From positions 2,728,001-2,792,000 of the forward strand of contig NZ_CP104582.1 of assembly GCF_029814935.1 (NCBI RefSeq): a DNA stretch of 64,000 nt. Reading direction: 5' to 3'. A program made the position numbers and the translations under genes. Source of the DNA: Pseudomonas sp. GD03919 (lineage in GTDB: Bacteria > Pseudomonadota > Gammaproteobacteria > Pseudomonadales > Pseudomonadaceae). The number at the start of each line of letters is the position of its first letter. Within the stretch, counting starts at the first letter, position 1. The notes beneath the pieces are model-generated. The model searched no databases and was not told the DNA's origin. It saw nothing but the letters and a program-made list of their open reading frames with translations. This document shows, one piece after another, positions 1 through 64,000 of this stretch.

Positions 1-677
1 GCACCGGCCCGAATCATCGCGTGGTGGCGATAGACCTGGTCGATACGCTCCGAGATAAGCAACTGCCGCGCATACTCACGATTGCGCTCGAGGAAGTCAT
101 AGAGATTGGAGCGGGTCACCAGCGCGACATCGGCTCGCCCGCGCAGCACCATCAGCAGGTTGCTGTCATGCGAATGACCGAGGTTGGCGTTGAAGGTGCT
201 ACTGAGGAATTCCGGATCGCTGTTGAAACCTGCGAAGCCATAGTGATAACCACGGTACAGCGCCAGACGCTTGCCCTGCAGCTGCTCGAAATACTGCTGG
301 CCACGCAGCACTTCACTCTTGGCAACGAAAAGCTCCGCATCCTCCAGGCCCATGTCGACAGCTTCGGCATCGATATCCTGCCAACCCCATTGCGGGTTCT
401 CGAATATCGCCATGTCGATACGCCCGCGCTGCAGGTCGCCGAAGCGGCGCACGATGGCGGTGGGCAACATGGTGAATTCGTATTCGCTCTGGGCCTGATT
501 GAGTGCATCGAGCAATTGCGGCAGCAGTCCGCTCGACTCCTGCAGGTTGGACTTGATCACATAGGGCGGAAAATGCGCGCCGCCGACCTTGACCACTTCG
601 GCAGCGCAAAGAAAACCGGCAAGCAACAGACACAAGGCACCTACGCATCCATGAACCCAGCGCCGCATATGCCGCAT
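1..677 (-). CDS. Periplasmic solute-binding protein, 5' part (runs off the left edge)
   Basis: This is the first ~225 codons of a minus-strand gene whose 3' end lies outside the window. The translation begins MRHMRRWVHGCVGALCLLLA, a Sec-type signal peptide ending near LCAAE. The mature part contains GGAHFPPYVI, then DLQRGRIDMAIFENP and GKRLALYRGYHYG, the pattern of the SBP_bac_3 fold used by amino-acid ABC transporter receptors and by stand-alone periplasmic sensors. I chose the ATG at 677; a second ATG at 668 is possible. No transporter subunit is visible, so the ligand is unknown. The family call is fairly safe, the function is not. Confidence 0.7.
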   Translation of the reverse strand, partial: MRHMRRWVHGCVGALCLLLAGFLCAAEVVKVGGAHFPPYVIKSNLQESSGLLPQLLDALNQAQSEYEFTMLPTAIVRRFGDLQRGRIDMAIFENPQWGWQDIDAEAVDMGLEDAELFVAKSEVLRGQQYFEQLQGKRLALYRGYHYGFAGFNSDPEFLSSTFNANLGHSHDSNLLMVLRGRADVALVTRSNLYDFLERNREYARQLLISERIDQVYRHHAMIRAG

Positions 678-867
678 CTCGAATCCCCAATTCCTTCTGC
701 CAGTGAGGTGCAGCCTACCCGAGTCTCTCCTGACCGACTAGATGGATTTTATGACGTCAGCACTTTGTTGGTTGATAGCAGACGATAGCCCCAAATCCTG
801 CACCATCTGAGCCATTGCAAGGGCGGATGGCCGCGGCGCGGATTGGGATTCCCGGGATCGAATCGGC

Positions 868-1491
868 TCAGAAGTCTTTGCACACCAGCGATAATGCCTC
901 TTCAGCCAGCTGGTCCAGGCTCATCGGCCCCTGCGGACGGAACCAGGTATTGGTCCAGCTCAGAGCACCGGTGAGGAAGCGTCGCTGAATGAAAGGGTCG
1001 CCCTTGAAGTAACCCGCATCGCGCGCCTCGCCCAACACCGTCAGCCAGATCTGCTCGTAGGTGTCGCGCAAGGCAAGCACCTGGGCCTGGCCCTCATCCG
1101 ACAACGAACGCCATTCATAGACCAATACCGCCATGGCCTCGCCGGTGCCGCCCATGATCGACTGCAGCTCGCAGCGGATCAGCGCCAGCAACCGCTCACG
1201 CGTGCCCTGCGCCTCGGCCAGTGCAGCACGCATCAGTGCAGTGTTGTAGACGATGGTTTCCTCCATCACCGAGCGCAGGATTTCCTCCTTGCTCTTGAAG
1301 TGGTGAAAGATGCTGCCGGACTGAATGCCGATGGCGGCGGCCAGGTCACGCACCGTGGTGCGCTCGTAGCCCTTGCTGCGGAACAGGTGGGCGGCCATCT
1401 GCAACAGCTTGCCGCGGGCACTGTCCGGATCGGTCACCTGGCCGCTGTCGACCAGCTCCTGCATCACGGCCTGGGCTCTGTGTTCGTCCAC
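868..1491 (-). CDS. atuR: TetR-family repressor of the atu operon (AtuR)
   Basis: A 207-residue TetR-type regulator. The N-terminal helix-turn-helix reads TTVRDLAAAIGIQSGSIFHH, followed by KSKEEIL and a helical ligand-binding domain. It diverges from atuA, as atuR does in P. aeruginosa, where AtuR represses the cluster by binding two inverted repeats in the intergenic region (established for that homologue). The frame stays open to a GTG at 1629 with a good AGGAGG. However, codons between 1491 and 1629 are rare for this genome (AGA, AGG, GGA, TCA, ACA) and would place an operator inside the gene. I therefore chose the GTG at 1491, preceded by GGGGAG at 8 nt. Confidence 0.85.
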   Translation of the reverse strand: MDEHRAQAVMQELVDSGQVTDPDSARGKLLQMAAHLFRSKGYERTTVRDLAAAIGIQSGSIFHHFKSKEEILRSVMEETIVYNTALMRAALAEAQGTRERLLALIRCELQSIMGGTGEAMAVLVYEWRSLSDEGQAQVLALRDTYEQIWLTVLGEARDAGYFKGDPFIQRRFLTGALSWTNTWFRPQGPMSLDQLAEEALSLVCKDF

Positions 1492-1598
1492 GCTGACTTC
1501 TCCCCTGATTGCCCTGCACGGCGATTGTTCTGATGAATTCTTCATGCTGCCGGCAAGTGCTTGTCTTGCTTGATGAAATGTATGCGTCGCCAGCTGAC

Positions 1599-1614
1599 CA
1601 AGCAAGCGCTTGGC
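1599..1614. promoter_or_regulatory. Probable AtuR operator, copy 1
   Basis: The sequence CCAAGCAAGCGCTTGG lies between atuR and atuA. Its core CAAGCGCTTG is a perfect 10-bp palindrome. The exact reverse complement recurs at 1655-1670. Two similar sites per intergenic region fit the described binding of P. aeruginosa AtuR to two inverted repeats between atuR and atuA. That this protein binds here is inferred. Confidence 0.7.
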
Positions 1615-1654
1615 CGCACTTTTGGCCACTTTGCCCTCCTTTGACGCTTTTCAA

Positions 1655-1670
1655 CCAAGCGCTTGCTTGG
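1655..1670. promoter_or_regulatory. Probable AtuR operator, copy 2 (opposite orientation)
   Basis: CCAAGCGCTTGCTTGG is the exact reverse complement of the site at 1599-1614, with centres 56 bp apart. It lies 41 bp upstream of the atuA start, where a bound TetR dimer would block initiation at atuA. Which flanking hexamers form the promoters is not clear to me. Confidence 0.7.
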
Positions 1671-1710
1671 TAATGTCGACTCACCTTCAATGTGTGACGG
1701 GCCAATTCCA

Positions 1711-3525
1711 ATGAACAAAACCGTACGCATCGGCTGCGCCTCCGCGTTCTGGGGCGACACCTCCACCGCCGCCGACCAGCTGGTGCGCGGTGCCGAGCTG
1801 GATTACCTAGTGTTCGACTACCTGGCCGAAATCACCATGTCGATCATGGCCGGCGCCCGCATGAAGAAGCCCGACGAGGGTTACGCCCGCGACTTCGTCG
1901 AAGTGCTCACGCCGCTGCTCGGCGAGCTGGCAGCGAAGAAGATCCGCGTCATCAGCAACGCCGGCGGGGTCAACCCGATGGCCTGCGCCGCCGCCCTGAG
2001 CGCCGCCTGCGAGCAGGCCGGCGTACAGCTGAAGATCGCCGTGCTGCACGGCGACAATCTGCAACCCAAACTCGGCGAGCTGGTCAAGGCCGGTACCCGC
2101 GAGATGTTCACCGACGCGCCGCTGCCGCCCTTCTGCGTCTCGGTCAATGCCTACCTGGGCGCACCGGGCATAGTCGCGGCATTGGATGCCGGTGCAGACA
2201 TCGTCATCACCGGCCGCGTGGTCGACAGCGCGGTGGTCAGCGCCGCCCTGATGCACGAGTTCGGCTGGGCCTGGAGCGACTACGACAAGCTGGCCCAGGC
2301 CGCACTGGCCGGGCACATCATCGAGTGCGGCGCGCAGTGCACCGGTGGCAACTTCACCGACTGGCGCGACGTGCCGGACTATGAGCACATCGGCTTCCCC
2401 ATCGTCGAAGTCGAGGACAATGGCCGTTTCGTCGTGACCAAGCCGGAGGGCTCCGGCGGCTTGGTCACGCCTTTTACCGTTGGCGAGCAGATGCTCTACG
2501 AGATCGGCGATCCGCGCGCCTATCTGCTGCCGGACGTGGTCTGCGACTTCACCCAGGTCGAGCTGAGCCAGGTCGGCGACAACCGCGTGCAGCTGCAGGG
2601 CGCGCGCGGCCTGCCGCCCACCGACCAGTACAAGGTCAGCGCCACCCATCCGGACGGTTTCCGCTGCACCGCCAGCTTCCTGCTGGCCGGTATCGATGCG
2701 GTGGCCAAGGCCGAACGGGTCGCCCAGGCGATCATCAACAAGACCGAAGAGATGTTCGCCGAGCGCGGCTGGGGCCGTTACCAGGAGGTAAGCGTCGAGT
2801 TGCTTGGCAGCGAAGCCACCTATGGTGCTCACGCTCATCGCGCGTACAGCCGCGAAGTGGTGGTGAAGATCGCCGCACGGCATGCCAAGAAGGAGGCGCT
2901 GATCCTCTTCTCCCGCGAGATCGCCCAGGCTGCCACCGGCATGGCGCCGGGCCTGACCGGCATCGTCAGCGGCCGCCCCACCGTCTACCCGGTGATCCGC
3001 CTGTTCAGCTTCCTGGTGGACAAGAGTGCCTGCGCCCTGAGCGTCGAGATCGACGGCGAGCGCCAGCCGGTCGCCCTGCCCCAGATCGATGCCTTCGACC
3101 CAGCCCAACTCCGTGCGCCAGCTGCTCTGCCCGTACCCATGGGTGAAGCCGACGCTGCCGTGCCGCTGATCCGCCTGGCCGTGGCCCGCTCCGGCGACAA
3201 GGGCAACCACAGCAATATCGGTGTGATGGCGAGAAAGCCCGAATACCTGCCGTGGATAGCTGCTGCACTTACGCCCGAAGCCGTGGCCAACTGGATGGCG
3301 CATACCCTGGACGCCGAACAAGGCCGCGTCAGCCGCTGGTATCTGCCGGGTTGCCATGGCCTCAACTTCCTGCTGGAAAACGCGCTGGGCGGTGGCGGTG
3401 TCGCCAGCATGCGTATCGACCCGCAGGGCAAGGCCTTTGCCCAGCAACTGCTGGAATTCCCGGTGCCGGTGCCCAGCGCGCTGGCGGAAACCTTGAATGG
3501 TGCGCACGGCGCACCCCGCCCGTAG
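1711..3525 (+). CDS. atuA: Acyclic terpene utilisation protein AtuA (DUF1446 family)
   Basis: A 604-residue protein of the AtuA/DUF1446 family. It begins [20 protein letters not shown] and carries Gly-rich motifs such as [13 protein letters not shown] and [14 protein letters not shown], with the C-terminal segment [14 protein letters not shown] typical of the family. AtuA is required for growth on citronellol and geraniol in Pseudomonas, but its reaction is not settled; a late acyl-CoA step has been suggested. I chose the ATG at 1711, because the upstream TTG at 1663 lies inside the operator. The last codons (GAHGAPRP) are made of a REP repeat, see 3499-3542. It is the first gene of the plus-strand atu operon. 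Confidence 0.9.
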
Positions 3526-3542
3526 GGTGCGCTGCGCGCACC
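3499..3542. repeat. REP-like GGTGCGC/GCGCACC hairpins spanning the atuA stop codon
   Basis: Two adjacent hairpins, GGTGCGCACGGCGCACC and GGGTGCGCTGCGCGCACC, with GTAG between them. The stop codon of atuA lies inside. The same unit in inverted order occurs at 10385-10405 after atuF. REP sequences often shield upstream mRNA from 3' exonucleases; here that is inference. Confidence 0.55.
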
Positions 3543-3567
3543 GAAATCTCTCAGGACAACAAGAACA

Positions 3568-4437
3568 ATGAGCTACGACTCCGTATTCAAATCGGGTCTG
3601 TTCAATGAACAGACCATCCTGATCACCGGTGGTGGCAGCGGCATCGGCCGCTGCGTGGCCCACGAGCTGGCCCATCTCGGCGCCCACGTGGTGCTGGTCG
3701 GACGCGAGCAAGAAAAACTGGAGAAGACCTGCACCGAGATCACTGAGGACGGCGGCAGCGCCAGCTTCCAGGTCTGCGACATCCGCGACGAAGAAGCTGT
3801 GAAGGCCATGGTCGGCGCGGTGATCAGGGAACGTGGGCGCATTCATCAACTGGTGAACAACGCCGGCGGCCAGTTCCCCGCGCCGCTGATCGGCATCAAC
3901 CAGAAAGGCTTCGAGACGGTGGTACGCACCAACCTGGTGGGCGGCTTCCTGGTGGCCAAGGAAGTCTTCCTGCAGAGCATGAGCAAGCACGGTGGCAGCA
4001 TCGTCAACATGCTCGCCGACATGTGGGGCGGCATGCCCGGCATGGGCCACTCCGGCGCGGCGCGGGCCGGCATGGAGAACTTCACCAAGACCGCCGCCTA
4101 CGAATGGGGCCACGCCGGCGTGCGGGTCAACGCCGTAGCGCCGGGCTGGATCGCCTCCAGCGGCATGGACACCTACCCCGAGTCGATGAAGAGCATGATC
4201 CGCAACCTCAAGGATCACGTGCCGCTGCAGCGCATCGGCAGCGAGTCAGAGGTGGCCGCGGCCATCGTCTTCCTGCTCAGCCCCGGCGCCAACTTCATCA
4301 GCGGCAACACCATCCGCATCGATGGCGCCGCCAGCCAGGGCACCCGCGCCTGGACGCTGGGCAAGGCGAAAAACAGCGAGCCCTACAACGGCTTCCATCG
4401 GGCCTACCTGCCCGATGTACTGAAAGATCAGGAGTAA
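3568..4437 (+). CDS. atuB: SDR-family oxidoreductase AtuB
   Basis: A 289-residue short-chain dehydrogenase. The nucleotide-binding motif TGGGSGIG is near residue 20 and NNAGG near 98. Where classical SDRs have YxxxK it has HSGAARAGMENFTK, the arrangement seen in peroxisomal trans-2-enoyl-CoA reductase (PECR)-like SDRs. The C-terminus VPLQRIGSESEVAAAIVFLL is also PECR-like. AtuB has been proposed as a citronellol/citronellal oxidoreductase; an enoyl-CoA reductase role is an alternative suggested by the sequence. It ends 4 bp before atuC, so the two are probably translationally coupled. Confidence 0.88.
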   Translation: MSYDSVFKSGLFNEQTILITGGGSGIGRCVAHELAHLGAHVVLVGREQEKLEKTCTEITEDGGSASFQVCDIRDEEAVKAMVGAVIRERGRIHQLVNNAGGQFPAPLIGINQKGFETVVRTNLVGGFLVAKEVFLQSMSKHGGSIVNMLADMWGGMPGMGHSGAARAGMENFTKTAAYEWGHAGVRVNAVAPGWIASSGMDTYPESMKSMIRNLKDHVPLQRIGSESEVAAAIVFLLSPGANFISGNTIRIDGAASQGTRAWTLGKAKNSEPYNGFHRAYLPDVLKDQE

Positions 4438-4441
4438 GACG

Positions 4442-6058
4442 ATGCCCGTGATCCAATCGGAAATCGATGTGCATGGCGAAGCCTTCGCGCAGAACCGCGA
4501 AGCCATGCTGGCGGCCATCGCGACCTTCCGCAACGTCGAGCAGAAGGTGCTGGACAAGGCGCAGGAAGCCAAGGCCAAGTTCGACAAGCGCGGCCAGTTG
4601 CTGCCGCGCGAACGCCTCAACCTGCTGCTCGATGCCGGTGCGCCCTTTCTCGAACTGGCCTCGCTGGCCGGCTACAAGCTGCATGACGACAAGGACGGCA
4701 GCCAGGCCGGCGGCGGCATCATCGCCGGCATCGGCTACATCGCCGGCGTGCGCTGCCTGGTGATCGCCAACAACAGCGCGATCAAGGGCGGCACCATCTC
4801 GCCCACCGGACTGAAGAAATCCCTGCGCCTGCAGCAGATCGCTGTGGAGAACAAACTGCCGGTGATCACCCTGGCCGAGAGCGGTGGCGCCAACCTCAAC
4901 TACGCCGCTGACATCTTCGTCGAAGGGGCGCGCGGCTTCGCCAACCAGGCGCGCATGTCGGCCATGGGCCTGCCACAGATCACCGTGGTGCATGGTTCCA
5001 GCACCGCCGGCGGGGCTTACCAGCCGGGCCTGTCGGATTACGTGGTGGTGGTGCGCGGCAAGGCCAAGATGTTCCTCGCCGGCCCACCTCTGCTCAAGGC
5101 CGCCACCGGCGAGATCGCCACCGACGAGCAACTCGGCGGCGCCGAGATGCACGCTCAGGTCGCCGGCACCGCCGAGTACCTGGCCGAGAACGACGCCGAC
5201 GGTGTGCGCCTGGCGCGCGAGATCCTCGCCATGCTGCCGTGGAACCAACAACTGCCCGCTCGTGAGAAACGTACCTGGCGCGAGCCGTTGTACCCGGCCG
5301 AGGAACTGCTCGGCCTGGTGCCGGCCGACGCCAAGAAGCCCTACGACGTGCGCGAGATCATCGCGCGCATCGCCGATGGCTCGGAGTTCCTCGACTTCAA
5401 GAACGAGTTCGACAGCCAGACCGTCTGCGGCCACCTGCAGATAGAAGGCCAGGCCTGCGGCTTCATCGGTAACAACGGCCCGATCACCCCACAGGGCGCG
5501 GCCAAGGCGGCACAGTTCATCCAGCTATGCGAGCAGAGCAACACACCGATCCTGTTCTTCCACAACACCACCGGCTTTATGGTCGGCACGGAATCGGAGC
5601 AGAACGGCGTGATCAAGCACGGCTCGAAGATGATCCAGGCCGTGGCCAACGCCACCGTGCCCAAGCTCACCATCGTCGTCGGCGGCTCCTACGGCGCCGG
5701 CAACTACGCCATGTGCGGGAGAGGGCTGGATCCGCGTTTCATCTTCGCCTGGCCCAATAGCCGCACCGCCGTGATGGGCGGCGCCCAAGCCGGCAAGGTG
5801 CTGCGCATCGTCACCGAGGACAAGCACGCCAAGGAGGGCAAGGAGCCTGACCCGAAGATGCTCGACATGCTGGAAACCGTGACCGCGCAGAAGCTCGACA
5901 GCCAGTCCACGGCGCTGTACGGCACCGCCAGCCTGTGGGATGACGGCCTGATCGACCCGCGCGATACGCGCAAGCTGCTGGGCTTCTTGCTGGACATCTG
6001 CGCCGAAGCCAACCTGCGACCGCTGAAGAAGAGCAGCTTCGGCGTCGCGAGATTCTAA
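4442..6058 (+). CDS. atuC: Geranyl-CoA carboxylase, carboxyltransferase (beta) subunit AtuC
   Basis: A 538-residue acyl-CoA carboxyltransferase subunit with two crotonase-like halves. Motifs include SGGANLNY (about 147-154), GSSTAGGAY (about 185-193) and GGSYGAGNYAMCGR (about 414-427). It carboxylates geranyl-CoA to isohexenylglutaconyl-CoA with carboxybiotin supplied by AtuF. The acyl-pocket segment reads RGFANQA where methylcrotonyl-CoA carboxylase has RIFFNQA. Replacement of a bulky Phe by Gly is the known basis for geranyl-CoA preference in P. aeruginosa, so this fits a true GCC and not MCC. It sits between atuB and atuD in a seven-gene operon. Confidence 0.92.
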   Translation: MPVIQSEIDVHGEAFAQNREAMLAAIATFRNVEQKVLDKAQEAKAKFDKRGQLLPRERLNLLLDAGAPFLELASLAGYKLHDDKDGSQAGGGIIAGIGYIAGVRCLVIANNSAIKGGTISPTGLKKSLRLQQIAVENKLPVITLAESGGANLNYAADIFVEGARGFANQARMSAMGLPQITVVHGSSTAGGAYQPGLSDYVVVVRGKAKMFLAGPPLLKAATGEIATDEQLGGAEMHAQVAGTAEYLAENDADGVRLAREILAMLPWNQQLPAREKRTWREPLYPAEELLGLVPADAKKPYDVREIIARIADGSEFLDFKNEFDSQTVCGHLQIEGQACGFIGNNGPITPQGAAKAAQFIQLCEQSNTPILFFHNTTGFMVGTESEQNGVIKHGSKMIQAVANATVPKLTIVVGGSYGAGNYAMCGRGLDPRFIFAWPNSRTAVMGGAQAGKVLRIVTEDKHAKEGKEPDPKMLDMLETVTAQKLDSQSTALYGTASLWDDGLIDPRDTRKLLGFLLDICAEANLRPLKKSSFGVARF

Positions 6059-6061
6059 AAC

Positions 6062-6111
6062 GTAGGGCGGGTGAAACCCGCCAAAAATGAGGCGGGTTTC
6101 ACCCGCCCTAC
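6062..6111. repeat. Paired REP element (GGCGGGTGAAACCCGCC type) between atuC and atuD
   Basis: GTAGGGCGGGTGAAACCCGCC is followed by a near-perfect reverse complement ending GGGTTTCACCCGCCCTAC, forming a long imperfect palindrome of the REPIN type. A second copy of the same class lies at 51094-51143 between mupP and yciK. Confidence 0.8.
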
Positions 6112-6140
6112 AGACCCATTCGATACGGAGCACAACAACA

Positions 6141-7298
6141 ATGATCTTCACCCAGGAACACGAAGAACTCCGCCGCACCGTGCGCAACTTCGTCGACAAG
6201 GAAATCAACCCGCAGGTCGACGAATGGGAAAAGGACGGCCGCTTCCCGATCCACGAAATTTTCAAGAAGGCCGGCGAGCTGGGCCTGCTGGGCATCTCCA
6301 AGCCAGAGAAATTCGGCGGCATGGGCCTGGACTACAGCTATTCGATCGTCGCCGCCGAAGAGTTCGGCACCATCCATTGCGGCGGCATCCCCATGTCCAT
6401 CGGTGTGCAGACCGACATGTGCACCCCGGCCCTGGCCCGCTTCGGCTCCGATGAGCTGCGCGAAGAGTTCCTGCGTCCGGCCATCACTGGCGAGATGGTC
6501 GGCTGCATCGGCGTCTCCGAAGTCGGCGCCGGCTCCGACGTGGCCGGCCTGAAGACCACCGCGCGCAAGGATGGCGACGACTACGTGATCAACGGCAGCA
6601 AGATGTGGATCACCAACTCGCCGTCGGCCGACTTTATCTGCCTGCTGGCCAACACCTCGGACGACAAGCCGCACGTCAACAAATCGCTGATCGTGGTGCC
6701 GATGAAGACCCCAGGCGTCAGCGTCAGCCCGCACCTGGACAAACTCGGCATGCGCAGCTCCGAGACCGCCCAGGTGTTCTTCGACAACGTGCGCTTGCCG
6801 CAGCGCTATCGCATCGGCCACGAAGGCGCCGGTTTCATGATGCAAATGCTGCAGTTCCAGGAAGAGCGCCTGTTCGGTGCGGCCAACATGATCAAGGGCC
6901 TGGAGCACTGCGTCGACACCACCATCGACTACTGCAAGCAGCGCCACACCTTCGGCCAACCGCTGATCGACAACCAGGTCATCCACTTCCGCATGGCCGA
7001 GTTGCAGACCGAGATCGAGTGCCTGCGCGCGCTGGTCTATCAGGCCACCGAGCAGTACGTGAAAGGGCGCGACGTGACCAAGCTGGCGTCCATGGCCAAG
7101 CTCAAGGCCGGCCGCCTGGGCCGCGAGGTCTCCGACGCCTGCCTGCAATACTGGGGCGGCATGGGCTTCATGTGGGACAACCCGGTGTCGCGCGCCTACC
7201 GCGACGTGCGCCTGGTCCGCATCGGCGGCGGCGCCGACGAAATCATGCTCGGCATCATCTGCAAGCTGATGGGCATTCTGCCCGGAAAGAAAAAATAG
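6141..7298 (+). CDS. atuD: Citronellyl-CoA dehydrogenase AtuD (acyl-CoA dehydrogenase family)
   Basis: A 385-residue flavoprotein of the acyl-CoA dehydrogenase family. The FAD/substrate motif CIGVSEVGAGSDVAG is near residue 120. The C-terminal helical domain has CLQYWGGMGFMWDNPVSRAY and the closing IGGGADEIML typical of the fold. AtuD oxidises citronellyl-CoA to geranyl-CoA (cis/trans) and would pass electrons to the ETF encoded at 21.3-25.0 kb. I chose the ATG at 6141, which matches the homologue start MIFTQEHEELRRTVRNF. The upstream open frame runs into the REP element and is not coding. Confidence 0.92.
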   Translation: MIFTQEHEELRRTVRNFVDKEINPQVDEWEKDGRFPIHEIFKKAGELGLLGISKPEKFGGMGLDYSYSIVAAEEFGTIHCGGIPMSIGVQTDMCTPALARFGSDELREEFLRPAITGEMVGCIGVSEVGAGSDVAGLKTTARKDGDDYVINGSKMWITNSPSADFICLLANTSDDKPHVNKSLIVVPMKTPGVSVSPHLDKLGMRSSETAQVFFDNVRLPQRYRIGHEGAGFMMQMLQFQEERLFGAANMIKGLEHCVDTTIDYCKQRHTFGQPLIDNQVIHFRMAELQTEIECLRALVYQATEQYVKGRDVTKLASMAKLKAGRLGREVSDACLQYWGGMGFMWDNPVSRAYRDVRLVRIGGGADEIMLGIICKLMGILPGKKK

Positions 7299-7321
7299 CC
7301 GGAACGATTCTGTGAGCTGAT

Positions 7322-7434
7322 GGTTCCCACGTCGAGGCGTCGAACCGTCCGCGTGGGGACCCATAACGGGACGCTCCGCGTCCCAGCGACGCAGAGCGTC
7401 GCCAAATGCATTCCCACGCGGAGCGTGGGAACGA
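7322..7434. repeat. Cluster of REP-type hairpins between atuD and atuE
   Basis: Several short palindromes follow one another: GGTTCCCACG...CGTGGGGACC, GGGACGCTCCGCGTCCC, CGACGCAGAGCGTCG and TTCCCACGCGGAGCGTGGGAA. This family is very common in pseudomonad intergenic regions. It fills most of the 151-bp gap, leaving only a short leader before the atuE start. Confidence 0.75.
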
Positions 7435-7449
7435 TCTAAAGGTGTCCCC

Positions 7450-8247
7450 ATGAGCGACCTGCCCCACTGCGAAACCCTGCTGCTGAACTCCGTCAGTGGC
7501 GTGCTGCACATCACCCTCAACCGGCCGGACAGTCGCAACGCCATGAGCCTGGCCATGGTCGGCGAACTGCGCGCCACGCTGGAGGCCGTGCGTCATGACC
7601 CGAACGTGCGCGCTCTTGTTCTGCGCGGTGCTGGCGGCCATTTCTGCGCCGGCGGCGATATCAAGGACATGGCTGGCGCCAGAGCCCGCGGCGGCGACGC
7701 CTACCGCGAGCTGAACCGCGCCTTCGGTGCGCTGCTGGAAGAGGCCCATGCCGCGCCGCAGGTGCTGGTGGCCGTGCTGGAAGGCGCCGTGCTAGGTGGC
7801 GGCTTTGGCCTGGCTTGCGTATCCGACGTGGCCATCGCTGCCAGCGGCGCCAAGTTCGGCCTGCCGGAAACCACGCTGGGCATCCTCCCGGCGCAGATCG
7901 CCCCCTTCGTCGTGCACCGCATCGGCCTGACCCAGGCGCGCCGCCTGGCCCTGACCGCCGCCCGCTTCGACGGTGCCGAGGCCCTGCGCCTGGGTCTGGT
8001 GCACTACTGCGAGAACGATGAGACAGCCCTGCAACAGCGCCTGGACGAAACCCTGGAACAGATTCGCCAGTGTGCGCCGCAGGCCAACGCCCAGACCAAG
8101 GCCCTGCTGCTGGCCAGCGAACGCGAAGCCCTCGGTCCGCTGCTCGACCTCGCAGCCGAACAGTTCGCCGCTGCCGTGACCGGCGCCGAAGGCGTGGAGG
8201 GCACCATGGCTTTCGTGCAGAAGCGCAAGCCGAAGTGGGCGCAATGA
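7450..8247 (+). CDS. atuE: Isohexenylglutaconyl-CoA hydratase AtuE (crotonase family)
   Basis: A 265-residue enoyl-CoA hydratase/isomerase-fold protein. The oxyanion-hole motifs are HFCAGGDIKDM (about 64-74) and GAVLGGGFGLACVSD (about 113-127), followed by FGLPETTLGILP. In the Atu pathway this enzyme hydrates isohexenylglutaconyl-CoA, the product of AtuC/AtuF, to 3-hydroxy-3-isohexenylglutaryl-CoA. Its position between atuD and atuF matches P. aeruginosa. The start is the ATG at 7450, just downstream of the REP cluster. Confidence 0.9.
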   Translation: MSDLPHCETLLLNSVSGVLHITLNRPDSRNAMSLAMVGELRATLEAVRHDPNVRALVLRGAGGHFCAGGDIKDMAGARARGGDAYRELNRAFGALLEEAHAAPQVLVAVLEGAVLGGGFGLACVSDVAIAASGAKFGLPETTLGILPAQIAPFVVHRIGLTQARRLALTAARFDGAEALRLGLVHYCENDETALQQRLDETLEQIRQCAPQANAQTKALLLASEREALGPLLDLAAEQFAAAVTGAEGVEGTMAFVQKRKPKWAQ

Positions 8248-8275
8248 TGGATTGGACGGACTGACATGATCGACC

Positions 8276-8337
8276 GTAGCCCGGATGCAATCCGGGAGCG
8301 CTCGCCAAAATGATTCCCCGGATTGCATCCGGGCTAC
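8276..8337. repeat. Paired REP element (GTAGCCCGGATGCAATCCGGG type) between atuE and atuF
   Basis: GTAGCCCGGATGCAATCCGGG and, after about 20 nt, CCCGGATTGCATCCGGGCTAC form an inverted pair. A diverged copy lies at 11280-11335 after atuG, and a fragment (GTAGCCCGGA) occurs near 53092. Confidence 0.8.
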
Positions 8338-8356
8338 GCACAGCAGGAGCACAAAG

Positions 8357-10342
8357 ATGCCCGCATTCAACAAGATCCTGATCGCCAACCGAGGCGAGAT
8401 CGCCTGCCGGGTGATGCGCACCGCCATCGAGCTCGGCTACCGCACCGTGGCGGTGTACTCCGAGGCCGATAGCGATGCCCGCCATGTACAGATCGCCGAC
8501 GAAGCCGTGTGCATCGGCCCGGCCCAGGTCAACCAGTCCTACCTGCGTATCGAGGCCATCATCGAGGCCGCGCGCAAGACCGGTGCCGACGCCATCCACC
8601 CCGGCTATGGCTTTCTCTCCGAGAACGCCGATTTCGCCCGCGCTTGTGAGGCGGCCGGCATCGTCTTTATCGGCCCAACCGTCGAAGCCATTCACCTGAT
8701 GGGTAGCAAGCGCCTGTCCAAGATCGCCATGCTCGAAGCCGGCGTGCCCTGCATCCCGGGCTATGAGGGCGCCGCCCAGGATGACGAGACCCTGGCCAGC
8801 GAAGCTGAGCGCATCGGCTACCCACTGATGATCAAGGCCAGCGCCGGTGGCGGCGGTCGAGGCATGCGGCAGGTAGCAGAATCCGCCGAACTGCTGGGGC
8901 AGATCCGTACCGCCCGCTCGGAAGCACAGAACGCCTTCGGCTCCGGCGAGCTGATCCTCGAACGCGCGGTGATCCGTCCACGCCATGTGGAGATCCAGGT
9001 CTTCGGCGACCAGCACGGCACTATCGTCTACCTCGGCGAGCGTGACTGCTCAGTGCAGCGTCGCCACCAGAAGGTGGTCGAGGAAGCACCCTGCCCGGTG
9101 ATGACGCCGGAGCTGCGCAAAGCCATGGGTGAAGCGGCGGTCAAGGCGGCAGCCTCGGTCAACTACGTCGGCGCCGGCACCGTGGAATTTTTGCTCGATG
9201 CCAGCGGTGAATTCTTCTTCCTGGAAATGAACACGCGCCTGCAGGTAGAGCACCCGGTGACCGAGCTGATCACGGGGCAGGATCTGGTGGCCTGGCAGAT
9301 TCGCGTCGCCGAAGGCCAGCCCCTGCCGCTGCAGCAGGACGAGATTCGCCTCACCGGCCACGCCATGGAAGTGCGTCTGTACGCCGAGGACTCGGCCGCC
9401 GGCTTCCTGCCGCAAACCGGCCAGGTGTTGCGTTGGGAGCCCGAACTGCTGGCCGGTGTGCGCATCGACCACAGCCTGGTCGAAGGCCAAGCCGTCACCC
9501 CTTTCTACGACCCGATGCTGGCCAAGGTCATCGCCTACGGCGAAACCCGCGACGAAGCCCGGCGCAAGCTGGTGCGTGCGGTCGAGCAGTGCGTGCTGCT
9601 GGGCGTGAATGGCAACCAGCGCTTTCTCGCCAACCTGCTCAAGCATCCGGAGTTCGCCGCCAGCAATGCCACCACGGCGTTTATCGCCGAGCATTTCGCG
9701 GATGACCCCAGCCTGCGCCCGCACACGGCCAGCCTGGCCGAGCTGGCCATGGCCGCTGCCCTGCTTTACCAGACCTCGGCCGACGCCCGCGCGCACCAGC
9801 CCGGCCTGTCCGGCTGGCGTAGCGCCGGCAGTGCGCCCTGGCGTTTCGTCCTCAAGCAGGGCGAACACAAGCACGCCGTGGAGCTGGACGTGCTCGCCAG
9901 CGGCACGCAAGCACTCCTCTGCGTGCGTCGGGGCGAGGAACAGCTGTCCCTGCGCCTGCTGGCCAGCGACGGTCGCTGGCTGACCCTGGAACTCGACGGC
10001 GTGCGCCGCCGCCAGGCTTACCACATCGAAGGCGAGCACCTGTGGCTGTATGGTGAACACGGCAACCTGGAGCTGGTTGATGTCACCCACGAGCCAGCCG
10101 TTGGGCAGAACGCCGCCAGCAGCGGCGCGGTGAAGGCACCGATGGATGGCGCCATCGTCGACGTGCTGGTCGCCGAGGGCGCCAGCGTCAGCAAGGGGCA
10201 ACTGCTGGTGGTGCTGGAAGCGATGAAGATGGAGCACCCGCTCAAGGCTGGTGTCGACGGCATCGTTCGCCGCGTCGGCGTAAGTCAGGGCGACCAGGTG
10301 AAAAATCGCCAGTTGCTGGTGGAAATCGAAGCTGCTTCGTAG
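8357..10342 (+). CDS. atuF: Geranyl-CoA carboxylase, biotin carboxylase/BCCP (alpha) subunit AtuF
   Basis: A 661-residue alpha subunit of an acyl-CoA carboxylase. Order of domains: biotin carboxylase N-domain (starts MPAFNKILIANRGEIACRVM), ATP-grasp with KASAGGGGRGM near residue 160, YLGERDCSVQRRHQK near 225-240 and EMNTRLQVEHPVTE; a linker; and a C-terminal biotinyl domain. The biotinylation motif EAMKM is at 621-625 with the biotin on Lys624. It carboxylates its own biotin and hands it to AtuC. I chose the ATG at 8357 because AGGAG lies 7 nt upstream and the earlier open frame is REP sequence. Confidence 0.93.
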   Translation: MPAFNKILIANRGEIACRVMRTAIELGYRTVAVYSEADSDARHVQIADEAVCIGPAQVNQSYLRIEAIIEAARKTGADAIHPGYGFLSENADFARACEAAGIVFIGPTVEAIHLMGSKRLSKIAMLEAGVPCIPGYEGAAQDDETLASEAERIGYPLMIKASAGGGGRGMRQVAESAELLGQIRTARSEAQNAFGSGELILERAVIRPRHVEIQVFGDQHGTIVYLGERDCSVQRRHQKVVEEAPCPVMTPELRKAMGEAAVKAAASVNYVGAGTVEFLLDASGEFFFLEMNTRLQVEHPVTELITGQDLVAWQIRVAEGQPLPLQQDEIRLTGHAMEVRLYAEDSAAGFLPQTGQVLRWEPELLAGVRIDHSLVEGQAVTPFYDPMLAKVIAYGETRDEARRKLVRAVEQCVLLGVNGNQRFLANLLKHPEFAASNATTAFIAEHFADDPSLRPHTASLAELAMAAALLYQTSADARAHQPGLSGWRSAGSAPWRFVLKQGEHKHAVELDVLASGTQALLCVRRGEEQLSLRLLASDGRWLTLELDGVRRRQAYHIEGEHLWLYGEHGNLELVDVTHEPAVGQNAASSGAVKAPMDGAIVDVLVAEGASVSKGQLLVVLEAMKMEHPLKAGVDGIVRRVGVSQGDQVKNRQLLVEIEAAS

Positions 10343-10384
10343 GTGTCGCGGGGCCGCCTAGGCCGTGCGAACCAAAAATCCGGC

Positions 10385-10405
10385 GGTGCGCACGGCGCAC
10401 CCTAC
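10385..10405. repeat. REP-like GGTGCGC hairpin between atuF and atuG
   Basis: GGTGCGCACGGCGCACCCTAC, the inverse of the unit at the atuA stop codon (3499-3542). It lies in the 92-bp gap before atuG. Confidence 0.5.
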
Positions 10406-10434
10406 GCATATCCCGAACAACAAGAGGAACGCCC

Positions 10435-11259
10435 ATGTCACTTTCCGGCAAGACCCTGTTCATCACCGGCGCCAGCCGTGGCATCGGCCGCGAGATCGCC
10501 CTCAAGGCCGCCGCCGATGGCGCCAATATCGTCATCGCAGCCAAGAGCGCCGAGCCGCACCCGAAACTGGAAGGCACCATCTTCAGCGTCGCCGCCGAGG
10601 TCGAAGCCGCAGGCGGCAAAGCGCTGGCCCTGCAGCTGGATGTGCGTGACGAACAGGCTGTGGCAACCGCCATGGCCCAGGCCGCCGAGCATTTCGGCGG
10701 CATCGATGCGCTGGTCAACAACGCCGGCGCGATCAAACTGGTGGGCGTGGAAAAACTCGAACCCAAGCGCTTCGACCTGATGTACCAGATCAACACCCGC
10801 GCGGTGATGGTCTGCAACCAGGCGGCCCTACCCTATCTGAAGAAGAGCGCGGGCGCGCATATCCTCAACCTCTCCCCGCCGCTCAACCTCGACGCCAAGT
10901 GGTTCGCCCAGCACGGCCCCTACACCGTCACCAAGTACGGCATGAGCATGCTCACCCTGGGCATGAGCGAGGAGTTCAGGAAGTACGGCATCAGCGTCAA
11001 TTCGCTGTGGCCTAAGACCATGATCGCCACCGCCGCCATCGAGTTCGAACTGGGCAGCCGTGACGCCTTCAAGCGTGCACGCACGCCGGCGATCATGGCT
11101 GACGCGGCCCACGCGATCCTGGCCAGCCAGGGCCGCAGCATCAGCGGGCGCCTGCTGATCGACGAGGACATCCTGCGCGAACGGGGCGTCAACGATTTCG
11201 AGCAGTACCGTTTCGATCCCGCTGGCGGCAGCCTGGTGCCGGATCTGTTTGTCGACTAA
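10435..11259 (+). CDS. atuG: SDR-family protein AtuG
   Basis: A 274-residue short-chain dehydrogenase. It has TGASRGIG near residue 11 and NNAGA near 98. The catalytic segment YTVTKYGMSM supplies Tyr and Lys. The LSPPLNLDAKWF segment and overall layout resemble hydroxysteroid dehydrogenase-like 2 (HSDL2) proteins. AtuG belongs to the citronellol cluster, but its exact reaction is unproven. AGAGGAA precedes the ATG. In P. aeruginosa an acyl-CoA synthetase gene (atuH) follows; here the next gene is on the opposite strand. Confidence 0.88.
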   Translation: MSLSGKTLFITGASRGIGREIALKAAADGANIVIAAKSAEPHPKLEGTIFSVAAEVEAAGGKALALQLDVRDEQAVATAMAQAAEHFGGIDALVNNAGAIKLVGVEKLEPKRFDLMYQINTRAVMVCNQAALPYLKKSAGAHILNLSPPLNLDAKWFAQHGPYTVTKYGMSMLTLGMSEEFRKYGISVNSLWPKTMIATAAIEFELGSRDAFKRARTPAIMADAAHAILASQGRSISGRLLIDEDILRERGVNDFEQYRFDPAGGSLVPDLFVD

Positions 11260-11279
11260 GGCCTAAGACGCGTGGCTTC

Positions 11280-11335
11280 GTAGCCCGGATGCAATCCGGG
11301 TATCCCACGCGCGGATTCCCCGGGTTACGGGCTAC
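11280..11335. repeat. REP element (GTAGCCCGGATGCAATCCGGG type) after atuG
   Basis: GTAGCCCGGATGCAATCCGGG on the left and a diverged inverse GGATTCCCCGGGTTACGGGCTAC on the right. It lies between the convergent ends of atuG and the lipoprotein gene and is the only structured element there, so it may serve as the transcript end. I see no hairpin with a U-tract. Confidence 0.65.
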
Positions 11336-11397
11336 GGACGCCTGAGCCGCGCGCACCGAGACACGCGTCGGGTTAGCGCCTTGCCCAGTACACACGA

Positions 11398-11898
11398 CTA
11401 CTGCTTGAACTCGAACTGCACCTCGGCGCCTTCGATGGAGTCCCAGTAGTCGTCGACACGCTCGTTGCTGATCAGGCGACCGCTGATCTGGAACGGACTC
11501 TGGACTTCGGGTTTCTCGCCAAACAGCGGCGGCAGCACTGGCGAGAGTTCCTCGCGGGTTTCGTTTTCCAGCGCCTGCTCAAATAGCTCCGTCGGCACGC
11601 TAAGATCCAGTACCAGCTTCGCCTCGGGCTCGGCAGGCTTGGGCTGTGGTGCCGCAGCAGGCTTGGGCTTGGCGGCAACAGGCGGTTTGGCGGGAAGCAC
11701 GGGTTTGTTTTCGACCACCTTGGCAGGCGGTGCAGGTTCGACCGGTTTGGGCCTGGCAACCTCGGCAACGGACGCAGGTCCAGGCGCGGTGACCACTGCG
11801 GGCTCAGGTGCAGGCTGCTGCGCAACAGGCTCAGGCGCACGCTCACAGGCGCTCAGCCACCCCACACACAGCAACAGAAAAATGGACTTACGCATCAT
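11398..11898 (-). CDS. Pro/Ala-rich lipoprotein of unknown function
   Basis: A 166-residue protein with a lipoprotein signal (LLLCVGWLSAC, lipobox LSAC). A low-complexity linker of Pro, Ala, Lys and Val covers roughly residues 22-95. A small C-terminal domain follows, containing LVLDLSVPTELFEQALE and ending VQFEFKQ. The linker would let the C-terminal domain reach across the periplasm. Its place between the atu operon and the sigma/anti-sigma genes matches PA2894 in P. aeruginosa (from memory). I do not recognise a domain and propose no function. Confidence 0.7.
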   Translation of the reverse strand: MMRKSIFLLLCVGWLSACERAPEPVAQQPAPEPAVVTAPGPASVAEVARPKPVEPAPPAKVVENKPVLPAKPPVAAKPKPAAAPQPKPAEPEAKLVLDLSVPTELFEQALENETREELSPVLPPLFGEKPEVQSPFQISGRLISNERVDDYWDSIEGAEVQFEFKQ

Positions 11899-11988
11899 GG
11901 GACAAGGGTAACTCGATCAGTAACGCGCCCATGCTCCTCCGCCTGGGCGCGCCTGACAAGTCGACTTACACGACTTTTACCCGACCGC

Positions 11989-12654
11989 TCATTCGGCTGA
12001 CGGCTCGTTGGCCAGATGCTCGAGCTCGGCCTCGATATCCAGTTGCGGGTAATCGGCCTTGAGCTGCTCCAGCAACCGCTGCGCCTCCTCGTGCTTATTG
12101 GCCTTGCGCAGCTCCAGCAGACGCAGCAACGCCTCGCGTGGTTCGCTCTGGATCACCAGCTCTGCCATCGGCGCGATTGCCGTCGCGCTGGCCGGTACCT
12201 CCGAAATATCAGCAGAAGGGGCCTGGCTCCTCATACGTTCCTGAGGGACAGCCATACGCGCCATCGGCTCAGTCTCGGCAGCACGCTTGGCCGTCATCGG
12301 CGCAGGTGCTGGCGCGGCAGGGCTCATCGCCACACTGGGCGGCACGGCATCGAAGGCCTCAGGCGTTTGCTCCAGCGTACGCCAGGTCAGACTGACGCCG
12401 ATCCCCAGGCAAGCCAGACCGGCTACCGCCACCGACCAGCGCTGGCGACCGCTGCCGAACAGCCATTGGTGCAGACGCTGCGCCCAGCCAGCCTTGTCGC
12501 TGACGGCTTCGGCCTGCTGCGCCTCACGGGCAGCCGCACTGGCCGCCGCCAGAATACGTGCATCCAGCTCGGCCGAGGGTTCACCGCTGCCATGGACACG
12601 GAAATGCGCCAACAGCTCGTGTTCGTGATCCAGCGGTTCTCGTTCATGGGTCAT
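11989..12654 (-). CDS. sbrR: Anti-sigma factor, SbrR-like, single-pass membrane protein
   Basis: A 221-residue protein. The N-terminal ~70 residues would bind the sigma factor in the cytoplasm. One transmembrane segment (WSVAVAGLACLGIGVSLTW, about 73-91) leads to an Ala/Pro/Met-rich periplasmic part ending in a charged helix (LRLLELRKANKHEEAQRLLE). It overlaps the end of the ECF sigma gene by 4 bp (ATGA), the usual sigma/anti-sigma coupling. By position next to a MocR regulator and the atu cluster it corresponds to PA2895 (SbrR), which restrains SbrI and affects swarming and biofilm formation. The orthology is inferred from gene order. Confidence 0.75.
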   Translation of the reverse strand: MTHEREPLDHEHELLAHFRVHGSGEPSAELDARILAAASAAAREAQQAEAVSDKAGWAQRLHQWLFGSGRQRWSVAVAGLACLGIGVSLTWRTLEQTPEAFDAVPPSVAMSPAAPAPAPMTAKRAAETEPMARMAVPQERMRSQAPSADISEVPASATAIAPMAELVIQSEPREALLRLLELRKANKHEEAQRLLEQLKADYPQLDIEAELEHLANEPSAE

Positions 12655-13223
12655 GCGGACAACTCCTCGGTGGCCAGCAGCCGGCGCAGTTTCCGTAGGG
12701 CGTAGCGCAGACGGCTCTTGACCGTCTCGGCCGGCGTGCGGGTCAACTCGGCAATCTCGTTCAGTTCCAGGTCGCCATGGGCGCGCAGCAGGAACACTTC
12801 GCGCTGGTCTTCCGGCAGGTCGGCCAGTGCCGCCTGCAGCCGCTCACTGTCGCGACTGAGGCTCCACTGCTGCTCAGGGCTTGGCTGCGGATCGGCCTGG
12901 GCGTGCTGGCCTTCATCGTATTCGTCATGCCCGGCCTGATGTCGGCCCGTCTTGCGCCAGTGATCGATCAAGCGGTTGCGGGCGATCTGATACAGCCAGG
13001 TCTTGAATAGCACCGACTCGCGCTGCTCACTCTGGCTGCGGATCAGGCTCACCCAGGTTTCCTGGAACACTTCCTCGGCCAGGGCATGGTCGCCACACAG
13101 ACCGAGCAGAAAGCGGAACAGACCCAGCCGATGGCGCTGGTACAGTTCGTTGAAGGCCGCGGCATCGCCGCGGCGATAACGCCGCAGCAAGGCGGCGTCG
13201 TCATCCATGAGGGGTGCGTTCAC
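12651..13223 (-). CDS. sbrI: ECF-type RNA polymerase sigma factor, SbrI-like
   Basis: A 190-residue sigma-70 family factor of the extracytoplasmic type. Region 2 reads FRFLLGLCGDHALAEEVFQE with FKTWLYQIARNRLIDHWRK. An acidic/Gln-rich linker separates it from region 4, LPEDQREVFLLRAHGDLELNEIAE with the HTH TPAETVKSRLRYALRKLR. The gene starts with a GTG whose last bases overlap the stop codon of the VWA frame (GTGA) and ends overlapping the anti-sigma gene. An internal ATG at 13208 is an alternative start. The three genes form one transcription unit. Confidence 0.88.
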   Translation of the reverse strand: MNAPLMDDDAALLRRYRRGDAAAFNELYQRHRLGLFRFLLGLCGDHALAEEVFQETWVSLIRSQSEQRESVLFKTWLYQIARNRLIDHWRKTGRHQAGHDEYDEGQHAQADPQPSPEQQWSLSRDSERLQAALADLPEDQREVFLLRAHGDLELNEIAELTRTPAETVKSRLRYALRKLRRLLATEELSA

Positions 13224-13600
13224 TGCTGAACTCGTGCTGGGGTGGAACCGGAAGTGTGCAGGCTCTGGGCGATTTCGGCCAGTTGGATGAACTCGCCACG
13301 TAGACCGAAGCGGTCCTCACCTTTCGCCGAGCGCGCCAGCGCGATGCTCTGCGCCAGATCGAAGTCGCCCGTGTAGCGCCCGTCCTTAAGCTGCTGGGCG
13401 AAGGCGGCTACCGCTGCGGCGAAGCGCAGGTCCTCACTGGCAGCCGCAACCGGCTTGGCCTCGCTGCGAGCGATAGGCCGCTCCAGCAGCCGGCTGGATG
13501 CTTCCCCGGCTGCCTTGTAGCGAATCCGCAGCCAGGCCAACTCGCCGCTCTTGCTCGCGGGCTGGGCACTGGCCTGATAACGCAGCGGCTCCAGCCAGCC
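13220..13600 (-). pseudogene. 3' part of the VWA lipoprotein gene, separated by an in-frame TAA
   Basis: After the TAA at 13601-13603 the same frame continues without a break for 127 codons: GWLEPLRYQASAQPASKSG, then LAWLRIRYKAAGEASSRLL, ending at a TGA at 13220-13222. This is the C-terminal part of the DUF3520-type domain expected in YfbK-like VWA proteins. It has no good start of its own. A single substitution (for example CAA to TAA) explains the break. The piece is either lost, made by readthrough, or the stop is a sequencing error. Confidence 0.7.
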
Positions 13601-14920
13601 TTAGCTGCCCGCCGGGACGATTTCGTACAGCGCGGTGACGGTATGCCCAGCGCCGATATCACCAGCATCGACCTTGTCGTTGCTGAAATCCTCGCGCTTG
13701 AGCGCCCGGTTTTCGTAGCCCAGCAGGCGGTACTCGCTGACCTCGCTCGGGTTGAATTCCAGTTGCAGTTTCACGTCGCTGACCACCGTGGCCAGGGTCG
13801 AGCCAAGCTGATCCACCAACACCTTGCGCGCCTCGCGCAGGTTGTCGATGTAGGCGTAGTTGCCGTCACCGGCATCGGCCAGCTGCTCCATCAGCCGCTC
13901 GTTGTAGTTGTCCACGCCAAAACCCAGGGTGGTCAGCGAGACGCCGCTCTTGCGCTTATCGGCAGCCAGTTGCTTGAGGCTGTCGAAATCGCTGATGCCG
14001 ACGTTGAAGTCACCATCGGTGGCCAGCAGGATGCGATTGATACCGCCACCGACCATATGCTTGCTCGCCTGCTGGTAAGCCAACTGAATGCCCGACTCCC
14101 CTGCCGTCGAACCGCCAGCGCTGAGTTGATCGATAGCCGCCCGAATCTTCGCCTTGTCGCTGCCGGGCGTGGAATCGAGCACCACCTGGCTGTCACCGGC
14201 ATAGGTGACCAGCGAGACGCGATCCTGCGGACGCAACTGATCGACCAGCAATTTCAGCGTGCTCTGCACCATCGGCAGCCCTTCGCGGCGATGCATCGAG
14301 CCGGACACGTCGACCAGGAACACCAGATTGGCTGGCGGCAGCTCGTCCACGCTGCGGTCCGACGCCTTGATGGCGATGCGCAGCAGGCGCGTCTGCGGGT
14401 TCCACGGCGTAACCGCCAGTTCGGTGCTGACGCCGAAAGGCACATCCCCCTGCGGCAACGGATAGGCATAGGGGAAGTAGTTGACCAGTTCCTCCAGACG
14501 CACGGCATCCTTCGGTGGCAGTTGCCCGTCATTGAGGAAGCGCCGCACATTGGCATAGCTGCCGGTATCGACGTCGATGCTGAAGGTGGACACCGGCGTT
14601 TCGGCAACGGCGAACACCGGATTGTCGGCATAGGCCTGGTACTGCTCGCGCGACTCGTCGCGGTAACCCGGCGGCAGAACATCGGCGATGGGCGCCGGCG
14701 CGTAGGCCATCTGCGCCATGCGCTTGTGACTGGCCGCGGCATGCATCTCGACCGCCGCGGGCGCAGCCAGGCGTTCACGTGCAAGTGACGGCGCCGGTTT
14801 CGAGTTGGTCTGGGCTTCCGGCTCCGGGCCAGAGGCGCTGCAGGCGACGAGCAACAGCAAGGTCCCCGCGGAAAAACCGACGGCGAATGGGCGAACGAGC
14901 AACGAGGAATAAACGGACAT
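13601..14920 (-). CDS. VWA-domain lipoprotein (YfbK-like), truncated by an internal stop
   Basis: 439 residues from the ATG at 14920, which is preceded by AGGAGG. The signal ends in a lipobox LVAC with Cys27, so the protein should be a lipoprotein. A vWF-N-type domain (ETPVSTFSIDVDTGSYANV and following) precedes the VWA domain. The MIDAS motif DVSGS has Asp204, Ser206 and Ser208, and the later motif ATDGDFNVG is present. The C-terminal DUF3520-like domain is cut at VTALYEIVPAGS by a TAA; the rest follows in frame (13220-13600). It heads the operon with the ECF sigma and anti-sigma genes, suggesting an envelope role linked to that regulon. Confidence 0.85.
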   Translation of the reverse strand: MSVYSSLLVRPFAVGFSAGTLLLLVACSASGPEPEAQTNSKPAPSLARERLAAPAAVEMHAAASHKRMAQMAYAPAPIADVLPPGYRDESREQYQAYADNPVFAVAETPVSTFSIDVDTGSYANVRRFLNDGQLPPKDAVRLEELVNYFPYAYPLPQGDVPFGVSTELAVTPWNPQTRLLRIAIKASDRSVDELPPANLVFLVDVSGSMHRREGLPMVQSTLKLLVDQLRPQDRVSLVTYAGDSQVVLDSTPGSDKAKIRAAIDQLSAGGSTAGESGIQLAYQQASKHMVGGGINRILLATDGDFNVGISDFDSLKQLAADKRKSGVSLTTLGFGVDNYNERLMEQLADAGDGNYAYIDNLREARKVLVDQLGSTLATVVSDVKLQLEFNPSEVSEYRLLGYENRALKREDFSNDKVDAGDIGAGHTVTALYEIVPAGS

Positions 14921-15005
14921 GGTGTACCTCCTGAGCAATGGCACAAGACCTTCGCTCAGGTAGACGCAGCCCTTCGATGAATCGGGTTAAAACGAGACGG
15001 ACTTT

Positions 15006-16451
15006 TTAATCCTCCCAGGAGCCTCCCGCTTCCTGGCACAGCTGCGTGGCCAGCATGCCCAAGGTCATCAACGCCCTCTCCGCCTCGCGATTCCACGGGA
15101 TGCCGCAGTTAAGGCGTACGCAATGGTTGAACTGCTCGGTGTTGCTGAAGATCAGTCCCGGTGCGATGGAGATGCCCTGCTGCAGCGCGCGCACATGCAG
15201 ATGCTTGGTGTTGACCCGCGCCGGCAGGCTGACCCAGAGGATAAAGCCGCCCTTGGGTCGGGTCATCTGCGTACCGACCGGAAAGTACTGCTGCACCGCC
15301 AGCTGGAAGGCATTGAGGTTCTTGCGGTACTCCTGGCGGATATGCCGCAGATGGCGGTCATAGCCACCGTTCTCCAGATAAGCCGCCACCGCCATCTGGG
15401 TGACGCTGCACGCCGAATGGGTGGAGAAGGTCTGCAGCCGCTGGATCTCGTCCTGATACTTGCCGGCGACTATCCAGCCAATGCGCACACCGGGCGACAA
15501 CGTCTTGGAGAAGCTCGAGCAATAGATCACCCGGCTGTCGCGGTCATGGGATTTCAGCGCCTTGGTCGGCCCCTGTTCGAACATCAGCTCGCCGTAAATA
15601 TCGTCCTCGACGATCTGGAAATCGTAATCGCCAGCCAAGCGCAACAACTGACGCTGACGCTCCTCGGGGATGGTGCCACCGAGCGGATTGGACAGCCGCG
15701 CCGTCAGCACCAGTGCCTTGATCGGCCACTGGTTGGCCGCCAGTTGCAGCGCTTCGAGGCTGATGCCGGTGGTGGGGTCACACGGGATCTCGATGACCTT
15801 AAGGCCGAGCAGATCGGCCAGTTGCAGCAGACCATAGTAGGTCGGCGACTCCACCGCGATCAGGTCACCTGGCTTGGTCAACACGCGCAGGCTCATCTGC
15901 AGCGCATCGACGCAGCCATGGGTGATCACCACCTCGGACGGATCGACCACCACACCGGCATCACGCATGCGGATCGCCACCTGGCGGCGCAACGGTTCGA
16001 AACCGGGGCTGAACATGTAGCTGAAAGCACGCGGACTATGAAACCGCGTAACCTTGGCCAGTTGCTGGTGCAGCGCCCGTACCGGCAAATAGTCGACATG
16101 CGGCACCGCAGCGCCCAGCGGAAACACACCTTCACGACGCGACTCGGTGAGAACCTGGTTGATGATACTGGCGCGGGTGACCAGACCAGGCCGTTCGACC
16201 TTGGCGATATCCGGCGTCGGCGCAGTCAGCGCCGGTGTCTGGTGCACGTAGAAGCCCGACTGCGGGCGTGCACGAATCAGCCCCTGATCTTCGAGATTGG
16301 CATAGGCCTGCAACACCGTGGCGTGGCTGACATTGAGCTGGGCGCTCATCTTGCGCACCGACGGCACACGCTCGCCAGGCTGATAGACGCCGCGACGAAT
16401 ATCCTCGGCCAACTGCTGGGCGATACGTTGATAGAGCAGCAGATTGGTCAT
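15006..16451 (-). CDS. MocR-type regulator: GntR HTH fused to a PLP aminotransferase-like domain
   Basis: A 481-residue protein. The N-terminal winged helix (about 1-75) includes GVYQPGERVPSVRKMSAQLN and HATVLQAYANLEDQGLI. The rest is a type I PLP fold; SSFSKTLSPGVRIGW holds the Lys that would bind PLP. MocR proteins sense PLP or amino compounds and regulate nearby genes. The ATG at 16451 follows GGAGGATATCGTC, and the extra upstream residues of the longer frame are not needed. It corresponds in position to PA2897. The target genes are unknown. Confidence 0.88.
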   Translation of the reverse strand: MTNLLLYQRIAQQLAEDIRRGVYQPGERVPSVRKMSAQLNVSHATVLQAYANLEDQGLIRARPQSGFYVHQTPALTAPTPDIAKVERPGLVTRASIINQVLTESRREGVFPLGAAVPHVDYLPVRALHQQLAKVTRFHSPRAFSYMFSPGFEPLRRQVAIRMRDAGVVVDPSEVVITHGCVDALQMSLRVLTKPGDLIAVESPTYYGLLQLADLLGLKVIEIPCDPTTGISLEALQLAANQWPIKALVLTARLSNPLGGTIPEERQRQLLRLAGDYDFQIVEDDIYGELMFEQGPTKALKSHDRDSRVIYCSSFSKTLSPGVRIGWIVAGKYQDEIQRLQTFSTHSACSVTQMAVAAYLENGGYDRHLRHIRQEYRKNLNAFQLAVQQYFPVGTQMTRPKGGFILWVSLPARVNTKHLHVRALQQGISIAPGLIFSNTEQFNHCVRLNCGIPWNREAERALMTLGMLATQLCQEAGGSWED

Positions 16452-16586
16452 GACGATATCCTCCGGGGCACAGGAGCATAACAGTAACCTATTGCTACAC
16501 AATTGTACCGGCACAGATACGATCTGTTTTTACCATACGCAGCACTTTGCTGGTCACAGATTGCATAAATGCCGTGCTCCGAACAT

Positions 16587-16613
16587 AAAAAACCCCGGGC
16601 GCGCCGGGGTTTT
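16587..16613. terminator. Rho-independent terminator downstream of the OmpA-like gene
   Basis: A GC-rich stem, AAACCCCGG/CCGGGGTTT with a GCGCG loop, is flanked by A and T runs. It lies 20 bp beyond the stop of the minus-strand OmpA-like gene. Confidence 0.85.
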
Positions 16614-16632
16614 AAGGTTCGGTACCAGACGA

Positions 16633-17445
16633 TCAACGCTCTGCGCCAAGCTGGCCTCGTTCATCGGAAAAGACGATTTCCACCCGGCGATTTTGCGCCC
16701 GACCACGTGCCGAGGCGTTTTCTGCAACGGGAAAGTCCACGCCGTAGCCAACCACCTCAATACGCTTGGCATCCACACCCAGGTCGACCAGCAGGTCGGC
16801 CACAGCCTGTGCGCGCGCGCGCGACAGTTCGAGATTCTCCGCCGCATCGCCGGTATTGTCGGTGTAACCCTCGATACGCACGCGCCGCTGCGGGTTGATC
16901 TGCAGGAACTGCACGAGCTTGAGCACGGTGCGATTAGCGGCCGGCTGCAGATCGGCGCGACCGGCGTCGAACAACATATCGCCCAGGGTCATCACCAGAC
17001 CACGCTCGGTCTCGCTGGTGGCGAGGCTGACCATCTGCTCTTCCAACCAGCCGTTGTGCTGCTGCACACTGAGCAGTTTGGCTTCACGCAGGGTCAGTTG
17101 CAGACGCTGACGCTCCAGTTCCAGCTTGGCCGCACGCTCCTGGTTGAGGCTGATATCGCTATGTTGACGAGCGATCTCGGCATAGCGCTGACTGAGGTAG
17201 GCGTAATGACGTACATCGTCGCCACTGCCCCAATAACTGGACAGTCGCTCGGCACGCGCCAGGGACTCGCCTGCGCGAATCACATACTTGGGCGCGGCAC
17301 GCAGTACATTAGGATCCTCCTTGACCGACTGGAAGCTGATACGCGCCTCCTCCAGAGCCTGCTCGCTTGCCGGCTGACTGCTGACGCAGCCGCTCAAAAC
17401 GACACCAGCCAGTACCACCGTGCCGAAATGACCGAAAGTCTTCAT
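16633..17445 (-). CDS. OmpA-family lipoprotein with N-terminal DUF4398 region
   Basis: A 270-residue lipoprotein (lipobox LSGC). A DUF4398-like helical region with an AAPKYVIRAGESLARAERL segment and a coiled-coil stretch (LNQERAAKLELERQRLQLTL) precede a C-terminal OmpA domain. That domain carries the peptidoglycan-binding pattern GYTDNTGDAAENLELSRARA and ends with GRAQNRRVEIVF. Anchored in the outer membrane and bound to peptidoglycan, it should stabilise the envelope. The ATG overlaps the stop codon of the upstream DUF4398 gene, so the two are translated together. Confidence 0.88.
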   Translation of the reverse strand: MKTFGHFGTVVLAGVVLSGCVSSQPASEQALEEARISFQSVKEDPNVLRAAPKYVIRAGESLARAERLSSYWGSGDDVRHYAYLSQRYAEIARQHSDISLNQERAAKLELERQRLQLTLREAKLLSVQQHNGWLEEQMVSLATSETERGLVMTLGDMLFDAGRADLQPAANRTVLKLVQFLQINPQRRVRIEGYTDNTGDAAENLELSRARAQAVADLLVDLGVDAKRIEVVGYGVDFPVAENASARGRAQNRRVEIVFSDERGQLGAER

Positions 17446-17795
17446 CACATCGCCCCCAATTGCTGGCGCAGCCGACCGATACGCTGATTGAGCTCGGTCA
17501 GTTGCTCACGGCCCTTGGCGTTCAGATGCTCAGCCTCGGCCAGGCGTGCATCCAGTTCGGCCTGCTCGGCGAGTTGCCGTGCCTGTTTGTTTTCGCCGTC
17601 CTGCATGGCGCTCTTAGCCTGGGCGAGCTTGCTTTCGGCTTGTAGCAATGAAGCGGATTGCTCGCTGACGGCACCCAGGGATTTGGCCTGCGCCAACGCC
17701 TGTTCGGTCAGCCGCAGCTGCTCGATGGGAGCAGGATCGCTGGCACAGGCCGTCAGGCCCAGCGCCAGCAGCAAGGGAAGGGTTCGATTGATCAC
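17445..17795 (-). CDS. Small DUF4398 lipoprotein
   Basis: A 116-residue lipoprotein (LTAC lipobox near residue 17). It is almost entirely alpha-helical, with Ala/Gln/Glu-rich heptad-like repeats such as LAQAKSAMQDGENKQARQLA, which matches DUF4398. It is paired and overlapping with the OmpA-DUF4398 gene. Such pairs are common in pseudomonads and probably act together in the outer membrane. The start is a GTG with AGGA upstream. The function is unknown. Confidence 0.8.
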   Translation of the reverse strand: MINRTLPLLLALGLTACASDPAPIEQLRLTEQALAQAKSLGAVSEQSASLLQAESKLAQAKSAMQDGENKQARQLAEQAELDARLAEAEHLNAKGREQLTELNQRIGRLRQQLGAM

Positions 17796-17804
17796 GAAAA
17801 TTTC

Positions 17805-18638
17805 CTACTGAGTGACGTCGCCAACCGGATCAGGCTGCATCTGCTGCGCCTTCCACAGATCCAGATTGCGTTGCAGGAACTGCTCAGGCAGCCCGGCGGC
17901 GACCATTTCTGTCATCTTCCGCGCCAGTTGGCCACGCAGCCAAGGCTCGTTGCACGCCGAATTATGCGACAGGGTAAGGTAGAGGCCTTCGCTGGAAATC
18001 GGCGGATCCAGCACCTCGAGGTCATCATCCATACCCAGCGTTTCAGCGAGTGCCAGGCCAGGATAGCGTTCGTACAGCACATAATCGGTGCGACCGAGCA
18101 GCAACTTCTGGAAGGCCTGAGTCAGGCTCGATACCCCTTCGAGCGTCAGGTTCTGCTTGGCAAAGGTATCGAACTGCTGACCGAAACTGTTGCCCACCAG
18201 CGTATCGCCGGTATGTCCCTGCAGGTCGATCCAGCTGCGATAGGGGAAGGCTTCACCCTTGCGCACCCAGACTACGCTGGGCGTATAGAAGAACGCTGGG
18301 TGCACATAATCCATTTGCTCTAGACGCGGCAGAGTGATGAACGCGCCCGCGATCAGATCGACACGACCGGTACGAACTTCATCCTGCGCGCGTGACCATG
18401 GCCCGGTGTAAATCACGTCGATCACCACACCCAGCTCTTTACCCAAATGCTTGAGCGAATCGGCATTTGCGCCGACCAGTTGCTGCGGGTTCTGCGGATC
18501 ACGCCAGAGATAGGGCGGATACTCGGGGTTACCGGTCGCCACCAGGCGCTCGCATTTACCAGCAGCAAGGGCCGCAGTTGGCATGACGACCAGTGCGCAC
18601 CACAACAACAGCGACTTAAACAGACAACGCTCAGGCAT
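17805..18638 (-). CDS. Periplasmic solute-binding protein (SBP_bac_3 type)
   Basis: A 277-residue protein with a signal peptide ending TAALAAGK. The core has NPEYPPYLWRD, ADSLKHLGKELGVVIDVIY, RTGRVDLIAGAFITLPR and LQGHTGDTLVGNSFGQQFD, the pattern of the amino-acid receptor family. No permease or ATPase is nearby, so it may be an orphan receptor. It ends 10 bp before the DUF4398 gene and may share its transcript. It is only loosely similar to the protein at the left edge. Confidence 0.8.
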   Translation of the reverse strand: MPERCLFKSLLLWCALVVMPTAALAAGKCERLVATGNPEYPPYLWRDPQNPQQLVGANADSLKHLGKELGVVIDVIYTGPWSRAQDEVRTGRVDLIAGAFITLPRLEQMDYVHPAFFYTPSVVWVRKGEAFPYRSWIDLQGHTGDTLVGNSFGQQFDTFAKQNLTLEGVSSLTQAFQKLLLGRTDYVLYERYPGLALAETLGMDDDLEVLDPPISSEGLYLTLSHNSACNEPWLRGQLARKMTEMVAAGLPEQFLQRNLDLWKAQQMQPDPVGDVTQ

Positions 18639-18744
18639 TGGCTACTCTCGGTTCATACGTGGGTCGGCGGGACAGCAGCCCGGAGTCCTGTGTATTCATG
18701 CTAGCTTAATGGCGCCACCGGAATCAGTGCGATAAGGACGCGCC

Positions 18745-19671
18745 ATGAAAAAACTGCTGTTCGCGCTGCTGCTCCTGCTGTCAGGTAGCGCAGCTACGCT
18801 GTATTTCTTTCCTGCGACTCAACTGGCCAGCCTGCGTCTGCTGGAACAGTACCGCGCCGGTCTCGCTCACGAGCAGCTGACTGTCCATAATCTTAACATC
18901 CATTACTACCAGGGAGGGCCGGCAAGCGCTGAAACGCTGGTGCTGCTTCATGGTTTTGCCGCCGACAAGGATAACTGGCTGCGCTTTGCTCGCCACCTGA
19001 CCGCGAACTATCGCGTCATTGCCCTGGATCTGCCAGGCTTCGGCGACAGCGATCTGCCTAGCGGTAGCTACGATACCGGCACTCAGGCCGAACGTCTGGC
19101 GGATATTCTCGACGCCATGGGTATCCAGCAGGCGCACGTGCTGGGTAACTCGATGGGCGGACAAATCGCCGCCCTCTTCGCCGCACGCTACCCGGAACGC
19201 GTCCGCTCGCTGGCGCTGTTCGCCAATGCCGGAATCGACAGCCCGCACAAGAGCGAGCTATATCGCCTGCTCGCTCGTGGCGAGCCCAATCCCCTGGTGA
19301 TCAGGCAGCCGCAGGATTTTGACAAGCTGCTGCACTTCATCTTCGTCGAGCCGCCCTATCTGCCCGAGTCGCTCAAGCGCTATCTGGGTGAGCGCGCCAT
19401 GGCCCGTGCCGGGCATTACGAGACGGTGTTCAAGCAGTTACGGGAACGCGCCATTGCTCTGGAGCCCCAGCTGACAAGAATCCAGGCACCCACCTTACTG
19501 CTGTGGGGCAAACAGGATCGAGTGCTGGACGTATCCAGCATCGAAGTCATGCAACCGTTGCTGCGCCAGCACAGCGTGGTGATCATGGATGACGTTGGTC
19601 ACGCCCCCATGCTTGAACGCCCCGAAGAAAGCGCCCTGCTCTACCGGCGGTTTCTGGAGGGTCTGAAGTGA
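18745..19671 (+). CDS. plaF: Membrane-anchored alpha/beta-hydrolase, PlaF-like lipase/phospholipase
   Basis: A 308-residue alpha/beta hydrolase with an N-terminal hydrophobic anchor (KKLLFALLLLLSGSAATLYF). The oxyanion motif is HGFAADKDNW, the nucleophile elbow GNSMGG, with the acid in WGKQDRVLD and His in DVGHAPML. PlaF (PA2949) of P. aeruginosa is an inner-membrane phospholipase A1 involved in lipid remodelling, and lies close to etfA as here. AAGGA precedes the ATG. In PAO1 a reductase gene (PA2950) separates the two; here only an IS element does. Orthology is inferred from sequence pattern and neighbourhood. Confidence 0.8.
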   Translation: MKKLLFALLLLLSGSAATLYFFPATQLASLRLLEQYRAGLAHEQLTVHNLNIHYYQGGPASAETLVLLHGFAADKDNWLRFARHLTANYRVIALDLPGFGDSDLPSGSYDTGTQAERLADILDAMGIQQAHVLGNSMGGQIAALFAARYPERVRSLALFANAGIDSPHKSELYRLLARGEPNPLVIRQPQDFDKLLHFIFVEPPYLPESLKRYLGERAMARAGHYETVFKQLRERAIALEPQLTRIQAPTLLLWGKQDRVLDVSSIEVMQPLLRQHSVVIMDDVGHAPMLERPEESALLYRRFLEGLK

Positions 19672-19691
19672 CAGCAGGCACACAGGCAACA

Positions 19692-19703
19692 AAAAACCCG
19701 CTC
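19692..19703. terminator. Left arm of a terminator split by the IS element
   Basis: AAAAACCCGCTC here is exactly complementary to GAGCGGGTTTTT at 21321-21332, on the far side of the IS. Together they would make a bidirectional rho-independent terminator between the convergent plaF-like and etfA genes. The two arms are now about 1.6 kb apart. Confidence 0.8.
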
Positions 19704-19747
19704 TGGTCAGACTGTGTGAAAACCTAGCAGTCTGAGTGCAAGGTGAA

Positions 19748-19781
19748 GACAATGCCTCTATCGGTCGATAGGGGCATTGTC
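19748..19781. promoter_or_regulatory. Long hairpin in the IS leader, just before the transposase start
   Basis: GACAATGCCTCTATC and GATAGGGGCATTGTC form a 15-bp stem with one mismatch and a 4-nt loop, ending 4 bp before the transposase ATG. In read-through RNA it would mask the start region, a known way for IS elements to limit transposase made from outside transcription. That role is inferred. Confidence 0.65.
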
Positions 19782-19785
19782 GTTT

Positions 19786-21210
19786 ATGGGCTATATCCAA
19801 GGTGAAGGTCGGCAACAAAGCAGCCTGTTTCCGCCGACATTGGAAGAGCTGGTTCCTGAGGATCATCTAGTTCGAGTCATCGAGGCCTATGTGGCTCGTC
19901 TGGATCTGAAGGTACTGGGGTTCAGCAAGGCTGAGCCGCTCAAGACTGGGCGCCCTGGCTACGATCCAGCTGATTTGCTCAAGCTATACCTATATGGCTA
20001 CTTCCAGCGCATTCGCTCCTCTCGTCGATTGGAGGCGGAGTGCCAGCGCAATATCGAGGTGATGTGGTTGCTGGGTCGTCTGGCGCCGGACTTCAAGACC
20101 ATCGCGGATTTTCGCAAAGACAACAGCATGGCCTTTCAGGCGACTTGCAAGGCTTTCGTCCAGTTCTGTCGCCAGGCGAGCTTGATCAGTGGGGAGCTGG
20201 TGGCCATCGATGGCAGCAAGTTCCAAGCGGTAGCTTCGCTGCGCAAGCACCTGAGCGTGGAGAAGCTCAAGCGTCAACAAGCGAAGCTGGAAAAACACAT
20301 TGCCCAGTACCTGGCCCAGCTTGATGAGGGTGATGCACAAGACGCGCAAGAGACGATTGACCGGGCAGCGGTGAAACAGGCGCTACGCCAGCTACAGGAT
20401 CGCCATGCCGATAACTTGACCGTACAAGCGCTGATGGAGGCGCAGGGCCTGGAACAGTTCGTCGAAGGCGAAGCGGATGCCAAGAAGATGCGCTGCTCAG
20501 GCAAGAGCCCTTGCGTGGCCTACAACGTGCAGAGCGCTGTCGATGCCGAGCATGGCCTGATCGTGCATCACGAAGTGACCAGTGACTGCACCGACAACCA
20601 GCAGTTGGAGCCGATGGCCAAAGCGACTCAGGCGGTTCTGCAGCAGTCTGAGCTGACCGTCACGGCTGATGCAGGTTATTCCAACGGGGCGCAGTTTCAG
20701 GCCTGCGAAGAAGCGGGCATTACGGCTTTCGTCCCCGTGAATCGCGCGCCCAACAACCAGGGCGGCGGCACACTGTTTGCGCGTCAGGACTTCACTTACG
20801 ATCCTGCGACCGACAGTTTCCAATGTCCTGCGGGTAAGACCCTGTCGCTCAAACAGCTCAATCGTGGCACTCGCCTTTACGCAGCCCGTGCCGAGGACTG
20901 CGGGAACTGCCCATTAAAAGCCAAGTGCACACAGGCCCAACGGCGTCATATCAGCCGCCATCCCAACGAAGAGGCGTTCGCGCGGATGGAGAAACGACTC
21001 GAAACTCACCCTGAGATGATGGGACGGCGACGAGCAATCGTCGAGCACCCTTTTGGCAATCTCAAACAATGGATTCTGGGCAACGGTCGTTTTCTAGTGC
21101 GCCATTTCAGCGGGGTGAGAGCTGAGATGGCGATGGCCGTGCAAGCCTACAACCTCAAACGTGCTATTTCGGTACTCGGGGCGCGCCGCATGATCGAGCT
21201 ACTGACCTGA
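19786..21210 (+). CDS. IS1182-family transposase
   Basis: A 474-residue DDE transposase. The N-terminal domain (MGYIQGEGRQQSSLFPPTLE, then GRPGYDPADLLKLYLYGYF) is typical of IS1182/IS1380-like enzymes. Catalytic residues: Asp142 in VAIDGSKF, Asp295 in VTADAGYS and Glu420 in IVEHPFGNLKQW. A Cys cluster (CPAGKTL, CGNCPLKAKC) sits in the C-terminal half and may bind metal. The frame is full length with all three acidic residues, so it should be functional. The upstream TTG at 19777 lies in the leader hairpin; ATG 19786 is preferred. Confidence 0.92.
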   Translation: MGYIQGEGRQQSSLFPPTLEELVPEDHLVRVIEAYVARLDLKVLGFSKAEPLKTGRPGYDPADLLKLYLYGYFQRIRSSRRLEAECQRNIEVMWLLGRLAPDFKTIADFRKDNSMAFQATCKAFVQFCRQASLISGELVAIDGSKFQAVASLRKHLSVEKLKRQQAKLEKHIAQYLAQLDEGDAQDAQETIDRAAVKQALRQLQDRHADNLTVQALMEAQGLEQFVEGEADAKKMRCSGKSPCVAYNVQSAVDAEHGLIVHHEVTSDCTDNQQLEPMAKATQAVLQQSELTVTADAGYSNGAQFQACEEAGITAFVPVNRAPNNQGGGTLFARQDFTYDPATDSFQCPAGKTLSLKQLNRGTRLYAARAEDCGNCPLKAKCTQAQRRHISRHPNEEAFARMEKRLETHPEMMGRRRAIVEHPFGNLKQWILGNGRFLVRHFSGVRAEMAMAVQAYNLKRAISVLGARRMIELLT

Positions 21211-21249
21211 ACGCTGCACTTTGCATCATTGCATCAGTAAAAACACAGA

Positions 21250-21272
21250 CGCCCCGAATCAATCGAGGCGTT
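21250..21272 (+). terminator. Terminator-like hairpin inside the IS, after the transposase
   Basis: ACGCCCCGA and TCGAGGCGT pair around a short AT-rich loop with one mismatch, followed by TTTGT. It lies 40 bp past the transposase stop. Confidence 0.5.
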
Positions 21273-21320
21273 TGTATTGAACCGGTTCAGTTCAGAGCGT
21301 TTTCACACAGCCTGCTGGTG

Positions 21321-21332
21321 AGCGGGTTTTTC
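21321..21332. terminator. Right arm of the split terminator
   Basis: GAGCGGGTTTTT is the complement of the arm at 19692-19703. It lies 17 bp beyond the etfA stop. With the IS between the arms they can hardly pair during transcription, so termination for both convergent genes is probably impaired or taken over by IS sequences. Confidence 0.8.
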
Positions 21333-21348
21333 GTTGCGGGAAAGCGGC

Positions 21349-22278
21349 TTAGACCGACTTTTCCAGCTCCGGTACGGCTTCGAACAGGTCGGCGACCAGA
21401 CCGTAGTCAGCCACCTGGAAGATCGGCGCCTCTTCGTCCTTGTTGATCGCGACGATCACCTTGGAGTCCTTCATGCCGGCCAGGTGCTGGATCGCACCGG
21501 AGATACCGACGGCGATGTACAGCTGCGGCGCAACGATCTTGCCGGTCTGACCGACCTGCATGTCGTTCGGCACGAAACCGGCGTCGACGGCAGCGCGGGA
21601 AGCGCCGACGGCAGCGCCCAGCTTGTCGGCCAGCGCGTACAGGAGCTTGAAGTTGTCGCCATTGCCCATGCCACGGCCGCCGGAAACGACGATCTTGGCA
21701 GCCGTCAGTTCCGGACGATCGGACTTGGCCAGCTCTTCGCCGACGAAGGCGGACTTGCCGGCATCGGCCGGGCCGGAAACGGCTTCAATGGCAGCGCTGC
21801 CGCCTTCGGCAGCAACAGCGTCGAAACCGGTGCTACGCACGGTGATCACCTTGACGGCAGCCGAGGACTGCACGGTGGCGATGGCGTTACCGGCATAGAT
21901 CGGACGCTTGAAGGTGTCGGCGCTTTCAACGGCGATGATCTCGGAGATCTGATCGACGTCCAGGGCAGCAGCGACACGCGGCAGGATGTTCTTGCCGTTG
22001 CTGGTGGCGGCGGCCAGGATGTGGCTGTAGTTCTTGCCCAGTTCGGCTACCAGCGGCGCGACGTTTTCCGGCAACTGGTTGGCATAGGCCGCGTTGTCGG
22101 CAACCAGCACCTTGGCCACGCCAGCGATCTTGGCAGCGGCTTCGGCAGCAGCGCCAGCGTTGGCACCGGCAACCAGAACGTGAATATCGCCACCGATCTT
22201 CTGCGCCGCAGCAACGGTGTTCAGGGTAACGGGCGCCAGGGCGGCATTGGTGTGTTCAGCGATAACCAGGATAGTCAT
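21349..22278 (-). CDS. etfA: Electron transfer flavoprotein alpha subunit
   Basis: A 309-residue FAD-binding ETF alpha subunit. The N-terminal domain begins [20 protein letters not shown]. The C-terminal FAD domain has [30 protein letters not shown] and [20 protein letters not shown], all typical. It accepts electrons from acyl-CoA dehydrogenases (such as AtuD) and passes them to ETF-ubiquinone oxidoreductase. It starts one base after the etfB stop, in the same operon. Confidence 0.96.
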
Positions 22279-23028
22279 TTAGATTACCTTCGCCTCGTTC
22301 TTCAGTTTCTCGACCAGTTCAGCCACGGACTTGACCTTGATGCCGGCGCTGCGAGCAGCCGGTGCTTCGACTTTCAAGGTCTTGACGGTGGAAGCAGTGG
22401 AAACGCCCAGCGCATCAGGGGTAACGGTTTCCAGCGGCTTTTTCTTGGCCTTCATGATGTTCGGCAGCGACGCGTAGCGCGGCTCGTTCAGGCGCAGGTC
22501 AGTGGTGACGATCGCCGGCAGGTTCAGCGCAACGGTCTGCAGACCGCCATCGATCTCACGGGTGACGTTGACCTTGTCGCCAACCACTTCGACCTTGGAG
22601 GCGAAGGTGCCTTGGCCGAAGCCAGTCAGGGCGCCCAGCATCTGGCCGGTCTGGTTGTTATCGCTGTCGATGGCTTGCTTGCCCATGATCACCAGCTGCG
22701 GCTGCTCCTTGTCGACCACAGCCTTGAGCAGCTTGGCCACGGCCAGGGAGTTCAGCTCATCGTTGGACTCGACCAGGATGGCGCGGTCGGCGCCGAGGGC
22801 CAGCGCGGTGCGCAGTTGCTCCTGCGCAGTAGCCGGGCCGATGGTGACGACGACGATCTCGCTCGCCACGCCCTTTTCCTTCAGGCGTACGGCCTCTTCC
22901 ACGGCGATTTCGCAGAAGGGGTTCATGGACATCTTGACGTTGGCGAGGTCGACGCCGCTGTTGTCCGCCTTGACGCGAACCTTGACGTTGTAGTCGACCA
23001 CTCGTTTGACAGCTACAAGAACCTTCAT
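22279..23028 (-). CDS. etfB: Electron transfer flavoprotein beta subunit
   Basis: A 249-residue ETF beta subunit. It begins [20 protein letters not shown] and contains [18 protein letters not shown], the [12 protein letters not shown] segment, [20 protein letters not shown] for AMP binding, and a C-terminal recognition loop that contacts dehydrogenases. The ATG at 23028 is preceded by GAGGAATCC; the longer open frame upstream is intergenic. It diverges from etf-QO across a 323-bp control region. Confidence 0.96.
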
Positions 23029-23143
23029 GGATTCCTCGTTACTCTCCGGTGAATAAGAATGTCGCCAAGGCGAGCCTGGCCGGTGATGCAAAAGCGACCG
23101 CATCCAACCTTTCAGCTCAGACGGCGAGCGCAAAACCGCCCGT

Positions 23144-23172
23144 ATCTTGACCCCGCAGCCTAGCCTGGTCAA
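23144..23172 (-). promoter_or_regulatory. Putative sigma-70 promoter for etfBA
   Basis: On the minus strand TTGACC is followed after 17 bp by CAAGAT. The -35 is good and the -10 weak. It lies about 120 bp upstream of the etfB start. Confidence 0.4.
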
Positions 23173-23232
23173 TACAGCGAACCGGCCGGTCATCTGCGAT
23201 GTAGTAGGATTCTAGCAGGCCTACAGAAAATT

Positions 23233-23246
23233 CAAACAAACGTTTG
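23233..23246. promoter_or_regulatory. PsrA-type operator upstream of etf-QO
   Basis: CAAAC-AAAC-GTTTG matches the PsrA consensus (C/G)AAAC-N2-4-GTTT(G/C). Inside it ACAAACGTTTGT is a 12-bp perfect palindrome. It abuts the -35 of the etf-QO promoter, so a bound repressor would block RNA polymerase. PsrA is a fatty-acid-responsive TetR regulator whose P. aeruginosa targets, as I recall, include the etf genes. Binding here is inferred. Confidence 0.7.
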
Positions 23247-23248
23247 TA

Positions 23249-23277
23249 TTGGCCCGCTGGGAGGGTGTAGATATAAT
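23249..23277 (+). promoter_or_regulatory. Sigma-70 promoter of etf-QO
   Basis: TTGGCC, a 17-bp spacer and a perfect TATAAT. The likely transcription start is about 23284, giving a leader of roughly 68 nt to the GTG at 23352. Confidence 0.6.
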
Positions 23278-23351
23278 GCCCACGCCGTGCTTAGGGAGCG
23301 AGCCGCGCCTCCCCTATAAAACATCGAAGAGCCTTGAGTAGGAGATAGCCT

Positions 23352-25016
<1,665 letters not shown>

Positions 25017-25030
25017 TTCGCGCCAGCATG

Positions 25031-25056
25031 AAAAAGGCTCCCTCGGGAGCCTTTTT
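25031..25056. terminator. Bidirectional rho-independent terminator between etf-QO and the SDR gene
   Basis: AAAAAGGCTCCC and GGGAGCCTTTTT form a perfect stem around TC. A-run and T-run make it work in both directions between convergent genes. Confidence 0.92.
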
Positions 25057-25080
25057 CTATCGAATCACTCCTGAGGGCAT

Positions 25081-25857
25081 TCAGTCCTGATAGATCATCT
25101 TGCGGCTCATGCCGCCATCGATGACGAACTCCTGACCGGTGACGAAACCGGCTGCATCGGAGAGCAGCCAGGCGACCTGGGCCGCCACATCCTCAACCGT
25201 GCCGACACGGCCGACCGGATGCTGCGCATGATCGAACACCGATAGCGGCTCCAGACGCTGCTGCACAGGATCGCGCGCATCGATCCAGCCCGGGCTGACG
25301 CAGTTCACCCGCACCTCCGGCCCGAGACTGACCGCCAGCGCATGAGTGAGCGCAACCAGCCCGCCCTTGCTCGCAGCGTATGCCTCGCAATCGGCTTCGG
25401 ACTGGCTGGCGCGGGTCGAAGCGATGTTGACGATGGCGCCGTGATGTCCACGCAGATAGGGCGCGCAATACTTGGCCAGGAGCATGGCGCCGGTCAGGTT
25501 GACCGCCAGCATGCGATTCCAGCGCTTGAGATCGAGTGACTCCAGTGGCGGCGTATGCGGGTCGGCGATGGCCGCATTGCACACCAGCGCATCGAGACGG
25601 CCAAACTGACCGAGCACCTCGGCGACACCGACACTGACCTGCTCTTCCCTGGCCACATCCATGGCCACGAACCAGGCGTTATCGCCCAGCGCACGCGCCA
25701 CCCTGGAGCCACGATCACGGTCGATGTCGGCCAGCACCACCTGCCAGCCTTCGGTAATCAGCCAGGCACTGATGCCCAGACCAATCCCGCGAGCGGCTCC
25801 GGTGACTAGCGCGACACGCCCGTTGTTGGGCGTGTCAGTCGTCCCCCACTCCAGCAT
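25081..25857 (-). CDS. SDR-family oxidoreductase
   Basis: A 258-residue classical short-chain dehydrogenase: [11 protein letters not shown] near residue 20, [11 protein letters not shown] near 92, NIASTRAS and the catalytic YAASKGGL, then a C-terminus [20 protein letters not shown]. The substrate is unknown. It starts inside the end of metZ (1-base overlap), so it is cotranscribed with metZ, and it matches PA3106 by position. Confidence 0.85.
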
Positions 25858-27068
25858 CAGAGTGCCGCCAGGCCGCGCGCCAGATCCGCCTTGAGGTCTT
25901 CCAGCTCTTCCAGGCCCACGGCCACCCGAATCAGGCTGTCGCTGATGCCGGCATTGGCGCGCTCCTGCGGCGTCAGGCGACCATGAGAGGTGGTCGCCGG
26001 ATGGGCGATGGTGGTCTTGGTATCGCCCAGGTTGGTGGTGATGGAAATGACACGGGTGCCATCGATCACCTTCCAGGCCGCGTCACGCCCACCCTTGACC
26101 TCAAAACTGACCACCGCGCCGAAGGCACTCTGCTGCTTCTTGGCCAGTTCGTGCTGCGGGTGGCTGGGCAAGCCGGCATAGTACACACGCTCGACCTGCG
26201 GCTGTTGCTCCAACCACAACGCCAGCTGCCGCGCACTCTCGCTCTGCGCCTGCATGCGGATACGCAGGGTTTCCAGCCCCTTGACGAACAGCCAGGCGTT
26301 GAACGGGCTCAGGGTTGGCCCGGCGGTACGCAGGAAACCGACCACCTCCTTCATCTGCTCGCTACGACCGGCCACCACACCGCCCAGACCACGGCCCTGG
26401 CCATCGATGTACTTGGTTGCCGAATGCATGACGATGTCGGCGCCGAGCTTCAACGGTTGCTGCAGCGCCGGCGTGCAGAAGCAGTTGTCTACCGCCAGCA
26501 GCGCGCCGCGGGCATGGGCAATATCGGCCAGCGCGGCGATATCCACCAGCTCGGCCAACGGATTGGATGGCGACTCGACGAACAACAGTTTGGTATTGGC
26601 CTTGAAGGCGCCCTGCCAGGCGTCCAGGTCGGCCAGCGGCACGTAATCCACCTCGATGCCGAAACGCTTGAGGTACTTCTCGAACAGGCTGATGGTGGAG
26701 CCGAATACGCTACGCGAGACCAGCACATGGTCGCCGCCGCTGCACAGGCTCATGACGATGGCGAGGATCGCCGACATGCCGGAAGCGGTCGCCACTGCCT
26801 GCTCGGCCCCCTCCAACGCCGCGATGCGCTCCTCGAAGGTGCGCACGGTAGGATTGGTGTAGCGCGAATAGACGTTGCCCGGCATTTCACCAGCAAAGCG
26901 TGCCGCCGCATCGGCTGCGGTGCGGAATACATAGCTGGAGGTCAGGTACAAGGCCTCGCCATGCTCGCCCTCTGGCGAACGGCGCTGCCCGGCACGCACC
27001 GCCAGGGTGTCGAAGCCGGCACCGTCCAGATCGCTATCCAGGCGCCCCGCTTCCCATTCCAGTGTCAT
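25857..27068 (-). CDS. metZ: O-succinylhomoserine sulfhydrylase
   Basis: A 403-residue Cys/Met metabolism PLP enzyme. It makes homocysteine from O-succinylhomoserine and sulfide, the direct sulfhydrylation route of pseudomonads. Motifs: [38 protein letters not shown] and [16 protein letters not shown], which holds the PLP-binding Lys, plus the closing [13 protein letters not shown]. It follows purF in the same direction after 73 bp and overlaps the SDR gene. Confidence 0.93.
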
Positions 27069-27141
27069 CGTAAATCCTCATCCAGAAAACAGGCCGGGCC
27101 ACTAGGGCCCGGACCTCAATCGATCACGCAGCGTGTGCCGC

Positions 27142-28650
27142 TCAGTTATTGTGCAAATCAATAATCGCACTGACAGCCTGCGACTTCGCCTTGCTGGCGT
27201 CGTTGCGTGCCTGCTCGATACGGTTCAGGTAGGCCTCGTCGACATCGCCGGTGACGTACTTGCCGTCGAAAACCGCGCAGTCGAAGTTGTCGATCTTGAT
27301 CTTCTTGCTGCCGCTGACCGCCTCGATCAAATCCGGCAGATCCTGATAGACCAGCCAGTCGGCGCCAATCAGCTCGCAAACCTCTTCGGTACTGCGCCCA
27401 TGGGCAATCAGCTCGTGGGCGCTGGGCATGTCGATACCGTAGACGTTCGGGTAACGCACCGCTGGTGCTGCCGAGCAGAAGTAGACATTCTTCGCGCCGG
27501 CTTCGCGCGCCATCTGAATGATCTGCTTGCAGGTGGTGCCACGCACGATGGAGTCATCCACCAGCATCACGTTCTTGCCGCGAAACTCCAGCTCGATGGC
27601 ATTGAGCTTCTGCCGCACGGATTTCTTGCGCGCCGCCTGCCCAGGCATGATGAAGGTACGGCCGATGTAGCGGTTCTTGACGAAGCCTTCACGGAATTTC
27701 ACGCCCAAGCGGTTGGCCAGCTCCAAAGCGGCCGTACGGCTGGTATCGGGAATCGGAATGACCACGTCGATGTCGTGGTCCGGACGCTCACGCAGAATCT
27801 TGTCGGCCAGTTTCTCCCCCATGCGCAGGCGCGCCTTGTACACCGAGATACCATCCATGATCGAATCGGGGCGCGCCAGGTAAACGTGTTCGAAAATGCA
27901 CGGCGCATACTTGGCATTGGTCGCGCACTGGCGGGTGAACAGTTGACCTTCCTCGGTGATATACACCGCTTCGCCCGGCGCCAGGTCGCGGATCAGGGTG
28001 AAACCCAGCACGTCCAGCGAGACGCTTTCCGAGGCAATCATGTATTCCACGCCTTCGTCGGTGTGACGCTGGCCGAAGACGATCGGACGGATGCCGTTGG
28101 GGTCGCGGAAGCCGACGATGCCATAGCCGGTGATCATCGCCACCACCGCGTAGCCGCCCAGGCAGCGCTCGTGCACGTGGGTGACAGCGGCGAACACGTC
28201 TTCTTCGCTGGGCTGGAGCTTGCCGCGCTGAGCCAGCTCGTGGGCGAACACGTTGAGCAGTACTTCCGAGTCGGAATTGGTGTTCACGTGGCGCAGGTCG
28301 GACTCGTAGATCTCCTTGGCCAACTGCTCGACGTTGGTAAGGTTACCGTTGTGCGCCAGGGTGATGCCGTACGGCGAGTTGACGTAGAACGGCTGCGCCT
28401 CGGCCGAGCTGGAACTGCCAGCGGTCGGGTAGCGCACGTGGCCGATACCCATATGGCCGACCAGACGCTGCATATGGCGCTGCTGGAACACGTCACGCAC
28501 CAGGCCATTATCCTTGCGCAGGAACAGGCGGCCATCATGGCTGGTGACAATACCGGCAGCGTCCTGGCCGCGATGCTGAAGGACGGTGAGCGCGTCATAC
28601 AGCGCCTGATTGACGTTCGACTTGCCGACGATACCGACGATGCCACACAT
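27142..28650 (-). CDS. purF: Amidophosphoribosyltransferase
   Basis: A 502-residue class II glutamine amidotransferase/PRTase that makes phosphoribosylamine, the first step of purine synthesis. It starts [20 protein letters not shown]; removal of Met exposes the catalytic Cys. The glutaminase part has [12 protein letters not shown] and NSDSEV; the PRPP loop is [16 protein letters not shown]. The ATG at 28650 is required to place Cys second. It lies directly after cvpA, the usual cvpA-purF arrangement. Confidence 0.96.
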
Positions 28651-28725
28651 GTGCCACAACCCCTGCTAGATAATTCAGGCTAATTCAGCGACCGATGCAG
28701 CGGTTAATCCGCCTCGGCCACTCTT

Positions 28726-29247
28726 TTAAAGCAGATCGACTGGGTTAGCCGAACCACCAGAGAACCACTGCTCGGACCACCCCAGAATGAGGTTCTTCGA
28801 CCAGTCAGCGACCATCAGAAAATGCGGCACCAGGTGCGACTGCTGCCACCACGTATCCTGCTCCACAGGCGCCAGGCTGATCAGCCCGACCAGCAATACG
28901 ACCAGCAAGCCACCGCGCGCAGCGCCGAATACCATGCCGAGAAAACGGTCGGTACCGGACAGGCCTGTCACGCGGATCAGCTCACCGATCAGGAAATTGA
29001 CCAGAGCCCCCACCAGCAAGGTGGCGATGAAGAGAATGGCACAGGCGGCGATCACCCGCGCAGAAGGCGTTTCGATGAATTCGACGAGATGCTGGGCCAG
29101 CGCACCACCAAACATCCAGGCAACCACGCCCGCGATGATCCAGGTCAGCAGCGACAGGGCTTCCTTGACGAAGCCGCGCTTGAGACTGATCAGACTAGAA
29201 ATGGCGATGACGGCGATGATCGCCCAATCGACCCAGGTGAATACCAC
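28726..29247 (-). CDS. cvpA: CvpA family inner-membrane protein
   Basis: A 173-residue membrane protein with four hydrophobic segments, starting with WVDWAIIAVIAISSLISLKR and including LLVVLLVGLISLA. CvpA was named for colicin V production and has since been linked to envelope stress and bile tolerance; its biochemical role is open. The start is a GTG. It is followed by purF after 75 bp, as in most gammaproteobacteria. Confidence 0.9.
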   Translation of the reverse strand: MVFTWVDWAIIAVIAISSLISLKRGFVKEALSLLTWIIAGVVAWMFGGALAQHLVEFIETPSARVIAACAILFIATLLVGALVNFLIGELIRVTGLSGTDRFLGMVFGAARGGLLVVLLVGLISLAPVEQDTWWQQSHLVPHFLMVADWSKNLILGWSEQWFSGGSANPVDLL

Positions 29248-29332
29248 GGTGCGGCCTACCAGCGGAAAAGGCGGGACATTCTAGCAGAGCCCGGCGAATC
29301 GGGTAACCGGGCGTTGCATGTCAGGGTCGGGC

Positions 29333-29959
29333 TCAGCCCGCCTCAGGCTGGAAACGCACGACGAAACCACTCAGCTTGTGCTGGCGATTGAGCTGGTCGC
29401 GCAGGCGCTCGGCTTCGGCACGCTCGATCAGCGGACCGACGAACACCCGGTTCATGCCTTCGAAGGTGCGAATATAGGCGTTGTAACCCTGGCTGCGCAG
29501 GGTCTTCTGCAGATTCTCCGCACCACTGCGACTGGACAGGCTGGCCAGCTGCACCGACCAGCTGATCGGCAGGTTGTTGGCATCCAGGCGCCCTTCGGGC
29601 TGTGCCGGAGCGGTCACGACCGGCTGCTCGGACTTGGCCGGCGCGGGCTGGCTCGGCGGGGCAACAGGCACCGGCGCCTGCACCGGCGACTCAGGTACTT
29701 CGGGGGCTTCGACGGTCTGCGCCTGCGACTCCTCGACGGGCACCGGCTCTTGCGGCAACACCTCGTGTTCGATCACCTCAGCGGGCTCGACGATGATCTC
29801 GACCGGGGCTGACGCTTGCGGCATTGGCGGGGCATCCACGACCACGCGCCGCATCTCGTTCTCGCGTGACAGCAGCATCGGCAGGAAAATCACTGCCAGC
29901 GCCACCAGCACCAGAGCACCGACCATACGCTGCTTGAGCCCCTTGTCCAGCATTGCCAT
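29333..29959 (-). CDS. SPOR-domain protein (DedD-like)
   Basis: A 208-residue bitopic protein: a short cytoplasmic start (MAMLDKGLKQR), a transmembrane helix (MVGALVLVALAVIFLPMLL), a Pro/Glu/Val-rich linker and a C-terminal SPOR domain (SWSVQLASLSSRSGAENLQK ... VFVGPLIERAEAERLRDQL). SPOR domains bind denuded septal peptidoglycan, so it should act at the division site. It lies between folC and cvpA as in P. aeruginosa (PA3110). ATG 29959 fits homologues better than the longer frame. Confidence 0.88.
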   Translation of the reverse strand: MAMLDKGLKQRMVGALVLVALAVIFLPMLLSRENEMRRVVVDAPPMPQASAPVEIIVEPAEVIEHEVLPQEPVPVEESQAQTVEAPEVPESPVQAPVPVAPPSQPAPAKSEQPVVTAPAQPEGRLDANNLPISWSVQLASLSSRSGAENLQKTLRSQGYNAYIRTFEGMNRVFVGPLIERAEAERLRDQLNRQHKLSGFVVRFQPEAG

Positions 29960-29974
29960 CCCCAATCCCCTCAT

Positions 29975-31252
29975 TCAAGCCGGGCGGGCCAGCCAATCCA
30001 GAGCTTCGGCCACGCAGAAAAACGATCCGAACAGCAGTATTTCGTCACCCTCTGCCGCTTGCTCGCATTGCGCCTCGAGTGCAGCACACAGATCCGGGTA
30101 TTGCACCACCGCTGCCCCCCACTTGCGCAGGTGAGCGGCCAACTCATCGGCCGAACGTGAGCGCGGCGTAGCGAGTGGCGCTACCGCCCAGCCTGCTATC
30201 TGACTCAGGAGCGGTTCAACCACGCCCGGCAGATCCTTGTCGGCCAGCAAGCCGAACACCGCCCAGCGCTTACCGGCCAGCGGACGACCCTGCAGACGCT
30301 GCGCCAGATAGTCGGCGGCATGGGGATTATGCCCAACATCGAGCAACAGTGTGAGTGACTTGCCCCGCCAATCCAGCTCGCGTCGATCCAGACGCCCGGT
30401 CACCCGCGTAGCGAGCAGGGCCTGGACGATCCGCTCATGGCTCCAGGGCAGCGGCAGCAGCGCGTAGGCCTGCAAGGCCAGGGCCGCGTTTTCCATCGGC
30501 AGGTCGAGCAACGGCAGCTGATCAAGGTGCAATACCCGCCCCTGCAGATCGAGGCCGAACCACGACCACTGCTGCCCTTCAACCCTCAGGTTGTAGTCGC
30601 GCCCGCGCAAGAAAAACGGCGTATCCAGCAATGCCACCTGTTCGAGCAGGGGTAGTGGCGGGTCAAGATCGCCACACAAAGCCGGCTTGCCTGCGCGCAT
30701 GATGCCAGCTTTTTCGAACGCCACCGATTCGCGTGTATCGCCCAGCCAGTCGGCATGATCGAGGCCAATACTGGTGATCAGCGCCAGATCGGCATCGATC
30801 AGGTTGACCGCATCCAGGCGCCCACCCAGCCCGACCTCGAGCACCACGGCATTCAGCCCGGCACGCTCGAACAACCAGAAGGCCGCCAGCGTACCCATCT
30901 CGAAATAGGTCAGCGAGATTTCGCCTCGCGCAGCTTCGACCGCGGTGAACGCCTGACACAACGCTTCGTCGCTCGCTTCACATCCATCCAGCACCACGCG
31001 CTCGTTGTAGCGCAGCAGATGGGGCGAGCTATAGACGCCTACGCGCTGCCCCTGGGCAGCGATCAGGCTGGCGAGAAAGGCGCAGGTAGAGCCCTTGCCA
31101 TTGGTGCCGGTGACGGTGATCACCAGCGGTGCAGGCTTGCCCAGACCAAGCCTGCGGGCTACCTCGCGCGAACGCTCCAGGCCCATATCGATGGCCGAGG
31201 GATGCAGCTGCTCGAGGTAGGCGAGCCACTCGCCCAGGCTACGTTGAGTCAT
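29975..31252 (-). CDS. folC: Bifunctional dihydrofolate/folylpolyglutamate synthase
   Basis: A 425-residue Mur-ligase-type enzyme. The ATP-binding loop [15 protein letters not shown] is near residue 45, followed by [25 protein letters not shown] and [13 protein letters not shown]. It adds glutamate to dihydropteroate and to folates. Its start overlaps the end of accD by 4 bp, so translation is coupled. It is about the usual length. Confidence 0.95.
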
Positions 31253-32133
31253 GCCGTGGCCGGCAGAGCAACCGGTGACGGACGATTCATCAGTTGCGCG
31301 AGCAGACGCGCCAGACGCGGACGCAGCTCATTACGCGGGATGATCATGTCGATGGCGCCGTGATCCAGCAGGAATTCACTGCGCTGGAAGCCTTCCGGCA
31401 GCTTCTCGCGCACGGTCTGCTCGATCACGCGCGGGCCGGCAAAGCCGATCAGCGCCTTCGGCTCGGCCACGATCACATCACCGAGCATGGCCAGGCTGGC
31501 CGATACGCCGCCATATACCGGGTCGGTCAGCACGGAGATGAAGGGCAAGCCCTCTTCACGCAGACGGGCCAGCGCCGCCGAGGTCTTGGCCATTTGCATC
31601 AGCGAGATCAGCGCTTCCTGCATGCGCGCACCACCAGAGGCGGAGAAACACACCAGCGGGCAGCGGTTCTCCAGGGCGAAATTGGCTGCCTGGACGAAGC
31701 GCTCGCCAACGATGGCGCCCATGGAGCCGCCCATGAAGGAGAACTCGAACGCGCAAACGGCGATCGGCATGCCTTCGAGCGTGCCACTCATGGAAATCAG
31801 CGCATCCTTCTCACCCGTCTGCTTCTGCGCAGCGGCCAGGCGATCCTTGTATTTCTTGGTATCGCGAAACTTCAGCCGATCGACCGGTTCCAGGTCTGCA
31901 CCAAGCTCTGCGCGCCCTTCGGCATCGAGAAAGAGATCGATACGAGCGCGCGCACCGATGCGCATGTGATGGTTGCACTTGGGGCAGACATCGAGGGTCT
32001 TTTCCAGCTCGGGACGGTAAAGCACGGCCTCACAGGACGGACACTTGTGCCACAGGCCTTCAGGCACCGAGCTTTTCTTCACCTCGGAACGCATGATCGA
32101 GGGAATCAGTTTGTCTACCAACCAGTTGCTCAT
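31249..32133 (-). CDS. accD: Acetyl-CoA carboxylase carboxyltransferase beta subunit
   Basis: A 294-residue AccD. The N-terminal zinc ribbon has [20 protein letters not shown] with PKC following. The carboxyltransferase core has [30 protein letters not shown] and [12 protein letters not shown]. With AccA and the biotin carboxylase it makes malonyl-CoA for fatty acid synthesis. It is downstream of trpF and coupled to folC. Confidence 0.96.
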
Positions 32134-32252
32134 GCTGTCATTTCTCCATAACCGTTGGTTCGGGTGAGCGACTCATCGATGCTCACCTCCAGCAATTCTT
32201 TTCCGCCGTATCGGCAGGCCGCCCCGTGGGCTGCCTGTGGCGGTGTGACAGG

Positions 32253-32906
32253 CTAATTGACGGCCACGCACGAAGCGCCGTCACATCGCGCACTCTGTAC
32301 GGCCCGAATGAAAGCACAAATCTTGCCTGCATCCTTTATGCCCTTACTGGCTTCCACCCCACCACTGACGTCCACTGCATAGGGGCGCACCTGGCGAATC
32401 GCGGACGCGACATTACCGGCATCGAGCCCGCCTGCCAGGATAATGGGCTTGCTCGCCTGCCTGGGCACCAGTGACCAGTCGAAGGCGGCTCCGGTTCCCC
32501 CTGGCACCCCTTCGACGAAGGTATCCAGCAAAATGCCCTGCGCGCCCGTGTAGGGCGCCATCGCAGCCATCACATCCTGACCGGGGCGGACCCGCAGCGC
32601 CTTGATATACGGACGGCCATATCCCTCGCAATCCTGCGGGGACTCATCGCCATGGAACTGCAACAGATCCAGCGGTAGTTGCTGCAGCACTTGCTGCAGC
32701 TCGGCACGCGGCATGTCGACGAACAAACCAACCGAGGTCACGAACGGCGGCAGTGCGCGCAGAATCGCAGCGGCCTGCTCAACACTGACAGCGCGCGGGC
32801 TTTTCGCATAAAAAACCAGGCCAATGGCATCAGCGCCCGCCTGCACGGCAGCCAGGGCGTCCTCGACACGGGTAATACCGCAAATCTTGCTGCGTACGAC
32901 GCTCAC
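32253..32906 (-). CDS. trpF: Phosphoribosylanthranilate isomerase
   Basis: A 217-residue TIM-barrel enzyme of tryptophan synthesis. The catalytic Cys is in [12 protein letters not shown] near the start; other motifs are [29 protein letters not shown] and [11 protein letters not shown]. The frame opens at an ATG at 32924, but the GTG at 32906 has AGAGG 8 nt upstream and gives the usual start ([12 protein letters not shown]). I chose that. As in other pseudomonads it is separated from the other trp genes and lies between truA and accD. Confidence 0.92.
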
Positions 32907-32948
32907 GTTCACACCTCTTGCCATGCGGCCCCGGATGTTAGCAAAGGC

Positions 32949-33812
32949 TTATGGCTGTCGCACGTCCGGTAGGCCAGAGAGGAAATGCGGGCCGAGATAG
33001 CGAATTGGTAGCTCGAACTCCTCTGGATAATCGACCTGCACCAGATACAGACCATAAGGATGTGCCGTCACGCCACCGCTGTGCCGATCACCGCGCTCGA
33101 GCACCTCACGCGCCCACTCCGGCGGCCGCTCTCCCGCGCCGATGGTCATCAACACTCCGGCAATATTGCGCACCATATGATGAAGAAAGGCGTTGGCACG
33201 AATATCCAGCACGATGAAGCGGCCATGCTCGATCAACTGCAAATGATGCACGGTCTTGATCGGCGACTTGGCCTGGCAACGCGTAGCGCGAAAGGCACTG
33301 AAGTCATGTGTGCCCACCAGCGCATGAGCAGCCTCGCGCATGCGTCCGACATCCAGCGGGCGATGATTCCAGGTGACCTCCTCGGCCATGTGCGCAGGAC
33401 GAATCGGATCGTTGTAGATCACGTAGCGGTAACGCCTCGCCATGGCCGAAAAACGCGCATGAAAATGCGCCGGCATGACCTTGGCCCAGGTCACGCTGAT
33501 GTCGGCAGGCAGATTCATGTTGGCCCCCATAACCCAGGCATGCAGCGAGCGCTCAACGGCGGTATCGAAATGCACCACCTGACCACTGGAATGCACGGAA
33601 GCATCGGTGCGCCCTGCACAGTGAATAGTGACAGGCGCACCGCCTGCTACCTTCGACAGCGCATCCTCCAGGCAACCCTGGATGGAGGCGACCTTGCCAC
33701 CCTGGCGTTGGAAACCACGATAACGTGCGCCCTTGTATTCGAGGCCCAGGGCGACTCTGGAAAAGCCAGCGGCCGCCATTTCGGCGGCCGCTACAGGTAC
33801 TGCGTCAGACAT
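32949..33812 (-). CDS. truA: tRNA pseudouridine(38-40) synthase
   Basis: A 287-residue pseudouridine synthase. The catalytic Asp is in CAGRTDASVHSSGQVVHF; other motifs are GANMNLPADISV, FHARFSA and FLHHMVRNIAGVL. It modifies U38-40 in the anticodon arm of several tRNAs. ATG 33812 is preferred over the TTG at 33824. It begins 8 bp after fimV ends and may be read from the fimV transcript. Confidence 0.93.
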   Translation of the reverse strand: MSDAVPVAAAEMAAAGFSRVALGLEYKGARYRGFQRQGGKVASIQGCLEDALSKVAGGAPVTIHCAGRTDASVHSSGQVVHFDTAVERSLHAWVMGANMNLPADISVTWAKVMPAHFHARFSAMARRYRYVIYNDPIRPAHMAEEVTWNHRPLDVGRMREAAHALVGTHDFSAFRATRCQAKSPIKTVHHLQLIEHGRFIVLDIRANAFLHHMVRNIAGVLMTIGAGERPPEWAREVLERGDRHSGGVTAHPYGLYLVQVDYPEEFELPIRYLGPHFLSGLPDVRQP

Positions 33813-33820
33813 GGAATCGA

Positions 33821-36664
33821 TCAAACCAACTTGGAAATCATCTCGCGAGCTTCCTGCTGCTGTGCGTCGTTACCTTCGGCGACCACTTCGTCGAGAATGT
33901 CGCGGGCCCCTTCGGTGTCCCCCATGTCGATGTAGGCGCGCGCCAGGTCGAGCTTGGTCGCCGTCTCATCGGTTCCGGAGAGGAAATCGAAATCGTCGTC
34001 ACCATCCAGATCGCCGGAAAGGCTGTCCGCCGAAGCCAACGGGGCGGCTTGCGACTCATCGAAGTCATTCGACAGCTGATCCAGCTCGGCAGTCACTTCG
34101 TCGAGTTGCGCGGCGAAGCTGTCCGGCTCTATAGCAGGCGGAACCGGCGCTTCGTCTTCGAGCGACAGGTCGAAATCGGCAGGTAGATCAAGGTCGGCAG
34201 CCGGCGTTTCTTCTGGCAGGTCGAGGCTCAAGCCGGACAGGTCATCGGCCGACTGATTCAACGGCGCATCATCGTCGAGACTGAGCAGGAACTCATCCGT
34301 TTCGTCGCTGGAGGCGGCAGCAGGCTCGTCCAGATCGAGGCTGAACGCAGAGAGATCGTCAGCCGGCTGGGACAGCTCGACCTTGTCGTCGCCCAGGGCC
34401 AGATCGAAGTCCAGGTCGTCATCAGCGGCAGAGCTCGGAGCGGCTGGCTCGTCGATCAGGCCGAAATCCAGATCGTCATCCAGCGACAGCGGCGCTTCGT
34501 CAGCCTTGTCGGACTGCAGGTCATTTTCCAGATCAGCCTCAAGATCGTCGAGGCTCAGGTCGAAGGCATCATCCAGATCGCCAGTAGCAGCTGGCGCCTC
34601 GGCGGCCGGCTCGTCCAGACTGAGATCATCCAGGCTGAACTCGCCCATGTCGTCATCAGCGGAAGCAGCAGCGGTCGCCACGGCGCCAGCGCCAGCAAAG
34701 GCAGCGATGGCCGGGTACTTGGCCTTCAGTTGCTCGGCCTCGGCATTCACTCCGCCGATCTCGCGCAGCTCGTTGTCCTGACGGGCAAAACCCTCACGAT
34801 CACCCAGCTCGGCGTAAACCTCCATCAGCTTCAGGCGCAGATCGGCACGGTGCGGCTCGTCGTTGATCGCGTTCTGCAGCAGCTCGGCAGCCTGATTGAA
34901 GCGGCCGTAGGCGATGTAGATGTCCGCCTCGCCCAGCGCATCACCGGTCTGTGCCGTAACACGCTCCTCGCCAGCGGTCTGGGCCACCGGGGCAGGCTCT
35001 TCATCGAGACCGGCGAAACTGTCTTCCGGCATATCCAGATCGGATGCGAAGGCCTGATCCTGGGACAGGTCGTCGGCCAGCTCGTCTTGCAGCTCCGCCT
35101 CCTTCATGGCATTGCGGCGCGACAACGCCATCAGAGCGACCAGCAGAAGCAGCAGCGCACCGCCGCCAGCCAGCCCCAGAGTCATCGGGTTGGCCATCAG
35201 GTCATCGATAAAGCTCTGTGGAGCCGGGGCCGGAGCGGGTGCAGGAGACGGCGCCGCGGGCTTGGCATCCTCAGCCGGCTTGGCCGGAGCAGCAGGCTCA
35301 ACGGCAGCAGCCGGCTCCTCGGCCGGCTGTTCATTGGCGGCGGCGCTGTCTTCAACGGACGCCGCGGGCTCCTCGGAATAGTTGTAATCAGGTGCCGCCT
35401 CTTCGGACGGCGAAGCGGGCGGCGTTGCAGCCTCCGCAGCCGGCTGCGCTGCCTCAGGCTGTTCAGCAGGAGCTTGCGTGGCAGGCTCGGTGACCGGGGT
35501 TTGTGCAGTTGCGCCTTCCTCAGCAGCCGGAACAGCCGACAGATCAGCCTGCAACTTGGCCAACTGGCTGTCTTTCAGTTCGACCAGCCGCTGCAGCTTA
35601 TCCAGCTGACTTTGCAGGTCACCGACGCGACTCTGCAGCTCGGCGTTCTCGCGACGGGTCGAGTCCAGGCTTTCCTGGGTCACGGCCAGCTTGTCAGCCA
35701 GCGCCTTGCTGCTGGCAGACCCGGTATCGCTACCGCGAGTGGACTGACCTGCCTCAGCCGCAACCAGTTTCAGGCTATCGGCCGACTCGGCAGTGGCCGG
35801 CGCAGAACCTGCGGTGGTACGGCGAGTGGCATCCAGCTGGCGCGAGGCGACGGCGCGACCTTCGCGCCAGGCGGCATTCTGTTCGGCAACCTGAGCGATC
35901 GCTTCGGCATTGCTGCGACTGCGAATCTGTTGCTCGTCCGGCAGGCGCAGTACCTGGCCGCTCTTCATGCGGTTGATATTGCCGCCAATGAAAGCGTCAG
36001 GATTCAGGTCCTGGATGGCCAGCATGGTCTGATTGACCGAAGAACCACCACCGACACGCTGAGCGATTTCCCAGAGCGTATCGTTGGCAGTGGTTCTGTA
36101 TTCGTTGCCGGAAATGGCGCGTGAAGCCGGGGCCGGCGCTGCGGGACGTGGAGCCGGGGCCGGAGCGGCACTGCGCGGCACTGGAGCCGGAGCCACAGAC
36201 GGACGCGGCGCTGGCGCGGCGATCGGCAGTTGCGGAGCAGCGGCCACTGTCGTTTGCGGGGAGTAAAGTGGCGGATCGAGCAGCAGGGTGTATTCGCGCA
36301 GCAAGCGACCGTTTGGCCAGAGCACTTCCACCAGGAAGTTGAGATAAGGCTCGCGGACGGCCTTACTTGAAGTGACACGAATAACGCTCTTGCCATTAGG
36401 CTTCAATACAGGAGTGAACTTGAGATCGGTCAGAAAGTACTGACGATCAACCCCCGCCTTGACGAAGTCTTCAGGGGACGCAAGGCTCGGAATCACCTCA
36501 TTGGGGGCTAGGTCACGCACCTCGAGCAATTCGATTTCTGCTACCAACGGCTGATTCAGCGAGGACTGCAGGGTAACCTCACCCAACCCCAGCGCATGTG
36601 CCATACCGGAAGACAGCGCGGAAGCGGCTGCGATTGCCAGCACCAGTTTGCGAACCCGAACCAT
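33821..36664 (-). CDS. fimV: FimV, peptidoglycan-binding polar hub protein
   Basis: A 947-residue FimV. Order: signal peptide (LSSGMAHALGLGEV), the conserved N-terminal FimV domain (SSLNQPLVAEIELLEV, YLNFLVEVLWPNGRLLREYT), a LysM domain at about 187-235 (TLWEIAQRVGGGSSVNQTML), a coiled coil with Ala/Pro/Glu linker, one transmembrane helix near 491, and a long acidic cytoplasmic region with repeated LSLDD-type motifs. A C-terminal TPR-like segment (LDLARAYIDMGDTEGARDIL) closes it. FimV supports type IV pili, twitching and polar c-di-GMP/cAMP signalling. ATG 36664 follows AAGGGATAACGCT. A shorter paralogue is at 61520-63601. Confidence 0.94.
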   Translation of the reverse strand: MVRVRKLVLAIAAASALSSGMAHALGLGEVTLQSSLNQPLVAEIELLEVRDLAPNEVIPSLASPEDFVKAGVDRQYFLTDLKFTPVLKPNGKSVIRVTSSKAVREPYLNFLVEVLWPNGRLLREYTLLLDPPLYSPQTTVAAAPQLPIAAPAPRPSVAPAPVPRSAAPAPAPRPAAPAPASRAISGNEYRTTANDTLWEIAQRVGGGSSVNQTMLAIQDLNPDAFIGGNINRMKSGQVLRLPDEQQIRSRSNAEAIAQVAEQNAAWREGRAVASRQLDATRRTTAGSAPATAESADSLKLVAAEAGQSTRGSDTGSASSKALADKLAVTQESLDSTRRENAELQSRVGDLQSQLDKLQRLVELKDSQLAKLQADLSAVPAAEEGATAQTPVTEPATQAPAEQPEAAQPAAEAATPPASPSEEAAPDYNYSEEPAASVEDSAAANEQPAEEPAAAVEPAAPAKPAEDAKPAAPSPAPAPAPAPQSFIDDLMANPMTLGLAGGGALLLLLVALMALSRRNAMKEAELQDELADDLSQDQAFASDLDMPEDSFAGLDEEPAPVAQTAGEERVTAQTGDALGEADIYIAYGRFNQAAELLQNAINDEPHRADLRLKLMEVYAELGDREGFARQDNELREIGGVNAEAEQLKAKYPAIAAFAGAGAVATAAASADDDMGEFSLDDLSLDEPAAEAPAATGDLDDAFDLSLDDLEADLENDLQSDKADEAPLSLDDDLDFGLIDEPAAPSSAADDDLDFDLALGDDKVELSQPADDLSAFSLDLDEPAAASSDETDEFLLSLDDDAPLNQSADDLSGLSLDLPEETPAADLDLPADFDLSLEDEAPVPPAIEPDSFAAQLDEVTAELDQLSNDFDESQAAPLASADSLSGDLDGDDDFDFLSGTDETATKLDLARAYIDMGDTEGARDILDEVVAEGNDAQQQEAREMISKLV

Positions 36665-36819
36665 AGCGTTATCCCTTGTTTTAGCTTTTTTCTCGGCATG
36701 CGAGAGGGTCTTGAGCACTGCTGCCTGCCTCCGCTCCAAGAGCGGCTCCCCATTCAGCAATCAACTCAGCCAGTATTGCCAAGCTAGAAAGATTCTTCAA
36801 ATTTCTAGGTAAGTATCTT

Positions 36820-37830
36820 TTACAGATAGTGTTTTATCAATAACTCGGCTATCTGCACTGCATTCAGGGCGGCACCTTTTCTTACATTATCAGACGCAAT
36901 CCACAAATTGAGTTGACGTGGATCGCTGACGCCAAGACGCACACGCCCGACATAGACCTGATCCTGCCCTACTGCATCACCCACTGCGGTCGGGTAATCG
37001 CCCGCCTCAACCAGCTCGATACCCTGAGCAGCCTCGAGGACCCGCTGCACTGCAACAAGGTCGATATCCCCATCAGCCTGCACACCCAGCGCCAGGCTGT
37101 CGCCAAAAAAAACGGGCGCCAGTGCGCACGTCGCAGCTACCGGAAGCTGAGGCGCGCCCAGAAGTTGCTGGACTTCCATGGCAAGGCGTTTTTCCAGCTG
37201 CGCATGCCCTTGCCCATCGACCTCGCCAATCTGCGCCAACAAGTTGAAGGCAACTTGCCGATCCACCGTCCTGGGCTCCAGTGGTCGCGCGTTGAGCAAC
37301 TCCGCGGTCTGCCGCGCCAACTCCTGTACGCCACTACGCCCCAGGGTCGAGATGGCCAACATGGCTGTCAGCTGCAACCGCTGCGGTTGCAACACGAGTT
37401 TCAATGCCGCCAGCACCAATGCGCAGGCGACCACCGAGGGCGTCGGCGCACTCACACAGCATGGTTTGCTCAAAGCCGGCAGCCCCTCGACTCCCAGCTC
37501 GGGCAGCACGCATGGCGCCTGCTCCAGCGGCAACGCAGCGCTCAGATCGATGAGCGAGCAACCGGCCGCCAGCACACGCTCACGACAGGCACGCGTCACG
37601 TCTGCACCGGCCGCGAAGAATGCCAATTGCACCTGAGAGAAATCGAAAGTGTCGAGCGAACGGACCCGCACCTGGCGGCCACGGAAGGACAGGCTCTGCC
37701 CAGCCGATTCGCTACCGGCCAGCAGATGCAGGTCCTTGACCGGAAACTCACGCTCTTCGAGCAACTCGACCAGCGTTTCACCGACGTTACCGGTAGCGCC
37801 GATCAGGGCGACATTGATGGGCTGACTCAT
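36820..37830 (-). CDS. Aspartate-semialdehyde dehydrogenase paralogue (USG-1-like)
   Basis: A 336-residue protein of the ASADH family: GATGNVGETLVELLEEREFP at the start, LIDLSAALPLEQAPCVLPEL and a C-terminal VRKGAALNAVQIAELLIKH. Where true ASADH has NPNCST the aligned stretch reads SAPTPSVVACALVL, so the catalytic Cys appears to be missing. Such USG-1-type paralogues often sit beside asd and truA/fimV, as here, and have no proven activity. It corresponds to PA3116 by position. Confidence 0.85.
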   Translation of the reverse strand: MSQPINVALIGATGNVGETLVELLEEREFPVKDLHLLAGSESAGQSLSFRGRQVRVRSLDTFDFSQVQLAFFAAGADVTRACRERVLAAGCSLIDLSAALPLEQAPCVLPELGVEGLPALSKPCCVSAPTPSVVACALVLAALKLVLQPQRLQLTAMLAISTLGRSGVQELARQTAELLNARPLEPRTVDRQVAFNLLAQIGEVDGQGHAQLEKRLAMEVQQLLGAPQLPVAATCALAPVFFGDSLALGVQADGDIDLVAVQRVLEAAQGIELVEAGDYPTAVGDAVGQDQVYVGRVRLGVSDPRQLNLWIASDNVRKGAALNAVQIAELLIKHYL

Positions 37831-37913
37831 GGACTGACCTACAACACGGAAGGAGCGGCACTGTAACTGCACGCCCCTCGCCCGAGCAATCGGCGCGCGC
37901 GTCCATAAAAAGA

Positions 37914-37945
37914 CAAAGCCCTTCTGCCGAAACAGAAGGGCTTTG
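37914..37945 (-). terminator. Terminator after asd
   Basis: CAAAGCCCTTCTG and CAGAAGGGCTTTG form a perfect 13-bp stem with a 6-nt loop. On the minus strand it is followed by TCTTTTTAT. It separates asd from the downstream asd paralogue. Confidence 0.9.
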
Positions 37946-37972
37946 TTTGACTCCGGGCGTTCGGGCTGAAGG

Positions 37973-39085
37973 TTAGCGCTCCAGCAGAATCCGCAACATG
38001 CGGCGCAGCGGCTCGGCAGCGCCCCACAGCAACTGATCACCCACGGTGAAGGCGCCCAAGTACTGCGAGCCCATGTTGAGCTTGCGCAGACGCCCGACCG
38101 GAACGCTCAGGGTGCCAGTCACGGCAGTCGGGCCGAGGTCGCGGATGGAGTCTTCGCGATGGTTCGGCACCAGCTTGACCCAAGGGTTGTGCTGACTGAT
38201 CAAGCCCTCGATGTCAGCCATCGGCACGTCCTTGTTCAGTTTGATGGTCAGCGCCTGGCTGTGGCAACGCATGGCGCCGATGCGCACACAGATGCCGTCG
38301 ACCGGAATCGGGTTCTTGAAGCGACCGAGAATCTTGTTGGTCTCGGCCTGAGCCTTCCATTCTTCACGGCTCTGCCCGTTGGGCAGTTCCTTGTCGATGT
38401 AGGGGATCAGGCTGCCGGCCAGCGGCACACCGAAGTTGTCGACCGGGAAGCCTTCGCCACGCATGGCCTCGGCCACCTTGCGGTCAATATCCAGAATAGC
38501 GCTGGCCGGATCAGCCAGTTCATCGGCGACAGCGCCGTTGATCGCGCCCATCTGCTTGATCAGCTCGCGCATGTTCTGCGCGCCTGCACCGGAGGCTGCC
38601 TGATAGGTCATGGCGCTCATCCACTCGACCAGACCGGCTTCGTACAGACCACCGAGGGCCATCAGCATCAGGCTGACGGTGCAGTTGCCGCCGATGTAGT
38701 TCTTGCTGCCGGCATCCAGCGCCTGGTCGATGACCTTGCGGTTGACCGGGTCGAGCACGATCACCGCACTGTCATCCATACGCAGGCTGGAAGCCGCGTC
38801 GATCCAGTAGCCCTGCCAGCCGGCTTCACGCAGCTTGGGGAAGACTTCATTGGTGTAGTCGCCACCCTGGCAGGTCAGGATCACGTCCAGGCCCTTGAGG
38901 TCGTCGATGCTGTAGGCGTCCTTCAGCGGGGCAATGTCCTTGCCAATGGCAGGACCCTGACCGCCGACATTGGAGGTGGTGAAGAACACCGGCTCGATCA
39001 GGTCGAAGTCCCGCTCTTCCAGCATGCGCTGCATGAGCACGGAACCGACCATGCCACGCCAACCGATCAGACCTACACGTTTCAT
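37973..39085 (-). CDS. asd: Aspartate-semialdehyde dehydrogenase
   Basis: A 370-residue Asd. The NADP motif [14 protein letters not shown] is at the start. Catalytic Cys135 lies in [25 protein letters not shown] and [16 protein letters not shown], with the catalytic His, follow. It makes aspartate semialdehyde for Lys, Met, Thr and diaminopimelate. It lies between leuB and the asd paralogue. Confidence 0.95.
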
Positions 39086-39105
39086 AACGACTACACCTAT
39101 ATAAA

Positions 39106-39135
39106 CAGCCCGCCGGAACCACCCCGGCGGGGCTG
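39106..39135 (-). terminator. Possible terminator/attenuator between leuB and asd
   Basis: On the minus strand CAGCCCCGCCGG and CCGGCGGGCTG form a stem with one bulge, followed by TTTATAT. It fits in the 56-bp gap and could reduce readthrough from leuB into asd. Confidence 0.5.
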
Positions 39136-39141
39136 GGAAGA

Positions 39142-40224
<1,083 letters not shown>

Positions 40225-40249
40225 CTTTTTTCCTTCGGAAAAGGCTACG

Positions 40250-40309
40250 GGCTGCAGGCTTCAGGCCGCAAGCAAAAAGCCTGCAGCCTGAAGCGTGCGG
40301 CCTGCAGCC
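40250..40309. repeat. Inverted repeat of the GGCTGCAGGC family between leuD and leuB
   Basis: GGCTGCAGGC at 40250-40259 and GCCTGCAGCC at 40300-40309 flank CTTCAGG/CCTGAAG-type sequence. It resembles the gcttgcagcttg-type intergenic repeats seen in pseudomonads; a related one is at 42601-42671. Confidence 0.55.
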
Positions 40310-40313
40310 GCTG

Positions 40314-40961
40314 TTATTTGATCGCGCCGAACAGCCAGGGGCTGCTCTGTTGGTGTTTGGCTTCGAAAGCCTTGATCGCGTCCTGATCCTGCAGGGTCAG
40401 GCCGATGTCGTCCAGACCATTGAGCAGGCAGTGCTTGCGGAAGGCATCGACTTCGAAGCTGTACTGCACGCCGTCGGGACGGGTCACGGTTTGCGCCTCG
40501 AGATCGACGGTCAGTTGATAACCCTCGGTGGCCTCGGCCTGCTCGAACAGCGCATCGACTTCTTCGTCCTTGAGGATGATCGGCAGCAAGCCGTTCTTGA
40601 AGCTGTTGTTGAAGAAGATGTCGGCGAAGCTCGGCGCGATCACGGTGCGGAAACCGTACTCGTCCAGCGCCCACGGCGCGTGCTCGCGCGAAGAGCCGCA
40701 GCCGAAGTTCTCGCGGGCCAGCAGTACGCTGGCGCCCTGGTAGCGCGGGAAGTTGAGCACGAAATCCTTGTTGATCGGGCGCTTGGAGTTGTCCTGGTTC
40801 GGCTGGCCAACATCCAGGTAGCGCCACTCGTCAAACAGGTTGGGGCCGAAGCCGGTGCGTTTGATCGACTTCAGAAACTGCTTGGGAATGATCTGGTCGG
40901 TGTCGACGTTGGCACGGTCGAGTGGGCAGACCAGGCCGGTGTGTTGGGTAAAGGCTTTCAT
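40314..40961 (-). CDS. leuD: 3-Isopropylmalate dehydratase small subunit
   Basis: A 215-residue Leu[55 protein letters not shown] and IIAPSF-type motif. With LeuC it isomerises 2- to 3-isopropylmalate. Two adjacent ATGs occur; the second (40961) has the better distance from GAGGAG. It begins just after leuC ends. Confidence 0.95.
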
Positions 40962-40972
40962 CATCTAGCTCC

Positions 40973-42400
40973 TCAGGCCTGGATCAATTCGCGCACGTCG
41001 ATGAAACGACCGGTAACCGCCGCCGCGGCAGCCATGGCCGGGCTCACCAGGTGGGTACGACCACCGGCGCCCTGACGGCCTTCGAAGTTGCGGTTGGAGG
41101 TGGACGCGCAATGCTCGCCACTGCCCAGCTTGTCCGGGTTCATCGCCAGGCACATGGAGCAACCCGGCTCACGCCATTCGAAACCGGCCTCGATGAAAAT
41201 CTTGTCCAGCCCTTCCGCCTCGGCTTGCGCCTTGACCAGACCGGAGCCCGGCACCACCAGCGCCTGCTTGACGGTCGCGGCGACCTTGCGGCCCTTGGCC
41301 ACTTCGGCGGCGGCGCGCAGGTCTTCGATGCGCGAGTTGGTGCAGGAACCGATGAATACGCGATCGAGCTGGATATCGGTGATCGCCTGGTTGGCGGTCA
41401 GGCCCATGTACTTGAGCGCGCGGGTGATTGAGTCCTTCTTCACCGGGTCGGGTTCGACGGCCGGATCCGGCACCTTCTGGTCGACGGCCAGGACCATCTC
41501 CGGCGAGGTGCCCCAGCTCACCTGCGGCTTGATGTCCTCGGCACGCAGCTCGATCACGGTGTCGAACACCGCGTCGTCGTCGGAGACCAGGTTCTGCCAC
41601 TGCGCCACGGCCTTGTCCCAGTGGCTGCCCTTGGGCGCGAACGGACGATCCTTGACATAGGCGATGGTCTTCTCGTCGACCGCGACCAGGCCCACACGGG
41701 CGCCGGCCTCGATGGACATATTGCAGATGGTCATGCGCCCTTCCAGCGACAGGTCGCGAATGGCACTGCCGGCGAATTCCAGCGCATGACCGTTGCCGCC
41801 AGCGGTGCCGATCTTGCCGATCACGGCCAGGACGATGTCCTTGGCAGTGACGCCGAACGGCAATTTGCCTTCGACGCGCACCTGCATGTTCTTCATCTTT
41901 TTGGCCACCAGGCACTGGGTGGCGAGTACGTGCTCGACCTCGGAGGTGCCGATGCCGTGGGCCAACGCACCGAAGGCGCCATGGGTGGAGGTGTGCGAGT
42001 CGCCGCAGACCACGGTCATGCCCGGCAGGGTAGCGCCCTGCTCCGGCCCGACCACATGGACGATGCCCTGGCGCACGTCGTTCATCTTGAACTCGAGAAT
42101 GCCGAAGTCATCGCAGTTCTCGTCCAGGGTCTGAACCTGGATGCGCGAGACTTCGTCGGCGATGGCTTCGAGGCCACCCTGGCGCTCGGCCTTGGTGGTC
42201 GGCACGTTGTGATCAGGCGTGGCGATGTTGGCGTCGATGCGCCACGGCTTGCGCCCGGCCAGACGCAACCCTTCGAAGGCCTGTGGCGAGGTCACTTCGT
42301 GGAGGATGTGACGGTCGATATAGATCAACGAGGAACCGTCGTCACGACGTTTCACTTCGTGCATTTCCCAGAGCTTGTCGTAGAGCGTCTTGCCAGTCAT
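40973..42400 (-). CDS. leuC: 3-Isopropylmalate dehydratase large subunit
   Basis: A 475-residue aconitase-family subunit: [55 protein letters not shown] and [12 protein letters not shown], which together carry the [4Fe-4S] ligands. The ATG at 42400 follows GAGGTAAGGCTG. It heads the minus-strand leuC-leuD-leuB unit and diverges from a LysR regulator. Confidence 0.96.
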
Positions 42401-42522
42401 CAGCCTTACCTCATCAGCGCCTTTTGAGCACATCCATCAACGGCCTGCGTGATCAACGCATGGCGTCAGAAGTGCACGTTTCTATGCCCGGGCAACAAAG
42501 CCCCTTTGGCTTATGGGGTGAA

Positions 42523-42551
42523 ATGCTATGATCGCGAGACGAATAACTCAA
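42523..42551 (-). promoter_or_regulatory. Putative promoter of leuCDB
   Basis: On the minus strand TTGAGT, a 17-bp spacer and TAGCAT. It would give a leader of roughly 115 nt before leuC. The leader has GC-rich inverted repeats but I could not identify a leucine-rich leader peptide. Confidence 0.5.
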
Positions 42552-42571
42552 ATTCATATTTTTCATCCAGA

Positions 42572-42590
42572 GGATTCCACAAAGGAATCC
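42572..42590. promoter_or_regulatory. Inverted repeat between leuC and the LysR gene, possible operator
   Basis: GGATTCC-acaaa-GGAATCC, perfect 7-bp arms. It lies 21 bp upstream of the leuC -35 and 91 bp before the LysR start, the distance expected for a LysR-type activation site. Binding is inferred only. Confidence 0.45.
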
Positions 42591-42600
42591 ATCTAAGACT

Positions 42601-42671
42601 GCAAGCGCCAAGCCACACGCCGCAAGCAAAGACCGAGCGGCCCGGCTTGTGGCTTGCAGCTTGCCGCTCGG
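42601..42671. repeat. Imperfect inverted repeat before the LysR gene
   Basis: GCAAGC...AAGCCACA pairs with TGTGGCTTG...GCTTGC, and CCGAGCGG with CCGCTCGG. It is related to the repeat at 40250-40309 and ends just before the LysR ribosome binding site. Confidence 0.5.
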
Positions 42672-42680
42672 AGCTGTTTT

Positions 42681-43562
42681 ATGGATCTCGCCAACCTCAA
42701 CGCTTTTATCGCCATTGCCGAAACCGGCAGTTTTTCTGAAGCCGGCGAGCGCCTGCACCTGACCCAACCTGCCGTGAGCAAACGCATCGCCGGTCTGGAG
42801 CAGCAATTGGGCGTGCGCCTGTTCGACCGCCTCGGCCGCGAAATCGGCCTGACCCAGGCTGGCCGCGCGCTGCTGCCACGCGCCTACCAGATCCTCAACG
42901 TGTTGGACGACACCCGCCGCGCCCTGACCAACCTGTCCGGCGAGGTCAGCGGCCGCCTGACACTCGCCACCAGCCACCATATCGGCCTGCATCGCCTGCC
43001 TGCCCTGTTGCGCGCCTTCACCCGGGCACATCCGCAAGTGGCGCTGGATATCCAGTTTCTCGATTCGGAAGTGGCCTACGAAGAAGTCCTGCATGGCCGC
43101 GCCGAACTGGCGGTGATCACCCTCGCCCCGGAAACCCGCGAGCCGATTCGCGCCGTCGCAGTGTGGAACGATCCACTGGATTTCGTCGCCGCCCCCGAAC
43201 ACCCACTGGCGCGCAGCCAGGTGATCAGCATGGCCGATGTGGCGCAGCACCCGGCGGTGTTTCCCGGCGGCAACACCTTCACCCATCACATCGTGCAGCG
43301 TCTGTTCGAGGCCCAGGGGCTGACCCCCAACATCGCCATGAGTACCAACTACCTGGAAACCATCAAGATGATGGTGTCCATCGGCCTGGCCTGGAGTGTA
43401 CTGCCGCGCACCATGCTCGACGATCAGGTCGCGCGCCTGCCGATACCCGGCATTCAGTTGACCCGCCAATTAGGCTACATCCTGCATACCGAGCGCACCC
43501 TATCGAATGCCGCGCGGGCATTCATGGATCTGCTCGATAGCCAGCGCGATGATCTTGCATAG
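42681..43562 (+). CDS. LysR-family transcriptional regulator
   Basis: A 293-residue LysR regulator. The HTH is FIAIAETGSFSEAGERLHLT then QPAVSKRIAGLEQQLGVRLF. The effector domain has LTLATSHHIGLHRLPALL and ends with a typical hinge. It diverges from leuCDB and matches PA3122 by position, so it may control leucine synthesis in place of LeuO/LeuB-type regulators; this is inferred. GGAG precedes the ATG. Confidence 0.88.
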   Translation: MDLANLNAFIAIAETGSFSEAGERLHLTQPAVSKRIAGLEQQLGVRLFDRLGREIGLTQAGRALLPRAYQILNVLDDTRRALTNLSGEVSGRLTLATSHHIGLHRLPALLRAFTRAHPQVALDIQFLDSEVAYEEVLHGRAELAVITLAPETREPIRAVAVWNDPLDFVAAPEHPLARSQVISMADVAQHPAVFPGGNTFTHHIVQRLFEAQGLTPNIAMSTNYLETIKMMVSIGLAWSVLPRTMLDDQVARLPIPGIQLTRQLGYILHTERTLSNAARAFMDLLDSQRDDLA

Positions 43563-43658
43563 GCATCCGAACTGAGACTAACGTGGCGACATAACGACAA
43601 AAACATATCTACATGCCTTTAACGCCCGCCCCGCGCATCGCGCACTCCAGAGGAAGGT

Positions 43659-46600
43659 ATGGCCATGGCCAGATCGACTGACCAGACCCCGCCCCTGCCG
43701 CATATACCGGCGATGGATCCCGTCGAATTCGAACAAACCTGGCAAGATGCACCGCGTTTGCTGGCGGCCCTCAATAGCGCAAAACTCGGCACCTGGTATT
43801 GGGACATTGGCACTGGCCAGGTCAACTGGTCACGTGGCGCCCAGGCATTGTTCGGCCTGGACCCCAGCCGCCCCGTCAGCCAACCGCTGAACTACTTCGA
43901 GCTGATTCCGGAAGAAGAGCGCCCGGCGATCCTGGCGAATTTCAATGCCATCATCAGGGGCGAACAGATTTTCGATGCCCTGCGTCACCGCATCCGCTGG
44001 CCCGATGGCAGCCTGCACTGGCTGGAAATCACCGGCAGCCTGCAATACGAGGCCGACGGGCGGCCGCGCATGTTCGGTGTCATCCGCGACATCAGCGCCC
44101 AGCAGGAACGCGCCGCAGCCTTGCGCGCTTCGGAAGAACGTTTCGCCAGCCTGTTCCGCTTGAGCCCCGACATCATGATGCTGGTGCGCTACGACAACAG
44201 CGAAATCGTCGAGGTCAATCAGCACTTCACCCAGGCCTTTGGCTGGGCTGCCAGCGAGATCATCGGCCGCGCCACCCACGAACTGAATATCTGGGTACAC
44301 GCCAGCCAGCGCGATCAGTTGCGCCAGCAAGCGCCGCTGAGCCGCGAGCCGGTGATTCAGGAAGTACAACTGCGCACCCGCGCTGGCGATATTCTCGACG
44401 GTGTACTGTCGAGCCAGTACATCGAACTGCAGGGCGAGCGCCTGATGCTCTGCACCTTCCTCGATACCAGCGAACGCAAGCGCGCAGAAAACGCCCTGCG
44501 CGCCAGTGAGGAAAAGTTCGCCAAGGCCTTCATGCATACGCCCGACGCGGTGGCCATCACTGACCGGGCGACCGGCCGCTTCATCGAGGTCAACCCGAGT
44601 TTCGAGCAGCAATTTGGCTGGAGCAGCGCTGAGGCCGTGGGCCGCACCTCACTGGAGCTGGGTATCTGGGCTGACCCCAGCGACCGCCAGCGTATGCTCG
44701 ACGCCGTGCAGACTGGGCGCCTGAACAACCTGGAGGTAAGGCTGTTCAGCCGCGACGGCGAGGTCACCACTAACCTCTTGTTCGGTGGCGAGATCGAGCT
44801 GAATGGTACGACCTGCCTGGTACTCACGGTGCGCAACATCACCGAGCAACGCGCCCAGGAGCTCGCGCTCCACGAAAGCCGGCAACACCTCAAACTGGCG
44901 CTGGAATCCGCCGACATGGGAACCTGGGACTGGCACATTCCCGACAACCGACTGTATGCCAGCACCCGCGCCGCGCAGTTGCATGGTTTGCCAAGCCAAC
45001 CGTTCGAAGGTGCCTTCTTCGACTTCTTTCGTCAGGTGCCGCTGGAAGATCGGTACAGCCTGCGCCAGAGCTACCTGCGCCTGATCGAAGAGCAGCGCAG
45101 CTACTATCAGATCACCTATCGTGTGCAGCCTGCAACTGGCGGCCTGCGCTTTCTCGAAAGCACCGCCAAACTGCAGCTCGACGATACCGGCCAACCGCTG
45201 CGCATGGTCGGAACGCTGGTCGATATCAGCGAGCGTGTTCTGCGCGAACAACGCCTGCAGGCATCGGAAGAGCGATTTGCCAAGGCGTTCCACTCCAGCC
45301 CGGACGCCATCACCATCACCGAGCGTGGCAGCGGCCGCTATATCGAGGTCAACGAAGGCTTCACCCGCATCACCGGTTATCAGCCAGAGGAAGTGATCGG
45401 TCGTACGGCCTTCGATCTGAACATCTGGGCTTACCCCGAAGAACGCCGGCAGATGATCGAGCGCCTGAGCCAGAACGGCCAGGTGCTGCACATGGAAATG
45501 CACGGCCGCCACCGCGAAGGCGAGATTCGCCTGGTCGACGTGTCCGTCCAGCCGATCGAAATCAATGGCCTGCCCTGCCTGCTGCTGACGGCGCGTGACA
45601 TCAGCGAACTGAAAGCAGCCCAGGCCCAGGCTCAGCACCTGGCCTACCATGATGCCCTGACCAACCTGCCCAACCGCGCCCTGCTGATGGACCGCCTGAC
45701 CCAGCAGATCGCCCTGCTCAAGCGCCATGATCTGCGCGGCGCGTTGCTGTTTCTCGACCTCGACCACTTCAAGCACATCAATGACTCGCTCGGCCATCCC
45801 GTTGGCGATTCCGTGCTGCGCATGGTCACGGCGCGACTGGAAGCCAGCGTTCGCCTGGAAGATACCGTGGCACGCCTGGGCGGTGACGAATTCGTGGTGC
45901 TGCTTTCCGGTCTCGAGGGCAAGCGCTCGGAGGTCACTCGCTACGTTCGTCAGGTCGCGGAAAAACTGCGTCATTTATTGGCCGAACCGATGCTGCTGGA
46001 TGGTCACCGCCTGCAGGTCACCCCCAGTATCGGTATCGCCCTGCTCCCCGATCACGGCAATACCCCGGCGGATCTGCTCAAACGTGCCGACATCGCCCTT
46101 TACCGCGCCAAGGATTCCGGGCGCAATGCCATCCAGCTGTTTCGCAGCACCATGCAGGAAGCCGCCAGCGCCCGCCTGCGCCTGGAGAACGATCTGCGCC
46201 TGGCTCTGGCGCGGGGCGAATTCGAGCTGCACTTCCAGCCCCAGGTCGACGCCCGTGACGGCAAGGTGGTCGGCGCCGAAGCCCTGCTGCGCTGGCAGCA
46301 TCCGCAACTGGGGCCGCAGTCGCCGGCGCAATTCATTCAGGTGCTGGAAGAAAGCGGGCTGATCGTCGAAGTCGGCGGCTGGGTACTGGCCGAAGCCTGC
46401 CACTTCTGTTCCCGCCTGCTGGCTGACGGCCTGGTCGATGGCGAGCGCTTCAGCCTGTGCGTCAACATCAGCCCCCGGCAGTTCCGCCAGCACGATTTCG
46501 TCGAACGGGTCGCCAGCAGCCTGCGCGACAGCCAGCTGCCCAACGCCATGCTCAAGCTGGAAATCACCGAGGGCATCGTCATTCAGAACATCGACGACAC

Positions 46601-46952
46601 CGTCGGCAAGATGCTGCGCCTGAAGAAGCATGGCGTCAGTTTTGCCATGGATGACTTCGGCACCGGCTACAGCTCACTGACTTATCTCAAGCGCCTACCG
46701 GTGGACATGCTGAAGATCGACCAATCGTTCGTACGTGACGCCACCAACGACCCCAACGATGCCGAGATCATCCGCGCCATCGTTGCCATGGCGCGTAGCC
46801 TGGGCCTGGCGCTGATCGCCGAGGGCGTGGAACAGCAAGACCAACTGCACTTCCTGGAGGTCCAGGGTTGTCACCTCTATCAGGGCTACCTGTTCAGCAG
46901 GCCCCTAGCGCAGGAAGCCTTTCGCGCCCTGCTGGACCGCGCAGCCGACTGA
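43659..46952 (+). CDS. Multi-PAS diguanylate cyclase/phosphodiesterase (PAS-GGDEF-EAL)
   Basis: A 1097-residue soluble signalling protein with no clear transmembrane segment. About five PAS domains fill residues 30-640 (repeats of ERFAKAFHSSPDAITITERG and related lines). GGDEF is intact at 741-745, with an RLED I-site five residues upstream (732-735). The EAL domain is intact: EAL 874-876, LEITEG, DDFGTGYSSL, KIDQSF and EGVE. It could make and break c-di-GMP; many such proteins act mainly as phosphodiesterases. AGAGGAAGGT precedes the ATG. It is monocistronic by layout. Confidence 0.93.
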   Translation: MAMARSTDQTPPLPHIPAMDPVEFEQTWQDAPRLLAALNSAKLGTWYWDIGTGQVNWSRGAQALFGLDPSRPVSQPLNYFELIPEEERPAILANFNAIIRGEQIFDALRHRIRWPDGSLHWLEITGSLQYEADGRPRMFGVIRDISAQQERAAALRASEERFASLFRLSPDIMMLVRYDNSEIVEVNQHFTQAFGWAASEIIGRATHELNIWVHASQRDQLRQQAPLSREPVIQEVQLRTRAGDILDGVLSSQYIELQGERLMLCTFLDTSERKRAENALRASEEKFAKAFMHTPDAVAITDRATGRFIEVNPSFEQQFGWSSAEAVGRTSLELGIWADPSDRQRMLDAVQTGRLNNLEVRLFSRDGEVTTNLLFGGEIELNGTTCLVLTVRNITEQRAQELALHESRQHLKLALESADMGTWDWHIPDNRLYASTRAAQLHGLPSQPFEGAFFDFFRQVPLEDRYSLRQSYLRLIEEQRSYYQITYRVQPATGGLRFLESTAKLQLDDTGQPLRMVGTLVDISERVLREQRLQASEERFAKAFHSSPDAITITERGSGRYIEVNEGFTRITGYQPEEVIGRTAFDLNIWAYPEERRQMIERLSQNGQVLHMEMHGRHREGEIRLVDVSVQPIEINGLPCLLLTARDISELKAAQAQAQHLAYHDALTNLPNRALLMDRLTQQIALLKRHDLRGALLFLDLDHFKHINDSLGHPVGDSVLRMVTARLEASVRLEDTVARLGGDEFVVLLSGLEGKRSEVTRYVRQVAEKLRHLLAEPMLLDGHRLQVTPSIGIALLPDHGNTPADLLKRADIALYRAKDSGRNAIQLFRSTMQEAASARLRLENDLRLALARGEFELHFQPQVDARDGKVVGAEALLRWQHPQLGPQSPAQFIQVLEESGLIVEVGGWVLAEACHFCSRLLADGLVDGERFSLCVNISPRQFRQHDFVERVASSLRDSQLPNAMLKLEITEGIVIQNIDDTVGKMLRLKKHGVSFAMDDFGTGYSSLTYLKRLPVDMLKIDQSFVRDATNDPNDAEIIRAIVAMARSLGLALIAEGVEQQDQLHFLEVQGCHLYQGYLFSRPLAQEAFRALLDRAAD

Positions 46953-47002
46953 CACGCGATGATCGTGGGCCCGACGCTGCGGGACATGCCTGCTCAGCCC
47001 AC

Positions 47003-48079
47003 TCAATGCAGGCGCTTGCGGCACATCAACTGCGCCAGTTTGGTACTGTCCGGCCGTTCGACAATGCCTTTCTCGGTCACGATGTAGTCCACCAGATCAG
47101 CAGGCGTCACATCGAACAGCGGATTGACTGCTGGCACATCAGCTGCCACGCGATGCCCGGCCACCTCCAGCAACTCAAGACCATCACGCTCTTCGAGGCG
47201 CATGTCCTCAGCGTCTTCCAGGCTCATGTCGATGCTCGAACTCGGTGCCACGACCATCATCCGCACCCCATGGTGCATGGCGTTGACCGCCAACTGATAG
47301 GTGCCGATCGTGTTGACGACATCGCCATTGGCGGCAATGCACTCAGCACCCACGACCACCCAGGTGATGCCCTTGGTTTTCATCAGATGAGCAGCCGCGG
47401 CATCGACATTGAGGCTGACCGGCACACCATCGCCCGCCAGCTCCCAGGCCGTGAGGCGGGCACCGTGCAGCTCGGGACGGGTTTCATCGACATAAACATG
47501 TTCGAGCAAATCATCCAGATACGCTGCGCGAATCACACCAAGCGCCGTACCGAAGCCGCCGGTCGTCAGCGCGCCGGCATTGCCGTGCGTCAGCAACACC
47601 TGCGGGTTGCCCTGATGTTTGCGGATCAGCTCCATGCCCAGTTGCGCCATGGTCAGATTGGCCTCGCGATCGCTCAGGTGAATGCCGACTGCCTCGGCCT
47701 CCAGCAGCGCCAGCATGTCATCGCCATCCTTGAGCCGCATCAGGCGCTCACGCATACGCTGCAAAGCCCAGGACAGGTTGACGGCCATGGGCCGCGCTTG
47801 CGCTAGACGGGCAAAATCGGCCTCCAGCGCCTCACGCCAGTCACCACCGAGCGCCAGCCGGGCCCGAGCCCCCAGTACCAGAGCGTAAGCCGCCGCGATG
47901 CCGATAGCCGGGGCCCCACGCACCACCCTATCGCCAATCGCGTCCGCCACCTCGGCAGCCGTCTCGAAACGCAGCCAGGTTTGCCGATGCGGCAGCAGGC
48001 GCTGATCGAGCGCGTACAGCGCGCCCTCGCGCCACTCGATGGCCTGAACCCTCTCCACCGCCAGCAATTGCTCGCGCAT
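47003..48079 (-). CDS. mtnA: Methylthioribose-1-phosphate isomerase homologue with altered active site
   Basis: A 358-residue MtnA/eIF2B-fold protein. The family pattern is clear ([75 protein letters not shown]). But the catalytic Cys of THCN is Gly166 ([10 protein letters not shown]), and the catalytic Asp of GADR is Glu246 followed by Cys247 ([11 protein letters not shown]). NKIGT has become NTIGT. The spacing of 80 residues equals that of Cys160 and Asp240 in B. subtilis MtnA. The frame is otherwise complete. It diverges from the MTA deaminase gene, so it is placed for methionine salvage; its activity is doubtful. ATG 48079 follows GGAGTGCGCG. Confidence 0.88.
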
Positions 48080-48237
48080 CGCGCACTCCATCCTAACCGC
48101 CAAAAAATCGCGGATTATACGCAGACAGCCAGGCGCCAGCCGAACAATCCGGCGCCCCTGGCGACTTCAAGCCAGGCGCGTTCATCTATACACTGGCGGG
48201 CTTTCCTGCATCGCTCAAGCCAGACGGACACGCCATC

Positions 48238-49596
48238 ATGCCCGACGCCCCTCTCGACCTGTTGCTGCTGCCCACCTGGCTGGTGCCCGTGGAGCCTGCC
48301 GGGGTCGTATTGCGCGAGCATGGTCTGGGCATACGCGATGGCCACATCAGCCTGATCGCCCCCCGCGCCGAAGCACTGCGCCACCCGGCAACGCAGGTTT
48401 TAGAGTTGCCGCAATGCCTGCTTGCACCGGGGTTGATCAACGCCCATGGCCACGCCGCCATGAGCCTGTTTCGCGGCATCGCCGACGATCTGCCGCTGAT
48501 GACCTGGCTGCACGAACACATCTGGCCTGCCGAAGGCAAATGGGTCGACGAGAATTTCGTCCGCAGCGGCACCGAACTGGCCATCGCCGAACAGATCAAG
48601 AGCGGCATCAGTTGCTTCTCCGACATGTACTTCTACCCGCACACCGCAGCCGAGTGCGTGCATGCGGCTGGCATGCGCGCACAGATCACCGTGCCGGTGC
48701 TGGACTTTCCGGTACCCGGCGCACTCAATGCGGCCGAGGCGCTGCGCAAGGGGTTGCAGCTGTTCGACGACCTCAAGCAACACCCGCGCATCCGCATCGC
48801 CTTCGGCCCGCACGCCCCCTATACAGTCAGCGACGACAAGCTCGAGCAGATTCGCGTACTGGCCGACGAGCTGGATGCCGGCATTCATATGCACGTTCAC
48901 GAAACCGCCGAGGAAGTGGCCGACGCTGTCGCCAAGCACGGTGAACGCCCGCTGGCCCGCCTGGCCCGCCTTGGCCTGCTCGGCCCGCGCTTTCAGGCCG
49001 TGCATATGACGCAGATCGATGATGCTGATCTGGCGCTGTTGGTCGAACACAACTGCAGCGTGATTCATTGCCCCGAGTCCAACCTCAAGCTGGCCAGCGG
49101 CTTCTGCCCGGTCGAACGTCTGTGGCAGGCGGGTGTCAATATCGCCATCGGCACGGACGGCGCGGCCAGCAACAACGATCTCGACCTGCTCGGCGAAACC
49201 CGCACCGCCGCCTTGCTGGCCAAGGCCGTCGCCGGCTCTGCCACGGCCCTCAACGCACACAGCGCCTTGCGCATGGCGACCCTCAATGGTGCCCGCGCCC
49301 TGGGCCTGGAGGCGCAGACCGGTTCGCTGGAGCCGGGCAAACTGGCCGACCTGGTTGTCTTCGACCTGTCCGGGCTGGCCCAGCAACCGATCTACGATCC
49401 GGTCTCGCAACTGATCTATGCCAGCAGCCGCGACTGCGTGAAGCATCTGTGGGTGGGCGGCAAACAATTGCTCGCTGACGGTCACCTGACGCGCATGGAC
49501 GAACAGGCGCTGATCGCCAAGGCCAGGGAATGGGGAGCCAGGATTGCGCATAGGTCGCCGGAGCCACCTGAGAACAATGCCCACGGTCTACGCTGA
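48238..49596 (+). CDS. mtaD: 5'-Methylthioadenosine/S-adenosylhomocysteine deaminase (TRZ/ATZ family)
   Basis: A 452-residue amidohydrolase. Metal ligands His70 and His72 lie in [16 protein letters not shown] and FQAVHMTQ add further His residues, and [14 protein letters not shown] the Asp. In P. aeruginosa the homologue (PA3170) deaminates MTA to methylthioinosine, feeding the phosphorylase and then MtnA. It diverges from mtnA and is followed by ubiG. The call rests on motifs and context; other amidohydrolase substrates remain possible. Confidence 0.88.
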
Positions 49597-49709
49597 GCAA
49601 ATCACTGCGACAAACTGACATACATTGAACGAATCCGCGCCGCCCCACGCCGGTTACTAAACTGGCAACATAGCGGCAGTACGCTTTCCATGCTTTGAAA
49701 GAGATGCTT

Positions 49710-50408
49710 ATGAGCAACGTCGACCGCGCCGAAATCGCCAAATTCGAAGCCCTGGCACACCGCTGGTGGGATCGCGAAAGCGAGTTCAAACCCCTGCATG
49801 ACATCAATCCGCTGCGCGTCAACTGGATCGACGAGCGCGTCAGCCTGGCCGGCAAACGCGTGCTGGACGTCGGCTGTGGCGGCGGCATCCTCAGTGAAGC
49901 CATGGCCCAGCGCGGTGCCACGGTCACCGGTATCGACATGGGCGAGGCGCCGCTTGCCGTCGCCCAGTTGCACCAGCTGGAGTCCGGCGTCGAGGTCGAC
50001 TACCGGCAGATCACCGCCGAGGCCCTGGCCGAGGAGATGCCCGGCCAGTTCGACGTGGTCACCTGCCTGGAAATGCTCGAACACGTGCCCGATCCGTCTT
50101 CGGTGATCCGCGCCTGCCACACCCTGGTCAAGCCCGGTGGCCAGGTGTTCTTCTCCACCATCAACCGCAACCCCAAGGCGTACCTGTTCGCGGTGATCGG
50201 CGCCGAATACATCCTGCGCCTGCTGCCGCGCGGCACCCACGACTTCAAGAAATTCATCCGCCCCTCCGAGCTCGGCGCCTGGAGCCGCGCAGCCGGGCTG
50301 GAGGTCAAGGACATCATCGGCCTGACCTACAACCCGCTGACCAAACACTACAAGCTGGAAGCGGACGTCGACGTCAACTACATGATCCAGACGCTGCGCA
50401 AGGAGTAG
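49710..50408 (+). CDS. ubiG: Ubiquinone biosynthesis O-methyltransferase
   Basis: A 232-residue SAM-dependent methyltransferase: [20 protein letters not shown], the SAM loop [27 protein letters not shown] and [20 protein letters not shown], all typical of UbiG. It performs both O-methylations of ubiquinone synthesis at the inner membrane. ATG 49710 is chosen over an upstream in-frame ATG. mupP follows after 5 bp, so they form an operon. Confidence 0.95.
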
Positions 50409-50413
50409 AACGC

Positions 50414-51085
50414 ATGCGTTTGAAAGCAGTTCTTTTCGACATGGACGGCACCCTGCTCGATTCGGCGCCAGACTTCATCGCCATCACCCAGGCCATGCGC
50501 GTGGCCCGTGGCCTGCCGCCAGTGGCAGAAAAGGCCATTCGTGACCAGGTATCCGGCGGCGCTCGCGCCATGGTCGCCTGCGCTTTCGATGAAGACCCGG
50601 ACTCGGCCGCCTTCGAAACCCTGCGCCAGGAGTTTCTGGAGCGTTACCAGCAACACTGCGCCGTCCTCACCCGCCCATTCGACGGCATCGAAGCCCTGCT
50701 CGACGATATCGAACAGGCACGCCTGCTGTGGGGCGTGGCCACCAACAAACCTCTGCGCTACGCCGAGCCGATCATGCAGGGGCTGAAGCTGGCCGAACGC
50801 TCGGCAGTGCTGGTCTGCCCTGACCATGTCGAACGCAGCAAGCCCGCGCCGGACATGCTGTTGCTGGCCTGCCAGCAGATGGGGGTCAACCCCGAGGCCG
50901 TGCTGTTCGTCGGCGATGACGCCCGCGATATCGAATCGGGTCGCACGGCAGGTTGCCGTACGGCAGCAGTGACCTACGGCTACATCCACCCCGAAGACAA
51001 CCCGCGCAACTGGGGGGCCGACGTAGTCGTCGATCACCCGTCGGAACTGCGCGCGGTACTCGATCGCGCGCTCTGCAGCTGCTGA
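50414..51085 (+). CDS. mupP: N-acetylmuramic acid 6-phosphate phosphatase MupP (HAD family)
   Basis: A 223-residue HAD phosphatase: [13 protein letters not shown] at the start, [31 protein letters not shown] and [17 protein letters not shown]. MupP dephosphorylates MurNAc-6-P in the cell-wall recycling shunt of pseudomonads that leads to UDP-MurNAc and gives intrinsic fosfomycin tolerance. The ubiG-mupP-yciK order is the one where MupP was identified, which supports it over a generic phosphoglycolate phosphatase. Confidence 0.9.
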
Positions 51086-51093
51086 TCGCGCAA

Positions 51094-51143
51094 GGCGGGT
51101 GAAACCCGCCATTTCTTCATTCGGCGGGGTTCACCCGCCCTAC
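51094..51143. repeat. Paired REP element (GGCGGGTGAAACCCGCC type) between mupP and yciK
   Basis: GGCGGGTGAAACCCGCC and an inverted GGCGGGGTTCACCCGCCCTAC. Same class as at 6062-6111 between atuC and atuD. Confidence 0.75.
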
Positions 51144-51171
51144 TCTCAAGAGCTTTGCGAAGGATCTTCCC

Positions 51172-51912
51172 ATGTTCGATTACACCGCCCGCCCAGGCCT
51201 ACTCAAGGATCGCGTCATCCTGATCACCGGTGCCGGTCGCGGTATCGGTGCTGCGGCCGCCAAAAGCTTCGCCGCGCACGGCGCCACGGTATTGCTGCTG
51301 GGCAAGACCGAAGCCAACCTGAGCCAGGTTTATGACGAAATCGAGGCCGCCGGCCATCCGCAGCCGGTGGTGATTCCCTTCAACCTGGAAACCGCCCTGC
51401 CGCACCAGTACGACGAGCTGGCGGTGATGATCGAAAACGAGTTCGGGCGCCTCGACGGCCTGCTGCACAACGCCTCGATCCTCGGCCCGCGTACGCCGCT
51501 GGAGCAACTCTCCGGTGACAACTTCATGCGCGTGATGCAAGTCAACGTCAACGCCATGTTCATGCTCAGCAGCACCCTGCTGCCACTGCTCAAGCTGTCG
51601 CAGGACGCTTCCGTGGCCTTCACCTCCAGCAGCGTTGGGCGCAAGGGCCGGGCCTACTGGGGCGCCTATGCAGTGTCCAAATTCGCCACCGAGGGCCTGA
51701 TGCAGGTCATGGCCGACGAACTGGACGGCATCGCCAACGTACGTGCCAACAGCATCAACCCAGGCGCCACGCGCACCGCCATGCGCGCCCAGGCCTACCC
51801 GGGAGAAAATCCGGCAAGCCGTCCACTGCCAGAAGACATCATGCCGCTCTATCTGTACCTGATGGGGCCCGACAGCCAGGGCGTCAACGGCCAGGCTTTC
51901 GACGCTCAGTAA
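51172..51912 (+). CDS. yciK: YciK family SDR oxidoreductase
   Basis: A 246-residue short-chain dehydrogenase: ITGAGRGIGAAAAKSFAAHG, LLHNASILGPRTPLEQL, FTSSSVGRKGRAYWGAYAVSK with catalytic Tyr and Lys, and SINPGATRTAMRAQAYPGE. YciK homologues are conserved behind mupP; the substrate is unknown. GAAGGATC precedes the ATG. It ends 238 bp before the next gene. Confidence 0.9.
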   Translation: MFDYTARPGLLKDRVILITGAGRGIGAAAAKSFAAHGATVLLLGKTEANLSQVYDEIEAAGHPQPVVIPFNLETALPHQYDELAVMIENEFGRLDGLLHNASILGPRTPLEQLSGDNFMRVMQVNVNAMFMLSSTLLPLLKLSQDASVAFTSSSVGRKGRAYWGAYAVSKFATEGLMQVMADELDGIANVRANSINPGATRTAMRAQAYPGENPASRPLPEDIMPLYLYLMGPDSQGVNGQAFDAQ

Positions 51913-51921
51913 ACAGCCTCA

Positions 51922-51943
51922 GGCCCGCTAGCTTCAGCGGGCC
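51922..51943 (+). terminator. Weak terminator-like hairpin after yciK
   Basis: GGCCCGCT and AGCGGGCC form an 8-bp GC stem around a 6-nt loop, without a following T-run. It lies 10 bp past the stop. Confidence 0.35.
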
Positions 51944-52150
51944 AGGCCACGACAAAAATCCGCCACCCTCATTGCCGTGCGGCAGCACATTGCCACCAGT
52001 ACCGCCAGACAACCGGCAAGTGCTTGCCGAACAACGCCTCAAAAATTACCTAAGTGACTGACTTCAAAAGACTTTATGCCAACATGAAGCACCTGGCACG
52101 AAATTCGCTCTAACCCTCTCGTCGCACCAACGCGCCAGAGGTTCAGCTCA

Positions 52151-53077
52151 ATGGTTCCCCCCAGCCAGTCCAACACCATCGATTTCGATGCCGCCAAGTT
52201 GCAGCGTCTCGGTTTTACCGGCACGCGCAAGCTACCGCTCAAGCCTGCCGGCCTGGTGGAGTTGCGCCATCAACTGGGCCTGCAATTGCAAACCAGCCTG
52301 GACGTGGAACGCATCCTCAACCTGTTCTTCCGCGAAGTGCAGCGCCTGGTGCCGCTCGATGCGCTGGCCTTCCAGCATCCCGCCCATGACCTGCGTCTGG
52401 AACTGGGTGAGCGCGCACCACACTCGGCGGGCTATCGCTTGAGCCACGAGGGTGAGTATTTGGGGGAGCTGATCTTCCGGCGCAAACAGCGTTTTGCCGA
52501 AAACGAATTGATCCAGCTGGAATCGCTGCTCGCCAGCCTGCTGTTCCCGCTGCGCAATGCCCTGCTCTATCGCACGGCCCTGCAGAGCGCACTGCGCGAC
52601 CCGCTGACCGATACCGGTAACCGTATTGCCATGGAGCAGGTCCTGCAGCGCGAGGTGGATCTGGCCCGCCGCAACCTGCAACCAATGTCCGTGCTGATGG
52701 TCGATATCGACCACTTCAAGCGCATCAACGACAACCATGGTCATGCGCTTGGCGACGAAGTGCTGAAAGCCGTGGCGCAAACCCTGAAGAACCAGCTGCG
52801 CAATATCGACATGGTCTTTCGCTACGGTGGCGAGGAATTTCTCATCGTGCTTTCCGGCACCAGCCGGGAAAGCGCCGCACTGGTAGGTGAACGCCTGCGC
52901 TTTGCAGTGATGGAATTGCAGTGCCTGGATGCGGGCCACCCCATCGATGTGTCCATCAGCCTGGGGGGATCCAGCCTGCTGCCCGGCGAGTCGCTGGAAA
53001 GCCTGCTACGTCGCGCCGACAACGCGCTGTATATCGCCAAGCGCGAGGGGCGCAATCGTCTGAGCATGGCGGGCTGA
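52151..53077 (+). CDS. Diguanylate cyclase with N-terminal sensory region
   Basis: A 308-residue protein. A GAF-like N-terminal region (about 30-140) leads to a GGDEF-type domain with active site GGEEF at 226-230. The I-site RNID at 217-220 sits five residues upstream, so product inhibition is expected. MSVLMVDIDHFKRINDNHGH supplies metal and GTP ligands. It should make c-di-GMP. It matches PA3177 by position, converging with rluB. Confidence 0.9.
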   Translation: MVPPSQSNTIDFDAAKLQRLGFTGTRKLPLKPAGLVELRHQLGLQLQTSLDVERILNLFFREVQRLVPLDALAFQHPAHDLRLELGERAPHSAGYRLSHEGEYLGELIFRRKQRFAENELIQLESLLASLLFPLRNALLYRTALQSALRDPLTDTGNRIAMEQVLQREVDLARRNLQPMSVLMVDIDHFKRINDNHGHALGDEVLKAVAQTLKNQLRNIDMVFRYGGEEFLIVLSGTSRESAALVGERLRFAVMELQCLDAGHPIDVSISLGGSSLLPGESLESLLRRADNALYIAKREGRNRLSMAG

Positions 53078-53163
53078 CAGGCTGCTCTGCGTAGCCCGGA
53101 CAAGATTTGCGAACTGGCTTGAGGCGCTCAGGCCATATCCGCGCCAACAGAACGAAAAAGGGA

Positions 53164-53173
53164 CTCCGTGGAG
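53164..53173. repeat. Left target-site duplication and half of a split terminator
   Basis: CTCCGTGGAG here repeats at 53320-53329. Left of it AAAAAGGGA and right of the second copy TCCCTTT would rejoin as GGGACTCCGTGGAGTCCC with flanking A/T runs, a perfect terminator for the minus-strand rluB gene. Confidence 0.8.
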
Positions 53174-53319
53174 TAATGTCTGTCAGTTAAGCGTCGACGC
53201 TGCCAATGGGTAGGAGCGGCGCCCCGCCGCGAACCAGGGCGATACGCGATTGAAAAGCTTCGCCCCGGGGCGGGGCTCCTACGAAAGACCGCTTTGGCAA
53301 GCTTATCTGATCGGCATTG
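53174..53319. mobile_element. 146-bp IS4-like MITE inserted in the rluB terminator
   Basis: The ends TAATGTCTGTCAGTTAAGC (53174-53192) and GCTTATCTGATCGGCATTG (53301-53319) are imperfect inverted repeats, about 14 of the inner 18 bp alike. They resemble the IS4 end, which I recall as starting TAATGCCGATCAGTTAAG. A 10-bp direct repeat flanks it, and IS4-family elements duplicate about 10-13 bp. It has no coding capacity. Inside lies a REP-like pair, 53210-53282. Confidence 0.75.
53210..53282. repeat. REP-like pair (GTAGGAGCGGC type) inside the MITE
   Basis: GTAGGAGCGGCGCCCCGCCG on the left and CGGGGCGGGGCTCCTAC on the right are inverted copies separated by about 30 bp. It is carried inside the 146-bp element. 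Confidence 0.65.
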
Positions 53320-53329
53320 CTCCGTGGAG
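53320..53329. repeat. Right target-site duplication and other half of the split terminator
   Basis: CTCCGTGGAG, second copy. It is followed by TCCCTTTGCG, and rluB ends at 53344. Confidence 0.8.
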
Positions 53330-53343
53330 TCCCTTTGCGTTTG

Positions 53344-54501
53344 TCAGCGCTTGCGCCCGAAGCCCGGACGCTGACCATCACCTGAAGGCGGTCGCTTACC
53401 CGGGGTAGCCGGGCGAGGCTTGCGTGCCGGACGCTCGGAAAGCTCGACAGCCGGGCGTGGCTGACGCTTCTTAACATCGCTCGGCCGTTCGGCAACCGGC
53501 GTGCCACGGTTGTTTTCACGGCGCTCACCACCCTCCTTGCGCGGTGCACGTGGCGTACGCTGCTCGCTCTCCTCACGGCGCGGCGTACGGCTCGGACGGC
53601 TGTTCTCTGCGCCAGCCTCATCCTTCGCCGGGCGCAACACACGCTTGCCCCGAACCTCGACCGGCTTGGCCGACTTGCGCTGCAGGCGGTCGAGCTTTTC
53701 GCGGGTTTTCTCCTTCATGGCCGGCAGCGCCTGCGGCGTCAGCCCGACTTCGGCACTGAGAATGTCAACTTCCCGCTGATCCATCTCGCGCCAGCGGCCC
53801 ATGGTCAGCTCCGAGGTGAGGAACACCGGGCCGAAACGCACGCGTTTCAGACGGCTGACCACCAGGCCCTGCGACTCCCACAAACGGCGCACCTCACGGT
53901 TACGCCCTTCCATCACGACGCAGTGATACCAGTGGTTGAAGCCCTCGCCACCCGGCGCCTGCTTGATATCGGTGAACTTGGCTGGGCCATCCTCGAGCAT
54001 CACGCCGGTCTTGAGGTTTTCCAGCATTTCCTCGGTGACCTCACCCCGTACACGCACCGCATATTCGCGGTCCATCTGGTAGGACGGGTGCATCAGACGA
54101 TTGGCCAGCTCACCATCGGTGGTGAACAGCAGCAAGCCTGTGGTGTTGATATCGAGGCGGCCGATATTGATCCAGCGACCTTCTCTGGGACGCGGCAGAC
54201 GATCGAATACGGTCGGGCGGCCTTCCGGGTCGTCACGGGTACAGATCTCGCCGTCCGGCTTGTTGTAGATCAGCACGCGACGAACGGAGCCGGTGATTTC
54301 TTCACGCTTGATCAGACGGCCATCGAGGGCGATGGCATCGTTGACATCGACGCGCTGGCCGAGCGTCGCATCCGCACCATTGACCTTGACCCGCCCTTCG
54401 GCGATCCAGGTTTCGATCTCACGACGTGAAGCCAACCCGAGGCGGGCCAGGACTTTCTGCAGTTTCTCGCCTGCAGGACGCGGTTGTTCGTGCTCAGTCA
54501 T
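53344..54501 (-). CDS. rluB: 23S rRNA pseudouridine(2605) synthase RluB
   Basis: A 385-residue pseudouridine synthase. An S4 domain ([19 protein letters not shown]) precedes the catalytic domain with [20 protein letters not shown], where Asp is catalytic, and [16 protein letters not shown]. The C-terminal ~120 residues are a basic Arg/Lys/Pro-rich tail, common in pseudomonad RluB and probably RNA-binding. ATG 54501 has GGGAGG at 8 nt; the GTG at 54510 is too close to it. Its terminator has been split by a MITE. Confidence 0.92.
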
Positions 54502-54652
54502 CTTGGGCACCTCCCGGTGTAGTAGTTGATGATCGAAGGGCGCGCATGATACGCGCCGTGGCGTTCATAGGATAGACGATGCCACGGCATTCGCCCGAAT
54601 AAGACGGCCAGCGCCAGGATAAATTCGTCAGTGGCAAGCAGCGCACCTGCTG

Positions 54653-55684
54653 CTACACGTCCGCCACCTCAGGCAACAGCAGCGCCTCACCATCGATCAG
54701 CGCCTGCAACGCCAGAAACTCCAACGCCGATGCCCGCCAGGACTGCGCCGCTGCCAACTCGGCGCAACGCCCTCTATCCAGTTCCAGTGCCGCCAGGCAG
54801 GCAGTGCGCAGATTCTCGTCCATCACCCCACTCAGCCCCTGCCGCAGCACATCCAGCGGCCCTGCCACCGGGAAAGCCGCTACCGGCGTACCGCAGGCCA
54901 GCGCCTCGAGCATCACCAGACCATAGGTATCGGTGCGCGACGGAAAGACCAGCACCGAGGCAGCGCGATAGGCCTCGGCCAGCGCCTGCCCATGGCGATA
55001 GCCGAGAAAGCGCACCTGCGGATACTGTCGTTGCAACATCTCACGCTGCGGGCCGTCGCCAACCACATGTTTCTCGCCTGGCAGGTCCAGTTCGAGAAAG
55101 GCCTGCAGATTCTTTTCCGGCGCGATACGTCCGACGAAGAGAAACACCGGGTGCAGCGGGCGCGGGCGTGACTGATCGGGGCAGAACAGGCGCGTGTCGA
55201 CGCCCTTGCGCCACAGCTGCAACCGGCCCAGGTTCCAGCCGGCGAACTCTGCGCGCAGACGCTCGGTGGTCACCAGCACGGCCTGACTCGGCCGGTGAAA
55301 AGCGCGCAGAAAGGCATAACCCCAACGTGGTGCGATCCACGGCCAACGGGTGCTGACATATTCGGGGAAGCGCGTATGGATCGCCGTGGAGAAGGCCAGA
55401 CCACGCTTGACCAGCCAGCGTCGCGCAGCCCAGCCCAAAGGGCCTTCCGTGGCCAGATGAACGCAGTCGGGACGAAAGTCGCGAATCACACCGCCCACTC
55501 GCCAGAGATCCCATACCAACGGAATCTCCGGGTAGGTTGGACAGGGCACAGCTCGAAAATCCGCAGGTGACAGCAGCTTGACCTGATGCCCCAGCGCGAT
55601 CAGCTCGGCGACCAGTGCCGCCAGGCTGGTGACCACGCCATTGACCTGTGGTGACCAGGCGTCGGAGACGATCAATATCCTCAT
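54653..55684 (-). CDS. Glycosyltransferase family 4 protein
   Basis: A 343-residue GT-B enzyme: RILIVSDAWSPQVNGVVTSL at the start, TRFPEYVSTRWPWI, KGVDTRLFCP, FVGRIAPEKNLQAFLEL, GDGPQREMLQRQYPQVRFLG and FPSRTDTYGLVMLEALACG. The last is the nucleotide-sugar site. It resembles mannosyltransferases that act on lipid acceptors (GDP-mannose/diacylglycerol type). It overlaps the LpxH-like gene by 4 bp, so the two act together, perhaps on a glycolipid. Acceptor unknown. Confidence 0.85.
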   Translation of the reverse strand: MRILIVSDAWSPQVNGVVTSLAALVAELIALGHQVKLLSPADFRAVPCPTYPEIPLVWDLWRVGGVIRDFRPDCVHLATEGPLGWAARRWLVKRGLAFSTAIHTRFPEYVSTRWPWIAPRWGYAFLRAFHRPSQAVLVTTERLRAEFAGWNLGRLQLWRKGVDTRLFCPDQSRPRPLHPVFLFVGRIAPEKNLQAFLELDLPGEKHVVGDGPQREMLQRQYPQVRFLGYRHGQALAEAYRAASVLVFPSRTDTYGLVMLEALACGTPVAAFPVAGPLDVLRQGLSGVMDENLRTACLAALELDRGRCAELAAAQSWRASALEFLALQALIDGEALLLPEVADV

Positions 55685-56499
55685 GCGCCGCTCTCAAGGG
55701 CGATAGCCTGCTCCTCACTGGCCAGTCGCGCCTGCGCCTCAGCCAGGCGATAGAGCTCGATCTGCCCGTCCCAGTGTTCGATCAGCGCCGTGCAGGACTC
55801 CACCCAATCGCCGCAGTTCATGTATTCCACGCCACTGACCTGACGAATTTCCGCGTGGTGGATGTGGCCACAGACCACGCCCTGCAGGCCACGCTTGACG
55901 CACTCGTGAGCGATGGCCTCCTCGAAGTCGCTGATGAAGTTCACCGCTGTTTTGACCTTATGCTTGAGGTACGCCGACAGCGACCAGTAACCATAGCCCC
56001 AGCGGCTACGCCAGTGGTTGAGCCAGCGATTGAGCGTGAGGGTCAACTCGTAGGCCGAATCACCAAGAAAGGCCAGCCAGCGGTGGTAACGTGTGATCAC
56101 GTCGAACTGGTCGCCATGGATCACCAGCAATTGGCGACCATCGACGGTGACGTGCACCGCCTCATCCACCAGTTGGATGTTGCCCAGCAGTAAGCTGGAA
56201 TAACGGCGCAAAAATTCGTCGTGATTACCGGTGACGTAGATCACCTCGGTGCCGCGCTTGCTCATGGTCAGCAGACGGCGGATCACGTTGGTGTGCGCCT
56301 GCGGCCAATAGATGCCGCCGCGGAGCTTCCAGCCATCGATGATGTCGCCCACCAGATAGATACGATCAGCGTGATAACGCTTGAGAAAGGCCGCCAGGTG
56401 TTCGGCCTGACAGTCACGCGTGCCGAGATGCACGTCGGAAATCCACAGGGTGCGGACTCGTTGCTTGCGGCTGGGCTTGGCGAGCTGGGCACTGGTCAT
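55681..56499 (-). CDS. LpxH-like metallophosphoesterase
   Basis: A 272-residue calcineurin-like phosphoesterase: TLWISDVHLGTRDCQAEHL, YLVGDIIDGWKLRGG, VTGNHDEFLRR, IHGDQFD and VVCGHIHHAEIRQV cover the two-metal site. It is of the UDP-2,3-diacylglucosamine pyrophosphatase type but longer than classical LpxH, so it is more likely an LpxH2/paralogue. It is coupled to the glycosyltransferase gene. ATG 56499 follows GGAGGCCGCC. Confidence 0.85.
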   Translation of the reverse strand: MTSAQLAKPSRKQRVRTLWISDVHLGTRDCQAEHLAAFLKRYHADRIYLVGDIIDGWKLRGGIYWPQAHTNVIRRLLTMSKRGTEVIYVTGNHDEFLRRYSSLLLGNIQLVDEAVHVTVDGRQLLVIHGDQFDVITRYHRWLAFLGDSAYELTLTLNRWLNHWRSRWGYGYWSLSAYLKHKVKTAVNFISDFEEAIAHECVKRGLQGVVCGHIHHAEIRQVSGVEYMNCGDWVESCTALIEHWDGQIELYRLAEAQARLASEEQAIALESGA

Positions 56500-56633
56500 G
56501 GGCGGCCTCCGGCTTGGTTTAGACGAGCTTGAGGCGTTGCGGTGAAAGACCTGTGACAGGCAAAAGACCATTGCGTGACGCAGCATCGCTTCCACACTGG
56601 CGTTACACTGCTGCGGTTGCCGAGGAAACCGCC

Positions 56634-57380
56634 ATGCCCCCGATCCTGTCCCTGCGTCATTACAGCCACGAAATGCTCAGCCACAGCCACGACCATGCGC
56701 AACTGGTATTTGGCCTGGCGGGTGAGCTGCAATTCGAAGTGGATGGCCAGGGCAGCCAGGTGCTGCGCCATCAGTTGGCCGTGGTGCCGGCCACAGCACG
56801 GCATACCTGCGGCAGCCCACGCGGCAGCCAATGCCTGGTACTGGATCTGCCGGCCAACGACTGGCTGGAACGCCAGCTCGGCCACCATGCGAGCGATATC
56901 CAGCGTTTGCTGGACAAGCCCAACGCCCTGCAACTCGATCCCTCACAGGGGCAGTTGCTCAATTGGCTGGCCAGCAGTCCGATCAATGACCCGGTCATCG
57001 CCGGCCAGGGTGCGGCTCTGCTACTCGGCAGCCTGGCCTGCAGCCGCCAGCAACATGAAACAGCGGGGTTGCCCCTGGCAGCACTCGATCACTACATCGA
57101 CCAGCATGCGGCTCACCCGCTGCAGGTAGCAGATCTGGCACGCCTGGCCGGTCTTTCGGTGGCACGTCTGCATGCCCGTTTTCTCGTCGAAACCGGCCGT
57201 ACGCCCATGGAGCACATCCGCCAACGGCGCCTGCAATTGGCTGAACAGCTACTGCGCGACAGCGACCTGGCGGTTGGCGAAATCGCTGCACGGGTCGGAT
57301 ACAGCTCGCAGAGTGCCTTCACCGCCGCCCTCTCCCGCCATATGGGCATGACCCCAAGGCAGTTGCGCCGCACGCGCTAA
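56634..57380 (+). CDS. AraC-family transcriptional regulator
   Basis: A 248-residue regulator. The N-terminal cupin-like sensor starts with SHEMLSHSHDHAQLVFGLAG. The C-terminal double HTH has LQVADLARLAGLSVARLHAR and AVGEIAARVGYSSQSAFTAA followed by LSRHMGMTPRQLRR. The ligand and targets are unknown. It diverges from the LpxH-like/glycosyltransferase pair, which it may control. GAGGAAACC precedes the ATG. Confidence 0.88.
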   Translation: MPPILSLRHYSHEMLSHSHDHAQLVFGLAGELQFEVDGQGSQVLRHQLAVVPATARHTCGSPRGSQCLVLDLPANDWLERQLGHHASDIQRLLDKPNALQLDPSQGQLLNWLASSPINDPVIAGQGAALLLGSLACSRQQHETAGLPLAALDHYIDQHAAHPLQVADLARLAGLSVARLHARFLVETGRTPMEHIRQRRLQLAEQLLRDSDLAVGEIAARVGYSSQSAFTAALSRHMGMTPRQLRRTR

Positions 57381-57399
57381 AAACCTTATTCGCGCCCCG

Positions 57400-57433
57400 C
57401 CCGTGAAATCGCCGCGGATTTCATCCGGGCTAC
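57400..57433. repeat. Partial REP element after the AraC gene
   Basis: CCCGTGAAATC and GATTTCATCCGGGCTAC form an imperfect hairpin ending in the GGGCTAC tail of the 8276-8337 class. Confidence 0.4.
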
Positions 57434-57555
57434 AGCGGGTTCGCCGCACTCAGCCGAGATGCTAACGAGAGCCTGGCGACAAAACCCATCACTCCCGCGA
57501 CAGACAGCTGTCGCCGGCGCCACCTAGACTGCGCCGCATCATCGAGGAGTACCCC

Positions 57556-57891
57556 ATGCAAAGCATCGAATGGCAGGATTTCGAAAAAGTAGAGCTGCGC
57601 GTCGGCACCATTCGCAGCGCCCGTGCCAATGAAAAAGCGGTGAAGCCGGCCTACGTACTGGAAGTCGATCTCGGCGAACTGGGCATCAAGATCTCCAGCG
57701 CCCAGGTCACCGCGCACTACAGCCGTAGCGAGCTGATCGGGCGCCAGGTGCTGTGCGTGTGCAACTTCGCCCCCAAACGCATCGCCGGGGTGCGTTCCGA
57801 AGTGCTGGTCACCGGTGTCTATGACAGCGACAACCGTGTGGTCCTGGCCGGGTTCGACAAACCGCTGCCCAACGGGGCGCGCCTGGCATGA
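57556..57891 (+). CDS. csaA: CsaA, tRNA-binding-domain protein
   Basis: A 111-residue OB-fold protein of the CsaA/tRNA_bind family: DFEKVELRVGTIRSARANEK, AYVLEVDLGELGIKISSAQV, LIGRQVLCVCNFAPKRIAGV and ending DKPLPNGARLA. CsaA was described as a secretion chaperone in Bacillus; related domains bind tRNA. Its stop overlaps the start of the EamA gene by 4 bp, which suggests coupled translation. Confidence 0.92.
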   Translation: MQSIEWQDFEKVELRVGTIRSARANEKAVKPAYVLEVDLGELGIKISSAQVTAHYSRSELIGRQVLCVCNFAPKRIAGVRSEVLVTGVYDSDNRVVLAGFDKPLPNGARLA

Positions 57892-58739
57892 CTGAGCGTA
57901 ACGCCCTGCTGGCGATTCACCTGGGCGCCCTGCTGTTCGGCCTGTCGGGCATATTCGGCAAACTGGCAGCCACCACGCCGAACATGATTGCAGGCGGCCG
58001 CGCGATCTTCGCCGTGCTCGCTCTTGGCCTGGCGGCGCTACTCTGGCGTAGCCGTAACGCGCAGCGCCCGACCCTGCGGCAGTTGGCCTTGCTGGCGCTC
58101 GGCGGTCTACTGCTGGGCACGCATTGGATTACCTTCTTCGAGTCGGTGAAGATCTCCGGCGTGGCCATTGCCACGCTGGGATTCGCCAGCTTTCCGGCCT
58201 TCACCGTACTGCTGGAAGGCCTGCTGTTCCGCGAGCGCACCCGCCCCGGCGAGTTCGCCATGGTCGGCGTGGTGTGCGTGGGGCTGGTGCTGGTCACGCC
58301 CGAGTTCAGCCTGACCAGTGACGCCACCGTCGGGTTGCTCTGGGCCGTGCTATCGGGGTTTCTGTTCGCCCTGCTGTCGCTGCTCAACCGCGCCAGCACC
58401 CGTGGCCTCGATCCGGTAAAGGCTGCGCTATACCAGAACATCACCGTACTGATCTGCCTGCTGCCGTTTGCCTGGCCGCTGCTGCCCAGCGTGCGCCCGA
58501 TAGACTGGCTGTGGCTGGCCATGCTCGGGATCTTCTGTACGGGGCTGGCACACAGCCTGTTCGTTGCCAGCCTGCGCGTACTCAAGGCGCGCACCACAGC
58601 AGTGATCTTCGCCCTGGAGCCGGTCTACGGGATTCTGTTCGCCTGGTGGCTGTTCAGCGAGCAACCGACACTGCGCATGCTGGCCGGTGGTGTGCTGATC
58701 GTCAGCGCTATCTTCGTTTCAGCGCGGATGGCGCGCTGA
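57888..58739 (+). CDS. EamA/DMT-family transporter
   Basis: A 283-residue membrane protein with ten predicted helices in two EamA repeats: LLAIHLGALLFGLSGIFGKL begins the first and LLWAVLSGFLFALLSLLNRA the second, with ALEPVYGILFAWWLFSEQPT near the end. Substrates of this family range from amino acids to metabolites and cannot be told here. It overlaps csaA. The last codons and the stop lie in a 16-bp inverted repeat (58711-58747). Confidence 0.87.
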   Translation: MTERNALLAIHLGALLFGLSGIFGKLAATTPNMIAGGRAIFAVLALGLAALLWRSRNAQRPTLRQLALLALGGLLLGTHWITFFESVKISGVAIATLGFASFPAFTVLLEGLLFRERTRPGEFAMVGVVCVGLVLVTPEFSLTSDATVGLLWAVLSGFLFALLSLLNRASTRGLDPVKAALYQNITVLICLLPFAWPLLPSVRPIDWLWLAMLGIFCTGLAHSLFVASLRVLKARTTAVIFALEPVYGILFAWWLFSEQPTLRMLAGGVLIVSAIFVSARMAR

Positions 58740-58747
58740 AACGAAGA
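58711..58747. repeat. Perfect 16-bp inverted repeat over the EamA stop codon
   Basis: The arm TCTTCGTTTCAGCGCG at 58711-58726 is exactly complementary to CGCGCTGAAACGAAGA at 58732-58747, loop GATGG. It covers the codons for the C-terminal residues and the TGA. There is no T-run after it. It could protect the 3' end or be the stem of a terminator whose tail was lost when the element at 58757 inserted. Confidence 0.75.
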
Positions 58748-58756
58748 CGTCGCCCA

Positions 58757-58927
58757 AGAGCCTGTTTAGGATCTCGCGAGCTAGAGCGATACAAGGCAAA
58801 AATAAGCGAGGAACGGTCGGAGTCGCGGGCGACTGTACTTTTGTACATGAGCATTCCGACCGGGCTGGCGATCCAGCTTGTTTTTAACGCAGTAACGCCG
58901 ACGCGCAGCAGATCATAAATAGGCTCT
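58757..58927. mobile_element. 171-bp MITE-like element between the EamA and SelW-like genes
   Basis: The terminal inverted repeats AGAGCCTGTTTAGGATCT (left) and AGAGCCTATTTATGATCT (reverse complement of the right end) agree at 16 of 18 positions. Inside, CGGTCGGA/TCCGACCG and TGTAC/GTACA form nested hairpins. The same type of sequence is familiar from other pseudomonads. It has no coding capacity and no clear target duplication. Its right end supplies two bases of the stop codon of the SelW-like gene. Confidence 0.7.
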
Positions 58928-59207
58928 AGCGGTCGTTGTGGCCCAGATCGCGACCTGGATCGATCAGATCGCGCACCCGCTGCTTGAGTACCTTGGCCTC
59001 GGGAAAGCCTCCATCGGCCTTGCGCTCCCAGATCTGCCGGCCATCGCAGAGGATGCGGAACACGCCGCCGGTGCCCGGCTCCAGGCTGACCCGGCCGAGC
59101 TCGTCGGCAAAGGTGCTCAGCAGTTCCTGAGCCAGCCACGCGGCGCGCAGCAGCCACTGACACTGGGTGCAATAGGTGATGACGATTTCGGGCTTCTGAT
59201 CGGGCAT
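58926..59207 (-). CDS. SelT/SelW/SelH (Rdx) family protein
   Basis: A 93-residue thioredoxin-like protein. The redox motif CTQC is in ITYCTQCQWLLRAAWLAQEL, where eukaryotic homologues may have Cys-x-x-Sec. The rest (GGVFRILCDGRQIWERKADG, GFPEAKVLKQRVRDLIDP) is typical. The function is unknown, probably redox. Its TAG stop is formed at the junction with a MITE-like element, yet the protein keeps the usual length, so it appears undamaged. Confidence 0.87.
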   Translation of the reverse strand: MPDQKPEIVITYCTQCQWLLRAAWLAQELLSTFADELGRVSLEPGTGGVFRILCDGRQIWERKADGGFPEAKVLKQRVRDLIDPGRDLGHNDR

Positions 59208-59278
59208 GGCAGCGGCTCTACTGTGGGGCTTGATGCCTATAATAACGGCCTTTGTCTCTGCTCCTGCCGGAAACTGCC

Positions 59279-61465
59279 ATGCGCCGCCTGCTCTTTTCGC
59301 TGCTCTGCCTGTTCGCCCTCTCCAGCCTGCCCGTCGTCGCCGCCGACCGTGTCGGCCTGGTGTTGTCCGGCGGTGCCGCCCGTGGCCTGGCGCACATTGG
59401 CGTGCTCAAGGCGCTAGAGGAACAAGGTATTCGCATCGATGCCATCGCTGGCACCAGCATGGGAGCCATCGTCGGCGGGCTGTACGCGTCCGGCTATTCG
59501 GTAGCGGAGCTTGAGCGCCTGGCGCTGGAACTGGACTGGCAACAGGCACTGTCCGACTCACCGCCACGCGAGGACATCCCCTTTCGCCGCAAGCAGGACG
59601 ACCGTGATTTTCTGATCAAGCAGAAACTCAGCTTCCGCGACGACGGCAGCCTGGGCCTGCCGCTGGGCGTGATTCAGGGCCAGAACCTGGCGCTGCTGCT
59701 GGAAAGCCTGCTGGTGCATCGCAGCGCCACCCGCGATTTCGATCATCTGCCGATCCCCTATCGCGCCGTGGCCACCGATGTGGTCACGGGTGAACAGGTG
59801 ATCATGAGCAGCGGCCACCTGCCGCAAGTGATGCGCGCCAGTATGTCGATCCCGGCGGTGTTCGCCCCGGTGGAAGTGGACGGCCGCCTGCTGGTCGACG
59901 GCGGCATGGTCAACAACGTGCCAATCGACGTCGCGCGGCAGATGGGCGTCGATCACGTCATCGTCGTCGACCTGGGTATGCCACTGAAACCGGCCAAAGA
60001 GCTGCTCACCGTGGTCGACGTGATGAACCAGTCGATCAACCTGATGATGCGCAAGAACTCCGAGGCTCAACTCGAAACGCTGGAGGCGGACGACGTATTG
60101 ATCCAGCCGCCACTGGCCGGCTTCGGCGTCGCCGACTTCAATCGTGGCGAACAGATGATCGACGCCGGTTATCGCGCCACGCAGATTCAGGCCGAGCGCC
60201 TGGCTCGTTTGCGTACCAGCAGCGCCGGCAATCCGGCACTGGCCATGGCCCGCACCCGCGAACAGCGCACACCGGTGATCCGCGAGATCCAGGTGGAAAA
60301 CGACTCGAAAGTCGGCGATGCGGTGATTCGCCGACACATTCGCCAACCGCTTGGCGAGCCACTGGACATGGATCGCCTGCAGAAAGACATGGGCACGCTG
60401 TATGGCCTGGACTACTTCGAGCGCGTGCAATACCGGGTAGAACCGCTGGACGAGCGCGGCAGCGCGCTGGTGATTGATGCCCGCGGCAAACGTACCGGCA
60501 CCGACTACCTGCGCCTGGGGTTGAACCTGTCCGATGACATGCGTGGCGACAGCGCTTTCAACATCGGCGCCAGTTACCGCATCAATGGCATCAACGAGCT
60601 TGGCGCCGAATGGCTGACCCGCCTGCAACTGGGTGACCGTCAGGAGCTCTACAGCGAGTTCTATCAACCGCTCGACGCCGGCTCGCGCTACTTCGTCGCA
60701 CCCTACCTGTTCGGTGAGGCGCAGAACGTCGAAGCGATCCTGGACAACGACCCCATCGCCGAATACCGCCTGGAGCGCTACGGCTATGGCCTCAATCTCG
60801 GCCGGCAGATTGCCAACAACGGCGAGATTCGTTTCGGCATCGCTCAGGCCTGGGGCGAGGCGGATGTTCGTGTCGGCGAGCGCGACCTGCCCAGCTTCAG
60901 TTTCAGCGAGGGGTACTATGAACTGCTGTACTCCTTCGACACCCTGGACAACCTCGACTTTCCGCGTACCGGCGAGGACATCGGCCTGATGCTGCGCAAG
61001 TATGATCGCGGCCTGGGCTCGGACGAGGAATATCGGCAATGGCAGCTGAAGCTGGACAAGGCCTACAGCCACGGCCCCAACACCTGGCTGTTCGGCGGTC
61101 GCTACGGGCGCACGCTGGATCAGGCGGAGGTGGTCACCTCGGGCTTCATTCTCGGTGGCGCCCAGGAGCTGTCCGGCTTTCGTCAGGACTCGCTGAGCGG
61201 CCAGAACATGGCGTTGGCGCGGATGATCTACTACCGGCGTATGACGCAAACCTCGATGTTGCCGCTGAACTTCCCGCTGTACCTGGGCATGTCGCTGGAA
61301 CGTGGCCGCGCGTGGAACAATGACAACGCCTTCGACAGTGGTTACATCAACGCCGCCAGTATCTTCCTCGGCCTGGATACGCCGCTCGGCCCGCTCAACT
61401 TCAGCTACGGTTTCAACGACGAGCGGGAAAAGGCGCTGTACCTGAATCTCGGCAAGAGCTTCTGA
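59279..61465 (+). CDS. plpD: Patatin-like type Vd autotransporter phospholipase PlpD
   Basis: A 728-residue protein, the same length as PlpD of P. aeruginosa. A signal peptide (LFALSSLPVVAA) precedes the patatin domain with oxyanion motif SGGAARG, nucleophile Ser60 in GTSMG and catalytic Asp207 in VDGGMVNN; these are the residues known in PlpD. A POTRA domain (about 340-410) and a C-terminal 16-strand barrel ending YLNLGKSF follow. It secretes its own lipase domain through the outer membrane (type Vd). ATG 59279 is chosen. Confidence 0.93.
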   Translation: MRRLLFSLLCLFALSSLPVVAADRVGLVLSGGAARGLAHIGVLKALEEQGIRIDAIAGTSMGAIVGGLYASGYSVAELERLALELDWQQALSDSPPREDIPFRRKQDDRDFLIKQKLSFRDDGSLGLPLGVIQGQNLALLLESLLVHRSATRDFDHLPIPYRAVATDVVTGEQVIMSSGHLPQVMRASMSIPAVFAPVEVDGRLLVDGGMVNNVPIDVARQMGVDHVIVVDLGMPLKPAKELLTVVDVMNQSINLMMRKNSEAQLETLEADDVLIQPPLAGFGVADFNRGEQMIDAGYRATQIQAERLARLRTSSAGNPALAMARTREQRTPVIREIQVENDSKVGDAVIRRHIRQPLGEPLDMDRLQKDMGTLYGLDYFERVQYRVEPLDERGSALVIDARGKRTGTDYLRLGLNLSDDMRGDSAFNIGASYRINGINELGAEWLTRLQLGDRQELYSEFYQPLDAGSRYFVAPYLFGEAQNVEAILDNDPIAEYRLERYGYGLNLGRQIANNGEIRFGIAQAWGEADVRVGERDLPSFSFSEGYYELLYSFDTLDNLDFPRTGEDIGLMLRKYDRGLGSDEEYRQWQLKLDKAYSHGPNTWLFGGRYGRTLDQAEVVTSGFILGGAQELSGFRQDSLSGQNMALARMIYYRRMTQTSMLPLNFPLYLGMSLERGRAWNNDNAFDSGYINAASIFLGLDTPLGPLNFSYGFNDEREKALYLNLGKSF

Positions 61466-61468
61466 AAC

Positions 61469-61498
61469 GACGAGGCCGCGCAGTTGCGCGGCCTCGTC
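61469..61498. terminator. Hairpin between convergent plpD and the FimV-like gene
   Basis: GACGAGGCCGCGC and GCGCGGCCTCGTC form a perfect 13-bp stem with an AGTT loop, directly after plpD. T-runs are short, so termination may be moderate. Confidence 0.6.
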
Positions 61499-61519
61499 AG
61501 GTACAGCAGCCCGGGACTG

Positions 61520-63601
61520 TCAGGCGATTTCCGCCAATAACTGGCGAGCCGCCTTCTTCTGCTCGTCGTCGCCATGGTCGATCACGTCATTGAGGATGTC
61601 GCAGGCAGTGGCGATATCCCCCTGCCTGATATACGCCAGTGCCTGATTGAGCCGGGTCATGTGCTCGGGGTCGGTCGCCAATTGATCGATATCGCCCTGC
61701 AGCGCCGCAGTGGCATCGGCATCGCCGGCGAAGGCATCGAGGAAATTGTCGTCCAGCGCTTTGACCTCATCACTGAGGACCATTTCCATCTCGCTGAAAG
61801 CGCTCAACTGCTCGTCTTCATGATGCAACTCGAACACCTCCGGCAACTCCTGCAGGTTGCTGGCGAAGGATGCATCGAACTCCGGTTCGACAGCCGGCTT
61901 GGCTTTGCCTTTGGCGGTAGCCGGGAACGGGCTGACCAGCTCCCAGTCGGCATCCAGCGACAGGTCGTCGAGGTTGAGCTGGAAATCCTGCTCGGTCAGC
62001 GGCTCTGCAACAGGCGGCGACATAACAGGCTCGTTCGGTGCCGGCTGGGACATGGGCAGGTCGGGATAGCGTGCCTTGAGTGCATCGATACGCGCAGCGT
62101 CGAAGGCCTCACCCCGCAGCACCGCCTCCTCACGGGCAAAGCCTGCGCCATCACCGAGCATCGCCATGACTTCCAGCAGACGAAAGCGCAGATCACTGCG
62201 CTGCGGTGCCTGAGCCAGTGCCTTGTTCAGTTCGCCACGGGCCTCGCTGAGACGCCCATAGGCGATATAGACATTGGCCGCCTCAAGCGCATCGACTGGC
62301 GCCTGGGCCCGGGCAGGCACCGGTGTCGGCACGGCCTTCAGCACCGGCTCGGTAGGCACCGAAACGGCAATCTGCGGCTGGGGCTGTGGCTGAGACGCCT
62401 GCGCCTTCGCTTGCACCTGAACCACGGGCTTGCCTGTGTCGCCACGCCGCCGCACAGCCCAGAACAGTGCACCGAGCAGCAATAAAAGACCCGTGCCACC
62501 TGCCAGGAGCGTCGCCCACCAGCCACGCCCGGCAATGGGCTCCTGCAAACTGACCGGCGTTGCCACGACAGGCGCAGTAACGGGCTCGGCTGGTGTACGC
62601 GCAGCCAGCTCAGCCAACTGGGCATCCTTCTGCGCGAGTTGTTCCTGCAATTGCTGCAGTTGCAGTTGCAACTGCGCCAGGCCTTGTTGCAACTGCAGGT
62701 TTTCTGCAGCCTGGTTGGCCAACTCGGCATCCAGCTGACGCTGCTTCTCAGCCAGTAGCGCCAGGCTTTCGGCTTGTGGCGGCGCCGACTCCACAGCAGC
62801 CGGTGGCGCGCTGAGCAATCCCTCGACACTGCTTTGTGCAGCGACGGGCGCGGCGTCGGCTGCCGTTGGTGCGGCAGTCGGCTGGAGCGCGCCTGCACGC
62901 GCGGCATCCGGCAACAACAGAGCGGTACCAGCCAGCAGACGACTTGGATCACCACCAGCAAAGGCATTCGGGTTGAGGGCAAGAATGCCCTCCATCAATG
63001 CCTGCTGAGACAGCGTGCTGCCCTGCTCACGCAAACGCGCAGCGATGGACCAGAGGCTGTCGCCGCGCACGACTTGGTGACGATGCCCGGCCGTGGCACT
63101 CGGTGGAGGCACCGCTCTGACCGGTGCCACTGGAGCCTGAGCACGCGGGGTCACTTGCGAGACTACTGCAGCACTGGGCGCTGCCACCGAGGTGTAGGCC
63201 GATGAGCCTGGCGGGTCGAGCAGCACGGTGTATTCGCGCAGCAACTGACCGTTGGGGCGCGCCACCTCGACGATGAAATTCAGGTAAGGCTCGCGCACCG
63301 GACGGCTGGAAACCACACGAATGACACTGCGCGAACCACGTAACAGCGGCGTAAAACGCAAGTCATTGAGAAAGTACAAACGCTCGACGCCCGAACGGCT
63401 GAAGATCTCAGCAGGCGCCAGACCGACGCGCAAATCCTGCGCGCCCAGGTCACCCACCTCGAGCAATTCGATCTCGGCCTCGAACGGCTGGTTCAACGCC
63501 GAGTGCAGGGTGATGTCCCCCAACCCGAGCGCCGGCGCCATACCCGAATAGAGCGCAGAGCCAGACGCCAAGCCCAACATTAACTGACGCACCCGAGCCA
63601 T
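61520..63601 (-). CDS. FimV-like protein with LysM domain
   Basis: A 693-residue FimV paralogue: signal peptide (ALYSGMAPALGLGDI), N-terminal FimV domain (HSALNQPFEAEIELLEV, YLNFIVEVARPNGQLLREYT), a LysM domain at about 172-225, a Gln-rich coiled coil, a transmembrane helix near 355-375 and an acidic cytoplasmic region. A TPR-like C-terminus (LNQALAYIRQGDIATACDIL) ends it. It is shorter than FimV at 33821-36664 but keeps every domain. It lies beside plpD as PA3340 does. ATG 63601 has GGAGG upstream. Confidence 0.9.
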   Translation of the reverse strand: MARVRQLMLGLASGSALYSGMAPALGLGDITLHSALNQPFEAEIELLEVGDLGAQDLRVGLAPAEIFSRSGVERLYFLNDLRFTPLLRGSRSVIRVVSSRPVREPYLNFIVEVARPNGQLLREYTVLLDPPGSSAYTSVAAPSAAVVSQVTPRAQAPVAPVRAVPPPSATAGHRHQVVRGDSLWSIAARLREQGSTLSQQALMEGILALNPNAFAGGDPSRLLAGTALLLPDAARAGALQPTAAPTAADAAPVAAQSSVEGLLSAPPAAVESAPPQAESLALLAEKQRQLDAELANQAAENLQLQQGLAQLQLQLQQLQEQLAQKDAQLAELAARTPAEPVTAPVVATPVSLQEPIAGRGWWATLLAGGTGLLLLLGALFWAVRRRGDTGKPVVQVQAKAQASQPQPQPQIAVSVPTEPVLKAVPTPVPARAQAPVDALEAANVYIAYGRLSEARGELNKALAQAPQRSDLRFRLLEVMAMLGDGAGFAREEAVLRGEAFDAARIDALKARYPDLPMSQPAPNEPVMSPPVAEPLTEQDFQLNLDDLSLDADWELVSPFPATAKGKAKPAVEPEFDASFASNLQELPEVFELHHEDEQLSAFSEMEMVLSDEVKALDDNFLDAFAGDADATAALQGDIDQLATDPEHMTRLNQALAYIRQGDIATACDILNDVIDHGDDEQKKAARQLLAEIA

Positions 63602-63836
63602 GTGACCTCCAGGGTTATCCTGATCGAACGCCACCTCCACGACTCCTGCCTGAGCTTCCATTGGTCGGGAGACTGGCGCCCTTGAAAGTTCCGAGAACGG
63701 CTGACAAGCCTCTTGTCGAGGCCGTCTCGGATTAGATTATGGCTACTGATTCACAAAGTAGCGGCCTGGGCGTCAGTTTGCCGATGAAAGCACGGTGCCA
63801 TCAAGCGCCATTAGTCAAAAGCTGGACACAAAAATG

Positions 63837-63861
63837 ATTTCGATCAGAAAGTGATCGAAAT
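63837..63861 (-). terminator. Terminator after the MarR gene
   Basis: ATTTCGATCA and TGATCGAAAT form a perfect 10-bp stem with a 5-nt loop. On the minus strand it is followed by CATTTTTGTG. It lies 19 bp beyond the MarR-like stop codon. The 235 bp from here to the FimV-like start hold its promoter region, in which I see no clear motif. Confidence 0.75.
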
Positions 63862-63879
63862 TTTGACACCAACAGCCGG

Positions 63880-64000
63880 TCACTTCATCAAATTACCCAG
63901 TACACGGGCGTGAACCTGCTGGCAGCGACGCAGATCATCCTCATCAATACCGGCAAAGACCTCATGGCGCAGCTGGGTGGAGATCGCCTCGATCTTTTCA
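63880..64000 (-). CDS. C-terminal end of a MarR-family regulator (runs off the right edge)
   Basis: The minus strand reads EKIEAISTQLRHEVFAGIDE then DDLRRCQQVHARVLGNLMK and a TGA at 63880-63882. This matches the last helix of MarR regulators. In P. aeruginosa a MarR-type gene (PA3341) lies next to the FimV-like gene, which supports the call. Only about 40 codons are visible. Confidence 0.65.
   Translation of the reverse strand, partial: EKIEAISTQLRHEVFAGIDEDDLRRCQQVHARVLGNLMK

Follow-up and report, generated by a model that had tools for sequence, protein, structure and literature searches.

The substrate of methylthioribose-1-phosphate isomerase (MtnA, EC 5.3.1.23), MTR-1-P, is made by methylthioinosine phosphorylase (MTIP) from MTI, the product of MTA deaminase. 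In the Bacillus subtilis MtnA (PDB 2yrf and 2yvk), Cys160 and Asp240 are the catalytic pair. In ribose-1,5-bisphosphate isomerase (R15Pi), which has the same fold, mutating either catalytic residue stops isomerization, as stated in PMC5789824. The same text places an Ala (human) or a Gly (S. pombe) at the position of the catalytic Cys in eIF2B-alpha, and PMC8187479 describes sugar phosphates occupying the old active site of that protein. A pseudoenzyme is defined, in the abstract of PMC10211241, by a conserved catalytic motif that is missing at the sequence level. Among the literature matches listed (titles and the beginnings of abstracts, with subscription papers mostly outside coverage) there was no report of catalytic-residue loss in a Pseudomonas MtnA.

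The mtnA homologue of the window

The window is a stretch of 64,000 nucleotides from the genome of Pseudomonas sp. GD03919 (4,658,387 bases in all; contig NZ_CP104582.1, positions 2,728,001 to 2,792,000). The features that concern its mtnA homologue are the following:

47003..48079, minus strand: mtnA homologue of 358 amino acids without the catalytic Cys and Asp, a proposed pseudoenzyme (translation, PF01008, TIGR00512)
47579..47590, minus strand: THGN motif (residues 164-167; coordinates computed from the reading frame)
47582-47584, minus strand: Gly166, in place of the catalytic Cys (B. subtilis Cys160)
47339..47350, minus strand: GAEC motif (residues 244-247), with Glu246 for Asp240 and Cys247 for Arg241
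47300..47314, minus strand: NTIGT motif (residues 256-260), with Thr257 for Lys251
47006..47023, minus strand: C-terminal tail CRKRLH
48238..49596, plus strand: MTA deaminase gene (NF006549, 734.7 bits, cut-off 540), divergent neighbour
43659..46952, plus strand: PAS-GGDEF-EAL type gene (context only; domain name read from the sequence)
42654-43562: LysR-type gene beside the PAS-GGDEF-EAL type gene

The reading frame on the minus strand at 47003-48079 contains no internal stop codon. When its translation is aligned to 2yrf, Gly166 takes the place of Cys160, Glu246 that of Asp240 and Cys247 that of Arg241; Asn256 corresponds to Asn250, and Thr257 to Lys251. A sequence-only reading of this stretch had reported THGN, GAEC and NTIGT in place of the canonical motifs, an unchanged spacing of 80 residues between the Cys and Asp positions and a gene diverging from that of MTA deaminase. 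The translation and the 2yrf alignment bear out the motifs, the alignment confirms the spacing, and the adjacent divergent gene is the one listed above.

The window protein retains the MtnA fold, and over its full length it scores 387.5 bits with the NCBIfam equivalog model of MtnA (TIGR00512) against a cut-off of 279. The catalytic residues of MtnA are absent from it (Gly at the Cys position, Glu at the Asp position), and with the MTIP and MtnK models no source of MTR-1-P (MTIP/MtnP or MtnK) was found in the genome. As the conserved catalytic motif of the family is missing from its sequence, the protein agrees with the definition of a pseudoenzyme in this respect. In the whole genome, PF01008 matches the window gene alone. 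No second mtnA therefore covers for the window protein, and compensation by another gene of the IF-2B family is likewise ruled out. The same three motif changes are present in a sister genome (G012, 97.8% identical) and in P. mendocina EF27 (98.3%), which rules out a sequencing error.

Whether the changes extend to a clade of related Pseudomonas had been raised as a check. They are common to the window genome, G012 and EF27, and related losses occur in other species. Four canonical neighbours of 86-87% identity carry THCN, GADR and NKIGT. Within the P. mendocina group, PSB00032 has THGN/GAER/SKIGT, P818 has THGN/GADR/NTVGT, and the mtnA of P. yangonensis (L083, 8001-9079) combines THGN with a frameshift; a database protein similar to the latter (P0049) is intact. 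P. bharatica, situated elsewhere in the MtnA tree, has THNS/GADC/SRIGT. In 80 Cys-less MtnA rows, which comprise 76 of the 199 genomes described below and four named genomes, the Asp is kept in 70 and replaced by Glu in 10. The double loss in the window protein is the extreme of a wider pattern.

The window genome has no MtnB, MtnC or MtnK over cut-off, and the MTIP model gives no match at E 0.001, leaving the MTI formed by MTA deaminase without an MTIP. The sequences that flank MTIP are found 20 bp apart at 1,545,245/1,545,266; in the MTIP-bearing stretch about 900 bases separate them. In G012, PSB00032, P818 and P. yangonensis the site is closed in a similar way, with flanks 18 to 113 bases apart. 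The acireductone-dioxygenase model (PF03079) gives a partial match of 43.4 bits in the window genome, over the Pfam cut-off of 27; this model is uninformative as an MtnD marker, since all 27 genomes searched pass, 24 of them only by partial matches of 29-64 bits. When the MTIP stretch was compared with the window genome, 34 matches were obtained. Two of these are the flanks of MTIP, and most of the others belong to a dispersed repeat of about 113 bp. One copy of this repeat lies at 53175-53287 of the window, and another just downstream of MTIP in EF27.

Cysteine and MTIP across the genus

The gene was read from each of 199 Pseudomonas genomes and is present in all of them, as a full-length, stop-free frame in 198. 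The exception, in the MTIP-bearing genome G085, stops after 240 amino acids about 150 bases before the end of its contig and was counted as undetermined. MTIP was found in 108 genomes and not in the other 91, as searched with the MTIP model, which also matches relatives in 10 of 14 control genomes. Both catalytic residues are kept in 106 of the 108 genomes with MTIP, as compared with 16 of the 91 without it; the Cys is lost in the other 75, and the motifs are fully canonical in 8 of those 16. The only genome of the sample in which MTIP accompanies a Cys-less MtnA is G133, which is 88% complete. The association between Cys and MTIP has a Fisher p of 2.6e-37, relatedness being ignored and G085 left out. 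In G105, entered in the tables as MTIP-bearing, the MTIP gene (G105:C142:48906-50875) is split and contains stops and the MtnA motifs are canonical; here MTIP may have been lost very recently.

MtnB was found in 79 genomes, all of which have MTIP and both residues. Among the genomes with MTIP and no MtnB (including G177, G063, G064 and G078), 27 of 29 keep the Cys and the Asp, so that Cys loss tracks the loss of MTIP and not that of MtnB. The MTRu-1-P in these genomes may have another fate. MtnK exceeds its cut-off in none of the 199 genomes, with weak partial matches in six, and is thus ruled out as an alternative source of MTR-1-P. MTA deaminase is present in 183 genomes. Fourteen of the remainder form one clade of the P. 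putida group that has neither MTA deaminase nor MTIP, MtnB or MtnK and still keeps a Cys-less MtnA; the other two are G052 and G080. This clade shows that the pseudoenzyme does not depend on MTA deaminase as a partner.

A tree of 208 MtnA proteins was calculated with the motif columns left out. It contains at least 13 changes of the Cys, or 15 losses if loss is irreversible, mostly to Gly. The tree is built on MtnA itself and several of its branches are weak, and any transfer of mtnA from one species to another would blur these counts. Taking EF27 as ancestrally lacking MTIP, 14 of the 15 losses fall on branches from which only lineages without MTIP descend. With branches of this kind accounting for 0.368 of the Cys-bearing tree length, the binomial P is roughly 8e-6. 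A comparison of independent pairs points in the same direction and is underpowered: of 10 supported pairs, a mean of 4.8 differ as expected, none in the opposite sense and 5.2 not at all (median p 0.06, not significant alone).

Two of the losses are deep. One stands at the base of a clade of 27 genomes; among named species, P. putida, P. soli, P. mosselii, P. entomophila and P. monteilii are close to it. The other stands at the base of a clade of 31 genomes, with P. fluorescens, P. synxantha, P. lactis and P. costantinii as named close relatives. The proteins checked from these species are Cys-less, yet are annotated as methylthioribose-1-phosphate isomerase. The Cys is kept in 49 of the best 120 matches to a P. 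fluorescens-group query, and in 15 of 110 new matches listed for a P. putida-group query. Many proteins of the two groups carry the name of a methionine-salvage enzyme without its catalytic residue, and pathway reconstructions for these model bacteria are likely to be wrong at the MtnA step.

In EF27, MTIP and a Cys-less MtnA occur together. The MTIP of this genome lies on contig C6 (L318/L319) at about 18-28 kb, inside a tract of some 10 kb with 96-100% identity to G078. Of the one-kb segments compared, all 10 from 18,001 to 28,000 are closer to G078 (96-100% identity), and 26 of the 29 before 17,001 and after 28,000 are closer to the window genome (20 of 29 at 95% or more); the segment at 17,001 is ambiguous between the two. 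As the contig is a mosaic, contamination is ruled out, and MTIP was regained by recombination from a species similar to G078. This explains the exception to the association in the window's own group.

Constraint on the Cys-less proteins and its possible causes

The ratio dN/dS was estimated as one omega per set (GY+F3X4, IQ-TREE fast search). It ranges from 0.035 to 0.14 in Cys-less sets against 0.026-0.04 in canonical sets, and an omega of 1 fits far worse in every set tested. The large clades of 27 and 31 Cys-less proteins have values of 0.048 and 0.058, compared with 0.026 for 48 canonical proteins, and in the P. mendocina group five Cys-less proteins have 0.094 and five canonical ones 0.040. 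The strongest case for retention is the 14-genome clade of the P. putida group, at 0.035. The mtnA genes of the window genome, G012 and EF27 together give 0.137 (lnL -1577.1, as against -1594.1 at an omega of 1); comparison genes of the same three genomes give 0.072 (MTA deaminase), 0.109 (mupP) and 0.005 (ubiG). The value for the window lineage lies above that of canonical MtnA and is roughly double the one for the adjacent MTA deaminase gene, so relaxation accounts for part of the pattern. Cys-less MtnA is under clear constraint, at about one half to one third of the strictness seen in the canonical relatives. The values point to a protein that is kept by selection and not simply decaying, in the window lineage (0.137) as well as in the large Cys-less clades (0.035-0.058), as expected of a pseudoenzyme; the earlier statement that the changes are not random decay is supported by these values and by the retention of the gene throughout whole clades.

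Canonical proteins have 138 sites with a conservation of at least 99%, and 95 of these stay at least 95% conserved in the Cys-less ones, in which the most relaxed sites are C166, N256, V100 and R247. In the 80 Cys-less rows codon 166 specifies Gly, Ser, Ala or Asn, and never Arg, Tyr, Phe or Trp. The tail CRKRLH is found in 118 of the 124 rows with the Cys and in 75 of the 80 without it, in the latter as 48 codon versions; none of 19 loci read from outside Pseudomonas showed it.

These observations suggest that the window gene probably encodes a pseudoenzyme derived from MtnA, and that the MtnA of Pseudomonas had a second role which needs the folded protein and not the isomerization. Such a role is the most economical account of the loss of the residues, the loss of substrate supply and the continued selection. 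Its main rival is a new catalytic role, in which the pocket would catalyse another reaction, possibly by means of a new Cys at 247 or 38. Gain of Cys247 recurs, with six changes on the tree, and in both large Cys-less clades C38, G166 and C247 are at or near fixation, while canonical proteins seldom have them. Cys38 occurs in 73 of the 80 Cys-less rows, as compared with 9 of the 106 canonical rows with MTIP (21 changes on the tree), and Asp246 is kept in 57 of the 58 rows of the large clades. However, Arg247 is kept in 16 of the 80 Cys-less rows, neither position 38 nor position 247 is a Cys in four rows (G181, G076, G092 and G195), and the window protein combines Phe38 with loss of the Asp. 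Mutation bias may contribute to the new Cys residues, because the changes of Tyr to Cys and of Arg to Cys are single transitions, and in underpowered comparisons of independent pairs the link is not significant for Cys38 (a mean of 5 pairs with, 1 against and 4 with no difference) or for Cys247. In predicted structures the loop 247-258 has a pLDDT below 50 in the window model and of 91-92 in a canonical model made with the same 66 sequences, a weak comparison because the canonical control, better in this catalytic loop, is worse in the block 171-180 (60 as against 84). A new or rewired enzyme seems rather improbable. Residue 38 of the window protein is encoded at 47966-47968; a change of Tyr or Phe to Cys recurs at this position in proteins that lack Cys166.

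Slow decay, in which the protein would have been without function since the loss of MTIP and simply not yet be broken in the window lineage, is unlikely. It would agree with the raised omega of that lineage, with the higher pairwise values in the P. mendocina group (0.08-0.14 between Cys-less proteins and canonical relatives, 0.03-0.09 among canonical ones) and with the frameshift in P. yangonensis. The poor fit of an omega of 1 in each Cys-less set, the intact frames in all genomes other than G085, the restricted choice of residues replacing the Cys and the low omega in the clades of 27 and 31 genomes all argue against it. Decay is already unlikely for the large clades and is a serious rival for the window's own lineage only. 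That the protein is still an MTR-1-P isomerase, with other residues performing the chemistry, is very unlikely: it keeps the fold and exceeds the equivalog cut-off, but in R15Pi either mutation abolishes the reaction (PMC5789824), and with the MTIP, MtnK and MtnB models, none of which gives a match over cut-off in the genome, neither a source nor a use of MTR-1-P is visible. A constraint acting on the DNA, such as one on gyrA expression, is the least probable cause of all. In 28 of the 31 loci compared, gyrA comes after mtnA, but synonymous sites vary where amino acids do not, and in the window lineage omega is still well below 1 although gyrA is not next to mtnA; its place in the window is taken by the PAS-GGDEF-EAL and LysR-type genes, a rearrangement common to G012 and EF27.

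The sequence-only reading had left a choice between a pseudoenzyme, an isomerase rewired through Cys247 and an enzyme of new specificity. The pseudoenzyme is now the best supported of these. Although the gain of Cys247 recurs, the option built on it is weakened by the rows that keep Arg247 or lack both new Cys residues. The main correlate, loss of MTIP, lay beyond the view of that reader.

Proposed course of events and relation to known systems

It is possible to describe how a pseudoenzyme with a second role might have arisen. In the window lineage, the downstream salvage genes would have been lost before MTIP. Upon the loss of MTIP, MTR-1-P would no longer have been made by that route, and the active site of the isomerase would then have been free to change. 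If Pseudomonas MtnA already had a second role that requires the fold and not the isomerization, selection for this role would have kept the fold and the CRKRLH tail while the active-site residues were replaced. To judge from the analogous case of eIF2B-alpha, the protein would most likely serve as a scaffold or as a ligand-binding regulatory protein. There is about an even chance that a function other than isomerization has existed since before the genus split, and that MTIP loss repeatedly releases MtnA into a dedicated pseudoenzyme. The many separate losses represent a natural experiment on what selection preserves of an enzyme that no longer carries out its reaction, and through them a hidden second function could be tested directly by deleting the gene in common laboratory strains.

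The window protein differs from MtnA proper in that the equivalents of Cys160, Asp240, Arg241 and Lys251 are replaced and in that its genome has no MTIP, MtnK or MtnB over cut-off. Nor does it qualify as R15Pi: with TIGR00511 it scores 146.5 bits against a cut-off of 314.1, and it lacks both catalytic residues. Human MRI1/MRDI (mediator of Rho-dependent invasion; 4ldq) is an active isomerase and a possible case of a second role; unlike the window protein, it has a eukaryotic signalling role. The likeness to eIF2B-alpha lies in a former sugar-phosphate isomerase fold that has no catalytic Cys and is kept for regulation (PMC5789824, PMC8187479). The eukaryotic protein, however, is a subunit of a multi-subunit complex, whereas in Pseudomonas many separate losses have occurred in a stand-alone bacterial gene. 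The superfamily has already yielded the regulatory core of eIF2B, and the same transition may be caught here repeatedly in bacteria. If so, the Cys-less MtnA proteins would represent, in bacteria, an equivalent of the change by which sugar-phosphate isomerases became the regulatory subunits of eIF2B.
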